A DNA stretch of 45,523 bases, from assembly GCA_902806205.1 (NCBI GenBank), contig CADCVR010000094.1, positions 1-45,523 of the forward strand. The letters run 5' to 3'. Shown here piece after piece: positions 1 to 45,523 of the stretch. The position numbers were made by a program, and so were the translations under genes. This DNA comes from an uncultured Solirubrobacteraceae bacterium (lineage in GTDB: Bacteria; Actinomycetota; Thermoleophilia; Solirubrobacterales; Solirubrobacteraceae). The notes beneath the pieces are model-generated. The model saw only the letters and a list, made by a program, of their open reading frames with translations, was not told the DNA's origin and did not search any database. Numbering within the stretch: position 1 is the first letter of the stretch; every line of letters begins with the position of its first letter.

Positions 1-357
1 GGCGATCACCGGTCCGAGCCGTCCGGGCGCGGCCGCGGCCGCCAGGAGCCCGATCAGGCCCGTCGCCAGCGCGCCCCCGACCTTGACGGCCATGACGTCG
101 TACACGCCGATGCGGGCCGGCAGGCCGGCGGCGGCGACGCGCCCGGCGAGATCCGCGGGGGGGACCAGGACGAGGCCGGCCCGCCGCCCGAGGACGGCGG
201 CGAGCCGCGCGAGGCGCCGGACGCGCGTGAGCTGGACGGGATCGTTCGCGGCCGCGGCACGCCGGGTCGCCGCCGCGGCCGCGATCGCGGCGAGGTCGAC
301 GACCGCGGCGGCCGCGAGGAGGCCGGCGGCCAGCGCGAGGGCGCTCGCGCGGGTCAT
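1..357 (-). CDS. tadC: TadC-like pilus assembly membrane protein, N-terminal part
   Basis: Open frame from an ATG at 357 that leaves the window at base 1 with no stop, giving 119 N-terminal residues. The start is a hydrophobic Ala/Leu/Val-rich segment (MTRASALALAAGLLAAAAVV), then an Arg/Ala-rich stretch and a second Ala/Gly/Leu-rich membrane segment near the edge. It follows tadB on the same strand after 73 bp, the place where TadC normally lies in tad (Flp/type IVc pilus) operons, and TadC is the second T2SS-F-like inner-membrane platform protein beside TadB. The TadC call rests mainly on this context plus the PARIGVYD segment near residues 80-87, typical of T2SS-F proteins. Diagnostic C-terminal regions are outside the window. 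Confidence 0.7.
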   Translation of the reverse strand, partial: MTRASALALAAGLLAAAAVVDLAAIAAAAATRRAAAANDPVQLTRVRRLARLAAVLGRRAGLVLVPPADLAGRVAAAGLPARIGVYDVMAVKVGGALATGLIGLLAAAAAPGRLGPVIA

Positions 358-430
358 GCCGCCTCCGGGCAGCCTGCCGAGAAGGCAATCGCCCAGGCCC
401 GCACGCTCCGACGGGGCAGGCGCGCGCGCC

Positions 431-1288
431 TCAAGTGCGCTCCGTCCGTGACAGCCGGTGCACGGCGAGCAGCGCAACGCACTGCAGCGCCACCGCGGTG
501 GCGCAGAGCCCGATCCCGATGACGCCCGAGGCGGTCTCGCGCACCGTCCCGGGCCGCGCGAGCTCTGCCAGCGCCGCGCCGGCGAGGGGAAGGACGCAGA
601 CGAGGCGGGCGGTGAAGCGTGCCTGCGCCGTGACGGCGTGCGCGTCGGCCTCGGCGCGGCGGGCCGCCTCGAGGTCGACGGCAAGGACGCGCAACAATCC
701 GGCGAGGTCCCCGCCCGCGTCGCGCTGCAGCAGGACGGCGGCGACCACCGTCTCCCACCCGGGCGCCGCAGCGCGGTCGCGCAGCCGCTCGAGCACGTCC
801 TGGGTCCGCTCACCCACCGCGAGTGCTGCTGCCGCCGCTTGCAGCTCCGCGTCCACGACGGGCCCCGCGCCGCCCGCCCGGGCGGCTTCGGCGATCGCGC
901 CCCGAACGGCGTGGCCGCCCGCGAGCGCATCGGCGAGGCTGCGGGCCACGTGCGGTGCGCCGGCCGCCAGCGCGCGCTGCCAGCGCCGCCGCCGCGCACC
1001 GAGCACGCGGCCGAGTGCCCAGGGTCCGCCCATCGCCAGGCCCACCCCGGCCCACGGCCCGCCGACGAGCCACCCCGCCGCCAGCAACGTCAGCGCGAAG
1101 ACGACGACGAGCCGCAGGCGCTCGTCCACGGTCGGCGAGCGGCCAACGGTGCCCGCGGCACGCAGCGGCGCCGCCAGCTCGCGGGCGCGTGCGAGCAGCT
1201 GCCCCCGCTGGGCCAGCGCGACAAGCTCCCACGCGGCGCCGACGGCGCTCGCGCCTGAGGCGAACGCGAAGACGACGGCGGAGCTCAC
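431..1288 (-). CDS. tadB: TadB-like type II secretion F-domain protein
   Basis: 285 residues. Inner-membrane platform protein of the Tad (Flp) pilus assembly machine, working with the TadA ATPase and TadC. The sequence shows an N-terminal hydrophobic segment, a pair of membrane segments around residues 65-95, a cytoplasmic T2SS-F domain (roughly residues 105-235, including the LADALAGGHAVRGAIAEAA and LLQRDAGGDLAGLLRVLA helices), and two C-terminal membrane segments before a basic end. Length and topology fit the family. Its start overlaps the tadA stop by 4 bp (ATGA type), implying translational coupling in one operon. The next gene downstream is tadC-like. Confidence 0.87.
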   Translation of the reverse strand: MSSAVVFAFASGASAVGAAWELVALAQRGQLLARARELAAPLRAAGTVGRSPTVDERLRLVVVFALTLLAAGWLVGGPWAGVGLAMGGPWALGRVLGARRRRWQRALAAGAPHVARSLADALAGGHAVRGAIAEAARAGGAGPVVDAELQAAAAALAVGERTQDVLERLRDRAAAPGWETVVAAVLLQRDAGGDLAGLLRVLAVDLEAARRAEADAHAVTAQARFTARLVCVLPLAGAALAELARPGTVRETASGVIGIGLCATAVALQCVALLAVHRLSRTERT

Positions 1289-2607
1289 GCCGGCCCGGCG
1301 TCGTCCCCGACGCCCTCGCGCCCGGCCGAGTGCGGGTGCGTGCCCGAGGGGTGGACGTCATCCGGCGCTCGACGGGAGCGGGCGCTTGCGACGGCGCCGC
1401 GACTGATCCCCGGCTCCTCCCGGGCCAGGCGGGCCGCCAGCGCCGAGCCGAGCGGTGCGCGCCACCGCGCGCGACCCTTGCGCACCGCGTAGAGCTCCCG
1501 CGTGGCCGGGCCGCCGGCCACGCGCACCACCTCGGCGAGCGCGACCACGCGGCGATCGCCGTCGGGCAGCCGCGCTTGGTGGACGACCAGGTCGATGGCG
1601 CCCGCCACCTGCTCGCGGATCGCGACGTGCGGCAATCCGACACCCGCCATGAGCGCGAGCGTCTCGATGCGTCGCAGCGCCTCCTCCGGCGAACCCGCGT
1701 GCACGGTGCAGAGCGAGCCGTCGTGGCCGGAGCTCATCGCGCCGAGCATGTCGAGCGCCTCGGGCCCGCGGACCTCACCGACGACGATGCGGTCCGGGCG
1801 CATCCGCAGCGCGTTACGGACGAGCCGGCGGATCGTGACCTCGCCGCGCCCCTCGACGGACGCCGGCCGGGCCTCGAGGCGCACCACGTGCGGCTGCTGC
1901 AGGCGCAGCTCGGCGGTGTCCTCGATCGTCACGATCCGTTCCTCGGCGCCGACGAACGCGCTCAGGGCGTTGAGCGTCGTCGTCTTGCCCGAGCCCGTGC
2001 CCCCGCTGACCAGCACGTTGCAGCGCGCCGCGACTGCTGCTTCGAGCACGTCGTGCAACGGCTGGGTCCACGTGAGCCGTGCGACGAGGTCAGCTCCGGT
2101 GAAGCCGCGCGGGCGGAAGCGACGGATCGTCAGGATGGGCCCGTCGACGGCGAGCGGCGGCAGTACGACGTTGACGCGCGAGCCGTCTGGCAGCCGCGCG
2201 TCGCAGAGCGGTTCGGCCTCGTCGACGCGGCGCCCGAGCGGCGCGAGGATCCGCTCGATCGCGTGACGCAGTTCGGCCTCGTCGGTGAAGGCCACGGTGG
2301 TCGCCTCGATGCGCCCGGCGCGCTCGATCCAGACCGCGCCGGTCCCGTTGACCATGATCTCGTCGACGGCCGGGTCGGCCAGCAGCGGCTCGAGTGGCCC
2401 CATCCCGAACGAGCGCTCCGCGATGCGCCGCACCAGCTCGGTCCGGGTCGCGGGGTCGAGGACGCCGGCCTCGCGGTCGACGAGTGCCGCGATGCGCGGC
2501 CCGGGTTCCAGCCGCGTTCCCGCCGAGGCCTCCCCCGCCTCGGCGACAAGCTGCTCGCGCAGGACGCCGGCGAGGTGGTCGAGGTGGTCGGGCTCGGGCT
2601 CGCGCAC
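1285..2607 (-). CDS. tadA: TadA/CpaF-family secretion ATPase
   Basis: 440 residues. Cytoplasmic hexameric ATPase that powers Tad/Flp pilus assembly. Clear family motifs: an N-terminal CpaF region (about 30-170, with FGMGPLEPLLADPAVDEIMV), Walker A GGTGSGKT at 202-209, the Asp box around TIEDTAEL 227-234, Walker B RPDRIVVGEVRG at 270-281 and the His box GHDGSLCTVHA at 294-304. The C-terminal 50 or so residues are low-complexity and probably disordered. The GTG start at 2607 was chosen because nothing longer fits the family and a TAGTAG box lies just upstream. It is first in tadA-tadB-tadC with a 4-bp overlap into tadB. No tadZ-like gene is seen between cpaB and tadA here; other genes sit between them. 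Confidence 0.93.
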   Translation of the reverse strand: MREPEPDHLDHLAGVLREQLVAEAGEASAGTRLEPGPRIAALVDREAGVLDPATRTELVRRIAERSFGMGPLEPLLADPAVDEIMVNGTGAVWIERAGRIEATTVAFTDEAELRHAIERILAPLGRRVDEAEPLCDARLPDGSRVNVVLPPLAVDGPILTIRRFRPRGFTGADLVARLTWTQPLHDVLEAAVAARCNVLVSGGTGSGKTTTLNALSAFVGAEERIVTIEDTAELRLQQPHVVRLEARPASVEGRGEVTIRRLVRNALRMRPDRIVVGEVRGPEALDMLGAMSSGHDGSLCTVHAGSPEEALRRIETLALMAGVGLPHVAIREQVAGAIDLVVHQARLPDGDRRVVALAEVVRVAGGPATRELYAVRKGRARWRAPLGSALAARLAREEPGISRGAVASARSRRAPDDVHPSGTHPHSAGREGVGDDAGPA

Positions 2608-2611
2608 ACCC

Positions 2612-2617
2612 CTACTA
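2612..2617 (-). promoter_or_regulatory. Candidate -10 box of tadA
   Basis: TAGTAG on the minus strand, ending 4 nt before the GTG start of tadA. No Shine-Dalgarno sequence precedes the start, so a leaderless or near-leaderless mRNA is possible. The spacing is shorter than at the other candidate leaderless genes in this window, so this is a weak call. Confidence 0.35.
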
Positions 2618-2715
2618 GGGCCGTGCGCGCGAAGTTCGCCCCCCTCGAGGGCAGCGATCCGCTGCCGCGTCTTCCTCGACGACCGCGCTCGGGCTACGGT
2701 CCGCCCCAGCGGGCT

Positions 2716-3921
2716 TCACCTGGAACGCTGTGCCGCGACGACGGGCTGAGCACCGGTCCCCGCCGTAGTGGCGCGGCGGCCGAGCGCGACGAGCGTCACC
2801 ACGCACAGCGCGCTCACCCCGAGGAACGGCACCGCGTCGGAGGTCGCCTGAGCCACCGCGCCGCCCGACGCCGAGCCCGTGACCTGGCCGAGAGCCCACG
2901 CGACGTTCACCAGGGCGAAGGCGAAGCCCTGGTCGAGGCCCGCGTGCTCGGCCGCGTCGGCGAGCATCGCCATCGCCGGAGCCCAGAAGGCGCCGAGCGT
3001 CGCGCCCAGGACGACCACTCCGAACGCGAGCAGGAGCGCCTCACCCGGCAGCGTCAGCGCGACGAGCACGAGCGCGGACGCGGCCAGCCCGGCGCGCACC
3101 GGCCTCAGGCGTCCCCGCCGATCCGAGATGCGCCCCACCACCGGCGAGATCAGCGCCTCCGCTCCCGCCGCGACGAGGAACGTGGCCGCGACGGCGGCCG
3201 TGCCCGCACCGAGGCTGTCCAGGCGCAGCGAGCCCACGACGTTCAGGACGCCGAACGCGAAGCCCGGAAGCGTCACGAGCCACATGGCGCGCAGGACCTC
3301 CGGCCGGCGCAGCGCCCGGCCGACCGACGCCCCGCCGAGGCCCTTCGCAACGTGCGTCTGCGGCGTTCCGGCCGCCCACGCGGCGAGGCCGGCGGCCACG
3401 AGGAGGATGGAGCTGAAGACGATCTCGGACGATGTCGCTTCGGCCAGCCCGCCGACCGCCGGTCCGACCAGCGCCCCTGCGAGACCCGCGCCGAGCACCG
3501 TCCCGAGCAGCTCCCCGCGGCGCTCGGCGGGCGCCTCGGTCAGCACCCACACCAGCGCTCCCGCCCACGAGGCCGCCCCGCCGACGCCCTGCACGAAGCG
3601 CGCCGCGTCAAGCAGGAAGACGTTCTGGGCGAAACCGAAGACGACGCTCGAGAGCCCCATGAGCGGCAGGCCGACCAGCACGAGGCGCCGGGGTCCCCAG
3701 CGCGCCGCCAGCACACCGCACGGGATGGCGCCGATCAGCGTTCCGAGCGGGTAGGCGGCCGCGAGAACGCCCGCGCCGGTCTTCGAGAGGTCGAACTGCT
3801 CGGCGTAGGACGGCAGCAGCGGCGCGACCACCGCGTAGAACGAGGTGTCGACGAAGACGATCGCGCTGGTGAGGAGGACGAGCCGGCGCACGCCGCGCCA
3901 CCGTAGCGGCGGGCAGATCAC
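2716..3921 (-). CDS. Major facilitator superfamily (MFS) transporter
   Basis: 401 residues from a GTG at 3921; the frame continues upstream to 4074, but that part overlaps the preceding gene and is not hydrophobic. About 12 membrane segments. MFS signatures are visible: the loop 2-3 motif GVLAARWGPRR after PLGTLIGAIPC (TM2), and the corresponding second-half loop PVVGRISDRRGRLRP. Drug/small-molecule efflux-type MFS is likely (DHA-like first helix FVDTSFYAVVAPLLPSYAEQF), but the substrate cannot be told from sequence. It lies 50 bp downstream of the secreted Asp-rich protein and 108 bp upstream of tadA, interrupting what would otherwise be a compact pilus cluster. Confidence 0.85.
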   Translation of the reverse strand: MICPPLRWRGVRRLVLLTSAIVFVDTSFYAVVAPLLPSYAEQFDLSKTGAGVLAAAYPLGTLIGAIPCGVLAARWGPRRLVLVGLPLMGLSSVVFGFAQNVFLLDAARFVQGVGGAASWAGALVWVLTEAPAERRGELLGTVLGAGLAGALVGPAVGGLAEATSSEIVFSSILLVAAGLAAWAAGTPQTHVAKGLGGASVGRALRRPEVLRAMWLVTLPGFAFGVLNVVGSLRLDSLGAGTAAVAATFLVAAGAEALISPVVGRISDRRGRLRPVRAGLAASALVLVALTLPGEALLLAFGVVVLGATLGAFWAPAMAMLADAAEHAGLDQGFAFALVNVAWALGQVTGSASGGAVAQATSDAVPFLGVSALCVVTLVALGRRATTAGTGAQPVVAAQRSR

Positions 3922-3971
3922 CGGACGTACCGCAGGCCGCGCTGCGTTCCTGCGGCCCGCTGTGCGCGGAT

Positions 3972-6005
3972 CTAGGGCTGCGCGCCCATCCAGTCCTCGG
4001 TGTAGGCGTCGGTCTTGACGTAGTAGTTGAGCGGGACGAACTTGTGACACGCCGCGCTGTACACCGGCTTGCACGGGTTGAACGGGTCATGGCGGGCGAA
4101 GCGGTCCGGCGTCGGACCCCCGGGATGCCCGGAGCTGCCGGGACCCACGGAGACGTACACGTCGCACCAGTCCGTGCGACGCACCCTGCCCTCGGCGGCG
4201 TTCGTCAGGCCGTCGTGGTCGATGTCGTCCGCGCCGTCGAGGATGCCGTCGCCGTCGGAGTCCGCGTCGACGAAGTCCAGGCCTGTGTACCGCGGACCGG
4301 GGTAGGTCGACTCGACGTACTGCTCCGAGCAGCGGTTGTCCTTGACCCAGGCGGTCCAGTACGCCGGACCGCTCAGCGGACCGCTGACTTCCGAGTAGTT
4401 CGTGGCACCGTCGGCGTCGACGTCCTTGTCGGAGTCGAGGGTGGCGCCGCCGCCCGTCTGCTGGTTGCCGTCGGAGTAGCTCAGCGGCAACGGGGAGCCC
4501 GTGAACTTCCACGCCCGGAACTCGTTGGCCAGCGAGAGTCCGTCGCCGTCGTGGTCGATGCCGGCGTCCGCCTTGTCCAGCCCGTTCGGGTAGGGCCGCT
4601 TCCCCGGGAAGGGCACGCCCGAGCCGTTGAGGTCTCGGGCCGAGAAGAACTCGAAGCCGTCGCCGACCGTGTCGGCGTCGGTGTCCTCCCGGAAGGGGTT
4701 GAGCCCGTATCGCAACTCGACGGCGTCACCGAGCCGGTCGCCGTCGTCGTCGTCGTCGTCGCGGTTCGAGCGGCCGTCGTTGTCGATGTCGTCGTCACCG
4801 ACGAGGCACAGGCGAGCGTCGGTCGACGGCACGCACGGGTTCAGGGGCCGCTGCAGCTTGTCCTGCGGCCCGGCGCCGAGCTCCGTGAGCATCTCGGTGA
4901 GGTTCGCGATGCCGTCGCCGTCCTGGTCGTCGTCGCCGTCGCGCACCGTGTCGCCGTCGGAGTCCGCGTCCAGCCAGCTCGTGCCCTGCACCTTCCTGAC
5001 GTACTCGAGCGGGCCGTAGAGCGGCACGACGTCGACGATCTTGCGCACCGCCTCGAGGGAGATGTACTCCTCGGCGAAGAAGCCGGTGACGTCCGTGATC
5101 ACGGGCAGCGGGCCGACGCCGCCCTCGTCCTGGTTGGGAATCCCGTCGCCGTCGGCGTCGCGCTCGTTGTCGGAGAGAAAGCCGTTGGCGTCGCGGTCGG
5201 CGTACCCGCGCCCGGGGGGCGGCGGGGCCTTGCCGCCCGTGGCCGGGTCGCCGCCGGAGTAGCTCAGCGGCAGCCTGCCGTCCCCGAAGCTCGCCCAGGC
5301 GGCGTACTCGAGCACGTTGGTCAGGCCGTCGCCGTCGGCGTCGACCGCGGCGTCCTTGGGATCGAGCGCGTTCGGGTAGGGACGGCGAAGCGGCGTCGGC
5401 AGCGCGCGGCCGTTGTAGTCCAGCGCCGACTCGTGCTCCCACCCGTCGCTCATGCCGTCGCCGTCGCTGTCGCGCTTGCACCCGTCGGTCTTCAGCGTCG
5501 CCTCGAGCGTGTCGGCGAGCAGGTCGTTGTCGTCGTCGGCATCCTTGACGTTGGGCACCAGGTCGCCGTCGCAGTCGGCGGGCTTGACCGGGGCGATCAG
5601 GGCTGCCGGGCCGATGACGGGCGAGGCCTTCACGGCGGTGAAGCGGCGACCGAAGCGGCCCGCGAGCACGCGGACGCGGAAGCGGGTGGCGACGGGCCTG
5701 CCGGCCTTCTGGCTCAGCGAGGCGAGCATCTTGGCCGGGATCCTCACGCGGATGGTGGTCCGGGTGGCCTTGCCGGCCTTGACGAAGACCGCGCGGCCGC
5801 CGTCGCGCTTGAAGACCACGGTGTTGCGGCCCGTGCCCGAGCGGAAGCTCTTGCCGCGAAGGGTGAGCGTGTCACCCACGCCGAGCCTCATCGGCGAGAC
5901 CTTGGTGATCGACGGATAGCTCGGCCTGGCTGCCGCGGCCCCGGCCGGCAGGGCCAGGACCGGGAAGACGACGAGGAGGAGGAGCACGCGTGGGAGTCGG
6001 GTCAT
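3972..6005 (-). CDS. Secreted thrombospondin type 3-like calcium-binding protein
   Basis: 677 residues. A Sec signal peptide occupies about residues 1-26 (hydrophobic LLLLVVFPVLALP, AxA site). Residues 30-135 form a beta-rich IPT/TIG-like domain (SPMRLGVGDTLTLRG start). From about 144 on there are many Asp-rich loops of the DxDGDG type (DCDGDLVPN, DSDGDGMSD, DADGDGLTN, DHDGDGLSL, DADSDGDG), typical of TSP3/EF-hand-like Ca2+ sites. A roughly 80-residue module appears twice, near 178-260 and 448-528, each with RPYPN-L-D, an EYAAW/EFRAW element and LPLSYS-G. Probably an extracellular or cell-surface structural protein. It lies between cpaB and the tad motor genes on the same strand, so a pilus or adhesion role is possible but unproven. 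Confidence 0.85.
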   Translation of the reverse strand: MTRLPRVLLLLVVFPVLALPAGAAAARPSYPSITKVSPMRLGVGDTLTLRGKSFRSGTGRNTVVFKRDGGRAVFVKAGKATRTTIRVRIPAKMLASLSQKAGRPVATRFRVRVLAGRFGRRFTAVKASPVIGPAALIAPVKPADCDGDLVPNVKDADDDNDLLADTLEATLKTDGCKRDSDGDGMSDGWEHESALDYNGRALPTPLRRPYPNALDPKDAAVDADGDGLTNVLEYAAWASFGDGRLPLSYSGGDPATGGKAPPPPGRGYADRDANGFLSDNERDADGDGIPNQDEGGVGPLPVITDVTGFFAEEYISLEAVRKIVDVVPLYGPLEYVRKVQGTSWLDADSDGDTVRDGDDDQDGDGIANLTEMLTELGAGPQDKLQRPLNPCVPSTDARLCLVGDDDIDNDGRSNRDDDDDDGDRLGDAVELRYGLNPFREDTDADTVGDGFEFFSARDLNGSGVPFPGKRPYPNGLDKADAGIDHDGDGLSLANEFRAWKFTGSPLPLSYSDGNQQTGGGATLDSDKDVDADGATNYSEVSGPLSGPAYWTAWVKDNRCSEQYVESTYPGPRYTGLDFVDADSDGDGILDGADDIDHDGLTNAAEGRVRRTDWCDVYVSVGPGSSGHPGGPTPDRFARHDPFNPCKPVYSAACHKFVPLNYYVKTDAYTEDWMGAQP

Positions 6006-6126
6006 GTGAGGGTGGGCGACGCGACAGGGAGCGTCACCAAGCCTCCCATCGGCCCGGGACCCGAGGCCCTTGAGCCCCGGTGCGCCCGCTCCTAGACGTT
6101 CGGTCGAGTTCCGCGCTCAAGAGCAC

Positions 6127-6810
6127 TCACAGCCCCGAGCCGACCCGCAGGCCCGCGGCGCCGCGACGCCGGTCGCCCTCCGCCCGCGGCAGCACGCGGA
6201 GCTCCCGCGCGAAGGACTGCGCCGCGGCGAGGTAGACGGCCTCCCGCAGCCGCACACGCAGCGACAGGGCCACCTGCGGTCCTGAGTCCTCTCCCCCCGC
6301 CGCGGGCGCAGGCGCGGCGCTCAGCACCTCGGCGTCCTCGAGCGCAAGGGTCGTCTCCCCTTCGGAGTCCGCGGTCTCGCGGGTCACGACGACGTCGACG
6401 CGGCTGCCGCGGACGATGTGCTCCGGTGAGCCCTGGGCGACGATCTCGGCCACCCGCTCCCCGGGGCCCACCGGGACCGCGGCGCTCGCGATCTGCGCGG
6501 GGTCGGCGACGAGCGACGGGGTCAGGTCGGTTCCGGCGGGGATCGCGACGGCGGCCTTCAGCCCGGCGACGTCCGCCGTACCGCTGAACGCGTCGGCCGG
6601 CGCGTAGCGGGCGGGAACCCGGCGCAGGGCGAGACGCGCGCGGGCGAGTGGAGCGCCGGCCGCGACGGCCTCTCGGGCGACGAGCACGCCGACCGACACG
6701 CCGAGCGACCTGCGCAGCGCCGCCTCACGGCCCGCGACGTCGGAGGCGGCAAGGCTCCCGAGCAGGAGCGCGAGGACCGCCAGGACGACGGCGCGGCGTC
6801 GCCGGCTCAT
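6127..6810 (-). CDS. cpaB: CpaB/RcpC-like Flp pilus assembly protein (SAF domain)
   Basis: 227 residues. An N-terminal membrane anchor (AVVLAVLALLLGSLAASDVA, after basic MSRRRR) is followed by an SAF-type domain near residues 40-105 (VLVAREAVAAGAPL, then AAVAIPAGTDLTPSLV) and an RcpC-like region with GSRVDVVVTRE near 135-145. CpaB proteins are periplasmic/envelope components of Tad pilus assembly. The ATG overlaps the sensor-kinase stop by 4 bp, so it sits in one operon with the kinase and response regulator. TadA-tadB-tadC lie 3.5 kb downstream on the same strand. The family is divergent, but SAF plus location supports the name. Confidence 0.8.
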   Translation of the reverse strand: MSRRRRAVVLAVLALLLGSLAASDVAGREAALRRSLGVSVGVLVAREAVAAGAPLARARLALRRVPARYAPADAFSGTADVAGLKAAVAIPAGTDLTPSLVADPAQIASAAVPVGPGERVAEIVAQGSPEHIVRGSRVDVVVTRETADSEGETTLALEDAEVLSAAPAPAAGGEDSGPQVALSLRVRLREAVYLAAAQSFARELRVLPRAEGDRRRGAAGLRVGSGL

Positions 6811-7544
6811 CGTGCCGGAAGCTCGGCGTCGGCACCGGCTGGGCGCCAGAGCGGGAGCTCCAGGACGACTCGAGCGCCGCTCGACGCCGGTGCCGTCGCG
6901 ACGCAGCCGCCGTGCCGCGCTGCGATCTCCGCGGCGATCGCCAAGCCACGCCCGCGGCTCCCGCGTCCGCTCCGAGCCCGCGCCGTGAGCGCCGCCAGAG
7001 AGGCGGGCAGGCCGGGACCGTCGTCGGTCACCTCGACGGTGACCCGTTCGCCGACCGCGCGGACGCTGACCTCCACGAGCCCTCCCCCGTGCTCCAGCGC
7101 GTTGCCGACGAGGTTCGCGGTGGCCTGCGCGAGGCGCAGCCGGTCGGCGTGCACGAGCAGCGCCGGTACGGGGTCGCGCAGACGCAGCCGGCAGCCCCGC
7201 GCCTCGGCGCTCGGACGCCAGCTCGTCGTCTGGCGTCGCAGCAGCGCGCCCACGTCGACGGGCTCAGGCGCGTCGAGCGCCCGCTCGCCCGCCAGCGCGG
7301 CGGCCAGGTCGGCCAGGGCTCGCGCCGCGCGCCACAGCTCGTCCTCCACCGCCACGACCGGCACGCCGCGGCGGGCAAGTGCGTGCAGCGCCAGGTGGGC
7401 GGCCGCCAACGGGCCGCGAACCTCGTGGCAGGCGCGGACGACGAGCTCCGCGCGGGCCCCCGCAGTGCGACGCTCGCGCAGCAGCACGAGGCCCAGGCCA
7501 AGCAGGCAGACCGTCGGCAACAGCAAGGCGAGGACGGAGATCAC
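6807..7544 (-). CDS. Sensor histidine kinase, short form
   Basis: 245 residues from a GTG whose last two bases are part of the response-regulator stop codon (GTGA overlap). One N-terminal membrane helix (about 2-22) is followed directly by a HisKA-like region with CHEVRGPLAAAH near residue 39-50 (phospho-acceptor His), an N box NLVGNALEHGG, G1 box VTDDGPGLP and G2 region GRGLAIAAEIAARHGG. There is no extracytoplasmic sensor domain, so the signal is probably membrane-intrinsic or cytoplasmic. It pairs with the adjacent OmpR-type regulator. Co-transcription with cpaB suggests that this two-component system acts on surface pili; that link is inference. Confidence 0.88.
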   Translation of the reverse strand: MISVLALLLPTVCLLGLGLVLLRERRTAGARAELVVRACHEVRGPLAAAHLALHALARRGVPVVAVEDELWRAARALADLAAALAGERALDAPEPVDVGALLRRQTTSWRPSAEARGCRLRLRDPVPALLVHADRLRLAQATANLVGNALEHGGGLVEVSVRAVGERVTVEVTDDGPGLPASLAALTARARSGRGSRGRGLAIAAEIAARHGGCVATAPASSGARVVLELPLWRPAGADAELPAR

Positions 7545-8269
7545 GCCATCCCTCCCGGGCCGTCGACGAGCCGGTAGCCGACGCCCCAGACGTTGACGAC
7601 GAAGCGCTCTCCGCCCTCGGCCAGCTTCTGTCGCAGCCGGCAGGCATGCGAGTCCAGCGTGCGGGTCGATCCCGGAGAGCGAAAGCCCCAGATCGTCCTC
7701 AGCAACTCCTCCTTGGTATAGACGCGGGTCGGGTCCGAGGCAAGCGTCCGCAGCAGCGCGAACTCCTTCGAAGCGAGCTCCACACGGCGGTCGTGGACGC
7801 GAACTTCGCGAGAAGCCGGGTCGAGCTGCAGCGGCCCGACCCGCAGCCGTGCGCGTACCGGCCGATCGTCCGCCCGGCGCAGGAGTGCGCCGACGCGGGC
7901 GCGCAGCTCGGGGTAGGAGTACGGCTTGGACAGGAAGTCGTCGCAGCCCTGCTCGAAGGCGCGCAGGCGGTCGAGCTCGCCGGCGCGGCCGGAGAGGACG
8001 AGCACGGGCGTCCGCGGGTCGACGCCCGAGCCGAGGCCGTCGGCGGCGCGCACCGTCCGGACCAGCTCGAGGCCCGACCCGTCCGGGAGGCTGACGTCGA
8101 CGAGGCCCAGGTCGGGGTAGGCGGTCCCGAGCAGCTCGAGCCCCTTGCGGACGCCGGGTGCGACGACGACGAGGAAGCCGTCGGCGATCAGGTTGTCGGC
8201 GAGGAACGTCCGGGTCGCCGGGTCGTCCTCGACGACGAGGATGGTGGCTGCAGTGTCGTCGTCGTTCAT
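7541..8269 (-). CDS. OmpR/PhoB-family response regulator
   Basis: 242 residues from the ATG at 8269 (MNDDDTAATILVVEDDP). The frame is open far upstream, but only this start gives a normal receiver N-terminus. The receiver domain spans about 9-122, with acidic pair EDD, phospho-acceptor Asp in GLVDVSLPDG and the conserved Lys in FLSKPYSYPEL. The C-terminal winged-helix DNA-binding domain spans about 140-235 (VELASKEFALLRTLA, RVYTKEELLRTIWG, TLDSHACRLRQKL, VWGVGYRLV). First gene of the regulator-kinase-cpaB operon. A TAGTGT box ends 4 nt before the ATG, hinting at a leaderless or very short-leader message. Confidence 0.93.
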   Translation of the reverse strand: MNDDDTAATILVVEDDPATRTFLADNLIADGFLVVVAPGVRKGLELLGTAYPDLGLVDVSLPDGSGLELVRTVRAADGLGSGVDPRTPVLVLSGRAGELDRLRAFEQGCDDFLSKPYSYPELRARVGALLRRADDRPVRARLRVGPLQLDPASREVRVHDRRVELASKEFALLRTLASDPTRVYTKEELLRTIWGFRSPGSTRTLDSHACRLRQKLAEGGERFVVNVWGVGYRLVDGPGGMA

Positions 8270-8273
8270 GGCG

Positions 8274-8279
8274 ACACTA
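8274..8279 (-). promoter_or_regulatory. Candidate -10 box of the response-regulator operon
   Basis: TAGTGT on the minus strand, 4 nt before the ATG. No Shine-Dalgarno sequence is present. The box fits the TANNNT pattern seen before other genes of this window, but the spacing is short. Confidence 0.4.
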
Positions 8280-8439
8280 GGTCGCCCAGCGTCGTTCTTC
8301 GCCCCCCGGCCCGCACCCCGGATCGGCGACCTGGCGCGTTGACGCTCAAGCCGCCGCGTGCCCGCGGACGCGCCGGGCGTCGTCACGCCATCGCACGACA
8401 CCGGTGACCGCGAGGTCTGGGGCGAACCCACACGACGGT

Positions 8440-8503
8440 CGGGCTGCGAACCCTCCCGCTGCAACAACCCGTGCATCCTGGCGTCGGGAGGAGGGTCCGC
8501 CCG
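8440..8503 (+). ncRNA. Candidate structured RNA: long stem-loop upstream of the 8567 gene
   Basis: CGGGC (8440-8444) pairs with GCCCG (8499-8503), and ACCCTCCCG (8450-8458) pairs with the strand 8485-8496 with a small bulge. The loop segment GCATCCTGG (8473-8481) could alternatively pair with AGGATGCC just downstream (8505-8512), giving two possible folds. It stands immediately before a terminator-like hairpin, so it could be a leader element or a small RNA. It does not match SRP RNA, RNase P, tmRNA or a cobalamin riboswitch by eye. The whole 8270-8566 gap otherwise shows no gene. Confidence 0.4.
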
Positions 8504-8518
8504 TAGGATGCCCCGTGC

Positions 8519-8557
8519 AAGGCCCCTGGCTTCCGGGAAACTCCCGGGCGGGGCCTT
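8519..8557 (+). terminator. Terminator-like hairpin just before the start at 8567
   Basis: AAGGCCCC (8519-8526) pairs with GGGGCCTT (8550-8557), with inner CCGGGA/TCCCGG around an AAC loop, followed by a pyrimidine-rich, T-containing tail (CCTTCTTTC). The tail runs straight into the ATG of the next gene, which leaves no room for a ribosome-binding site. It could end an upstream small RNA or act as an attenuator. Confidence 0.6.
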
Positions 8558-8566
8558 CCTTCTTTC

Positions 8567-9031
8567 ATGCACACCGAGAAACGCGGCAACTACGACTCCG
8601 GCGAGGACTTCGTCCTCGAGTACGGCGAGCTCCGGTTCACGTTCAACGAACGTGACTTCGCCGAGCGCTGCGAGCAGGCCGCGCTGAAGCTCGGCTTCGT
8701 CGTCGAGCGCTTGGACGAGTGGGAGGTCGAGGACCTCGTCAACCTGGCGGTCAACGGCGAGATCCAGGACCCGGCCTCCGCGCTCGGTGAGCACGTCAAC
8801 GACTGCTGGCCCGAGCTGGTCGGGCCGAGCGACCGCAGCCTCGTGCACTGGCTGCGTCGCCTGGTCTTCCGCTCGGCTTGGCTCGACCAGCGCGTCAAGG
8901 AGGGCGAGCTCGACATCGCCTTCGACGCCGTCGGGCAGAGCTTCACCTACGTGCAGACGGAGCGCGGCGGCGAGCCCGTCGAGCTCGCGCCCGAGCCCTC
9001 CTGGGGCCGCGTGGCCTACGCGCCGCGCTGA
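8567..9031 (+). CDS. Conserved-looking hypothetical protein, 154 aa
   Basis: 154 residues, acidic, no signal peptide or membrane segment. Not recognised. It starts with MHTEKRGNYDSGEDFV, has a Glu/Asp-rich central helix region (FVVERLDEWEVEDLVNLA) and an aromatic stretch (DRSLVHWLRRLVFRSAWL), so a soluble alpha/beta protein is likely. Codon use matches the neighbouring host genes, which supports real coding. The start at 8567 sits directly after a terminator-like hairpin with no Shine-Dalgarno sequence, so it may be translated from a leaderless or processed RNA or be controlled by attenuation. Its stop abuts the rho-like stop (TGA/TCA back to back, 0 bp between). Confidence 0.75.
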   Translation: MHTEKRGNYDSGEDFVLEYGELRFTFNERDFAERCEQAALKLGFVVERLDEWEVEDLVNLAVNGEIQDPASALGEHVNDCWPELVGPSDRSLVHWLRRLVFRSAWLDQRVKEGELDIAFDAVGQSFTYVQTERGGEPVELAPEPSWGRVAYAPR

Positions 9032-10405
9032 TCAGACCAGCGCGTCGGCGCGCGCTGAGGCGATCGCCTCGGCGCCGGCCGCGCCGACCAGCAGCTCGGG
9101 GCGCAGCGTCCCCGAGCCGACCAGGTCGAGCGCCGGCAGGCGCCCCGTCGAGGTGAGCGTCGCGTCCAGGGAGATGACGGTCGTCTCGCCGCCGAGCGCG
9201 TCGGGGGCGGTCGCGATGACCGTCAGCGACCCGCCGTCGACGATCGCCCGCGCGGCCGCCAGGGCGCGGCGGGCGACCGGGGCGGCGACCGCGGCCAGCG
9301 AGTCGATCAGGACGACCGCGTGGCCGCCGCGCGCGGCGACGCGCTTGGCGGTGTCGATCGCCCGCTCGACGGCCTGGCCCTGCGCTTCGGGGCTGGCGGC
9401 GAGCCCCAGCGCGGCGACGGGCGCGATGCCCTCCGGCGCCTCGAGCAGCTCCTCGGGGCGCACACCGACGTAGGCGAGCGACACCTCGAGGCCGTCCAGG
9501 GTGGCCAGGGCGCCCGCGAGGCGCTTGAGTGCCTCGGTCTTGCCGGAGCGCGCGCCGCCCGTGATCGTCACCCGGGAACCGCGGCCGATCGGGGTCAGCC
9601 ACTCGATCGCCTTCAGGGTCGGATCCTCGGAGCCGAGCGCGAAGCGCTCCGTCGGGAAGGCGCAGGCCAGCTCGTCCCACGGGGTGCCCTCGGCGACCTC
9701 GTCGGCCGGACGGTCGTTGATCGTGTCGATGCGGATGAGCGACGGGTAGCGCTCCGAGCGGCGCGGCGCGCGTACCGGGCCGGCGATGCGGTCGCCCGAG
9801 ACCAAGTCGCAGCGCCGCACCTGGGCCGCCGAGATGTAGGCGTCGTCGTCGGAGGGCTCCGGCGGGGACACGCGCAGGAAGCCGGAGCCGTTGCCGAGCA
9901 GATCGACGACGCCGGTGACGACGGCGCCGTCCTCCTCTGCGTCGTCGCGGCCGCCGCGCTCTTCGCGGCCCCCGCGCTCCTCACGACCGCTGCGCTCCTC
10001 GCGGCCGCCGCGCTCTTCCGCGACCGCGCCCCCGCGGCTCCGGCCGCCGCGGGAGCGGCGGGGGCGGGCGGGCCGCTCGCCGTCGACGGCGTCGGGGTCG
10101 TCGTCGGGGGTGTCGTCCGCGATGGGTGCGCCCGCCCCTCCCTCGGCCTCGTCCGGGTCTGCGTTGCGCGTCCGTGAGCGCCCGCCGCGACGGCGGGTGC
10201 GCGGCTTGGGTGCGTCTTCGTCGGTGATGCCCTCCTCGAGGACCTCCTCCTCCGGCGGCGCTCCGCCGGGCTGTGCCTCGAGGACCGCTTGGACGAGGTC
10301 GGCCTTGCGCAGGCGGCGGTAGCCGTCGACGCCGAGCTCGGCGGCAAGGACGTGGAGGTCGGCCAACGGGGAGCCCTCGAGGGAGGAGCGGGTGAGGACG
10401 GACAT
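9032..10405 (-). CDS. rho: Divergent Rho-family protein (probable loss of canonical ATPase chemistry)
   Basis: 457 residues. Domains: Rho_N-like helical start (about 1-45, LADLHVLAAELGVDGYRRLR), a disordered acidic/RGG linker (46-160) with four EERGGR-type repeats, a cold-shock-like RNA-binding domain (about 162-230, GVVDLLGNGSGFLRVSP) and a RecA-like core from about 265. Walker A GGARSGKT (283-290) and the Walker B Asp (VVLIDS, D368) are kept. The family DERPEE motif reads VGVRPEE, so V315 replaces the catalytic Glu (E. coli E211). SGTR reads SGTL, so L434 replaces the arginine finger (R366). The Q-loop segment is missing and the R-loop and C-terminal helices are shortened. ATG start with AAAGG upstream. 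Membership of the Rho family is clear; activity as a terminator is doubtful. Confidence 0.85.
   Translation of the reverse strand: MSVLTRSSLEGSPLADLHVLAAELGVDGYRRLRKADLVQAVLEAQPGGAPPEEEVLEEGITDEDAPKPRTRRRGGRSRTRNADPDEAEGGAGAPIADDTPDDDPDAVDGERPARPRRSRGGRSRGGAVAEERGGREERSGREERGGREERGGRDDAEEDGAVVTGVVDLLGNGSGFLRVSPPEPSDDDAYISAAQVRRCDLVSGDRIAGPVRAPRRSERYPSLIRIDTINDRPADEVAEGTPWDELACAFPTERFALGSEDPTLKAIEWLTPIGRGSRVTITGGARSGKTEALKRLAGALATLDGLEVSLAYVGVRPEELLEAPEGIAPVAALGLAASPEAQGQAVERAIDTAKRVAARGGHAVVLIDSLAAVAAPVARRALAAARAIVDGGSLTVIATAPDALGGETTVISLDATLTSTGRLPALDLVGSGTLRPELLVGAAGAEAIASARADALV
9947..10018 (-). repeat. Four 18-bp in-frame repeats in the rho-like gene
   Basis: Residues 130-153 are four copies of a six-residue unit (EERGGR, with one EERSGR). 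RGG-rich linkers of this sort occur in actinobacterial Rho proteins and can bind RNA. The number of units may vary between strains. Confidence 0.8.
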
Positions 10406-10483
10406 GGGGGTGGTGCCTTTCGATGCGTCGTTCGGTGGGCGCCCCGCCGCGTGGGATCAGCGGCCGGCGAGCGATGTGCACCG

Positions 10484-10489
10484 AGCCTA
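10484..10489 (-). promoter_or_regulatory. Candidate -10 box of the rho-like gene
   Basis: TAGGCT on the minus strand inside CATCTAGGCT, sharing the CATCTAG element with the glpD and epimerase promoters. It would give a leader of about 70 nt, and here a ribosome-binding site (AAAGG) is present, unlike at the leaderless genes. A GC-rich inverted repeat (GATCGGG...CCCGATC, about 10493-10515) lies directly upstream. Confidence 0.45.
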
Positions 10490-10538
10490 GATGATCGGGC
10501 GGCGCCGCCCCGATCGGCACGTGGCCGCTGCGGCGCGC

Positions 10539-11264
10539 TCAGCGCGCGTAGTGGAGGAACAGGTGGTCGTCGGCCTGCCCCACCGCGCGCAACTCCATCC
10601 GCGCCGGCGGATCGAGCGCGGCCCCCGTCAGCGCGGTGGGGCCGGGGCCGGCGACCAGCAGCGGTGCGACGGTCAGCAGGAGGTCGTCGACCAGGTCGTC
10701 GGCCAGCAGCGCGCGCAGCAGCTCCGGCCCGCCCTCGCAGGTGACCGAACGGACGCCGCGAATGGCGCGGAGGTGCTCGAGCGCAGCACGCGGACCGCCC
10801 GACGTCTGCTCGACCGACGTGGCGGTCACGCCCTCGGGCACCGACACGGGGCAGCCGACGTAGACCTGCTTCTCGACTCCGGGCGCGGAGAACACCGGAG
10901 CGCCCCACGGCACCTCACCCGAGCGGCTCACGGTGGCCACCAGCGGGTGTTCGGGGCGGCCGGCGCCCACCCGCGTGGCACGGTGCTCGCCGTCGAGCAG
11001 CCGTCCGTATCCCTCGGCCGCGATGGTTCGCCTGCCGACCAGGACGCAATCCGCTGCCGCGCGCAGGCCACGCAGCAGCGCACGGTCCTCGGGGTGGCCG
11101 AGCTTCGTGGAGGTCTGATCGATCGTCGCTCGCCCGTCGACGGAGGCGATCATGATCGCGACGACCCGCGGCAGGCCCGGCCGCCCGCCCGCCTCGAGGC
11201 CGAGCCGCGCGACGAGCGCCTCGGCGGTCAGCTCCCCCCCGGCGCGCGGAAGGAGCTCTCGCAC
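10539..11264 (-). CDS. RibD C-terminal-like pyrimidine reductase
   Basis: 241 residues. DHFR-fold reductase of the RibD C-terminal family. In riboflavin synthesis these reduce the ribosylamino-pyrimidine using NADPH; free-standing actinobacterial members are often called pyrimidine reductase. Visible features: the strand and loop VAIMIASVDGRATID near 35-48, LLRGLRAAADCVLVGRRTI near 63-81 and the C-terminal CEGGPELLRALLADDLVDDLLLT with TVAPLL. The deaminase half of RibD is absent. GTG start with AGGAGG about 11 nt upstream. No other rib genes are in view, so its substrate is not proven. Confidence 0.82.
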   Translation of the reverse strand: MRELLPRAGGELTAEALVARLGLEAGGRPGLPRVVAIMIASVDGRATIDQTSTKLGHPEDRALLRGLRAAADCVLVGRRTIAAEGYGRLLDGEHRATRVGAGRPEHPLVATVSRSGEVPWGAPVFSAPGVEKQVYVGCPVSVPEGVTATSVEQTSGGPRAALEHLRAIRGVRSVTCEGGPELLRALLADDLVDDLLLTVAPLLVAGPGPTALTGAALDPPARMELRAVGQADDHLFLHYAR

Positions 11265-11429
11265 CGCTAGTGGTTCCTCCTGCAGGTCATCGTGCGCTCG
11301 GACGGTCGCCGGCGCCGACCGGCCAGGACGCGGTGAAGGAGCGTGGCGTTGCCACCTGACTGATCGAGCACGCCGCCAGGCGCTGATCAGCGGCCAAGCC
11401 GAGCGTGGGCGGATCGGCAGGAGGGACCA

Positions 11430-13328
11430 CTACTTCTTCTTGACGGTGATGCGCTTGGTCAGCGCGACGGCGTTGCCCGCGACGTCCGTCGCGGAGACGC
11501 GGATCGTGTACTTCCCGCCCCGCGCGTAGCGGTGGGTCGCCCGGCGGCCCGACACGACGCGCGTCTTGTCGCCCCAGGAGATGCGGATCGTCCTGATTCC
11601 CGACCCGCCCGGGGTGGCGAGGCTCCCGTCCGCCGCGGTCACGGCGACCTTGATCGGCTTCCCGCGCTTGCGCGAGCCCGTCACCCGGAAGCTGAGCTCG
11701 GGGGCAGTCGCGTCGACGCGCAGGGGGCGGGGCGGCGTCGCCGCACTCTGGCCCCGGCGGTCGATCGCCACGACCCTCCAGGTGTGCTCACCGTCTCCGA
11801 TCGGGTTGAGCGGGATGAGCTTCGTGTCGGTCGTCTCGCCCACGGGCTGCCCGTCGACCTCGACGCGGTACTTCACGGCGCCCAAGAGGTCGAAGGACGC
11901 CTGCCACGACAGCGGCGGCCGCGCGAACTTGCGGAACTTGGCGGTGGTGAACGTGCGAAAGGCGCCGGGAACGCGGTCGAAGACGCCGGCGACCAGGCGG
12001 CGCCCGTCGGCCCCCTCCTGCAGGAAGACCGCCGAGGCGTCGCCCACCCGGTTGACGGCCATGTCCATGCCGGCCGCCGGGACGACGGGGCCGAACTCGG
12101 GGCGCGAGAGCGCCGCGGCGGGGCCGGGCGGCGGCACCAGGCGCCTGGCCGGGTCGATGTCGTAGGGCCGGATCTGGACGCTGCCGTCGCCGGGCAGCCA
12201 GGCGGCGAACGCGTCGTTGTTCTCCGCGATGCCGACCGCCGGCCTGCTGAGCGGGGTGCCCGCGCCGAGCGGCTTGCCGGGGTTGAAGATGTCCTCGTGC
12301 AGGATCGCGGCGTTGACGCCACCGGCCCCGCTCGTGGCCGCGATGCCCTCACCACGCCCGTTGAGCTCGATCACCGGTTCGGTGGCGTCGGCCGGTGCGG
12401 GGTAGCCCAGGCCGTCGACGAAGACGGGCGCCTCGAAGGCCGAGCCGACCAGGCGTCGCGCGACGACGTGCGCGCGGCCGTCGTCGAAGCCCTGGCGGAA
12501 GACCGCCCACGCGTAGCTCGAGTCGTCCTCGATGTCGATGTCGGGGAGATCGGCCCCGCCGCCGGCGTGCCCGTCGAGCGCGGGCACGTTGAGCTCCTGC
12601 GGCGCCGCGGAGAGCCGCGTGCCGAAGACGCGGCGCGCGTAGACGCGGTCGGCCTCGCCCCAGACGACGACCGCGGTGCCGTCGGCCGAGACCGCGACCT
12701 GCGAGCGGCGTGCGGCGTCACCGGCGTCCCGCGGGGGCACGATGTCGAGCACGTCGGGCAGGAGCGCGAAGCCCGTGGCGTCGCGCGCCAGGCGGGCGAC
12801 GCGGACATCGGCGGGGCTCTGGCCCGGCGCGGTGAACGAGACGTAGCTCACCCCGTTGATCGACATGTCGATCGACGGGCGGGAGGCGCCGTCGGCGATG
12901 GGCTGCGGCGGCTGGAAGCCCGAGCCGCCGTTCGGCCGCAGCGCGACGTTGAGCTGGCCGTTCGAGGTGAAGGCGACCGCGACGCGCCCGCCGTCGGTGG
13001 CCGCCACGACCGGATCGCTCGCCGCGCCCCCGAGCCCCGGGTCGATGCGCTCCGGCGACAGGAAGGCCCCGTTGACCAGGCGCGCGACGAAGACGTGCGG
13101 CACGTCCCCGACGCGCTTGACGTAGGCCACCGCGCCCGTGCCGTCGCGCGCGACGTCCAGATCCCCCGCGGAGATCAGCTCCGGGGTCGGCCCGTCGACG
13201 ACCTCGCCGGGAAAGACGGCGGCCCGGGCGGAGCCCGGCTGGGCCAGGAACGCCAGCGCGGCGGTCGAGGCGAGCAGGGCGCAGCGGCGAAGGGGAAGCA
13301 TGGGGCGTGTCATTCCGAGGGATCGCAA
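11430..13328 (-). CDS. Secreted repeat protein with C-terminal PKD-like domain
   Basis: Up to 632 residues; starts are possible at 13328, 13313 and 13301, and the last (MLPLRRCALLASTAALAFLA) gives the cleanest Sec signal peptide. The body (about 35-440) has recurring short beta units (VAVSADGTAVVVWGEAD, VAFTSNGQLNVALR, AYVKRVGDVPHVFVARL), which suggests a beta-propeller. Residues 450-545 resemble an Ig/FnIII-type segment (VEVDGQPVGETTDTKLIPL, HTWRVVAIDRRGQ). The C-terminus (about 548-632) is PKD-like (SWGDKTRVV, KYTIRVSATDVAGNAV) and ends in a Lys tail. Extracellular protein of unknown ligand. It stands alone between the pyrimidine reductase and glpD. Confidence 0.78.
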   Translation of the reverse strand: MRSLGMTRPMLPLRRCALLASTAALAFLAQPGSARAAVFPGEVVDGPTPELISAGDLDVARDGTGAVAYVKRVGDVPHVFVARLVNGAFLSPERIDPGLGGAASDPVVAATDGGRVAVAFTSNGQLNVALRPNGGSGFQPPQPIADGASRPSIDMSINGVSYVSFTAPGQSPADVRVARLARDATGFALLPDVLDIVPPRDAGDAARRSQVAVSADGTAVVVWGEADRVYARRVFGTRLSAAPQELNVPALDGHAGGGADLPDIDIEDDSSYAWAVFRQGFDDGRAHVVARRLVGSAFEAPVFVDGLGYPAPADATEPVIELNGRGEGIAATSGAGGVNAAILHEDIFNPGKPLGAGTPLSRPAVGIAENNDAFAAWLPGDGSVQIRPYDIDPARRLVPPPGPAAALSRPEFGPVVPAAGMDMAVNRVGDASAVFLQEGADGRRLVAGVFDRVPGAFRTFTTAKFRKFARPPLSWQASFDLLGAVKYRVEVDGQPVGETTDTKLIPLNPIGDGEHTWRVVAIDRRGQSAATPPRPLRVDATAPELSFRVTGSRKRGKPIKVAVTAADGSLATPGGSGIRTIRISWGDKTRVVSGRRATHRYARGGKYTIRVSATDVAGNAVALTKRITVKKK

Positions 13329-13399
13329 CCGGTCAGGGGAGGAGAAGTTACGGCCTGCGCCAGACGGTGCTCGTCCTCAGGACTCGCCGGCGTCGCCGA

Positions 13400-15145
13400 T
13401 CAGTCCGGCACGACGCCCTCGTGAGCGGCCTCGACGAGGAACGCCGCGGCCTCGGCCCCCGTCCGGGCGACGTCCCAGCCGAGCTCGCCGGCCATCGCGG
13501 CCGCCACCCGCCGCGCGGCCACTCCGTCGGGGGCGGCGACGTCCCGCGCCGCCGTCAACCCCAGGCGGGTGCGGCGCAGCAGCGCGTCGCCGACCGTCCG
13601 TGCCTGTTCGTGGCGGGCGGCGTAGACGACCTCGGCCAGCAGGTCCGGCGGACGCGCGTGGGCCCGGTCGGAAGCGACGACGGGCTGCGCGAGCTCCCCG
13701 CGCTCCGCGGCGATACGCAGCACCTCGTGCGCGAGATGGCCGTAGCGGCCCGCGAGCTGCGCGTAGGCCGCGTCCGGGATGCCTTCGATGCGTGGCAGCT
13801 GCTCGACGCCGACGGACTGGCCCAGCGGGATCTCGTGCGTGCGGCACGGCGCGTCGCGCGCTTCTCGCTCGACGAGGCGGTCCACGGTCATCTTGGCCAT
13901 CCGCCGCCACGTCGTCAGCTTGCCGCCCGTGATGGTGATCATCCCGCTCGAGGTCTCGTAGAGCTCGGCCTTGCGCGAGATGTCCACGGACTTCTTCGGG
14001 TCGCCCGTCGAGATCAGCGGCCGCACGCCCGCGAAGGCGCCCGCGAGGTCGCTCGCCCGCAACGAGGTCCGGAAGTACGCGTTCGTCGCCTCGAGCAGGT
14101 AGGTGATGTCCTCGGGCTGCGGCGCGACGTGGTCGAGCGCGTGCGGGTCCTCGCTCGGCTCCACCTCGTTGTCGGTCGTGCCGATGAGCGTGCCGCCGAG
14201 CCAGGGCAGCGCGAAGATCGTCCGGCCGCCGCGCGCCGGCACGATCGCCCCCGAGACCAGCGGCAGCTGATCGTGGCGCAGCGTGAGGTGCGTGCCGCGC
14301 GAGGGCCTGATGATCGGCACCTCGGCCTCGTCGCGCAGCTCGTCGGGCCGCAGGCGATCGGCCCACACGCCCGTCGCGTTGACCACGTTGTGCGCGCGGA
14401 TCGCGAACGTGTCACCCGACATGGTGTCGGTGACCTGGACGCCGCGCGAGCGCCCGGCGGTGTCGAGCAGGTCGGTCACCTCCAGGCCGTTGCAGCAGAC
14501 CGCGCCGAAGCGCTCGGCCTCTTGCAGGACGGTGAGCACGAGGCGCGCATCGTCGGTCTGGCAGTCGTAGAAGAGATAGCCCGAGGTCGGATTGCGGCTC
14601 GCGAGCGCCGGAAGGCGCTCGACGACCTCCTCGCCCGTGATGACGCGGTGGCGGTCCGGGGCCCAGTCGGCCAGCCCGTCGCCGTCCGTGTCGGCGACCG
14701 CGAGCGCTCCGTGCTCCTCCTTGACCGCCGTGCCGCCGCCCCGGCCGGGCCGGCGCGAACGGAGCCTGTCGACCGACATGACGTCGTAGAGGTTCAGCCC
14801 GACCCCGGTCAGGCGATCGGGGCGCTGACCCTCGAACGCGGCGAAGACGAGCGGCAGCGGCTTGACGAGGTGCGGCGCGAGCTTGACGTTGATCTGGCGC
14901 TCCAGCAACGCCTCGCGGACCAGGCCGAGGTCGAAGTTCTGCAGGTAGCGCAGGCCGCCGTGGACGAGCTTGGAGGAGCGGCTCGAGGTGCCCGAGGCAT
15001 AGTCGCTGCGCTCGACCAGCGCGACGGAGTAGCCCCGCGTCGCCGCGTCCAGCGCGACCCCGGCGCCGGTGATGCCCCCGCCGACGACGACGACGTCGAA
15101 GGTCTCCGCCGCCAGGGCGGTGATGGCGTCCGAGCGGGTGATCAC
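13400..15145 (-). CDS. glpD: Glycerol-3-phosphate dehydrogenase (FAD-dependent)
   Basis: 581 residues. Oxidises sn-glycerol 3-phosphate to dihydroxyacetone phosphate and passes electrons to the quinone pool at the membrane. The N-terminal FAD Rossmann motif VVVVGGGITGAGVALDAA is at about 18-35, followed by the family signature RSSKLVHGGLRYL near 56-68. The segments LPWLGGTLIGTTDNE and SDLAGAFAGVRPL and the C-terminal GlpD helical domain are also present. Length is normal. GTG start at 15145; a TAGAAT box lies 10 nt upstream within the shared CTCATCTAG motif. No glpF or glpK in view. Confidence 0.95.
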   Translation of the reverse strand: MITRSDAITALAAETFDVVVVGGGITGAGVALDAATRGYSVALVERSDYASGTSSRSSKLVHGGLRYLQNFDLGLVREALLERQINVKLAPHLVKPLPLVFAAFEGQRPDRLTGVGLNLYDVMSVDRLRSRRPGRGGGTAVKEEHGALAVADTDGDGLADWAPDRHRVITGEEVVERLPALASRNPTSGYLFYDCQTDDARLVLTVLQEAERFGAVCCNGLEVTDLLDTAGRSRGVQVTDTMSGDTFAIRAHNVVNATGVWADRLRPDELRDEAEVPIIRPSRGTHLTLRHDQLPLVSGAIVPARGGRTIFALPWLGGTLIGTTDNEVEPSEDPHALDHVAPQPEDITYLLEATNAYFRTSLRASDLAGAFAGVRPLISTGDPKKSVDISRKAELYETSSGMITITGGKLTTWRRMAKMTVDRLVEREARDAPCRTHEIPLGQSVGVEQLPRIEGIPDAAYAQLAGRYGHLAHEVLRIAAERGELAQPVVASDRAHARPPDLLAEVVYAARHEQARTVGDALLRRTRLGLTAARDVAAPDGVAARRVAAAMAGELGWDVARTGAEAAAFLVEAAHEGVVPD

Positions 15146-15155
15146 GGCTCCCCTG

Positions 15156-15182
15156 ATTCTAGATGAGTGATTTCACGGATCC
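15156..15182 (-). promoter_or_regulatory. glpD promoter with shared CTCATCTAG motif
   Basis: On the minus strand the stretch 15182-15159 matches 21 of 24 bases of the stretch upstream of the epimerase gene (24684-24707): GGATCC, GTG, AA, then ACTCATCTAG. The -10-like TAGAAT overlaps its end (15161-15156) and ends 10 nt before the glpD GTG. Either a promoter recognised by a particular sigma factor or an operator. Confidence 0.6.
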
Positions 15183-15233
15183 GGTGCCGCCCGCTCGACG
15201 TCTCGGCTGGCACCTGACACCACCCGATCCCTT

Positions 15234-15254
15234 GCCGATCCGAACAGGATCGGC
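15234..15254. repeat. Perfect 8-bp inverted repeat between glpD and the SDR gene
   Basis: GCCGATCC, loop GAACA, GGATCGGC. It lies in the 243-bp divergent intergenic region, about 90 bp from glpD and 135 bp from the SDR gene, so it could be an operator for either. No T-run follows, so a terminator is unlikely. Confidence 0.5.
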
Positions 15255-15374
15255 TGCGGAAATCGTGCGGCGTCAGCCATCCACCCGAACCGCCGATCGA
15301 CGGGACCACCTCGTGCAATCAATCATCCAGGGCCGCTCCCGGCGTCCGAGACGGCGTCGGAACCAGGCCTCAGC

Positions 15375-15380
15375 TAGCTT
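15375..15380 (+). promoter_or_regulatory. Candidate -10 box of the SDR gene (leaderless)
   Basis: TAGCTT ends 8 nt before the ATG at 15389, and no Shine-Dalgarno sequence is present. This fits a transcript that starts at the A of the start codon. Confidence 0.55.
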
Positions 15381-15388
15381 GCGGCGAC

Positions 15389-16468
15389 ATGGCGAGCGCG
15401 ACGATCCTTTTCACCGGCTTCCCGGGCTTCATCGGCGCCCGGCTCATCCCGAGGTTGCTGGCGGGGGCGCCGGACGCGACCGTCGTGGCGCTCGTGGAGC
15501 CCCGGATGGTCGAGCGCGCCCGCGTGGCGGTCGCGGCCATCGACCCGGTGAGGATCGTCGTCGAACCCGGGGACATCACCCACCCGCAGCTCGGGCTCTC
15601 CGCCGCCCGCTACGCGGAGCTCGCCGCGAGCACCACGCAGGTCCATCACCTCGCTGCGGTCTATGACCTCGCGGTACCGCTCGCGATCGCCGAGCGCGTC
15701 AACGTCCTCGGCACCCAGCACGTCATCGCGTTCTGCCGCGCGGCACCGAACCTCGAGCGCCACCACTACGTCTCGTCCTGCTACGTCGCCGGTCGGCGGT
15801 CCGGGCGCATCATGGAACACGAGCTGGTGGCCGGCCAGACGTTCAAGAATCACTACGAGTCGACGAAGTTCGGCGCCGAGGTCCTCGTGCGCGCCTCCAT
15901 GGGCGAGGTCGCCACGACGGTCTACCGCCCGGCCATCGTCGTCGGGGATTCGCAGACCGGCGTGACCGCGAAGTTCGACGGCCCCTACTACCTCCTGCGC
16001 ACGCTCCAGCGCCTTGGTGCCCACCAGCCGATCCCGCAGATCGGCCGCGGCGACGCGAGCTTCAACGTCGTGCCGATCGACTTCGTGGTCGACGCGATCG
16101 CCGCGGGCGCCGCCGACGGCCAGGCCGCCGGGGAGACCGTCCACCTCTGCGACCCGGCGCCCGTCTCCTCGGCGGAGCTCATGCGCACGTTCTCGCGCGA
16201 GTACGCGGGGCGCCTGCCGAGCTACAGCGTCCCCCCGGGCATCCTGATCCGCGCCCTGCGCCTCGCGGCGGTGCGCAACCTCTTCGGCGGGACCCCGAGT
16301 GAGTCGATCGTCTACCTCAACCACCCCGTCGAGTTCGACACGACGCGGGCCGACCTGGTGCTCGGCCGCGCGGGACTGCGCTGCCCGCGCTTCGCGGACT
16401 ACGCCCCCCGGCTCGTGGAGTTCTTCTCGGCGCACCGGGACGATCCCGCCTTCGCCGCGAAGGCGTAG
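15389..16468 (+). CDS. Extended SDR / thioester-reductase-like NAD(P)-binding protein
   Basis: 359 residues. Rossmann fold with TGFPGFIGARLI at 9-20 (TGxxGxxG class) and the catalytic pair in HYESTKFGAE (Y156, K160). ITHPQLGL at 63-70 and the C-terminal substrate region resemble the NAD_binding_4 (male-sterility/thioester reductase) group of extended SDRs, which reduce acyl thioesters or act on lipids and polyketides. No carrier-protein or adenylation domain is attached, so the substrate is unknown. The next gene, manA, follows after 27 bp but carries its own -10-like box. Codon use is host-like. Confidence 0.82.
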   Translation: MASATILFTGFPGFIGARLIPRLLAGAPDATVVALVEPRMVERARVAVAAIDPVRIVVEPGDITHPQLGLSAARYAELAASTTQVHHLAAVYDLAVPLAIAERVNVLGTQHVIAFCRAAPNLERHHYVSSCYVAGRRSGRIMEHELVAGQTFKNHYESTKFGAEVLVRASMGEVATTVYRPAIVVGDSQTGVTAKFDGPYYLLRTLQRLGAHQPIPQIGRGDASFNVVPIDFVVDAIAAGAADGQAAGETVHLCDPAPVSSAELMRTFSREYAGRLPSYSVPPGILIRALRLAAVRNLFGGTPSESIVYLNHPVEFDTTRADLVLGRAGLRCPRFADYAPRLVEFFSAHRDDPAFAAKA

Positions 16469-16482
16469 ACCCGGCGCGCGGG

Positions 16483-16488
16483 TACCCT
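16483..16488 (+). promoter_or_regulatory. Candidate -10 box of manA (leaderless)
   Basis: TACCCT ends 7 nt before the GTG start at 16496, inside the 27-bp gap after the SDR gene. No Shine-Dalgarno sequence is present. Confidence 0.55.
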
Positions 16489-16495
16489 GCTCGCG

Positions 16496-17461
16496 GTGAA
16501 GCCCACCCCCATCACGTTCGCGCCGCTCTTCGTCGAGCGCGTGTGGGGCGGACGCGGGCTGCAGAAGACGTTCGGCAAGTCCTTGCCGCCCGACGCGCTG
16601 ATCGGCGAGTCGTGGGAAGTCGTCGACCGGTCCGAGGAGCAGAGCGTCGTGGCGTCCGGACCGCTGGCGGGCGCGGAGCTGCACGTACTGTGGACCGAAG
16701 AACGCGAGCGCATCTTCGGGGAGCGTGCGGCCCACGCGGGCCCCCGTTTCCCGATCCTCGCGAAGCTCCTCGACGCGGACGACGCGGTCTCCGTCCAGGT
16801 TCACCCGTCGGCGCAGCGAGCCGTGGAGTTCGGCGGCGAGCCGAAGAGCGAGCTCTGGTACCTGGCGGACACCGACCCGGGGGCACACCTGCTCGCGGGT
16901 CTGCGCGGCGGCGTCACCCGGGAGGCCTTCACGGCCGCGCTGAGGGCCGGCGAGGACGTCACGGCGATGCTGCACCGCATCGACGTCGCGGTCGGTGACG
17001 CGCTCTTCATCCCCGCCGGCCGCGTGCACGCGATCGGCGCGGGCTGCCGCATCGTGGAGATCCAGCAGAACTCCGACACGACCTACCGCGTCTTCGACTT
17101 CAACCGGCCCGGGCTCGACGGACGGCTGCGCGAGCTCCACATCCCGCAGTCGGTGGCCTCGATCGACTTCTCCGACGTCGAGCCCGCCGCGCGCCCGCCC
17201 GGCGACGGCATCATCGCCGCGAACGCCTTCTTCACGGTGACCCGCCGGACGGTCGCAGGCCAGGCCGAGCGCGTGACCGCGGAGGGTGAGTGCGCGATCG
17301 TCTGCGTCCTGACCGGCGAGGCGACCTGCGGCGAGCAGCGCTTCAGCCCCGGTTGCTTCTTCCTCGTGCCCGCCGACGCGGGCGACGAGCTGCGCTTGAC
17401 GGGACCGGCCGAGGTGCTCGTCGCCGAGCTCCCTGACCGCCGACCGCCTACAGGGCCTTGA
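16496..17461 (+). CDS. manA: Mannose-6-phosphate isomerase, class I
   Basis: 321 residues from GTG 16496. Zn-dependent cupin enzyme converting mannose 6-phosphate and fructose 6-phosphate, feeding GDP-mannose and glycan synthesis. Metal ligands are visible as Q101 and H103 (VQVHPS), E119 (KSELWY) and H178 (GRVHAIG). The N-terminus PLFVERVWGGRGLQ and YRVFDFNR near 197-204 are typical of the short bacterial type I form. Its last 14 bp overlap the end of pntB on the opposite strand. The nearby glycosyltransferases and epimerase could use its product, but they are not in the same operon. Confidence 0.93.
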   Translation: MKPTPITFAPLFVERVWGGRGLQKTFGKSLPPDALIGESWEVVDRSEEQSVVASGPLAGAELHVLWTEERERIFGERAAHAGPRFPILAKLLDADDAVSVQVHPSAQRAVEFGGEPKSELWYLADTDPGAHLLAGLRGGVTREAFTAALRAGEDVTAMLHRIDVAVGDALFIPAGRVHAIGAGCRIVEIQQNSDTTYRVFDFNRPGLDGRLRELHIPQSVASIDFSDVEPAARPPGDGIIAANAFFTVTRRTVAGQAERVTAEGECAIVCVLTGEATCGEQRFSPGCFFLVPADAGDELRLTGPAEVLVAELPDRRPPTGP

Positions 17462-18860
17462 GCTCCTCGGTGACCTCGGCGATCGACTTCTTCGCGTCGC
17501 CGAAGAGCATCGACGTCTTCGGGTTGACGAACAGCGGGTTGTCGATGCCGGCGTAGCCCGAGCTCATCGAGCGCTTGAGCACGATGACCGACTGCGACTC
17601 GTCGACGTTCAGGATCGGCATGCCGTAGATCGGCGAGTCGGGCTTCGTCCGCGCGTCGGGGTTCGTCACGTCGTTGGCCCCGATCACGATGGAGACGTCC
17701 GTGCGGGGGAACTCCCCGTTGATGTCGTCCATCTCCTTGAGCTGCTCGTAGGGCACGTCGGCCTCGGCCAGGAGGACGTTCATGTGCCCCGGCATGCGGC
17801 CCGCGACCGGGTGGATCGCGTACTTGACCGCGACACCCTTCTCCTCGAGCAGCTTGGCCATCTCGCGCACGGCGTGCTGCGCCTGGGAGACCGCCATGCC
17901 GTAGCCCGGCACGACGACGACCTGGCGCGCGTAGGCCATCTGGATCGCCACGTCGGAGGCCGAGGTCGAGCGGACCGTGCCCCCGCCCGCGCCGACCGCG
18001 CCCGCCGCGGCCTCGACGGTCCCGCCGAAACCGCCCGCGATGACCGACGTGATGGTGCGGTTCATCGCGGTGGCCATCTGCTGGGTCAGCAGCGTGCCCG
18101 AGGCCCCCACGATCATGCCCGCGACGATCAGGGCGGTGTTGTCCAGCGCGACGCCCGTCGCCGCCGCGCTGAGGCCGGTGAACGCGTTGAGCAGCGAGAT
18201 GACCACGGGCATGTCCGCCCCGCCGATCGGCAGCACGAGCAGATTGCCGAGCGCCGCGGCGGCCAGCAGCAGCGTGATGATCAGGTACTCGTCGTTCTGG
18301 CCGGCGATGACCGCCACGCCGCACCCGATCGCGACGAGTGCCAGCAGCGCGTTGAGCGGCGTCTGCAGCGCCCCGATCGTGACGGGCTTGCCGTCGATGA
18401 GCCCCTGCAGCTTGGCGAACGCGATGTTCGAACCCCAGAAGGAGACCGAGCCGACGATCGCCGCGAAGACCGAGAAGATCGCGACGTACGTCGGGACGTC
18501 CGCGAAGCCGTCGGAGCTGCGGAACTCGACCCAGGCGATCAGGGCGACCGCCCCGCCGCCGACGCCGTTGAACAGCGCCACCATCTGCGGCATCTGGGTC
18601 ATCTTCACCTGGCGTGCCGCGGGCACGCCGACCACCGTGCCGATGATCACGCCCAGCAGGACGATCAGCGCGTTGTTCAGGTCGTCGACCAGGAGGGTCG
18701 CGACGACCGCGAGCGCCATGCCGACGGCGGCGATGCGGTTGCCGCGAACCGCAGTCTTGGGTCCGGTCAGGCCGCTCAGACCGTAGATGAACAGCCCGAA
18801 GGAGAGGATGTAGAGGACGTTGCGGAACTCCGGCTCGGTGACGACCGACGCGAGGACCAT
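17448..18860 (-). CDS. pntB: NAD(P) transhydrogenase subunit beta
   Basis: 470 residues from ATG 18860. Membrane and NADP(H)-binding (domain III) subunit of the proton-pumping transhydrogenase, which moves hydride from NADH to NADP+ using the proton gradient. About nine hydrophobic helices fill the first 280 residues (GVGGGAVALIAWVEF is typical). The C-terminal dIII carries VVVPGYGMAVSQAQH, HPVAGRMPGHMNVLLAEADVPY and VIVLKRSMSSGYAGIDNPLF. Its start shares one base with the upstream gene's stop (TGATG). Its end overlaps manA by 14 bp in convergent orientation. Confidence 0.96.
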   Translation of the reverse strand: MVLASVVTEPEFRNVLYILSFGLFIYGLSGLTGPKTAVRGNRIAAVGMALAVVATLLVDDLNNALIVLLGVIIGTVVGVPAARQVKMTQMPQMVALFNGVGGGAVALIAWVEFRSSDGFADVPTYVAIFSVFAAIVGSVSFWGSNIAFAKLQGLIDGKPVTIGALQTPLNALLALVAIGCGVAVIAGQNDEYLIITLLLAAAALGNLLVLPIGGADMPVVISLLNAFTGLSAAATGVALDNTALIVAGMIVGASGTLLTQQMATAMNRTITSVIAGGFGGTVEAAAGAVGAGGGTVRSTSASDVAIQMAYARQVVVVPGYGMAVSQAQHAVREMAKLLEEKGVAVKYAIHPVAGRMPGHMNVLLAEADVPYEQLKEMDDINGEFPRTDVSIVIGANDVTNPDARTKPDSPIYGMPILNVDESQSVIVLKRSMSSGYAGIDNPLFVNPKTSMLFGDAKKSIAEVTEELKAL

Positions 18861-19174
18861 CAGGACTCCTCCCCCTCGGGGAGTGCAGCGGGTGCCGGCT
18901 TCTCCTTGAACATGTCGAGCATCCGGTCGGTCACGAGGAAGCCGCCGACCACGTTGATCGTCCCGAAGACGACCGCGATCAGCAGCAGCGCGTCGTTCAG
19001 GAAGCCCTGGGCTTCGCCCTCGACGAGCAGGATGATCCCCCCGAGGATCACGATGCCGTGGATCGCGTTCGTGCCCGACATCAGCGGCGTGTGCAGCGTG
19101 TTGGGCACCTTGGAGATCACCGCGTACCCGACGAAGCCGGCGAGGACGAGGATCGAGAGGTTGGTGATGAGCAC
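18860..19174 (-). CDS. pntAB: NAD(P) transhydrogenase, small membrane alpha subunit
   Basis: 104 residues with three hydrophobic helices (LSILVLAGFVGYAVI, NAIHGIVILGGIILLV, LLLIAVVFGTINVVGGFLV). This is the membrane part that is fused to PntA in enteric bacteria but a separate polypeptide in many actinobacteria and alphaproteobacteria. TLHTPLMSGTNAIHG is the characteristic signature. It lies 3 bp after the soluble subunit and overlaps pntB by one base, so all three are co-transcribed and probably coupled. Confidence 0.95.
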   Translation of the reverse strand: MLITNLSILVLAGFVGYAVISKVPNTLHTPLMSGTNAIHGIVILGGIILLVEGEAQGFLNDALLLIAVVFGTINVVGGFLVTDRMLDMFKEKPAPAALPEGEES

Positions 19175-19177
19175 GTC

Positions 19178-20290
19178 TCAGCCCTCCTGGGTCTGCTTGG
19201 CACGCTCGTGGACGATCTCGCCGTCGCGGGTCACGCAGGCCCCGGCGATGATCTCGTCCTCGAAGTCCAGCTCGAGCTCGCCCTCCTCGGAGAGCATGAG
19301 CTCGATGAGGGCCGAGACGTTGCGGGCGTAGAGCTGGCTGGAGTGCTCGGGCATGGCGGCGGGCAGGTTCAGCGGGGAGACGATAGTCACGTCGTGGACG
19401 ACCGTCGTCTCCCCCGGGGTCGTCAGCTCGCAGTTGCCGCCGGTCTCCCCCGCGAGGTCGACGATCACCGAGCCGGGCTTCATGCCCTCCACCGCCGCGG
19501 CGGTCACCAGGCGCGGCGCCGGGCGGCCAGGTACCAGGGCGGTGGTGATGACGACGTCGAAGCCCTTGGTCGCCTCGGTGAGCGCTTGTTGTTGCTGCTC
19601 GCGCTCCTCCGCGGTCAGCTCGCGGGCGTAGCCGCCCTCTCCGGAGGCGTCGATGCCGAGGTCGAGCCACTTCGCTCCGAGCGACTCGACCTGCTCGGCG
19701 GTCTCGGGGCGGACGTCGTAGCCCGTGGTCTGCGCCCCGAGGCGGCGCGCCGTCGCCAGGGCCTGCAGGCCGGCGACGCCGATCCCGAGCACGAGGACCT
19801 TGGCCGGCGGGATGGTCCCCGCGGCGGTCATCAGCATCGGGAAGAAGCGCGTGGAGTGCTCGGCCCCCGCGAGAACCGCCTTGTAGCCCATGACGTTCGA
19901 CTGGGAGGAGAGCGCGTCCATCGCCTGCGCGCGCGAGATGCGCGGGATCGCCTCCATCGCGAAGGCGGTGGTGCCCTTGTCGCGCAGCGCGGGGATCGTC
20001 TCGCCCTTGGTCAGCGGCGCGAGGAAGCCGACGAGAACCGATCCCTGCCCCAGTCGCGCGACCTCTTCGGTGCTCGGTGCGGCGACCTTGACGACGACAT
20101 CGGCGCTCCACGGGTCCGCGAGCTCCGCTCCCGCGGCCTCGTAGAGGCCGTCAGGGATCAGGGCCCGCTCCCCGGAGCCGGGCTCGACGACGACGTCGAC
20201 CCCCTTGGCCTTGAGTTTCTTGACGACTTCCGGGACGAGCGCGACGCGGCGCTCCTCCAAGGCGGTCTCCTTCGGGACTCCGAGGCGCAT
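19178..20290 (-). CDS. pntAA: NAD(P) transhydrogenase, soluble NAD(H)-binding alpha subunit
   Basis: 370 residues from ATG 20290 (MRLGVPKET); the frame opens 48 bp further upstream, but the family starts at this Met. Domain I of the transhydrogenase, related to alanine dehydrogenase. Features: RVALVPEVVKKL near 15-26, SSQSNVMGYKAV near 128-139 and the NAD-binding VLGIGVAGLQALATARRLGA with GxGxxG at 169-174. Also present are GYDVRPE and the mobile-loop region after residue 225 (EQQQQALTEATKGFDVVITT). First gene of the three-gene operon. Confidence 0.95.
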   Translation of the reverse strand: MRLGVPKETALEERRVALVPEVVKKLKAKGVDVVVEPGSGERALIPDGLYEAAGAELADPWSADVVVKVAAPSTEEVARLGQGSVLVGFLAPLTKGETIPALRDKGTTAFAMEAIPRISRAQAMDALSSQSNVMGYKAVLAGAEHSTRFFPMLMTAAGTIPPAKVLVLGIGVAGLQALATARRLGAQTTGYDVRPETAEQVESLGAKWLDLGIDASGEGGYARELTAEEREQQQQALTEATKGFDVVITTALVPGRPAPRLVTAAAVEGMKPGSVIVDLAGETGGNCELTTPGETTVVHDVTIVSPLNLPAAMPEHSSQLYARNVSALIELMLSEEGELELDFEDEIIAGACVTRDGEIVHERAKQTQEG

Positions 20291-20301
20291 GAAGGAGCCG
20301 C

Positions 20302-20328
20302 AAGCTATTGCATCCGTCGGGCGGATGC
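20302..20328 (-). promoter_or_regulatory. pnt operon promoter region with hairpin
   Basis: A -10-like TAGCTT (20307-20302) ends 11 nt before the ATG. Directly upstream is a perfect inverted repeat, GCATCCG-CCCGA-CGGATGC (20328-20310), which may be an operator. No strong ribosome-binding site is seen. Confidence 0.45.
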
Positions 20329-20533
20329 CTCGACGCACCGTCGCAAAAAGCCCCAGCGTCCAGCCTGTTCATGCTCTCGGTCCGGAGATGACAGACAAGG
20401 CCGGCCCGTGTACCTTGGCGCGTGCGGACCCGCGACGGGCCGGTCCGGGACCGCCCGCGGGTGGTCGATCGATGGGGACCGTCAGGCACCACGGTCGCAG
20501 CGCCTGCCCCGAGCCCGGCGCTCAGGCAGGCAG

Positions 20534-21559
20534 TCAGCCCCCGGACGGTCCGGTCGTGCCCGTCTCCCGCCGGGGGACCAGCGGCACGTTGACGGCCTGC
20601 CCGTCGTCGATCCCGAGCGCGAACTTCCCACCGAGATTGCCCTCCTGCAGCGCGTCGGCGGCCGCCAGCACGCCCGCTTCGTCGGTGCCCGTGACGATCC
20701 ACACGGGTCGACCGCCCTCGAAGCGCGTCGCGGCGATGAGTCCCGCGCCGGGTCCGAGCGTCCGGGCGACGCGACCCTGCCCGTCGAGGATCGCGATCGT
20801 CCTTCCGTCGGGCGCGGGCCGTGCGTAGACGCCGCTGGCCTGCGGCCCGTTCTCGAGGTTGCGGACGGTCTCGTCGTTGCGGATCGCGCGGTAGACCCCG
20901 GCGATGATCCGGTTGGTCTCCTTGCTCAGCGAGGTCTGCAGCCCGCCCTTGCCCGCGAGGACCCCCACCTCGGCCAGTCGCTCGCCCGTGGCGACGCAGT
21001 GCCGCGAGCGCGGCTCGGTGCACTCCAGGCGCGTGGGCAGGCGGTCGCCGTCGTAGCCGTGCACGAACGGCTCGGGGAACGAGCCGATCACCGCGGGGAT
21101 GCGCTGCGTCACGCCCCCGTCGTGGCGGTCCCACCAGATCCGGTCGCTCGGACGGACCTTCACCGCCGACGCGCCCTGCTCGGTCTCGACGCCGTTGACG
21201 TAGAAGAACCAGTCGTAGGGGCGGCCGTCCTGGCGCCCGCCGGCGCGGCCGTCGATCGACTGCACGAAGCCACCGCCGGAGCGGGTCTCGACGTCCGCGT
21301 TGCGTTGCAGCAGCCGCATGACGGTGTCCGACGCGGTGCTCTCGGGACCGTCGAGCTCCTGGAGGCGGACCGTCCCGAAGTCCTCGGTGATGAGCAGCCG
21401 CAATGACGTCTGGCGGGCGCCGGTCCCGACGCCGCAGGCGCCGAGGACCAGCGCCGCGAGGACGATCAGGAAGGCGGTCCTCGGCGGGCGCCGCCGTGGC
21501 AACGCGGGGATGACGAGGCGCGGCCGCCTAGCCGTGGGGTCCAGTGGCTGCTTGCGCAT
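20534..21559 (-). CDS. DUF4430 (transcobalamin C-terminal-like) lipoprotein
   Basis: 341 residues from ATG 21559. The frame is open to 21679 upstream, but this Met leads into basic residues, a hydrophobic segment and a lipobox (AFLIVLAALVLGACG; LGAC Cys is the predicted lipidated residue). The next 100 or so residues resemble DUF4430, the fold shared with the transcobalamin/intrinsic-factor C-terminal domain: SLRLLITEDFG, TVMRLLQRNADVET, then GRPYDWFFYVNGVE and RIWWDRHDGG. The C-terminal half is a further alpha/beta domain. It is divergent from cobalamin adenosyltransferase (141 bp between starts), so corrinoid capture at the cell surface is a reasonable hypothesis. Confidence 0.8.
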   Translation of the reverse strand: MRKQPLDPTARRPRLVIPALPRRRPPRTAFLIVLAALVLGACGVGTGARQTSLRLLITEDFGTVRLQELDGPESTASDTVMRLLQRNADVETRSGGGFVQSIDGRAGGRQDGRPYDWFFYVNGVETEQGASAVKVRPSDRIWWDRHDGGVTQRIPAVIGSFPEPFVHGYDGDRLPTRLECTEPRSRHCVATGERLAEVGVLAGKGGLQTSLSKETNRIIAGVYRAIRNDETVRNLENGPQASGVYARPAPDGRTIAILDGQGRVARTLGPGAGLIAATRFEGGRPVWIVTGTDEAGVLAAADALQEGNLGGKFALGIDDGQAVNVPLVPRRETGTTGPSGG

Positions 21560-21684
21560 GCGATGGGGCTCGAACTGCGCCCGGTCACCGTGGCGGGTCC
21601 GGGCCGGATCGGCCCAGGACTTCCCTCGCGCCACCGACCGTTCGAGGGTGGAGTGTACGCCCCCCGATCGCTCCGGCACGCCAA

Positions 21685-21690
21685 TACAGT
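21685..21690 (+). promoter_or_regulatory. Candidate -10 box of the adenosyltransferase gene (leaderless)
   Basis: TACAGT ends 9 nt before the ATG at 21700, and no ribosome-binding site is present. No cobalamin riboswitch is visible in the 140-bp divergent region. Confidence 0.5.
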
Positions 21691-21699
21691 CCGTCCCCC

Positions 21700-22251
21700 A
21701 TGACCGTGAACCTGACCCGGATCTACACGAAGCTCGGCGACGCGGGCGACACGCACCTCGGCGACATGTCCCGGGTGCCCAAGACGCACCCTCGCGTGGA
21801 GGCCTACGGCGACGTGGACGAGCTCAACGCCCAGGTGGGAGTGACGCTCACGCTCGACGGGCTGCCCGCGGCCTACGCGGGCTGGCTGGGACAGGTGCAG
21901 AACGACCTGTTCGACGTCGGCGCCGATCTCTCCGTGCCGCACGAGGGTGACCGTGCCCGCCTACGCGTGAAGCCCGAGCAGACCACGTGGCTCGAGGACC
22001 GCTGCGATGAGGTCAACGCCACCCTGGCTCCGCTCAAGAGCTTCGTCCTGCCCGGAGGGACGCCGGCCGCCGCGCACCTGCACATCTGCCGGACGGTCTG
22101 CCGGCGCGCCGAGCGCCGCGCGCTGCTCGTCGAGGACGGGAATCCCGAGGTGCTGCGCTACCTCAACCGGCTCTCCGACCTGCTGTTCATCCTCTCCCGC
22201 GGCGCGAACGGCCCCTCGGAGCCGCTCTGGCAGCCCGGCAAGTTCCAGTAG
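21700..22251 (+). CDS. Cob(I)alamin adenosyltransferase, PduO type
   Basis: 183 residues from ATG 21700. Transfers the adenosyl group of ATP to cob(I)alamin to make adenosylcobalamin. The N-terminal ATP-binding signature TRIYTKLGDAGDTHLGD is at about 6-22. YGDVDELNAQVGV, FVLPGGTPAAAHLHICRTVCRRAERR and YLNRLSDLLFILSR follow, all typical of the PduO-type five-helix family. Length is normal. Its divergent neighbour is a DUF4430 lipoprotein. Confidence 0.93.
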   Translation: MTVNLTRIYTKLGDAGDTHLGDMSRVPKTHPRVEAYGDVDELNAQVGVTLTLDGLPAAYAGWLGQVQNDLFDVGADLSVPHEGDRARLRVKPEQTTWLEDRCDEVNATLAPLKSFVLPGGTPAAAHLHICRTVCRRAERRALLVEDGNPEVLRYLNRLSDLLFILSRGANGPSEPLWQPGKFQ

Positions 22252-22273
22252 CGGCGCGCGACGCCGAGCCGCG

Positions 22274-23122
22274 CTAGGCGGAGCGGACGCCGCGGGCGAG
22301 CACGACCACCAGCGTCACCGCCAGGGCGGCGATGCCGCCGGCACCCGCCACGAACGTCGAGTGGTCGGCCGCGAAGCGCATGACGTCGCCGGGCCGGGCC
22401 AGCCAGACGGCCAGCCCGACCGCCGCGGCGCCCAGGCCGAGCGCGAGCGAGGGAAGCGCGTCGGCCGGTCGCAGCTTCGCCTCGAGCCGCAGGCCGGAGG
22501 GCCGATGCTGCTCGAGGCGGACGAGGCCCGCCACGACCAACAGCGTCCAGGTGGTGGCCACGAAGAACCCGCCGAGGACGTCGGAGGGGAAGTGCCAGCC
22601 CAGCGCGAGGATCGAATACGAGACGCTGATGGCGAAGGCCGCGCCGACGGCGGCGGCGGTCGGGCGCGCACGGCGCGGCACGGCGAGAATCGCGCAGAGC
22701 GCAAGGGTCATCGCGGCGGTGGCGTGCCCGCTCGGCCACGACGCGGCGCCGATCTGTCCCGAGCCGAGCCAGTCGTCGTAGCGGGGAGAGGCGAGCAGCG
22801 GCTTGAGCGTCCGGGTCGTCAGACCCGTCAGGACCAGCAGCGCCACGATCGCCGCCGCGACACGCGGCCGGCGACGCATGAGGGCGACGCCCGCGAGGGT
22901 GAAGCCGATGATCGCGTAGGGCAACGGGTCGGCGAGGTGCGCGATCCGGTCGATGAGCGGCGTCAGCCGCGGGCGGTTGAGCGCCGTGAAGCCCTGGAGC
23001 GCCGCCGCGTCGCGGACCCGGGCGAGCGGAACGAAGTAGGCCAGCACGCCGGTCACCGCAAGGCCGACGAAGCACGTCAGGGCGGCAAGGAGCGGGATGC
23101 GGGGCGTGCGCAGCATGTGCAT
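22274..23122 (-). CDS. PAP2-family membrane phosphatase
   Basis: 282 residues from ATG 23122 (a second ATG lies two codons later). About seven membrane segments. Phosphatidic acid phosphatase type 2 motifs: C1 with K107...R114 (KPLLASPRYD), C2 PSGH at 130-133 and C3 with H177 and D181 (GWHFPSDVLGG). The family removes phosphate from lipid pyrophosphates or phosphates such as undecaprenyl-PP or phosphatidate at the outer face of the membrane. It lies on the same strand downstream of two glycosyltransferase-fold genes (190-bp gap), so lipid-carrier recycling would fit. Confidence 0.88.
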   Translation of the reverse strand: MHMLRTPRIPLLAALTCFVGLAVTGVLAYFVPLARVRDAAALQGFTALNRPRLTPLIDRIAHLADPLPYAIIGFTLAGVALMRRRPRVAAAIVALLVLTGLTTRTLKPLLASPRYDDWLGSGQIGAASWPSGHATAAMTLALCAILAVPRRARPTAAAVGAAFAISVSYSILALGWHFPSDVLGGFFVATTWTLLVVAGLVRLEQHRPSGLRLEAKLRPADALPSLALGLGAAAVGLAVWLARPGDVMRFAADHSTFVAGAGGIAALAVTLVVVLARGVRSA

Positions 23123-23313
23123 GCAGTACAGCGAGCGTACCCGTGCGCCTGAACGGGCGCTCAACGCGGGAGGACGGCCTCGCCGGAGGCGTACGCCGTC
23201 TTTCTTGGGAAGGCCTCGGTGAGAGGACCCGGGGCCGGCGAGCAACGATTGGGGGGATCGGCTCGCATATGGAGCCCATCTGCCCAAGCGTTCTGACCGC
23301 GGGCGCGTGGCAC

Positions 23314-23937
23314 TCAAGCGAGATCCATCGCCGCGAGACCCCGGGCGAAGCGCGTGTGCGGCGCCGACCGCGCGACGGCGCGGGCGTCGGTGATCGTGTC
23401 GACGTCGAGCAACCCCGGCAGATCCACCACCCCGAGCCCGAGTGCGACGAGGCGCTCGCGCTGCCGGCTGCCCGTGTCGTCCGCGCTCATCGGCACGCCC
23501 GCGAACACCTGCTCGTCCGGCGTCCGCAGCCCGATGCCCCAGTAGCCGCCGTCGTCGGCGGGGGCGAAGACGCTCGCGGCTCTGGCGAGCCCCTCGAGCC
23601 CCGAGGTCAGGTGGGCCTCCGTGAGCTGCGGCGTGTCCATGCCGACGAGGAACGCGGCCTCCCCCACGTCCTCGAACGCGGCGGCGAGGCGCTCTCCCAG
23701 CCCGTCCCCGCGTTGCGCGAGGATCTCGAGGCCCTCGGGCAGCCAGCTTTCCCGCTCGCCGTCGAGGACGAGCACCCGGCGACGCGCCGGGGTGGCGAGC
23801 ACCGCGGCGAGCGTGTCCTCCAGCGCGGCCCGAGCGAGCTCGGCGGCCTGCTCGGGGGTGCACGGCGGGCACAGCCGCGTCTTGGAGCGCCCGGCGACGG
23901 GTGCCTTGGCGATCACGATGAGCACCCCGGCGCTCAC
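23314..23937 (-). CDS. DUF2064 / TIGR04282-like glycosyltransferase-fold protein
   Basis: 207 residues from a GTG that overlaps the upstream stop by 4 bp (GTGA). The N-terminus VLIVIAKAPVAGRSKTRL is the family signature (nucleotide-sugar binding, GT-A fold). LVGMDTPQL near 97-105 and FAPADDGGYWGIGLR near 122-136 also fit. Members are annotated as arsenosugar-type glycosyltransferases or nucleotidyltransferase-like proteins; the substrate is unknown here. It is translationally coupled to the GT2 gene, suggesting a shared pathway. Confidence 0.85.
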   Translation of the reverse strand: MSAGVLIVIAKAPVAGRSKTRLCPPCTPEQAAELARAALEDTLAAVLATPARRRVLVLDGERESWLPEGLEILAQRGDGLGERLAAAFEDVGEAAFLVGMDTPQLTEAHLTSGLEGLARAASVFAPADDGGYWGIGLRTPDEQVFAGVPMSADDTGSRQRERLVALGLGVVDLPGLLDVDTITDARAVARSAPHTRFARGLAAMDLA

Positions 23938-24635
23938 GCCCCTCCCTCCGCCGCGGCGGGCCGCTCGCGCGCCACGCGCGCGTCGACCTCCGCGAGCACG
24001 CGCAGCATGTCGCGCACCGCCTTCGCGGTGCCGCCGACGGTGCCCGTCACCTTCGACTTCCCGCCGTCGCGCAGCGCGTAGGACACGGGGCGCTCCTCGA
24101 TGCGCCAGCCCGCGGCGGCGGCACGGAGGACCATCTCCAGCGGCCAGCCGAAGCGGCGATCGGCGATCCCGAGCGCGAGGAGCTCCTCGCGACGGGCGGC
24201 GCGCATCGGCCCGAGGTCGGTCGTGCGGACGCCCGAGCGCCGGCGCAGCTCGAGGCTCAGGACGCGGTTGGCCAGCCGCGCGTGCGGGGGGAACGCGCCG
24301 GGCTGGGTCGGGCGGCGGGAGCCCAGAACGAGATCGGCGTGGCCGCCGGCGACACGGTCGGAGAGCGCGGCGAGCTCCTCCGGATCGAGCGAGCCGTCGC
24401 CGTCCATGAAGCAGACGACGTCTGCGGTGGCGGCGCTCAGGCCCGCGAAGCAGGCGGCGCCGAACCCCTTCTGCGGCTCGACGACCACGCGGGCTCCGAG
24501 CCTGCGCGCGACGTCGCCCGACCCGTCGGAGGAGCCGTTGTCGACGACGATGGGCCCGAAGTCCGCCGGAATCCGCCCGAGGACACCCGGCAGCGCCTGG
24601 GCCTCGTCGAGGACGGGAATGATGACCTCGCGCAC
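23934..24635 (-). CDS. Family 2 glycosyltransferase (dolichol-phosphate mannosyltransferase-like)
   Basis: 233 residues from GTG 24635. GT-A fold: VIIPVLDEAQALPGVL at the start, VVDNGSSDGSGDVARRLGA near 30-48, PQKGFGAACFAGLSAA and the DxD-type metal site CFMDGDGSLDPEE (D78, D80). Similar proteins transfer sugars from NDP-sugars to polyprenyl phosphate. No C-terminal membrane helices, so it is a soluble or peripheral form. It shares a divergent promoter region with the epimerase gene and is coupled to the DUF2064 gene. A TAGGGT box ends 7 nt before the GTG. Confidence 0.9.
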   Translation of the reverse strand: MREVIIPVLDEAQALPGVLGRIPADFGPIVVDNGSSDGSGDVARRLGARVVVEPQKGFGAACFAGLSAATADVVCFMDGDGSLDPEELAALSDRVAGGHADLVLGSRRPTQPGAFPPHARLANRVLSLELRRRSGVRTTDLGPMRAARREELLALGIADRRFGWPLEMVLRAAAAGWRIEERPVSYALRDGGKSKVTGTVGGTAKAVRDMLRVLAEVDARVARERPAAAEGGA

Positions 24636-24642
24636 CCGCGAG

Positions 24643-24710
24643 ACCCTAGATGAGTTGTTCCACGAGGCGGTCGCGCCGGCAGCGGATCCGTGGAACGACT
24701 CATCTAGCCT
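24643..24710. promoter_or_regulatory. Divergent promoter with 19-bp near-perfect inverted repeat
   Basis: Left arm CTAGATGAGTTGTTCCACG (24646-24664) and right arm CGTGGAACGACTCATCTAG (24689-24707) differ by one base and are 24 bp apart. Each arm leads into a TANNNT box, TAGGGT toward the glycosyltransferase (24648-24643) and TAGCCT toward the epimerase (24705-24710), ending 7 and 8 nt before the start codons. The right arm with flank is nearly the same as the glpD upstream stretch. Two mirror-image promoters or a paired operator. Confidence 0.75.
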
Positions 24711-24718
24711 CCCGCCCC

Positions 24719-25777
24719 ATGCGCGTCCTCGTCACCGGCGGTGCCGGCTTCATCGGCTCCCACGTCGCCGACCAGCTGCTCGCCGAGGGCCACGAAGTCC
24801 GGATCCTCGACAACCTCCACCCCGCCGCGCACGCCGGGCCGCCGGAGTTCCTGCCCCCCGGCGCCGAATGGGTGGAGGGTGACGTGCGCGCGGCCGGGGA
24901 CGTCGACGCGGCGCTCGACGGGATCGACGCGGTCTGCCATCAGGCGGCGATGGTCGGCCTCGGGACCGACATCGGGGACATCGCCGACTACACGAGCCAC
25001 AACGATCTGGGCACCGCGGTGCTCCTGCGCCGGCTCGGGGCGCGCCGCTTCGGTGGCCGCCTGGTGCTCGCGTCCAGCATGGTCGTCTACGGGGAGGGCC
25101 GTTACGCGTGTGCCGACCACGGGGTGGTGCGGCCCGGGCCCCGGCGGGTCAGCGACCTCGACGCGGGCGCCTTCGAGCCGCCGTGCCCGGTCTGCGGCCT
25201 GCCGCTCGCACCCGAAGCGATCACCGAGGACGCCCCGGTCGACCCCCGCAACGTGTACGCCGCGACCAAGCTTCACCAGGAGCACCTCGCCTTCGCCTTC
25301 TCGCGCGAGACCGCGATCCCGGTGACCGCGCTGCGGTACCACAACGTCTACGGCCCGCGGATGCCGCGCGACACGCCCTACGCGGGCGTCGCGTCGATCT
25401 TCGCGAGCGCGCTGGCGGGCGGCCGGGCGCCGCGCGTCTTCGAGGACGGCGCTCAGACGCGCGACTTCGTCCACGTGCGCGACGTGGCCCGCGTGAACGT
25501 TCTGGCGCTCACCGCGGACGAGGCGGTGCCCGGCGCGTTCAACGTCTGCTCGGGTGAGCCGCGGACCGTCGGCGAGATGGCCCGCGCGCTCCACGCGAGC
25601 TCGCCCGACGGCGCGCCTGCGCCCGTGGTCACCGGCGAGTACCGGCTCGGCGACGTGCGTCACGTCTTCGCGTCCGCCGAGCGGGCGCGCGAGGTTCTCG
25701 GCTTCTCCGCCGGGGAGGGCTTCGCGGAAGGCATGGCCGAGTTCGCCCGGGCGCCGCTCCGCGCCGCGGCAGGCTGA
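24719..25777 (+). CDS. NAD-dependent epimerase/dehydratase with Cys/His insert
   Basis: 352 residues from ATG 24719. Extended SDR nucleotide-sugar epimerase: NAD motif VTGGAGFIGSHVA at 5-17, ASSMVVYGEG at 118-127, catalytic Y180 and K184 (VYAATKLHQE) and RYHNVYGPRMPRDTPY. Between the active-site Ser region and the Tyr there is an insert with C131-x2-H134 and C156-x2-C159 (CADH ... CPVC), which looks like a zinc knuckle. C-terminal ARALHASSPDGAPAP and YRLGDVRHVFAS are typical of UDP-sugar 4-epimerase-like proteins. The sugar substrate is not identified. It is divergent from the GT2 gene. Confidence 0.9.
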   Translation: MRVLVTGGAGFIGSHVADQLLAEGHEVRILDNLHPAAHAGPPEFLPPGAEWVEGDVRAAGDVDAALDGIDAVCHQAAMVGLGTDIGDIADYTSHNDLGTAVLLRRLGARRFGGRLVLASSMVVYGEGRYACADHGVVRPGPRRVSDLDAGAFEPPCPVCGLPLAPEAITEDAPVDPRNVYAATKLHQEHLAFAFSRETAIPVTALRYHNVYGPRMPRDTPYAGVASIFASALAGGRAPRVFEDGAQTRDFVHVRDVARVNVLALTADEAVPGAFNVCSGEPRTVGEMARALHASSPDGAPAPVVTGEYRLGDVRHVFASAERAREVLGFSAGEGFAEGMAEFARAPLRAAAG

Positions 25778-25904
25778 GCGGCGCGGCGCCTCCGTGGCGC
25801 CTGATGGATGTAGACGGCGATCCGACACCACGGACGGCGAGCCAGGCCCGGAGGTGCTTCCTCGGGCGTCGGTTTGCGTGCTGCAGGTTGGGTAGTCGTC
25901 CCTC

Positions 25905-26324
25905 GTGACCGACTCCGTCGTCGAAGACGTCCTGACGCGGTACAGGACCTGGGCGGTCGTCGGCTGCTCACCCGAGCCGTCCCGCGACTCCCACCGCATC
26001 GCCGCGCTGCTGCAGCGGCGCGGCTACCGCGTGATCCCCGTCAACCCCACGGTCGAGGAGATCCTCGGTGAGCGCTGCTACGCGTCACTGGACGAGATCC
26101 CGGCCTCCGCGGGCGTCGAGGTGGCCGACATCTTCCGCCGGTCGGAACGGGCAGGCGCGCACGTCGACGAGGCGATCGCGATCGGCGCCCGGGCGGTGTG
26201 GCTGCAGCTCGGGGTCATCGACCACGACGCGGGCGAGCGGGCGCGCGCGGCCGGGCTGCAGGTCGTCATGAACCGCTGTCCCGCGATCGAGCTTCCCCGA
26301 CTCGCGGCGGCCGGCGGGCCCTGA
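25905..26324 (+). CDS. CoA-binding domain protein (YccU-like)
   Basis: 139 residues from GTG 25905. Single Rossmann-like CoA_binding_2 domain: WAVVGCSPEPSRDSHRIAALL near 16-36, GYRVIPVNPTVEEILG, ARAVWLQLGVIDHDAGERA and the C-terminal NRCPAIEL. These small cytosolic proteins are widespread; their role is not settled. A TAGTCG sequence ends 6 nt before the GTG, without a clear ribosome-binding site. The next gene begins inside its stop codon. Confidence 0.9.
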   Translation: MTDSVVEDVLTRYRTWAVVGCSPEPSRDSHRIAALLQRRGYRVIPVNPTVEEILGERCYASLDEIPASAGVEVADIFRRSERAGAHVDEAIAIGARAVWLQLGVIDHDAGERARAAGLQVVMNRCPAIELPRLAAAGGP

Positions 26325-27088
26325 GCCGCGACGTCCGCATCGGCTGCTCGGGCTGGCAGTACCGCGCATGGCGCGGGCCGGTCTATCCCGAGGGGTGCCC
26401 GCAGCCACGATGGCTCTCCGTCTACGCCGAGCGCTTCGACACGGTGGAGGTGAACTCCACCTTCTACCGGCTCGCCTCGCGTGACGCCGTCGCCCGCTGG
26501 GTGCAGCAGACGCCCGACGGGTTCGTCTTCACGCTGAAGGCGAGCCGCTTTCTCACGCACATGAAGCGGCTGACCGACATGGCGCAGGGCGTCGAGCGTT
26601 TCTACGAGCGGATCGAGCCGATCGTGCACTCCCCGAAGCTCGGCCCGGTCCTCTGGCAGCTGCCGGAGTCCTTCAAGCGCGACGACGACCGCCTCGCCGC
26701 CGCGCTCGCCGCGCTGCCGCCCGGCCGTCATGCGTTCGAGCTGCGCCACCCGAGCTGGTTCGCCGAGCCGGTCTACGACCTCCTGCGGGCGCACGACGCC
26801 GCACTGGCGATCGGCGACGATCCGCGGCGGCCGTGGATCGACGACGTCGTGATCACGGCGGGCTGGACGTTCCTGCGCTTCCACTACGGGCAGACGGGCG
26901 AGCGCGGCGATTACGCCGAGGCCGAGCTGCGCGCCTGGGCCACGCGGGTCGCGCAGCTCGGCCGCTCCGTCGACGTCTACGCCTACTTCAACAACGACTG
27001 GGAGGCCTTCGCGCCGGCCAACGCCTCCCGGATGCTCGAGCTGCTCGGATCGGCGCCCTACGCCAGCAGCCGTCCGGGCCCGGGGTAG
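26321..27088 (+). CDS. DUF72 family protein, probable CUG start
   Basis: 255 residues if started at CTG 26321. DUF72 is a TIM-barrel-like family (YecE) of unknown function: VRIGCSGWQYRAWRGPVYP at the start, FDTVEVNSTFYRL, FVFTLKASRFLTHMKRL, LGPVLWQLPESFK, FELRHPSWF and YAYFNNDWEAFAPANA. The homologous region begins right after CTG AGC CGC GAC; between the upstream in-frame GTG (26198) and this point there is no ATG, GTG or TTG. CTG overlaps the preceding TGA as CTGA, the same geometry as the ATGA/GTGA overlaps elsewhere in the window. A 41-residue N-terminal extension from 26198 is the alternative. Confidence 0.87.
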   Translation: MSRDVRIGCSGWQYRAWRGPVYPEGCPQPRWLSVYAERFDTVEVNSTFYRLASRDAVARWVQQTPDGFVFTLKASRFLTHMKRLTDMAQGVERFYERIEPIVHSPKLGPVLWQLPESFKRDDDRLAAALAALPPGRHAFELRHPSWFAEPVYDLLRAHDAALAIGDDPRRPWIDDVVITAGWTFLRFHYGQTGERGDYAEAELRAWATRVAQLGRSVDVYAYFNNDWEAFAPANASRMLELLGSAPYASSRPGPG

Positions 27089-27149
27089 CCCGGCACCGCC
27101 CCACCGCCTCCTGGCCGCGCCAGTCGCGGGGGAAGCTCGCGCGTGACGG

Positions 27150-28466
27150 CTAACGCGTCCCGGCGAGCGCCCGCCGCGCGCGCGGCGCGTACAGCGGCGA
27201 GAACGCGGGATTCTGCGCGAGCAGGCTCCTGAGCAGCCGCCGGCCGACGCGGGACCGGCCCGCCTCCAGCGCGGCCATTCCGGCGTGGTAGACGACGCGG
27301 GGCTCACGCCACCCCCGTCGCAGCGCCCGGCGGCTCCATGCGTAGCCCTCGGCCGGCCGGCCCGCGCGGGTCAGCGCCCAGCCCAGCGCGTCGGCCGATC
27401 GCAGGCTCGGCGCTGCGGCCCACGCGCGCCGCCCGAGCCGGACGCCCTCGGCGGGGTCGCCATGGTCGGCCTGGAAGGCCGCTTCCTCGGTGTCGGTGTT
27501 CTCGCCGCCGGCGCGGAGCTCTGAGCGCTGATCGGACACGAGGGCGAGGGCCGCGCGGGACTCCGGCGACCGCCCGTCCGCGAGTTCGAGCTCGGCGAGG
27601 GCCAGGGCCGACTCGGGGGACGGGGTGCGCCCCACGATGCGCCGGAGCCGTGCCCGGGCGAGGTCGGCCCGTCCCTGCGAGGCCTCCACGCCGGCCATGC
27701 CGACGCCCGCGGCGGGAAAGCCGGGCTGGGCGCGCAGCGCCGCGCGGTAGGCCGCGACCGCCGGACCGAGCCGCCCCCGGTTGCGCTCGAGCGTCCCGAG
27801 CAGCGTCTGGACGTAGGCGGCTCCCTCGGGCGTCGAGCTGCCGGCGTCCACGGCCAGGCGCATGGCGGCGACGGCGCCGCGCACGTCTCCGCGGAGCTCA
27901 CGCAGGTAGGAGATCCGTGCGTAGGCAGCCAGTCCCGGCCGCCGGTCGACCAGCCGCTGCAGCGTCCGCTCGGCGTCGTCGTAGCGCCCGAGCTCGACGA
28001 GCGCGTCGACCACCACGGGCAGGGGAGCCGCTGCTTCGGGCGCGAGCGCCACCGCCCGCTCGCCGAGGATCAGGCTCGCCTTGAACTGGTGCCGCGCGAG
28101 AGCGAGCGTCCCGAGCCCGATCGTTGCGGCAAGGTCGCGGGGGTCGCGCTGCAGGGCGCGGTCGAAGGCCCGCTGCGCCTTCACGTACCCGGTGGCATCA
28201 CCGCCCTCGCGGACCCTCTGCAGGTAGGCGTCCCCGAGGGCGCTGAGCCGTTCGTCGCCGCGTCCGCGCGTGGTCGGATCGGCCCGCAGGCTCGCCTCGA
28301 GCGCCGCGATGCGCTCGTCGGTGCTCGCGCCCGCCCCGAGCACCGCGACCGGTGCGCGCGCCACCGCCTGCTCACGTGGCCCCGCCGCGCGGTTGAGCGA
28401 CGCGAAGAGCGCCAGAGCGGCCACGAAGACCGCCAGCGGGATGAGGAGCTTCACGGGCGTGCGCAT
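27150..28466 (-). CDS. Membrane-anchored TPR-repeat protein
   Basis: 438 residues. One N-terminal membrane helix (VKLLIPLAVFVAALALFASL, about 5-24), then helical TPR-like repeats through about residue 430: KAQRAFDRALQRDPRDLAATIGLG, LVELGRYDDAERTLQRLV, AVAAYRAALRAQPGFPAAG, GWALTRAGRPAEGYAWSRRALR. TPRs form protein-binding superhelices. It lies 51 bp downstream of the DUF4331 gene on the same strand and probably shares its transcript. A chaperone or scaffold role for that secreted protein is possible but unproven. Confidence 0.82.
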   Translation of the reverse strand: MRTPVKLLIPLAVFVAALALFASLNRAAGPREQAVARAPVAVLGAGASTDERIAALEASLRADPTTRGRGDERLSALGDAYLQRVREGGDATGYVKAQRAFDRALQRDPRDLAATIGLGTLALARHQFKASLILGERAVALAPEAAAPLPVVVDALVELGRYDDAERTLQRLVDRRPGLAAYARISYLRELRGDVRGAVAAMRLAVDAGSSTPEGAAYVQTLLGTLERNRGRLGPAVAAYRAALRAQPGFPAAGVGMAGVEASQGRADLARARLRRIVGRTPSPESALALAELELADGRSPESRAALALVSDQRSELRAGGENTDTEEAAFQADHGDPAEGVRLGRRAWAAAPSLRSADALGWALTRAGRPAEGYAWSRRALRRGWREPRVVYHAGMAALEAGRSRVGRRLLRSLLAQNPAFSPLYAPRARRALAGTR

Positions 28467-28517
28467 GGGGCGGTCGTGGGGCGGGAACTCGGACGAACTC
28501 CCGCCCCTGGACTGCGG

Positions 28518-29963
28518 CTACCGGGGGCCGATCGGCAACGCCGGGTTGTTGCCCGGGAGCGTCGGTGCGTGTAGCGGCTCGTCGCGCTCGGACACCGCCT
28601 GCTCGAAGCCCCCGGTGGGGGCCGCCTGGTAGGGGAACGTGTCGAGGAACGCCTTGTCGTTCTGGTCGACCCCGTCACCGGCGGGCAGCTTGTTGCCCTT
28701 CAGGAAGCCGCCGAAGAGCTGGACGTAGATGTCGACCACGTCGTCCTCCAGGCGCCTTCCGTTCGGGAAGCCGGCGTTGTCTCCGCCGATCACGCCGAAG
28801 CGGTTCGGCGTCTGCGACGGCATCGTGCCCAGGTTGATCTTCAGCGTGTCCGTCGGGACCGGGTTGGCCTTGTCGATCTGGTTGAGGCCCGGCATGCCCC
28901 TCAGCAGCGCGTCCACGAGGTCGGTGCGGTCCTTCTCCGGCGCGTTCAGGCCGACGGGCGACAGCGAGTTGATCTGCTTGGCGAACTCCGGCTCGAGGAA
29001 GAACTTCCTGATCAGGCGATCATCCGTGTCGGGCCTGCGGCGGTTGAAGGAGTCCTTCAGGCCGGCGGGGACGAACAGCTCGTTCGTCAGCGGGGCGCCC
29101 AGCCGCGAGACCTGCACCCAGGCGCCGCGGGACTTCGCGTTGGAGTCGAAGTCCGAGTTCGTGACCTCGATCTTGCGCCGCTCCGTCGTCGCCCACACGC
29201 CGACGACGGCGTTGGCCGCGTCGGGCCCGGAGACGGACTTGCCGTCGCGGGTGACCTCCGCTTCGGGGACCTGCATCGTGATCGTCTCGATCGACGTGCC
29301 GGACTGGGTGTCGGTGCCGCCGCCGGTGTTGCCGGTGCCGAGCCGCAGGTTGATGTTGTCGAAGGCAGCACCGAGGTCGATGAAGAACGCGTCGTCGCGC
29401 TGGCCGGCGAAGTACTTCGAATCGCCGACGGTGCGGTTGGCCGCGGCGGCGACCCTGTCGTAGTCGGGGAACGTCTTGCGGCCCGCGTTGGGCGGCGCCA
29501 CGGGCAGGTCGGTGGCGATGGTCTTCTCGCCGGTGACCTTGCCGTCCGAGAACGTCTCGCGGACGATGGAGTAGCGCTGCTTCTGCTGAAGCTTCGGATC
29601 GTCGAACGACGAGACGCCGGGCTGAGCCTGGCGGTAGGACGTGTCGCTCACCACGGTCTTGAAGACGAAGCGGTAACGGACGTCGGGCTTGCCCTCGCCC
29701 GTGTTGTCGATCGAGATGTAGTACCGCGCGCGGTCGTCGAAACGGAAGAAGTTCGGCCCGTTGGCCGGGTTGCCGCCGGGCACCCAGTTGGCCACGACGG
29801 TGAGCTTGCCGGGGGCGTCGTTCGCCGTGAAGGCGTAGGTGTCGGTGTTGTCAGCCGCGGGATCCAGCATGATGTTCGGCGCTTCACGGTGGCTGGAACC
29901 GCTGCTGAGCGCGACGGCGACGAGCGCGGCGAGCATCACGGCCAGAGCGGAGAACTTCTTCAT
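28518..29963 (-). CDS. Secreted DUF4331 family protein
   Basis: 481 residues, ATG 29963 with GAGG about 9 nt upstream. Signal peptide about 1-22 (MKKFSALAVMLAALVAVALS). The mature start SSHREAPNIMLDPAADNTD is the DUF4331 signature, followed by VANWVPGGNPANGPNFFRF and YYISIDNTGEGKPDVRYRF. Further family features near the end are LRGMPGLNQ, MPSQTPNRFGVIGGDNAG and FPNGRRLEDDVVDI. Function unknown; secreted or surface beta-rich protein. Operon with the TPR gene downstream; divergent from a beta-propeller lipoprotein. Confidence 0.88.
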   Translation of the reverse strand: MKKFSALAVMLAALVAVALSSGSSHREAPNIMLDPAADNTDTYAFTANDAPGKLTVVANWVPGGNPANGPNFFRFDDRARYYISIDNTGEGKPDVRYRFVFKTVVSDTSYRQAQPGVSSFDDPKLQQKQRYSIVRETFSDGKVTGEKTIATDLPVAPPNAGRKTFPDYDRVAAAANRTVGDSKYFAGQRDDAFFIDLGAAFDNINLRLGTGNTGGGTDTQSGTSIETITMQVPEAEVTRDGKSVSGPDAANAVVGVWATTERRKIEVTNSDFDSNAKSRGAWVQVSRLGAPLTNELFVPAGLKDSFNRRRPDTDDRLIRKFFLEPEFAKQINSLSPVGLNAPEKDRTDLVDALLRGMPGLNQIDKANPVPTDTLKINLGTMPSQTPNRFGVIGGDNAGFPNGRRLEDDVVDIYVQLFGGFLKGNKLPAGDGVDQNDKAFLDTFPYQAAPTGGFEQAVSERDEPLHAPTLPGNNPALPIGPR

Positions 29964-30099
29964 TTAAGGACCTCGGTTCGACGGAACGGTGCGGGCATGA
30001 CCAAGGTGGGTTCTCGGCGACCGGCTGCCCGGATCACTGCGGCGGTGCCAGCTTGGCGCAGACTGATCCGCGAGCCCGGTCCGGAAGAACCAGCAGACG

Positions 30100-31119
30100 G
30101 TGCGCCGACGATCGACCTCCTCCGTGGCCCTCGGGTGCTGCCTGCTGGCGTCAGCGCTCGGCGCCTGCGGCGGCAAGCCCGCATCCTCCTCGACCCCGCA
30201 GCGACCGTCGGCGCCGCTCGTCGAGGTCGAGGCGGGGGCGCCGATCGCCGCGGGCCGCATGCCGGTGGCGGTGGCGGTCGGTGCCGGCTCGGTGTGGGTC
30301 GCGGATGCCGCGCGCGCCACGCTGCTGCGAATCGACCCCCAGCGTCGTCGCCGCCGCGGCGCGGCGATTCCCGTCGGGCCCGCCCCGTTCGCCGTCGCCG
30401 TCGGCGAGGGCGCCGTGTGGGTCGCCGGGCAGGCCGGCGACGTGCAGGCGATCGACCCGCGAACTTCCGCCCCCGCCGGACCGGCCATCCGGGTCCGGGG
30501 CGCAAACGGGCTGGCCGTCGGCCTCGGCGGCGTCTGGGTGACCAGCCGGGTGGCGGGCACGCTCACCCGGATCGACCCGCGGTCAGGGCGCCCCGATCGG
30601 CCCATCCGCGTCGGGGCCGGACCGGCCGACGTGGTCGTCGCCGAGGGTGCGGTCTGGGTGGCCAACGCCGCGGACGGCACGGTGTCCCGGTTCGTGCCGG
30701 GCGCGGGGCGCGCAGACCCGCCGATCCGGGCCGGCGGCGCGCCGCTCGCGCTCGCCGCCGGCGAGGGCGCAGTGTGGGTCGGGCGCGCCTCGGGCGAGTT
30801 CGGCGAGCGGGTGGAGGTCGTTCGGCTCGATCCGGCGACGCGGCGCCTCTCGGGTCGCCCCGTCCCCGTCGGCGGCGCCGTACCGCTCGATCTCGCGGCG
30901 GGCGACGGGAGCGTGTGGGCCACGGACGTCGGCGGGCTGCGGCCGCCGCGGCCCGCGCGCCCCGGCGCCGTGACGCGCATCGCGCCGGGGGCCCTGGCGG
31001 TCGTGGGAGCGCCGTTGGAGACCGGGAAGCGTCCGACGGCCGTAGCGGTCGGCGCCGGCGCGACCTGGGTGGCCAACGCGGCCGACGGGACGGTGACGCC
31101 GATCCTCCCGGCCCGCTGA
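30100..31119 (+). CDS. Beta-propeller lipoprotein
   Basis: 339 residues from GTG 30100. Signal peptide with lipobox (SVALGCCLLASALGACGG). The mature part is a series of about 42-residue blades ending in VWVA-type strands: VAVGAGSVWVADAARAT, VAVGEGAVWVAGQAGD, AVGLGGVWVTSRVAGT, VAEGAVWVANAADGT, AAGEGAVWVGRASG, AAGDGSVWATDVGG, VGAGATWVANAADGT, each followed by L-RIDP-like turns. That makes seven or so YncE/NHL-like blades, consistent with a closed propeller. Extracytoplasmic binding or scaffold protein; ligand unknown. Divergent from the DUF4331 gene (136 bp). Confidence 0.82.
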   Translation: MRRRSTSSVALGCCLLASALGACGGKPASSSTPQRPSAPLVEVEAGAPIAAGRMPVAVAVGAGSVWVADAARATLLRIDPQRRRRRGAAIPVGPAPFAVAVGEGAVWVAGQAGDVQAIDPRTSAPAGPAIRVRGANGLAVGLGGVWVTSRVAGTLTRIDPRSGRPDRPIRVGAGPADVVVAEGAVWVANAADGTVSRFVPGAGRADPPIRAGGAPLALAAGEGAVWVGRASGEFGERVEVVRLDPATRRLSGRPVPVGGAVPLDLAAGDGSVWATDVGGLRPPRPARPGAVTRIAPGALAVVGAPLETGKRPTAVAVGAGATWVANAADGTVTPILPAR

Positions 31120-31136
31120 GGGCGTTGCGAAGCGCG

Positions 31137-32489
31137 TCAGCCGCGGCAGCCGAACAGGCGGCTGAGGCCGGTGCAGGGGGCCTCCTCCGGGGGCGGCGGC
31201 GTGGGCTGGGGCGGCGCCTCGGTCGTCGGCGCGGGTGGTGGCGTGGTCGTCGTCGAGGGTCGAGGGCTCGTGGTGGTCCGGGTATTCGGCGACGCCGGGG
31301 CGCGAGCGGCCGGCGGCTTCGTCGTGCCGGCGTCTCTGCGTGAACGACGCGGCACCCTGCGCCTCTCCGGCTTCTCGCTCCCCTTCTCGCTCGCCTTCCC
31401 GGCGCGCTTCTTGCGCTTCTTGTCCTTCTTCTGCTTCTGGTGGCGTTCGGCGGCAAGCAGCTGCCGGCGGGCGTCGACGCCGTAGGCGTCGTCGAACCTG
31501 GCGACGAGCGTGTCGTCCACGGGGCAGTTGAGGCAGAAGCCGTCGCGCTCCCAACCCCTCGCCCGTCCAAGGACCTCACTGGCGTAGCCGACGCCGAAGA
31601 GGTCGTGCCCGTAGTAGGCGTAGGCCGCCGACCAGGACCCGCCGTCGAGCGCCTCGGTGGCACCGGAGTCACGAAGCAGGGCGCCTGCCGCCATCATCGC
31701 GTCGAAGTCGTCGTAGATCGACGGGTGGGAGCGCGTCCGGTGCGGGTAGCGGCGCGGGCGGTCGCCCTGGCGGAAGGACTGGCGGTAGAGCTCCCAGGTG
31801 CTCACCGGGCCGTTCGTGACGTTGAACTGCATCGGTCCTGCGCAGCAGCCGAAGGCGTTGAGGCCGCGGTAGGTGCCGGGCGCGGTGGAGAACGCGGTCT
31901 CCTGGCGGTGGATCGAGGCGATGAGCCGCCAGGACACGCCGAAGGTGCGCGCGGCCTCCCGGTACAGCGGCATGAATCCCCGCTCGGCGGACTGCGGCAC
32001 GCGCCGCGAAGTGATGCTGCGGTAGTAGGCCGGTCCGGCACGACGTGGCGCCCGGCGTTGGGTGACGACAAAGCTGGTCGGGGCCGCCGTGGCCGACGCG
32101 AGATCAGACCGGCTCGACGCTGCGCCGCCTCGCTCGGCGGCGCTGCTGCGGGGATCGAAGGCGAGCAGCGCCAGCCCGGCGGTCCCGGCGCCCACCCCGA
32201 AGAGGACGACCGCGACGGCGACGACGCGCGCGAAGAACGGGACGCGCGAAAGCACGGCCCGCGCGAAGACCGGCACGCGCGCGACCAGGGCACGCGCGGC
32301 GACCGGGGCGCGCACGACGGTGCGTACGCCGACCGGGGCGCGGGCCACGAGGACACGCGCAAGCACCGCGACGCGCGAGACGAGGGCACGCGCGAAGACC
32401 AGGACGCGTGCGACCAGGGCACGCGCGATGACCACAGCCCGCGCGAGGCGCCCTCGCCTGTGCTTGAAGAACCCGAACGGCGATCGCAT
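31137..32489 (-). CDS. Lytic transglycosylase-like protein with N-terminal 11-residue Arg repeats
   Basis: 450 residues. Residues 14-90 are a repeated Arg/hydrophobic array with Arg at 17, 23, 28, 34, 39, 45, 50, 56, 60, 66, 71, 77, 82 and 88 (alternating 6/5 spacing). A membrane helix follows at about 91-111. The lysozyme-like domain (about 170-330) has FGVSWRLIASIHRQETAFS with catalytic-type E197, GLNAFGCCAGPMQFN and WSAAYAYYGHD, resembling actinobacterial SLT/peptidoglycan-cleaving proteins. The C-terminus is Lys/Arg-rich, then Pro/Thr-rich, and ends CTGLSRLFGCRG (possible disulfide). It probably acts on the cell wall from the outer face. ATG at 32489; no alternative start separates the repeats from the rest. 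Confidence 0.82.
   Translation of the reverse strand: MRSPFGFFKHRRGRLARAVVIARALVARVLVFARALVSRVAVLARVLVARAPVGVRTVVRAPVAARALVARVPVFARAVLSRVPFFARVVAVAVVLFGVGAGTAGLALLAFDPRSSAAERGGAASSRSDLASATAAPTSFVVTQRRAPRRAGPAYYRSITSRRVPQSAERGFMPLYREAARTFGVSWRLIASIHRQETAFSTAPGTYRGLNAFGCCAGPMQFNVTNGPVSTWELYRQSFRQGDRPRRYPHRTRSHPSIYDDFDAMMAAGALLRDSGATEALDGGSWSAAYAYYGHDLFGVGYASEVLGRARGWERDGFCLNCPVDDTLVARFDDAYGVDARRQLLAAERHQKQKKDKKRKKRAGKASEKGSEKPERRRVPRRSRRDAGTTKPPAARAPASPNTRTTTSPRPSTTTTPPPAPTTEAPPQPTPPPPEEAPCTGLSRLFGCRG
32226..32441 (-). repeat. About 33-bp degenerate tandem repeats coding 11-residue units
   Basis: Codes residues 17-88 of the transglycosylase-like protein. Unit consensus is ARALVARVPVF, with two Arg per 11 residues. 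About six units, one shortened by two residues (Arg 56 to Arg 60). Confidence 0.75.
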
Positions 32490-32556
32490 CGCCGCAAGCC
32501 TGCCAGAGCCGGCCGGCGTAGTGCGGCAGTGCGGTCGTTGCGCTTACGGGACGAAG

Positions 32557-32562
32557 TACTCT
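32557..32562 (+). promoter_or_regulatory. Candidate -10 box of the FkbM gene (leaderless)
   Basis: TACTCT ends 8 nt before the GTG at 32571. No ribosome-binding site is present. This supports choosing GTG 32571 over longer upstream starts in the open frame. Confidence 0.55.
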
Positions 32563-32570
32563 CGGTCTGC

Positions 32571-33455
32571 GTGGACAACCCTGCGAGACGCCCTGAGCAG
32601 ATCGTTGGTCGACTCGCTCGGCGGGTGCCGAACTTCCGGGGTAAGACACGCATCGCCTGGGGCTGGAAGAAAGCACTCGAGCGCCGTCATCGAGGCCCGC
32701 TGTTGTGGAACTGGCCCGTCACGCTGCCCGATGGTCGCCGGTACATCCTGCCCGCGGGCGCCAGCATGACGTGGACACTGGCATGGACCGGAGAGTGGGA
32801 CGATCAGGTACGTGAGCACATCCTCGGGCTTGTCCGCCCCGGGGGGCTCCTCCTCGACGTCGGCGCATCGCTGGGGCTGTGGACTGTTCCGCTTGGCCGG
32901 TGTGCCCGGGCCATCGGCTCGCGCGTGTGGGCGTTCGAGCCATACCCGTCGAACCTCCCGTTTCTGCGCGCCAATGTCGACCGTAACGGCCTTCACGACA
33001 TCGTGACGGTGCAGCCGGTCGCGTTGGGTTCGCAAACCACCGAAGCGCGCATGCCCTACGCAGAAGCCGGTGGAGGCAACGCGGCCATCATCCCTGGCGC
33101 GGAGACCGGCCCGATCGTCCCCGTGGTTCGCTTGGACGACCTGGATCTTCCGGGACCGGTTCGATTCATGAAGATGGATTGCGAGGGCTACGAGGTCGCC
33201 GTTCTCGGCGGCGGGCGCCGGCTCGTCGAGCGCGACCGTCCGGTGATTTTCGGGGAGTTCAAGCACGACTGGTTGACGCTGAGACAGCAGAATCCCCTCG
33301 GGCTGCTGAACTGGCTTGCAAGCCTCGATTACGAGGTCTACAGGGTCGAGAGCCACAGGCGTTCGTCCTGGGTGTCAGAGACCATCGTCCGGCTGCGGAA
33401 GCTTCACCCGCCGTTCGACCGTGTTCCGACTGATCTGCTGCTCACGCCGAGATGA
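32571..33455 (+). CDS. FkbM-family SAM-dependent methyltransferase
   Basis: 294 residues from GTG 32571. Class I methyltransferase: SAM motif LLLDVGASLGLWTVPLG with DVGASLG at 96-102, acidic residue after strand 2 (AFEPYPSNLPFLRANV, E123), and the FkbM features IVPVVRLDDLDLPGPVRFMKMDCEGYE. These enzymes O-methylate sugars or secondary metabolites. Base composition and codon choice (more A/T-ending and AGA/CGA codons) are less GC-rich than the surrounding host genes, suggesting horizontal acquisition. Just downstream is a vapBC-like pair with a damaged antitoxin. Confidence 0.88.
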   Translation: MDNPARRPEQIVGRLARRVPNFRGKTRIAWGWKKALERRHRGPLLWNWPVTLPDGRRYILPAGASMTWTLAWTGEWDDQVREHILGLVRPGGLLLDVGASLGLWTVPLGRCARAIGSRVWAFEPYPSNLPFLRANVDRNGLHDIVTVQPVALGSQTTEARMPYAEAGGGNAAIIPGAETGPIVPVVRLDDLDLPGPVRFMKMDCEGYEVAVLGGGRRLVERDRPVIFGEFKHDWLTLRQQNPLGLLNWLASLDYEVYRVESHRRSSWVSETIVRLRKLHPPFDRVPTDLLLTPR

Positions 33456-33646
33456 AGCCGCCGCCGCGCGCCAAGCCGTTGCCGACGGCCGCGCGTCATC
33501 CGTCTCGGCCTTCGTGGCCAACGCGATCGCGGGAACATGGCCGCTACGAGCAACTCACCGTGCTGTTGTCCGAGATGGCCGCGGAAGCTGGGCCGCCTAC
33601 CGAGGAAGACCGCATGTGGGCCCGCCGGACGCTCGGGCTGTCCTGA
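33456..33646 (+). pseudogene. Frameshifted RHH-type antitoxin (vapB-like)
   Basis: Two frames read in succession give an antitoxin: first DEAAAARQAVADGRASSVSA and then FVANAIA, then one frame over REHGRYEQLTVLLSEMAAEA and GPPTEEDRMWARRTLGLS, ending at TGA 33644-33646. The switch lies near 33529-33532 (GCGATCGCGGGAACAT; adding one C gives AIAREHGRYEQL). This pattern, a ribbon-helix-helix core ending VSAFV then a tail with GPPTEEDRxWAR, is typical of partners of PIN toxins. The beta-strand and start codon are also missing or lie in the end of the FkbM frame. Directly followed by vapC with no gap. A sequencing indel is the alternative. Confidence 0.6.
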
Positions 33647-34024
33647 GTGGCGGGCGTCACGCTCGACACGGGCGCTTTGATCGCGATCGAGCGCGGTGAT
33701 CCACGCCTTCAAGCCCTGCTCGACGAAGCACCTGCCGCCGGTGCCGATCTCGCAGTGCCGGCGGGCGTGGTCGCACAGGCGTGGCGCGGTGGCAGTCGCC
33801 AGGACCGCCTCGCTCGATTCCTGAGGCTCGCCTCGGTGACTGTCGTACCTCTCGACGAGCCGGAAGCCCGCGCCGCGGGTGCCCTCTGCGGGCACGCGGG
33901 CACGATCGATGTCGTCGATGCATCCGTCGTGGTCTGCGCGCGCGACCGCGATCACGCCGTGCTCAGCAGCGACCCCGCGGATCTCGCGGCCCTCGACCCG
34001 GCGCTCCGGATCGTTGCGCTGTAG
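33647..34024 (+). CDS. vapC: VapC-like PIN-domain toxin
   Basis: 125 residues from GTG 33647, directly after the antitoxin stop. PIN-domain ribonuclease fold: VTLDTGALIAIERGD with D7, PAGVVAQAWRGG, TIDVVDASVVVCARDRD with D88 and D91, and AVLSSDPADLAAL with D109. The acidic metal cluster is therefore present, although the usual mid-domain Glu position reads VVAQAW, as in many actinobacterial relatives. With its antitoxin frameshifted it would be an unprotected toxin unless it is inactive, silent or neutralised in trans. It faces the 3' end of tRNA-Glu. Confidence 0.87.
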   Translation: MAGVTLDTGALIAIERGDPRLQALLDEAPAAGADLAVPAGVVAQAWRGGSRQDRLARFLRLASVTVVPLDEPEARAAGALCGHAGTIDVVDASVVVCARDRDHAVLSSDPADLAALDPALRIVAL

Positions 34025-34096
34025 ACAACCCATGTGATCGCCGAGCTCCCGGCGCGACTTCCCTGCAGCGCTCCCCAGGAAGTGCCGTAGAACGCC

Positions 34097-34123
34097 GAAA
34101 GCGCCCTGTTGATGGGCGCTTTC
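34097..34123 (-). terminator. Terminator of tRNA-Glu
   Basis: AAAGCGCCC, loop ATCAACA, GGGCGCTTT on the minus strand (34122-34098), a perfect 9-bp stem just after the tRNA 3' end. It could also serve vapC on the other strand. Confidence 0.85.
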
Positions 34124-34127
34124 TGAG

Positions 34128-34200
34128 TACCGCTACCGGGATTCGAACCCGGGTTTCCGCCGTGAGAGGGCGGCGTCCTAGTCCCCTGGACGATAGCGGC
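34128..34200 (-). tRNA. tRNA-Glu (CTC)
   Basis: 73 nt. Acceptor GCCGCTA/TAGCGGT with discriminator A. The anticodon loop CTCTCAC sits in stem CCGCC/GGCGG and gives anticodon CTC. The T arm is CCGGG-TTCGAAT-CCCGG. No encoded CCA. A TACCCT box lies 15 nt upstream of the 5' end. Confidence 0.96.
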
Positions 34201-34294
34201 GAGCGGGCTTCGGCAGGGTAGCAAGGCGCGTCGGGACGGACGGTTCCGTCCGACGCGTCGAGTGCCCAGCCGACGCGCTACTGTCCCACGCCTC

Positions 34295-34379
34295 GCGGAT
34301 GTGGCGGAACTAGGCAGACGCGCGGCGTTCAGGTCGCCGTGGGGGCAACCCCGTGGAGGTTCGAGTCCTCTCATCCGCA
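34295..34379 (+). tRNA. tRNA-Leu (CAG)
   Basis: 85 nt, class II with a long variable arm (GGGGGCAACCCC). Acceptor GCGGATG/CATCCGC with discriminator A. Anticodon loop TTCAGGT in stem CGGCG/CGCCG gives CAG. T arm GAGG-TTCGAGT-CCTC. No encoded CCA. TACTGT ends about 10 nt upstream. Divergent from tRNA-Glu. Confidence 0.96.
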
Positions 34380-34385
34380 TGTCAC

Positions 34386-34414
34386 CGAAGGGCCTCGCTC
34401 GTCGAGGCCCTTCG
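34386..34414 (+). terminator. Terminator of tRNA-Leu
   Basis: CGAAGGGCCTCG, loop CTCGT, CGAGGCCCTTCG, a perfect 12-bp stem, followed by TGTCTT. Confidence 0.9.
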
Positions 34415-34459
34415 TGTCTTCGGCACGCTGTACGACCGGAGTTCGGGCACCATCCGCCC

Positions 34460-34960
34460 ATGCCCATCACCCTCGAGCGCGGCGACATCACGCGCAGCGA
34501 CGCCGACGCCATCGTCAACGCCGCGAACGGCTCGCTGCTCGGCGGCGGCGGCGTGGACGGCGCGATCCACCGCGCCGCCGGGCCCGGTCTGCTCGCCGAG
34601 TGCCGTGGTCTCGGAGGCTGCGCGACCGGTGAAGCGAAGCTCACGGGCGGACACGCGCTCCCGGCCCGCTTCGTCATCCATACCGTCGGTCCGGTGTGGC
34701 GCGGGGGAAGCGACGGGGAGGCGGAACTGCTGGCGAGCTGTCACAGGCGCAGCATCGAGCTCGCGGCCGAGCACGGGTGCGCGTCCATCGCGTTCCCGGC
34801 GATCTCCACCGGGGTCTACGGCTACCCCGTCGACCGCGCGGCGGTCGTCGCGGTCCGCGCCGCACGCGCGGCGCTGGAGCGCCACCCCACGGTGCTCGAC
34901 GCGCGCTTCGTGCTCTTCGACGATCGCGCCTTCGCGGCGTTCGAGCGCGCGCTGGAGTAG
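34460..34960 (+). CDS. Macrodomain (ADP-ribose-binding/deacetylating) protein
   Basis: 166 residues from ATG 34460. Single macrodomain of the O-acetyl-ADP-ribose deacetylase (YmdB-like) type: [20 protein letters not shown] near 16-35 (ADP-ribose loop with Asn-Ala-Ala-Asn), [18 protein letters not shown] and [13 protein letters not shown] near 113-125 (diphosphate-binding loop). It binds or hydrolyses ADP-ribose adducts in the cytosol. It follows the tRNA-Leu terminator after about 45 bp. No partner gene (for example a DarT or sirtuin) is seen. Confidence 0.93.
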
Positions 34961-34961
34961 C

Positions 34962-36101
34962 TCAGAGCGCGGCGATCAGCCGCTCGACGCCCGCGTCGAG
35001 CTCGGCGTCCGGAAGCGAGAGCGAGAGCCGCAGCCAGCCCGCGCCGCGCGCGCCGAAGCCCTCCCCGGGAGCGACCGAAAGGCGCTGCTCGGCCAGCAGG
35101 CGCTCCGCCGTGAGCCCGATCGGCGGGCGCCACCAGGCGAAGAAGGACCCCTCGGGTGCCGCGATCTGGGTTCCCGCCGCCCGCAGCGCGGTGACGACGC
35201 GTTCCCGGCGGCTCGCGTAGGTCGCGACGCGCTCGGCCACGTCGCGCTGGTCGGAGCTCAGCGCCGCCCGCAGCCCTTCCTGCACCGCCCCGAAGACTCC
35301 GGCCGTGGTGTGATCGACGAGCGTCCGGACGCGCCCGACGAGCTCCGGGTTGCCGACCAGGAAGCCGATCCGCCAGCCCGCCATCCCGTAGACCTTCGAC
35401 GCCGACCACAGCTCCACGCCCACCTCCCGCGCACCGGGCACCGCGAGCAGGCTGCGCGCGCGCCGGCCGTCGAACGCGAGGAAGCCGTAGGCGAAATCGT
35501 TGAGCAGCCAGCCGCCCCGGGCGGCGACCCGCTCGACGGCCGCCTCGAGTGTCCCGTCCGCCGCGCAGACCGCACACGGGTTCGACGGGTAGTTCAGGAC
35601 GGTCAGCGCGGCGTCGGGCGCGGCGTCGAAGTCGGGCTGCCAGCCCGCGTCGGCCAGCAGCGGGAGCGCGGCTTCCCGGGCGCCGGCCAGCGCGACCGCC
35701 GAGCGGTAGTCGGGGTAGCCCGGATCGGGCAGCAGCACCGTCTCCCCGGCCGCGACGGTGGCCAGGACCGCGAGCATGATCCCGGTCTTCGTGCCGGGAA
35801 CCACGGCGACCTCCGTCTCGGGATCCAGCGTGACGCCGTGATCCTCGCGGTAGCGCGCCGCGAGCGCCTCCCGGAGCGCCGGGGTTCCCTGGAACGGTGG
35901 GTAGCCGTGCGCCGCCGCGCCGCTCGCCGCCTCATGCAGCGCCGCGATCGCGTGCGCCGGCGGCGGCAGGTCGGGATTGCCCCGGCCGAGATCGATCACC
36001 GGCGGGCCGGGAAGCGCGCGCGCCTGCGCCGCCGCGGCGAGCACCTCCGTGAAGAACTGCTGCGGAAGCTGGGTCAGCAGCGGCGGCGGGCGATGGGCCA
36101 T
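34962..36101 (-). CDS. PLP-dependent aminotransferase, class I/II
   Basis: 379 residues from ATG 36101 (GGGAG just upstream); the open frame reaches 36191, but the extra part is not family-like. Fold-type I aminotransferase: HGYPPFQGTPALREA near 65-79, VVPGTKTGIML, DPGYPDYRSAVALAGA, NYPSNPCAV with N174-P175, NDFAYGFLAF near 201-210, PLP-lysine K236 in WSASKVYGMAGWRIGF, and a C-terminal Arg in GWLRLSL. Similar to LL-diaminopimelate/alanine/valine-type enzymes; exact substrate unknown. The two-base gap to the macrodomain gene is tail to tail. Confidence 0.92.
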   Translation of the reverse strand: MAHRPPPLLTQLPQQFFTEVLAAAAQARALPGPPVIDLGRGNPDLPPPAHAIAALHEAASGAAAHGYPPFQGTPALREALAARYREDHGVTLDPETEVAVVPGTKTGIMLAVLATVAAGETVLLPDPGYPDYRSAVALAGAREAALPLLADAGWQPDFDAAPDAALTVLNYPSNPCAVCAADGTLEAAVERVAARGGWLLNDFAYGFLAFDGRRARSLLAVPGAREVGVELWSASKVYGMAGWRIGFLVGNPELVGRVRTLVDHTTAGVFGAVQEGLRAALSSDQRDVAERVATYASRRERVVTALRAAGTQIAAPEGSFFAWWRPPIGLTAERLLAEQRLSVAPGEGFGARGAGWLRLSLSLPDAELDAGVERLIAAL

Positions 36102-36246
36102 GGCTCCCGGTCTATCGCACCAGACCAGCCGACGGTCGCGCGCGGCGCAGGGCGGACCATCCTCCCTGACCGCGGGCTCCGCCCCGACCACTCAAGCTCT
36201 GCGCCGATCGGCCGATACACCCTTGTCGTCGATTCGGGGGTGTGCC

Positions 36247-37923
36247 GTGGGAAAGCAGTGCGACCGCGAGCCCGTGGCCGATCTGCCGCTCGTGTTCCTC
36301 GCCACCTTTCTCGTGGCGGTGGCTCCCCTGCTCCTGGTGCTCTGGCTGCGGGGCTCGGGCGCGGTGAGTTCCGCCTGGATCGGGGCAGCCATCGGCGTCG
36401 GGATGTCCCTGCTCGCCTCCTACGCGGGCGCGAAGTTCTGGAAGACGAGAACCGAGTCCCGGGACATCCTCTTCTGCGAGCTCATGCTCTGGGGATGGAT
36501 CCAGCGCTGGCGCAGCGAGCGCCGGCTCGTCGCCGCGGCAGACGTCCTCGGGCTGACGGTCGGACGACCCCAGACCGTCTCGGGTGGTCGGCTCACCGAT
36601 GAGCAGAAGGCCGGCCTGCTGACCCAGCTCACCTCCGGCCTCGAGGCCAGGGACGCGTACACCCACGGCCACTCGCGGCGGGTCGCCCGCCTCGCGACGA
36701 GCATCGCGAAGCGCATGGGCCTGACGCGTGCAGAGGTCGCCAAGATCCGGGCGGCCGGCGCGATGCACGACGTGGGAAAGGCCAATACGCCGATCGCGGT
36801 GCTCCAGAAGGACGGCAAGCTGACCGACGAGGAGTACGCGATCATCAAACGCCACCCGGTGGACGGCGCGGAGATGGTCTCGACCCTGCGGGACGACGAG
36901 TTGACCGCGATGGTCCGCCACCATCACGAGCGGCTCGACGGCATGGGCTACCCGGATGGGCTCGCCGGCGACGCGATTCCGATCGGCGCGCGCATCCTCG
37001 CGGTCGCGGACACCTTCGACGCGATCACCTCGACGCGGCCCTACCGCCCTGCGCACGCGCACAAGAAGGCGCTGGACATCCTCGAGGCCAGTGCCGGCAC
37101 CCAACTCGATCCCGGCGCGGTGCGCGCCTTCATGAGCTGCTACTCCGGCAGGAGGCCGCTCGCGTGGTGGATGCTCCTGGCCTACGGTCGTCCGAGGCTC
37201 GCATGGCTGCTCGGCGGCGGTCTGGGTCCCGCCAGCGGGTCCGCGGTGACAAACACCATGGTGACGGTCGCCGCGACCGCGGCAGTGGGCGGCACCGCCC
37301 TCGGGGCGCTGCTCTCGGCGCCGGTGACCTCCCCCCGGATGGTGGCGGACGCCGCGACGCCCACCACCGCATCGAACACGAGGTCCGGCATCCGAACTCC
37401 GGCATCCCCGACGGCCGTGCGGGGAAGTTCAGTCCCGTCGAGCTTCCTCCCCGGAACGCCGCCTGGCCCGAACAGCGGCCAGGCGAACGCGAGCGCTCAG
37501 GGCGACGCCCGCGAACAGGACGAAGCCGGGAGCCAGGACAAGGCCGGGGGTCACGGCAAGGCGGCCGGCCACGGCAAGGCCGCGCGCGAGGACAAGGCCT
37601 TCGGCAAGAACGAGAACCGAGGCAGAGGCCGGGCCGCGGCCGAGCAGCGATCACAAGCCAACAGACGCGCCGCGGTCAGACGCGCCGAGACCAAGAGGCG
37701 CGCCGCCGCCCAGAGACGCGCCGCCGCGAAGCGACGGGCCGCGGCCGGGGCCGGGGAACGCGCCGAGGACGACGAGGGGAACCCGGCCGGAACGCGGAGC
37801 GCGGCCGAGGGACGCGCCGAGGCCGTCGAACGGGTCACGGAAAGCAGATCGTCCAAGGCGCAGGAGGCCGTTCCAGGCCTGCCCACTGGGGACGCCATAC
37901 GCCCCCCGGCCCCGCTCCGGTAG
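36247..37923 (+). CDS. Membrane HD-GYP-domain phosphohydrolase with long basic tail
   Basis: 558 residues from GTG 36247. Two membrane helices near 12-34 and 41-61. The HD-GYP domain (about 115-300) has HGHSRRVARLA, HDVGK with H174-D175, KRHPVDGAEM, HHHERLDGMGYPDGL (GYP at 234-236) and ILAVADTFDAITSTRPYR. These enzymes hydrolyse cyclic di-GMP or related nucleotides. A third hydrophobic helix lies near 336-358. The last 200 residues are low-complexity, first Ser/Thr/Pro/Gly-rich and then Lys/Arg/Ala-rich (GGHGKAAGHGKAARED, then RRAAAQRRAAAKRRAAAG). With three helices and a cytoplasmic HD-GYP the tail would be outside the cell, which is unusual. Confidence 0.87.
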   Translation: MGKQCDREPVADLPLVFLATFLVAVAPLLLVLWLRGSGAVSSAWIGAAIGVGMSLLASYAGAKFWKTRTESRDILFCELMLWGWIQRWRSERRLVAAADVLGLTVGRPQTVSGGRLTDEQKAGLLTQLTSGLEARDAYTHGHSRRVARLATSIAKRMGLTRAEVAKIRAAGAMHDVGKANTPIAVLQKDGKLTDEEYAIIKRHPVDGAEMVSTLRDDELTAMVRHHHERLDGMGYPDGLAGDAIPIGARILAVADTFDAITSTRPYRPAHAHKKALDILEASAGTQLDPGAVRAFMSCYSGRRPLAWWMLLAYGRPRLAWLLGGGLGPASGSAVTNTMVTVAATAAVGGTALGALLSAPVTSPRMVADAATPTTASNTRSGIRTPASPTAVRGSSVPSSFLPGTPPGPNSGQANASAQGDAREQDEAGSQDKAGGHGKAAGHGKAAREDKAFGKNENRGRGRAAAEQRSQANRRAAVRRAETKRRAAAQRRAAAKRRAAAGAGERAEDDEGNPAGTRSAAEGRAEAVERVTESRSSKAQEAVPGLPTGDAIRPPAPLR

Positions 37924-37973
37924 ACGCACGGGTTGTCGCCGCCCCGGCCGTGAGCCGGTAGCCTGAGAGCGCC

Positions 37974-38044
37974 GCGGGCGAGGTGTTGTGGTTGCACAGG
38001 AGCCTTCCAAGCTCTTAGGGCGGGTTCGATTCCCGTCGCCCGCT
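37974..38044 (+). tRNA. tRNA-Gly (TCC)
   Basis: 71 nt. Acceptor GCGGGCG/CGCCCGC with discriminator T. Anticodon loop CTTCCAA in stem GGAGC/GCTCT gives TCC. T arm GCGGG-TTCGATT-CCCGT. No encoded CCA. TAGCCT lies about 9 nt upstream. Confidence 0.93.
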
Positions 38045-38092
38045 TGAGGGAACACGGCACCGCAGCCCCCGGCGGTAAGATGCGGCGAGTCA

Positions 38093-38166
38093 CGGGGAGT
38101 GGCGCAGTCTGGTAGCGCACCCGGCTGGGGGCCGGGCGGTCGCAGGTTCAAATCCTGTCTCCCCGA
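38093..38166 (+). tRNA. tRNA-Pro (GGG), integration target
   Basis: 74 nt. Acceptor CGGGGAG/CTCCCCG with discriminator A. Anticodon loop CTGGGGG in stem CCCGG/CCGGG gives GGG. T arm GCAGG-TTCAAAT-CCTGT. No encoded CCA. TAAGAT (-10-like) lies about 9 nt upstream. Its 3' part from the anticodon stem on is repeated at 44788, and the tRNA remains intact because the inserted element supplies the 3' end. Confidence 0.96.
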
Positions 38167-38179
38167 TGCACGAAAGCCC
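38122..38179 (+). repeat. attL-like direct repeat within tRNA-Pro
   Basis: Runs from CGGCTGGGGGCCG in the anticodon arm to the left terminator arm CGAAAGCCC. It matches 44788-44845 at 56 of 58 positions; the differences are G/A at 38135 and A/G at 38170. Confidence 0.92.
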
Positions 38180-38199
38180 CTCAGATGCGGGGCTTTCGT
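38170..38199 (+). terminator. Terminator of tRNA-Pro (element-supplied copy)
   Basis: ACGAAAGCCCC, loop TCAGATGC, GGGGCTTTCGT, a perfect 11-bp stem, followed by CGTTCTTC. The left arm lies inside the direct repeat; the right arm differs from that at the other repeat copy but matches its own partner. Confidence 0.9.
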
Positions 38200-38205
38200 C
38201 GTTCT

Positions 38206-38283
38206 TCAGGCGCTTTCAAGAACGCGCTGGGGAAGGCGCACGACCCGATCACCTACCGCGAAATCATCGACCGAGCCGCCTGA
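38206..38283 (+). pseudogene. C-terminal protein fragment at the left island end
   Basis: A short frame ending at TGA 38281-38283 reads GAFKNALGKAHDPITY and then REIIDRAA. It has the look of a real protein C-terminus but no start and no recognisable family. Perhaps the tail of a gene cut by the integration or by a later deletion. The frame could also be chance. Confidence 0.3.
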
Positions 38284-38311
38284 CGGCCATATGGAGCTAA
38301 ACGGGTACGCA

Positions 38312-38840
38312 CTAGGCCTTGTACTCGGGATGCTCATATTGGCGGTGCTTGAGCGCTTCGCCGCCGGTGACGCCGGCGACCCGCGCGACGAGCTCGGCGC
38401 GGTCGGCGTACCAGCCGAAGACGCCGGCGTCATCGGCCAGCAGCTGTTCGGCGATGTCGTGGCCAGCGTCCATGAGCCAGTAGAGGTGCTCGCGGGACGC
38501 GCTGGTGGTCGGCGTCGGGGCGGTGGGTGACCATCCGGCGAGAGGTCATGATGGCCAACGTGTCGTCCAGGGGCTCCCAGGCTCCGAAACGCCATTTGAG
38601 CATCGGCAGGCGGCGGATCGCCGGCTCGCGCGAGTCGAGGATCTCGCAGGCCGCGTCCAGGGCCCAGCCACGGCTGGTGTCGGCCTCGTAATCGCTTATC
38701 AGCTCGTCGGCGAGGTAGTCGGGGTTGCGCATCCAGAAGTCCAGCGCCTGCAGGCGCGTCTGGCGGCGCATCTGGCGGTAGGCGCCCTCAGGCGCGGTGG
38801 CGGCCGGGACGGCCCCCGCGCGGTCGAGCACGAACAGCAA
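38312..38840 (-). pseudogene. Frameshifted hypothetical protein of the island
   Basis: From a TTG at 38840 the frame reads LLFVLDRAGAVPAAT, EGAYRQMRRQTRLQALDFWM, RNPDYLADELISDYEADTSR and WRFGAWEPLDDTLAIM to MVTHRP. The natural continuation lies in the next frame: TTSASREHLYWLMDAGHD, IAEQLLADDAGVFGWYADRA and LKHRQYEHPEYKA, ending at the stop 38314-38312. The shift is at a run of four C near 38516-38520. Upstream of the TTG the frame is open for about 20 codons (REQNFVR) without a good start, so the 5' end is also uncertain. No family recognised. Repairing one base would give a protein of about 175 residues. Confidence 0.6.
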
Positions 38841-39010
38841 CCGGACGAAGTTCTGCTCGCGGCTGGCGGGTGGAGACTGTCGGGCACGCGGCGATTCTCG
38901 GCGGTACCTGCGCCCTATTCAAGTTTCGCATCCGGTGAGGGCTATAACGCCAGGCATACGGTGTGACGGTCCTCCGTCCGGGACAACGCCGCCCTTGCGG
39001 GTCAGCCGAT

Positions 39011-39031
39011 TGTCCGTACTATGTCCGGACA
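39011..39031 (+). promoter_or_regulatory. Promoter/operator of the RHH-GNAT toxin-antitoxin pair
   Basis: TACTAT (39017-39022) ends 8 nt before the ATG, as in other leaderless genes here. TGTCCG (39011-39016) and the perfect palindrome TGTCCGGACA (39022-39031) flank and overlap the -10 box and the start codon. This is a likely autorepression site for the RHH antitoxin or its complex. Confidence 0.65.
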
Positions 39032-39306
39032 TGGCCGTCTCCGCGCGATCCCGCCGCATCGAAGTTCGCGTCAGCGATGACGAGCGACGCCTCGAGGAGG
39101 CCGCAGCTGCAGCGCTCGGCCTCTCGCTCAGCGAGTTCGTCCGGCAGGCCGCGCACGGCCGAGCTCGCGAAGTCCTACGCGAGCAGACTGACCTTGTCTT
39201 GGACGACGGCGCTGCCGAGCGCTTCCTTGCGGCACTCGACGACGACAGTCCTCCCCCGCCCGGGATGCGGGAGCTCTTTCAGCGCGACACGCCCTGGGAG
39301 GCGTGA
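39031..39306 (+). CDS. DUF1778 ribbon-helix-helix antitoxin
   Basis: 91 residues from ATG 39031. N-terminal ribbon-helix-helix region (RRIEVRVSDDERRLEEAAAA, LSLSEFVRQAAHGRA) followed by a helical/extended C-terminal part that would wrap the toxin (EQTDLVLDDGAAERFLAALD, ending FQRDTPWEA). DUF1778 proteins pair with GNAT toxins (TacA-TacT, AtaR-AtaT). Four-base GTGA overlap with the toxin gene. Probably binds the palindrome at its own start. Confidence 0.92.
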   Translation: MAVSARSRRIEVRVSDDERRLEEAAAAALGLSLSEFVRQAAHGRAREVLREQTDLVLDDGAAERFLAALDDDSPPPPGMRELFQRDTPWEA

Positions 39307-39809
39307 AGCTCCAGCCGCCCGCGGCGCTCGACCGTTCGCGCCACCGAACCGACGACTTCCGCTGCGGCCGGCCCAGACTCGACACGTGGCTCCGAGCATT
39401 CGCCGGTCAAGCCCAACGGCGCGACGCCAGCCGCACCTACGTCATCGCGGACGCCGACGGCCTGGTCCTCGGCTTCTACACCCTCGTCGCCGGCCAGGTC
39501 GGCTACGAGGAGGCGACCTCAGACGTTCGCCGCGGCATGTCGAAGCACTTCCCGATCCCCGTGGTCGTCCTCGCACGGCTCGCGGTCGACGACCGGCGCC
39601 ACGGCGAGGGACTCGGCGCTGCGCTGCTGGCCGACGCGATGCGGCGGGCCGTTCGCGCCGCCGAGGAGGTCGGCATCCGCGCAGTCGTCGTAGATGCGAT
39701 CGACGCGCGGGCGGCCGAGTTCTACCGCCGGTTCGGCTTCGTGGCGTTCGACACCAACGGACCGAGGCTCATGACGACAGTCGCAAAGCTGCGTATCGCC
39801 GACGGGTGA
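39303..39809 (+). CDS. GNAT-family acetyltransferase toxin (TacT-like)
   Basis: 168 residues from GTG 39303. GNAT fold: DDFRCGRPRLDTWLR near 17-31, SRTYVIADADGLVLGFYTL, acetyl-CoA loop ARLAVDDRRHGEGLGAALL near 98-116 and C-terminal AAEFYRRFGFVAF with the conserved Tyr. Toxins of this class acetylate the amino group of aminoacyl-tRNAs and stop translation; the target here is not known. Length and arrangement behind a DUF1778 antitoxin are typical, and both genes appear intact. Confidence 0.92.
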   Translation: MKLQPPAALDRSRHRTDDFRCGRPRLDTWLRAFAGQAQRRDASRTYVIADADGLVLGFYTLVAGQVGYEEATSDVRRGMSKHFPIPVVVLARLAVDDRRHGEGLGAALLADAMRRAVRAAEEVGIRAVVVDAIDARAAEFYRRFGFVAFDTNGPRLMTTVAKLRIADG

Positions 39810-39936
39810 CCCGGAAAGGGCGACAGGCGACGCCGAGGCGTCCTACGCCTGCCGATGCGGTTACGTAACCCGACGTCGTTCCACGACTGCCGGAAGCGGT
39901 CTTGACGCCGTTCGGCATCGTCGGAAGCATGCGGGT

Positions 39937-40608
39937 GTGTTGAGGGCGCTCACCGCCACGGGACTAACCGCCTGCATGGTGTCCGGATGTGGCTCGCAGG
40001 CCGAGGAGCCGGGACTCCCGGCTCCCTCACCGCCATCGCAGGCGGCGGTGGTTGCTGCGACAGCATCGGTCCCGCGATTCTGCGCCCGCGCTGCCCGCCG
40101 AGCCGATCGCGTTGCGGTGCGGTGTCCGACCGTGCTGCCCAACGGCGGGTTCGATGTCCCGCGGAACTACGGAAGCGGGCGGTGTCAGTGGCTCGGGAAT
40201 CTCGAGCCGAAGAGCCTGGAGGGGCGCCGGTCGCGCGCAATTTTCCACGTGCTCATCGGCGGGCGCTGCGGGCCCTGGGACCTGCGAACGGGCGCCGGTA
40301 GGCGCTGGCCTCGGACGTTGCCTTCCGCCGACGTCCTCCGGCTCATCGGGCCGCGCGAGCAGGGCCTGGAATCCCTGCGCGCGCTGCGGCGCATCCGAAT
40401 CGGCAAGCGTCCGGCGCTCCTCGTGCGCGCGGCGCCTTACCCCGCGGGCGGGATCCACGGCGATCACGTCGGCGTGCTCTTCGAAGCGGGCTCCGACGGC
40501 TACCTCGTCACGGGTCACGCCTCCCCTGGCTACGCGCCGACGAGCGCCCCGGTGGTCGACGCCCTCGCGGCTGTCGCGACGTCGATGGCCGTCGCGCCGC
40601 CTGCTTGA
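39937..40608 (+). CDS. Hypothetical lipoprotein
   Basis: 223 residues from GTG 39937. Signal peptide with lipobox (LRALTATGLTACMVSGCGS; Cys of VSGC). The rest is soluble, with CARAARRADRVAVRCPTVLP, GGRCGPWDLRTGAG and RIGKRPALLVRAAPYPAGG. No family recognised. Four further Cys after the lipobox might form disulfides. Lies in the tRNA-Pro island and is followed by a frameshifted gene. No clear promoter or ribosome-binding site. Confidence 0.65.
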   Translation: MLRALTATGLTACMVSGCGSQAEEPGLPAPSPPSQAAVVAATASVPRFCARAARRADRVAVRCPTVLPNGGFDVPRNYGSGRCQWLGNLEPKSLEGRRSRAIFHVLIGGRCGPWDLRTGAGRRWPRTLPSADVLRLIGPREQGLESLRALRRIRIGKRPALLVRAAPYPAGGIHGDHVGVLFEAGSDGYLVTGHASPGYAPTSAPVVDALAAVATSMAVAPPA

Positions 40609-40727
40609 ACAACCTCAGGCGCCGGCACACCTGCAGCTGACGTCAGGATCTTGGTTCAAGCAGCCCGTGTCGCGGTGGGCGGTCGATCCTCTTCCTCACG
40701 GATCCGCGGACGGCTGCGGACGAGCGG

Positions 40728-41422
40728 GTGCAGCGGTACGGGGACGGCGCCTACTACCTTTCGCGTTCGATCGCCATGGCGGATGCTGCATATGCGTCCT
40801 GCCTTCCGCCCTCGGCCACGGAGTGGGCCATATACGAGCAGCGACTCCGGCGCCTTGGACAAGCGCTTCACCGCTCGGACCGCCTCGACCTGACTGTCGC
40901 ACCAGCGCTTCAGCGGAGCGAGCTGCCGTACCTCAAGAACCTTCCGGTCGCTGACGTCCTGAGTGCTCGCCGCGATGACGAGCACTTCGAGGCTTGGCGC
41001 TCGAGCCTGCGCACGGTCAGCAGGAGATCAGCAGCTTGCCGTCCGAGGGGGAGGCGTTCACTTCGGAGGCGCACGACATCCTCAAGGACGGCTTGTCGGA
41101 AGCGGCGTCCGAGGTGCGCGATGCGACCTCCCGAAGCGCCGCCTTGAGGCGCAACCTGCGGCCGAACGCGCTCACTCTCACCACCGGGGCAGCAGGCATC
41201 ACCGGCGCCGCGGCGGTGGTGGGCGGCTCGACCAGTGCCGTTGGAGCGCTGACGCTCACGGGAATGCTGCGCTACCTCGCCGACAGCCTCCTTGCCCCGA
41301 GCCTGACGGGCACCAAGGCCGTCCTCGCAAGTCTGGTACATGATCGCCCTGACACAGCGGCGGACGCCGAGTGGCCCAAGCGCGAGCCGCTCGTGATCAC
41401 GCCTAAACGGCCTCTCCGGTGA
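40728..41422 (+). pseudogene. Frameshifted unknown protein with C-terminal membrane segment
   Basis: From GTG 40728 one frame gives GDGAYYLSRSIAMADAAYAS, ALQRSELPYLKNLPVADVLS and HFEAWRSSLRTV. The continuation shifts frame near 41020-41026 to QQEISSLPSEGEAFTSEA, HDILKDGLSEAASEVRDATS, then a Gly/Ala-rich hydrophobic stretch (TLTTGAAGITGAAAVVGG, then LTLTGMLRYLADSLLAPS), ending KREPLVITPKRPLR. One indel would restore about 230 residues. No family recognised. Confidence 0.55.
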
Positions 41423-41490
41423 ACAGCGGCAGCACCGTCGGGCCAGCCTAGTCGAAGGGGGGTTTTGGCGGCTCACGCGACTAAGGAGAT

Positions 41491-41700
41491 ATGACTGACA
41501 CACAGCAGCGCGAGGAGCTCCTCACCGCGGTGGAGGTGGCCAGGATGCTCCGTGTGACCCCCGCATGGGTCTACGCGGCGACACGCCAGGGCACCGTCCC
41601 CCACGTGCGGCTCGGCCGCTACGTCCGATACCGCCGCGGCGCCGTCCTCGACTGGCTCGCAGAAAGCGAGCGCCAAGGCGCACGAGGCGGCGGAACCTGA
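41491..41700 (+). CDS. Helix-turn-helix excisionase-like protein
   Basis: 69 residues. HTH_17/MerR-like winged-helix: LLTAVEVARMLRVTPAWVYA, then GTVPHVRLGRYVRYRRGAVL and DWLAESER, the standard recombination-directionality/DNA-binding fold found next to actinobacterial integrases. A strong Shine-Dalgarno sequence (AAGGAG) lies 8 nt before the ATG, unlike the leaderless host genes. The recombinase follows 27 bp downstream. Confidence 0.87.
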   Translation: MTDTQQREELLTAVEVARMLRVTPAWVYAATRQGTVPHVRLGRYVRYRRGAVLDWLAESERQGARGGGT

Positions 41701-41727
41701 CGCCGCGAGCGCTGCTCCCGCCGGGAC

Positions 41728-42726
41728 GTGAGCGACACTTCCAAGATGGCCAAGAGGAGCTACGGCACAGGTCACCTCTACATCAAGGCGGACTCCTACT
41801 ACGGACGCTGGCGCACTCCCGACGACCGCCTCCTGAACCGCAAGATCGGCCCGGTGCGCAAGGTCGGCCACCCGCGATGGTCTGACCCGCGCGCAGGCCG
41901 AGCGAGCCTTCGGCCGGCTCCAGGACGCCGAAGCCCGCCGGCCCTCCCCGCGCGCGCCGATCGGCACACCGTCCTCGAGACGTCCGAATCGCTGCGCCGC
42001 CAGCTGCGCCTCCAGGGATCCCGACGTTCCTACCTCGAGAACGTCGAGTCAATGGAGCGCGTCCACATCGCTCCGCGCCTCGGGACCAAGGAGCTCAGCA
42101 GACTCCGCACCACGGACGTCGAGGCGCTCGCCGAGGCCATGCTCACCGCCGGCCTTTCGCCTAAGACGGTCCGCAACGTCATCTCCTACCTGCACAGCAC
42201 GTTCGAGCACGCCATCGCCCGCGGCTGGACGGTCGCCAACCCCGTCCGGCACGCCGCACGCCCGAAGCGCCGCCGGGCCACCGACGCCGACCCGGACCTG
42301 CAGTTCCTCTCCGTCGCCGAGCTCAACGCGGTCATCCGCGCGATCCCGGACGAGGTCGTCCACCGCACGCCCGCGCCGACCCGTCAGGCCGACGCGGCCC
42401 CGCTCCGCCGCCGCCGGCCGACGTCCTCGGCCCCGTGCTGCGTCCGCTCATCCGGACGGCCGCCATGACCGGTCTGCGGCAGAGCGAGCTGCTCGGCCTG
42501 CGCTGGCGCGACGTCGACTGGACCGCCCAGCGCCTCCGGTCCGCAACGCCTACGTGCGAGGCGAGCACTCCGGCGAGGGCAAGTCCGACCTCTCGACGAC
42601 ACGCTCGGTCCCGATGGCGACCCGGATCGCCGCGGAGCTCGACGGCTGGTGCCGAGCCCGATGCCGACACACCGGGCCGAGAGTTCGGAACTTCACTCGA
42701 CAAGTCCGAGCGGCATGGCGGCGCTT
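41728..42726 (+). pseudogene. int: Degraded tyrosine recombinase (integrase) of the island
   Basis: Starts GTG 41728 with MAKRSYGTGHLYIKADSYYG. Near 41880 it must switch frame to read GLTRAQAERAFGRLQDAEAR, and near 41930 switch back for the core-binding domain (YLENVESMERVHIAPRLG, LSPKTVRNVISYLHSTFEHA). After IRAIPDEVV (about 42362) the catalytic domain continues in another frame (LIRTAAMTGLRQSELLGLRW, first catalytic Arg) and again near 42540 (RGEHSGEGKSDLSTTRSVPM). The later HxxR and Tyr motifs are absent. So there are at least four frame changes and a lost C-terminus. It cannot encode an active recombinase as it stands. Confidence 0.85.
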
Positions 42727-42822
42727 GACCCTCGTGCGGACGGCGAACTCGGCTGTCTCGTCAGTGAAGCGCGGACCCGGGCGAGGCAACGATCGAGGCG
42801 GAGCTCAGCAAGTCGAGGCGGC
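42727..42822. other. No gene recognised
   Basis: Short stretch between the integrase relic and the end of chrA, in the place where the missing catalytic half of the recombinase would lie. No recognisable His, Arg or Tyr motif can be read in any frame. Confidence 0.5.
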
Positions 42823-44241
42823 TCAACCGATCAGCTTCGGTAGGAGCTCAGCCGCCAGGCCGAGCACCGCGCACACGCCGAGTGTCCGCAGCACCGACCA
42901 GCGCAAGCCGAAGATCATGGCGGCGGCAGCGAGCGCAATGAGCAGCGACGTCTCTCTCAGAGACGCGAGGACCGGCAGCTCGAGACTCAACGGGCCCGTG
43001 GTGGCTTCGGAGGTGCGCGCGAACAGTGTGTGCAGCGCGAAGTACAGCGCGAGGTTGGCGATGACACCGACGACGGCGGCGGTGATGCCGGTCAACGCCG
43101 CGGATAGGCCGTTGTTGCTGCGCAGGCGCTCGACGTGGGGAGCGCCGAGGAAGATGAACAGGAAGCACGGCACGAAGGTCACCCAGGTGGTCAGCAGCGC
43201 GCCGACCGTGGCCGACACCCACGGGTCCAGGCCGCCGGGGTCGCGGTACGCGCCGAGGAAGGCCACGAACTGCACGACCATGATGAGCGGCCCAGGCGTG
43301 GTCTCTGCCAGCGCGAGACCGCGGACCATCTCCCCGGGCCCCAACCACCCGTACACCTCCACGGCGCGTTGTGCCACGAACCCCAGCACGGCGTACGCCC
43401 CACCGAAGGTGACGAGCGCGGTGCCGGAGAAGAACAGGCCCTGGTCCCAGAGCACGCTGCCGGTGCCGGCCAGCGCGGCGACGGCCGCCAGTGGCAGCGT
43501 CCAGAGCGCGATGCCCACCACGAGCACCTTCAGCGCCCGCGCGGCAGTTGGGCGCTCGACGTGCAGCGCGTCGTCGCTGATCACCGGCGCTGGGCCGTCC
43601 TCGCCGTCGTCGTGACCGCCGCCCACGCCGCGGAGGACATGCGGCGCAAGGCGTCCGAGCAGCAGGCCGACCACCGCGGCCACGACGACGACGATCGGGA
43701 ACGCGATCCCGAAGCCGGCCAGCGCCACGAACGCACCGACGGCTATGGCGATGAGGGCGCGGTGCGCGAGCGCCCGCCTGCCGACGCGGATGATGGCCTG
43801 CACGACGATCGCCAGCACCGCCGGAGCCAGGCCGGCGAACAGCCCCGTGACCGCCGCAGTGTCGCCGAAGGCAACGTAAATCGCCGACAACGCGAGCAGC
43901 GCGACTACGCCTGGGATCACGAACAGGATCCCGGCGGCGAGCCCGCCGCGAGTCCCGTTGAGCAGCCAGCCGGTGTAGATCGCCAGCTGCTGGGCCTCGG
44001 GGCCTGGCAGCAGCATGCAGTAGTTGAGCGCATGCAGGAAGCGCTGCTGCCCGATCCAGCGCTTCTCGTCGACGAGAACCCGCTGCATGACTGCGATCTG
44101 ACCCGCGGGCCCGCCGAAGGTCTGCAGAGCGATAGCTCCCCAAGTCCTCACGGCTTCCCTGAACGGCACGAGGTCGGTTGAGGTCGTCGGGCTCGACGAC
44201 GCGGACTGCTCGCCGGACGGGTCGGTCGGAAGCGCGCTCAC
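42823..44241 (-). CDS. chrA: Chromate transporter, long-chain CHR family
   Basis: 472 residues from GTG 44241. Two homologous CHR halves, each opening with a FGG motif: LQTFGGPAGQIAVMQ with RVLVDEKRWIGQQRFL in the N-half and ALVTFGGAYAVLGFVAQ with GWLGPGEMVRGLALAETTPG in the C-half. About ten membrane segments. ChrA exports chromate driven by the proton motive force. The N-half family motif CMLLPGPEAQQLAIYTGWLL is also complete. It appears intact within the otherwise decayed island. A 55-codon ORF directly upstream overlaps it by 4 bp. No recognisable chrB. Confidence 0.93.
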   Translation of the reverse strand: MSALPTDPSGEQSASSSPTTSTDLVPFREAVRTWGAIALQTFGGPAGQIAVMQRVLVDEKRWIGQQRFLHALNYCMLLPGPEAQQLAIYTGWLLNGTRGGLAAGILFVIPGVVALLALSAIYVAFGDTAAVTGLFAGLAPAVLAIVVQAIIRVGRRALAHRALIAIAVGAFVALAGFGIAFPIVVVVAAVVGLLLGRLAPHVLRGVGGGHDDGEDGPAPVISDDALHVERPTAARALKVLVVGIALWTLPLAAVAALAGTGSVLWDQGLFFSGTALVTFGGAYAVLGFVAQRAVEVYGWLGPGEMVRGLALAETTPGPLIMVVQFVAFLGAYRDPGGLDPWVSATVGALLTTWVTFVPCFLFIFLGAPHVERLRSNNGLSAALTGITAAVVGVIANLALYFALHTLFARTSEATTGPLSLELPVLASLRETSLLIALAAAAMIFGLRWSVLRTLGVCAVLGLAAELLPKLIG

Positions 44242-44405
44242 GCGGGCTCGCTCGCCAGCGCACCGCTTCGCACGTCTTCGAGGAGACCGTCGCGCAGCGG
44301 GACGCTCATGGCGAGCACCTCGCGATCACCGCTCAACGGCGGCAGCTCGCGCGTCAATGCGTCCACGCCGGGCGCCTCCGGCGCGTCCTGCAGGTTGTGC
44401 TTCAC
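44238..44405 (-). CDS. Small ORF coupled to chrA
   Basis: 55 residues from GTG 44405, ending in a TGA that overlaps the chrA GTG (GTGA). It reads VKHNLQDAPEAPGVDALTRE, then LPPLSGDREVLAMSVPLRDG and LLEDVRSGALASEPA. The frame stays open about 25 codons further upstream (YRSCGRARDVYGAD) to a stop, without a start codon, so it may be the 3' relic of a longer gene. Not recognised; it does not look like ChrB. Confidence 0.4.
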   Translation of the reverse strand: MKHNLQDAPEAPGVDALTRELPPLSGDREVLAMSVPLRDGLLEDVRSGALASEPA

Positions 44406-44787
44406 ATCGGCCCCGTAGACGTCGCGCGCGCGACCGCACGATCGATAGCTCCCGCGGCAGTCGATGCGGGAGGATCAACCAGCCGCCGCCGGATAGGTGC
44501 GCAAGCTAGCACCGGCATGGACCTGGGACCACAGCGCAAAAGGACTGGAGCTCGCAGTGGCGCGGCGGGAATGGGCACTCGGAAAGTACGCGTCGTGGTG
44601 ACGAGGCCTGCAGTCCACCAGCGAGCCCTAGCATTCACCCGAGCGAAGTGCTCGCCTCGCGCGGCGCATCGCCGGCACCCGAGCTGGGGAACAATCCGGG
44701 GAACAAATTGAGCGAAACCGAGGAGCACGGAGCCGCCTGAACCCGCATGAACACTGGGTTTCGTACCTGAGCAACCCCAGGGTCTAT
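44406..44787. other. No gene recognised at the right end of the island
   Basis: About 380 bp with frames that lack family resemblance and are probably not coding. Apart from the short upstream extension of the small ORF, nothing is seen before the right repeat. Confidence 0.5.
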
Positions 44788-44845
44788 CGGCTGGGGGCCG
44801 AGCGGTCGCAGGTTCAAATCCTGTCTCCCCGATGCGCGAAAGCCC
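44788..44845 (+). repeat. attR-like direct repeat (tRNA-Pro 3' part)
   Basis: Matches 38122-38179 at 56 of 58 positions. Contains the 3' strand of the anticodon arm, variable loop, T arm and acceptor 3' strand of tRNA-Pro but no 5' half, so it is not a functional tRNA. Confidence 0.92.
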
Positions 44846-44866
44846 AGGTTCCGCCTGGGCTTTCGC
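44836..44866 (+). terminator. Terminator at the right repeat
   Basis: GCGAAAGCCCAGG, loop TTCCG, CCTGGGCTTTCGC, a perfect 13-bp stem. Its left arm starts inside the direct repeat; presumably the original chromosomal terminator of tRNA-Pro, now separated from the gene. Confidence 0.85.
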
Positions 44867-44889
44867 CGTTCCGGGGCCACCCGCCGACA

Positions 44890-44928
44890 GGGGCCGGACG
44901 GTCGCAGGTTCAGATCTGACTCGCCCCG
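44890..44928 (+). repeat. Degraded second tRNA-Pro 3'-end copy
   Basis: GGGGCCGGACGGTCGCAGG then TTCAGATC and TCGCCCCG. It resembles the tRNA-Pro 3' region but has substitutions and one extra base in the T arm. It may mark an older integration event at the same site. Confidence 0.55.
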
Positions 44929-44959
44929 TAGTCGGAATCGTGCTCATCGCGGGACACCC

Positions 44960-45085
44960 CAGCGCCTCCTCCGCGCGGAGCATCGTGGTGACGTGCACGT
45001 CGGGCAGTTCGGCCGGCTCGTAGCGCAGCGCGTCGGAGAACGCGCGCACGGCGAACTTGCTCGTGCAGGATGAGCTGACCGGCGG
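44960..45085 (-). pseudogene. Fragment of a short-chain dehydrogenase
   Basis: On the minus strand, after an in-frame TAA at 45088, the frame reads SSCTSKFAVRAFSDALRYEP then AELPDVHVTTM. SKFAVRAFSDALR is the region after the catalytic Tyr/Lys of classical SDRs (YxxSK). The Tyr position, the Rossmann half and the C-terminus are missing. A relic of a host or earlier-element gene. Confidence 0.6.
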
Positions 45086-45161
45086 TTAGACGCCAGGACA
45101 GATGCGGTATCGCTGGTGTCGGGTAGACGGCCTGCTGGAGGCGAAAGGAGGCTAGGAGTTC

Positions 45162-45523
45162 ATGCGCCAGGACCGTACGCAGACGTATCGCGCCAAGGGG
45201 GCTGCGATCACCGGCTTTCCGCCGGATCGCACGGCGCTGTTGGTGATCGATCCCGTCAACGACTTTCTCTCTGAGGGCGGCGCGGCGTGGGATCTGACCG
45301 AGTCGACGGTCAAGAAGAACGATGTCGTCGGCAGCTTGCGGCGCGTCATCGACGGTGCGCACGAGCGCGGCGTGGCGGTGCTCTTCGCGCCGATGGCCTA
45401 CACCGAGGAGGACTACGCGCACCATGAGCTGCAGCGCCGGACCGGAATCAACCGCTTGATGTTCGAGCGGCGGATGTTTCTGGCCGGAACCTGGGGCGCC
45501 GACTTTCATCCCGATCTACGGCC
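45162..45523 (+). CDS. Isochorismatase-family cysteine hydrolase, N-terminal part
   Basis: 120 residues to the window edge, ATG 45162 with a strong AAAGGAGG 10 nt upstream. Isochorismatase-like alpha/beta fold: TALLVIDPVNDFLSEGG near 24-40 with the catalytic-type Asp of VIDPVNDF, and a helix GSLRRVIDGAHERGVAVLF followed by APMAYTEEDYA. The Lys and Cys of the triad would be further downstream, outside the window for the Cys. Substrate unknown; such enzymes hydrolyse vinyl ethers, amides or nicotinamide. Confidence 0.88.
   Translation, partial: MRQDRTQTYRAKGAAITGFPPDRTALLVIDPVNDFLSEGGAAWDLTESTVKKNDVVGSLRRVIDGAHERGVAVLFAPMAYTEEDYAHHELQRRTGINRLMFERRMFLAGTWGADFHPDLR

What the first reader, a model, noticed from the sequence alone, without database searches (positions are those of the whole stretch)
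9032..10405. Rho-family protein that has lost catalytic Glu, arginine finger and RNA-translocation loops
The RecA core aligns clearly with Rho (PIGRGSRVTITGG..SGKT, VVLIDS, DGGSLTVIATA, LPALDLVGSGT). DERPEE reads VGVRPEE, so the residue equivalent to E. coli E211 is V315. SGTR reads SGTL, so the arginine finger R366 is L434. About 25 residues containing the Q-loop are absent, the R-loop region is shortened and the C-terminal helices end early. Walker A Lys/Thr and the RNA-binding domain remain. This suggests a nucleotide-binding, RNA-binding hexamer or subunit without normal translocase activity. It could be a Rho modulator, an RNA chaperone, or the only Rho working by a different chemistry.
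Basis: partly seen in the sequence, partly recalled or inferred. Interest (0 to 1): 0.7.

Follow-up and report, generated by a model that had tools for sequence, protein, structure and literature searches.

The report
Rho without a motor in Solirubrobacterales
An order of soil bacteria appears to keep, as its only copy of the transcription-stopping protein Rho, a version that has lost the parts needed to burn ATP and pull on RNA but still has its RNA-gripping part, so it offers a natural test of what Rho can do without its motor.

Summary
The protein has an intact Rho_N domain and RNA-binding OB domain, and a RecA core that models as Rho. It lacks the catalytic Glu (E211→V315), the Arg finger (R366→L434), the trans Arg R353, the Q-loop, the R-loop and the C-terminal helices. 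It is the only Rho in its genome. None of 63 genomes of its order, nor 12 named Solirubrobacteraceae genomes, has a canonical Rho. Nearly all carry this altered protein at the same conserved locus. Loss is stepwise: family f2 lost the loops and trans arginines but kept the Glu; f1, f3 and f4 also lost the Glu. Single lineages went further (OB domain lost, or RecA domain lost). Other families in the class have no Rho, and still others are canonical. The motor-dead core remains under purifying selection, and primary RNA-site residues are conserved. Best explanation: a Rho-derived RNA-binding factor that cannot translocate. It cannot modulate a canonical Rho, because there is none. Whether it still forms rings, binds ATP, touches RNA polymerase or terminates transcription is untested. 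An independent, partial decay was seen in another actinobacterial family.

The parts
9032..10405 (-). motor-dead Rho-family gene (457 aa)
   Evidence: only Rho in the genome
10271..10381 (-). Rho_N domain (residues 9-45)
   Evidence: Pfam PF07498 37.5 bits over cut-off 24.9
9926..10267 (-). disordered Arg/Gly/acid-rich linker (residues 47-160)
   Evidence: pLDDT mostly under 50; low conservation
9707..9916 (-). OB fold with primary RNA-binding site (residues 164-233)
   Evidence: Pfam PF07497 71.8 bits; PBS residues kept
9035..9622 (-). RecA-like core (residues 262-457)
   Evidence: AF2 pLDDT over 90; PDB Rho matches
9536..9559 (-). P-loop GGARSGKT (residues 283-290), Walker A Lys/Thr kept
9449..9466 (-). 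GVRPEE (residues 314-319), catalytic Glu replaced by V315, Arg valve R316 kept
9272..9289 (-). site of Q-loop deletion (26 E. coli residues reduced to 5)
9185..9208 (-). R-loop replaced by short family-specific GGET turn
9104..9106 (-). L434, Arg finger position
8567..9031 (+). convergent conserved neighbour 'gene X' (154 aa, no known family)
   Evidence: 3' neighbour of rho throughout the order; no Pfam or NCBIfam
13400..15145 (-). glycerol-3-phosphate dehydrogenase-like gene, conserved upstream landmark

Best explanation
This is the vertically inherited rho of an order that matches GTDB Solirubrobacterales (class Thermoleophilia), converted in place from an RNA translocase into a non-translocating RNA-binding factor. 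Shown by sequence: the catalytic Glu, the trans arginines, and both loops that hold RNA in the central channel are gone, while the OB primary RNA-binding site, Rho_N domain and folded RecA core are kept under purifying selection. Inferred: it binds C/U-rich nascent RNA at the primary site, cannot hydrolyse ATP at a useful rate or pull RNA through a ring, and acts as an RNA-binding or scaffold factor on transcripts. In f1, where Walker A survives, ATP may still be bound as a structural ligand. Which RNA process it serves (RNA chaperoning, protection or silencing of nascent RNA, or docking on RNA polymerase) is not settled.
For: Catalytic Glu, Arg finger, Q-loop and R-loop are absent in 36/36 f1 and 7/7 f3 sequences, against 32/32 canonical intact; R353 is also lost in all but two f1 rows. 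PBS Y80 35/36, E108 35/36, R88 36/36, R102 36/36, K115 to R 36/36 in f1. Model pLDDT over 90 in OB and RecA; best PDB matches all Rho, VIA Z 28.6, rmsd 7.5 over 301 residues. dN/dS in the RecA core 0.03-0.07 in the closest f1 pairs, 0.2-0.7 in others. Derived residues fixed, e.g. D210 to G in 36/36 f1 and 7/7 f3. No canonical Rho in the order; one OB domain in most genomes. Experiment on M. tuberculosis Rho: E386A abolishes ATP hydrolysis, helicase and termination but keeps oligomer, ATP and RNA binding (PMC4499133). Mini-Rho of G159 keeps Rho_N and OB only, with PBS residues.
Against: Three f2 genomes (G171, G175, G181) kept the RecA remnant but lost the OB domain, and f4 lost PBS residues, so RNA binding at the OB is not retained everywhere. 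Some f1 pairs have dN/dS of 0.6-0.7 in the core, compatible with partly relaxed constraint. No binding, expression or phenotype data were available. F62 to S and F89 to C alter the PBS edge.
Confidence: 0.72

Rival explanations
1. It still terminates transcription without a motor: it docks on the elongation complex through its N-terminal parts and PBS and inactivates RNA polymerase allosterically (the EC-dependent route).
For: Extended PBS residues, which are main contacts to NusA/NusG-modified complexes in E. coli (PMC11018626), and Rho_N are conserved. NusG is present. It is the only Rho, and classical U-tract terminators are scarce in f1 genomes.
Against: In M. tuberculosis Rho the equivalent Glu to Ala mutant does not terminate efficiently (PMC4499133). 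A Rho-less family (G007) is equally poor in U-tract terminators, so scarcity proves nothing. Connector residue R128 is lost.
Confidence: 0.15
2. It is a slowly decaying relic with little function; other families of the class have already lost it.
For: Related families f5, f7, f10 and f11 have no Rho. Lineages in f2 lost whole domains. One 98%-complete f1 genome (G510) has no OB domain hit.
Against: Open frames in all 36 f1 loci across 16 genera, low dN/dS in close pairs, fixed derived residues, and retention in 155 of 183 genomes of the order although misses are mostly drafts.
Confidence: 0.1
3. It still hydrolyses ATP and translocates by a different chemistry.
For: Walker A, Walker B Asp and Arg valve R212 are kept in f1.
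Against: No conserved substitute Glu or Arg (the Glu after the Walker Thr is present in only 23/36). Both RNA-gripping loops are gone. f3 lost the Walker Lys.
Confidence: 0.03
4. It modulates a separate canonical Rho.
For: None found.
Against: No canonical Rho in the own genome or in any of 63 order genomes and 12 named genomes.
Confidence: 0.01

Closest known systems
Canonical transcription termination factor Rho (E. coli b3783; TIGR00767)
   Same: Domain order Rho_N, OB fold, RecA core; PBS residues; Walker A/B; Arg valve; fold
   Different: No catalytic Glu, Arg finger, R353, Q-loop, R-loop or C-terminal helices; 154 bits against cut-off 509
M. tuberculosis and other actinobacterial Rho
   Same: Long hydrophilic N-terminal insert, phylum
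   Different: M. tuberculosis Rho keeps every catalytic residue and is a real motor (PMC4499133, PMC8828861)
Engineered Glu to Ala Rho mutants (E211A, E386A)
   Same: Same catalytic position lost; RNA and ATP binding expected to remain
   Different: Natural, fixed in three families of an order, and combined with loss of both RNA-channel loops and the trans arginines
Short-form Rho paralog Rho2 (NF041509)
   Same: Rho-family variant
   Different: 115 bits against cut-off 628; this is not a paralog beside a normal Rho

Membership tests
Rho superfamily (homology) | Rho_N and Rho_RNA_bind domains over Pfam cut-offs | tested here: met
   PF07498 37.5 bits, PF07497 71.8 bits
Rho superfamily (homology) | Fold of OB plus RecA core like Rho | tested here: met
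   VIA Z 28.6, rmsd 7.5 over 301 residues to 5jji_B; Foldseek E 5e-25
Transcription termination factor Rho (functional equivalog TIGR00767) | Score over the curated equivalog cut-off | tested here: not met
   154 bits against 509.45
Transcription termination factor Rho (functional equivalog TIGR00767) | Catalytic Glu and Arg finger | tested here: not met
   V315 and L434
Transcription termination factor Rho (functional equivalog TIGR00767) | Q-loop and R-loop secondary RNA-binding site | tested here: not met
   both deleted
Transcription termination factor Rho (functional equivalog TIGR00767) | Primary RNA-binding site residues | tested here: met
   F64, R66, Y80, E108, Y110, R88 kept; F62 is S
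Transcription termination factor Rho (functional equivalog TIGR00767) | Hexameric ring | not testable with these tools
   only monomer models possible
Transcription termination factor Rho (functional equivalog TIGR00767) | RNA-dependent ATPase, translocation and termination | not testable with these tools
   needs biochemistry

The most novel reading that the evidence does not exclude
A whole bacterial order uses a motor-free Rho that still silences or terminates transcription, which would show in nature that termination by Rho need not involve translocation.
Probability: 0.15. Interest if true: 0.95.

Novelty: new variant of a known kind. Interest (0 to 1): 0.74.

Why it matters
Rho is described as highly conserved or absent; an order-wide, motor-dead but selected Rho as the only Rho is a third state, and none of the papers searched here describes it (the main survey of Rho distribution, D'Heygere 2013, is not held). 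It separates Rho's RNA-binding and possible RNA polymerase-docking roles from its motor, making the translocation-versus-allosteric question testable with natural proteins, and gives a graded series from motor to no motor to no gene. It also warns that annotation as 'Rho' in these genomes may be functionally wrong.

Tried and rejected
Second canonical rho in the genome: none. G159 first looked like a pseudogene with stops; re-reading showed a clean 167-aa frame ending after the OB fold. G183 looked Rho-less, but its contig ends inside gene X. Intrinsic-terminator count as a test of lost Rho termination: confounded by GC, and the Rho-less G007 is as poor, so uninformative. Coding-strand purine bias (test idea from PMC13323073): no difference between canonical, dead and absent. 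Plasmid tblastn: only distant Rho matches. Tree: the root is arbitrary and branches of f4 are long, so only the separation of the order from canonical, E. coli and f36 Rho (100/97) is used. The pdb_via list after Rho is F1-ATPase, the expected RecA relatives; no inference drawn. Gene X: no structural match at E<=0.001, left open.

Full report
WHAT IS THERE. The finding lies on the minus strand: ORF 9032..10405, 457 aa. Pfam gives Rho_N (37.5 bits) and Rho_RNA_bind (71.8 bits), both over cut-off. The ATPase core is only weakly seen (27.9 bits, under cut-off). The NCBI equivalog model for Rho scores 154 bits against a cut-off of 509. Closest solved proteins are all Rho.

THE LOST PARTS. I aligned the window protein with E. 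coli Rho and Rho from about 90 loci of the same class. In 32 of 32 canonical sequences of the class the catalytic motor residues are present. In the window family (f1, 36 sequences) D210-E211 reads G-V (G-A in 7, G-T in 1), R366 is L, I or M, and R353 is mostly G (two sequences have R in that column). E. coli 273-298 with the Q-loop goes from 26 to 5 residues, and 317-335 with the R-loop from 19 to 6. Roles of these residues are from PMC8828861 and PMC1950744. Kept: Walker A Lys (33/36), Walker B Asp (36/36), Arg valve R212 (36/36), and PBS residues Y80 and E108 (35/36), R66 (29 R, 7 K), R88 and R102 (36/36).

THE ONLY RHO. The own genome (3.38 Mb, 108 contigs, 97% complete) has no other Rho; further profile hits score 31 bits or less and cover only the nucleotide-binding core, as expected for F1-type ATPases. 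In a 200-genome sample of the class, 38 genomes have a Rho over cut-off, all in families f6, f8, f9 and f12. None of the 63 sampled genomes of the window's order (f1-f4) does. f5, f7, f10 and f11 have no Rho hit beyond generic ATPases. Named relatives include Solirubrobacter, Conexibacter, Patulibacter and Paraconexibacter, among them the complete chromosomes of Paraconexibacter antarcticus and Conexibacter sp. S30A1. Twelve such genomes contain only the altered Rho. Across the phylum, 253 of 296 genomes have a Rho over cut-off.

STEPWISE LOSS AT ONE LOCUS. The gene sits between a glycerol-3-phosphate dehydrogenase-like gene and a convergent, very conserved 154-aa gene (gene X). That arrangement recurs in f1, f2, f3 and f4, so these are vertical descendants of one rho. 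f2 lost the Q-loop and the trans arginines, with Walker Lys to Arg, but kept E211 in 10 of 11. f1, f3 and f4 also lost E211. f3 lost the Walker Lys. f4 lost the PBS as well. Three f2 genomes have deleted the OB domain and read DPSPEE. One f2 genome (G159) has deleted the RecA domain and keeps a clean 167-aa Rho_N plus OB protein. A tree separates the order from canonical, E. coli and f36 Rho with 100/97 support.

SELECTION. Pairwise NG86 dN/dS in the RecA core is 0.03 (L047/L051), 0.07 (L049/L158), 0.24 (L165/L168), 0.29 (L043/L056) and up to 0.69 (L046/L115). Canonical pairs of similar divergence are mostly 0.00-0.07, with one family (f6) at 0.11-0.23. So the core is constrained, less tightly than a working motor. 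Nineteen positions are at least 90% fixed in f1 for a state different from a canonical state that is itself at least 90% fixed, including D210G, Q172S and the new GGET turn. An OB domain is found in 155 of 183 genomes of the order, one copy each with one exception among the listed rows. The remaining genomes are mostly drafts or belong to f2 genera that lost the domain.

STRUCTURE. The AlphaFold2 model (48-sequence alignment) has pLDDT over 90 for most of Rho_N, OB and RecA; the linker is disordered. The nearest solved chains are Rho: Foldseek E about 1e-25, VIA Z 28.6, rmsd 7.5 over 301 residues. The high rmsd may reflect the hinge between the OB and RecA domains (inference). Ring formation was not tested.

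MECHANISM. In M. tuberculosis Rho the single change E386A (the E211 position) abolishes ATP hydrolysis, helicase and termination but leaves oligomerisation, ATP binding and RNA binding (PMC4499133). The present protein has that position changed plus loss of the RNA channel loops and trans arginines. Hence I infer no translocation, with RNA binding at the OB retained. The most likely role is an RNA-binding or scaffolding factor; the step from RNA binding to cell function is not shown. A motor-free terminator through the elongation-complex route (described in PMC11018626) remains open at about 0.15.

NOT INFORMATIVE. U-tract terminators are scarce in f1 (2.0 and 0.5 per 100 kb) but also in Rho-less G007 (0), and correlate with GC. 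Coding-strand purine content does not differ clearly among the groups.

CONVERGENCE. Family f36 of another part of the phylum shows an independent, graded Rho decay (P-loop broken; E211 to A or C in two of five), with no canonical Rho in those genomes.

PRIOR KNOWLEDGE. Searches of the open library found no description of a motor-dead Rho or of Rho in Thermoleophilia. The 2013 survey of Rho distribution is not held, so priority cannot be claimed firmly.

Noticed in passing
window 8567-9031 (+): Gene X: 154 aa, 58-87% identical across the order, convergent 3' neighbour of rho, also present in several other families of the class without rho beside it; no Pfam or NCBIfam family, AF2 pLDDT 86, no PDB match at E<=0.001.
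   Followed up: partly
L192, L193, L195, L197, L198 (family f36): Independent graded decay of Rho in another actinobacterial family with no canonical Rho in the genome.
   Followed up: partly
L089 around 5016-5522 (G159): Mini-Rho of Rho_N plus OB domain only, RecA domain deleted, beside gene X.
   Followed up: yes
L175 2476-3321, L176 4646-5302, L177 4464-5231: Rho relatives that lost the OB domain and read DPSPEE at the catalytic motif.
   Followed up: partly
families f5, f7, f10, f11 of the class: No Rho of any kind detected in these actinobacterial families; f9 is mixed (G012 and G030 lack it).
   Followed up: partly
L202-L221: Two high-GC f1 genomes have almost no classical U-tract terminators and no motor-competent Rho; how they end transcripts is unexplained.
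   Followed up: partly
L123, L174, L166: Contigs labelled Bifidobacterium breve or Eremiobacterota carry the Solirubrobacterales-type rho; probably mislabelled or contaminated MAGs.
   Followed up: no
G018:C3:511221-512279: A canonical-type rho in family f9 is interrupted by two TGA codons in the assembly.
   Followed up: no
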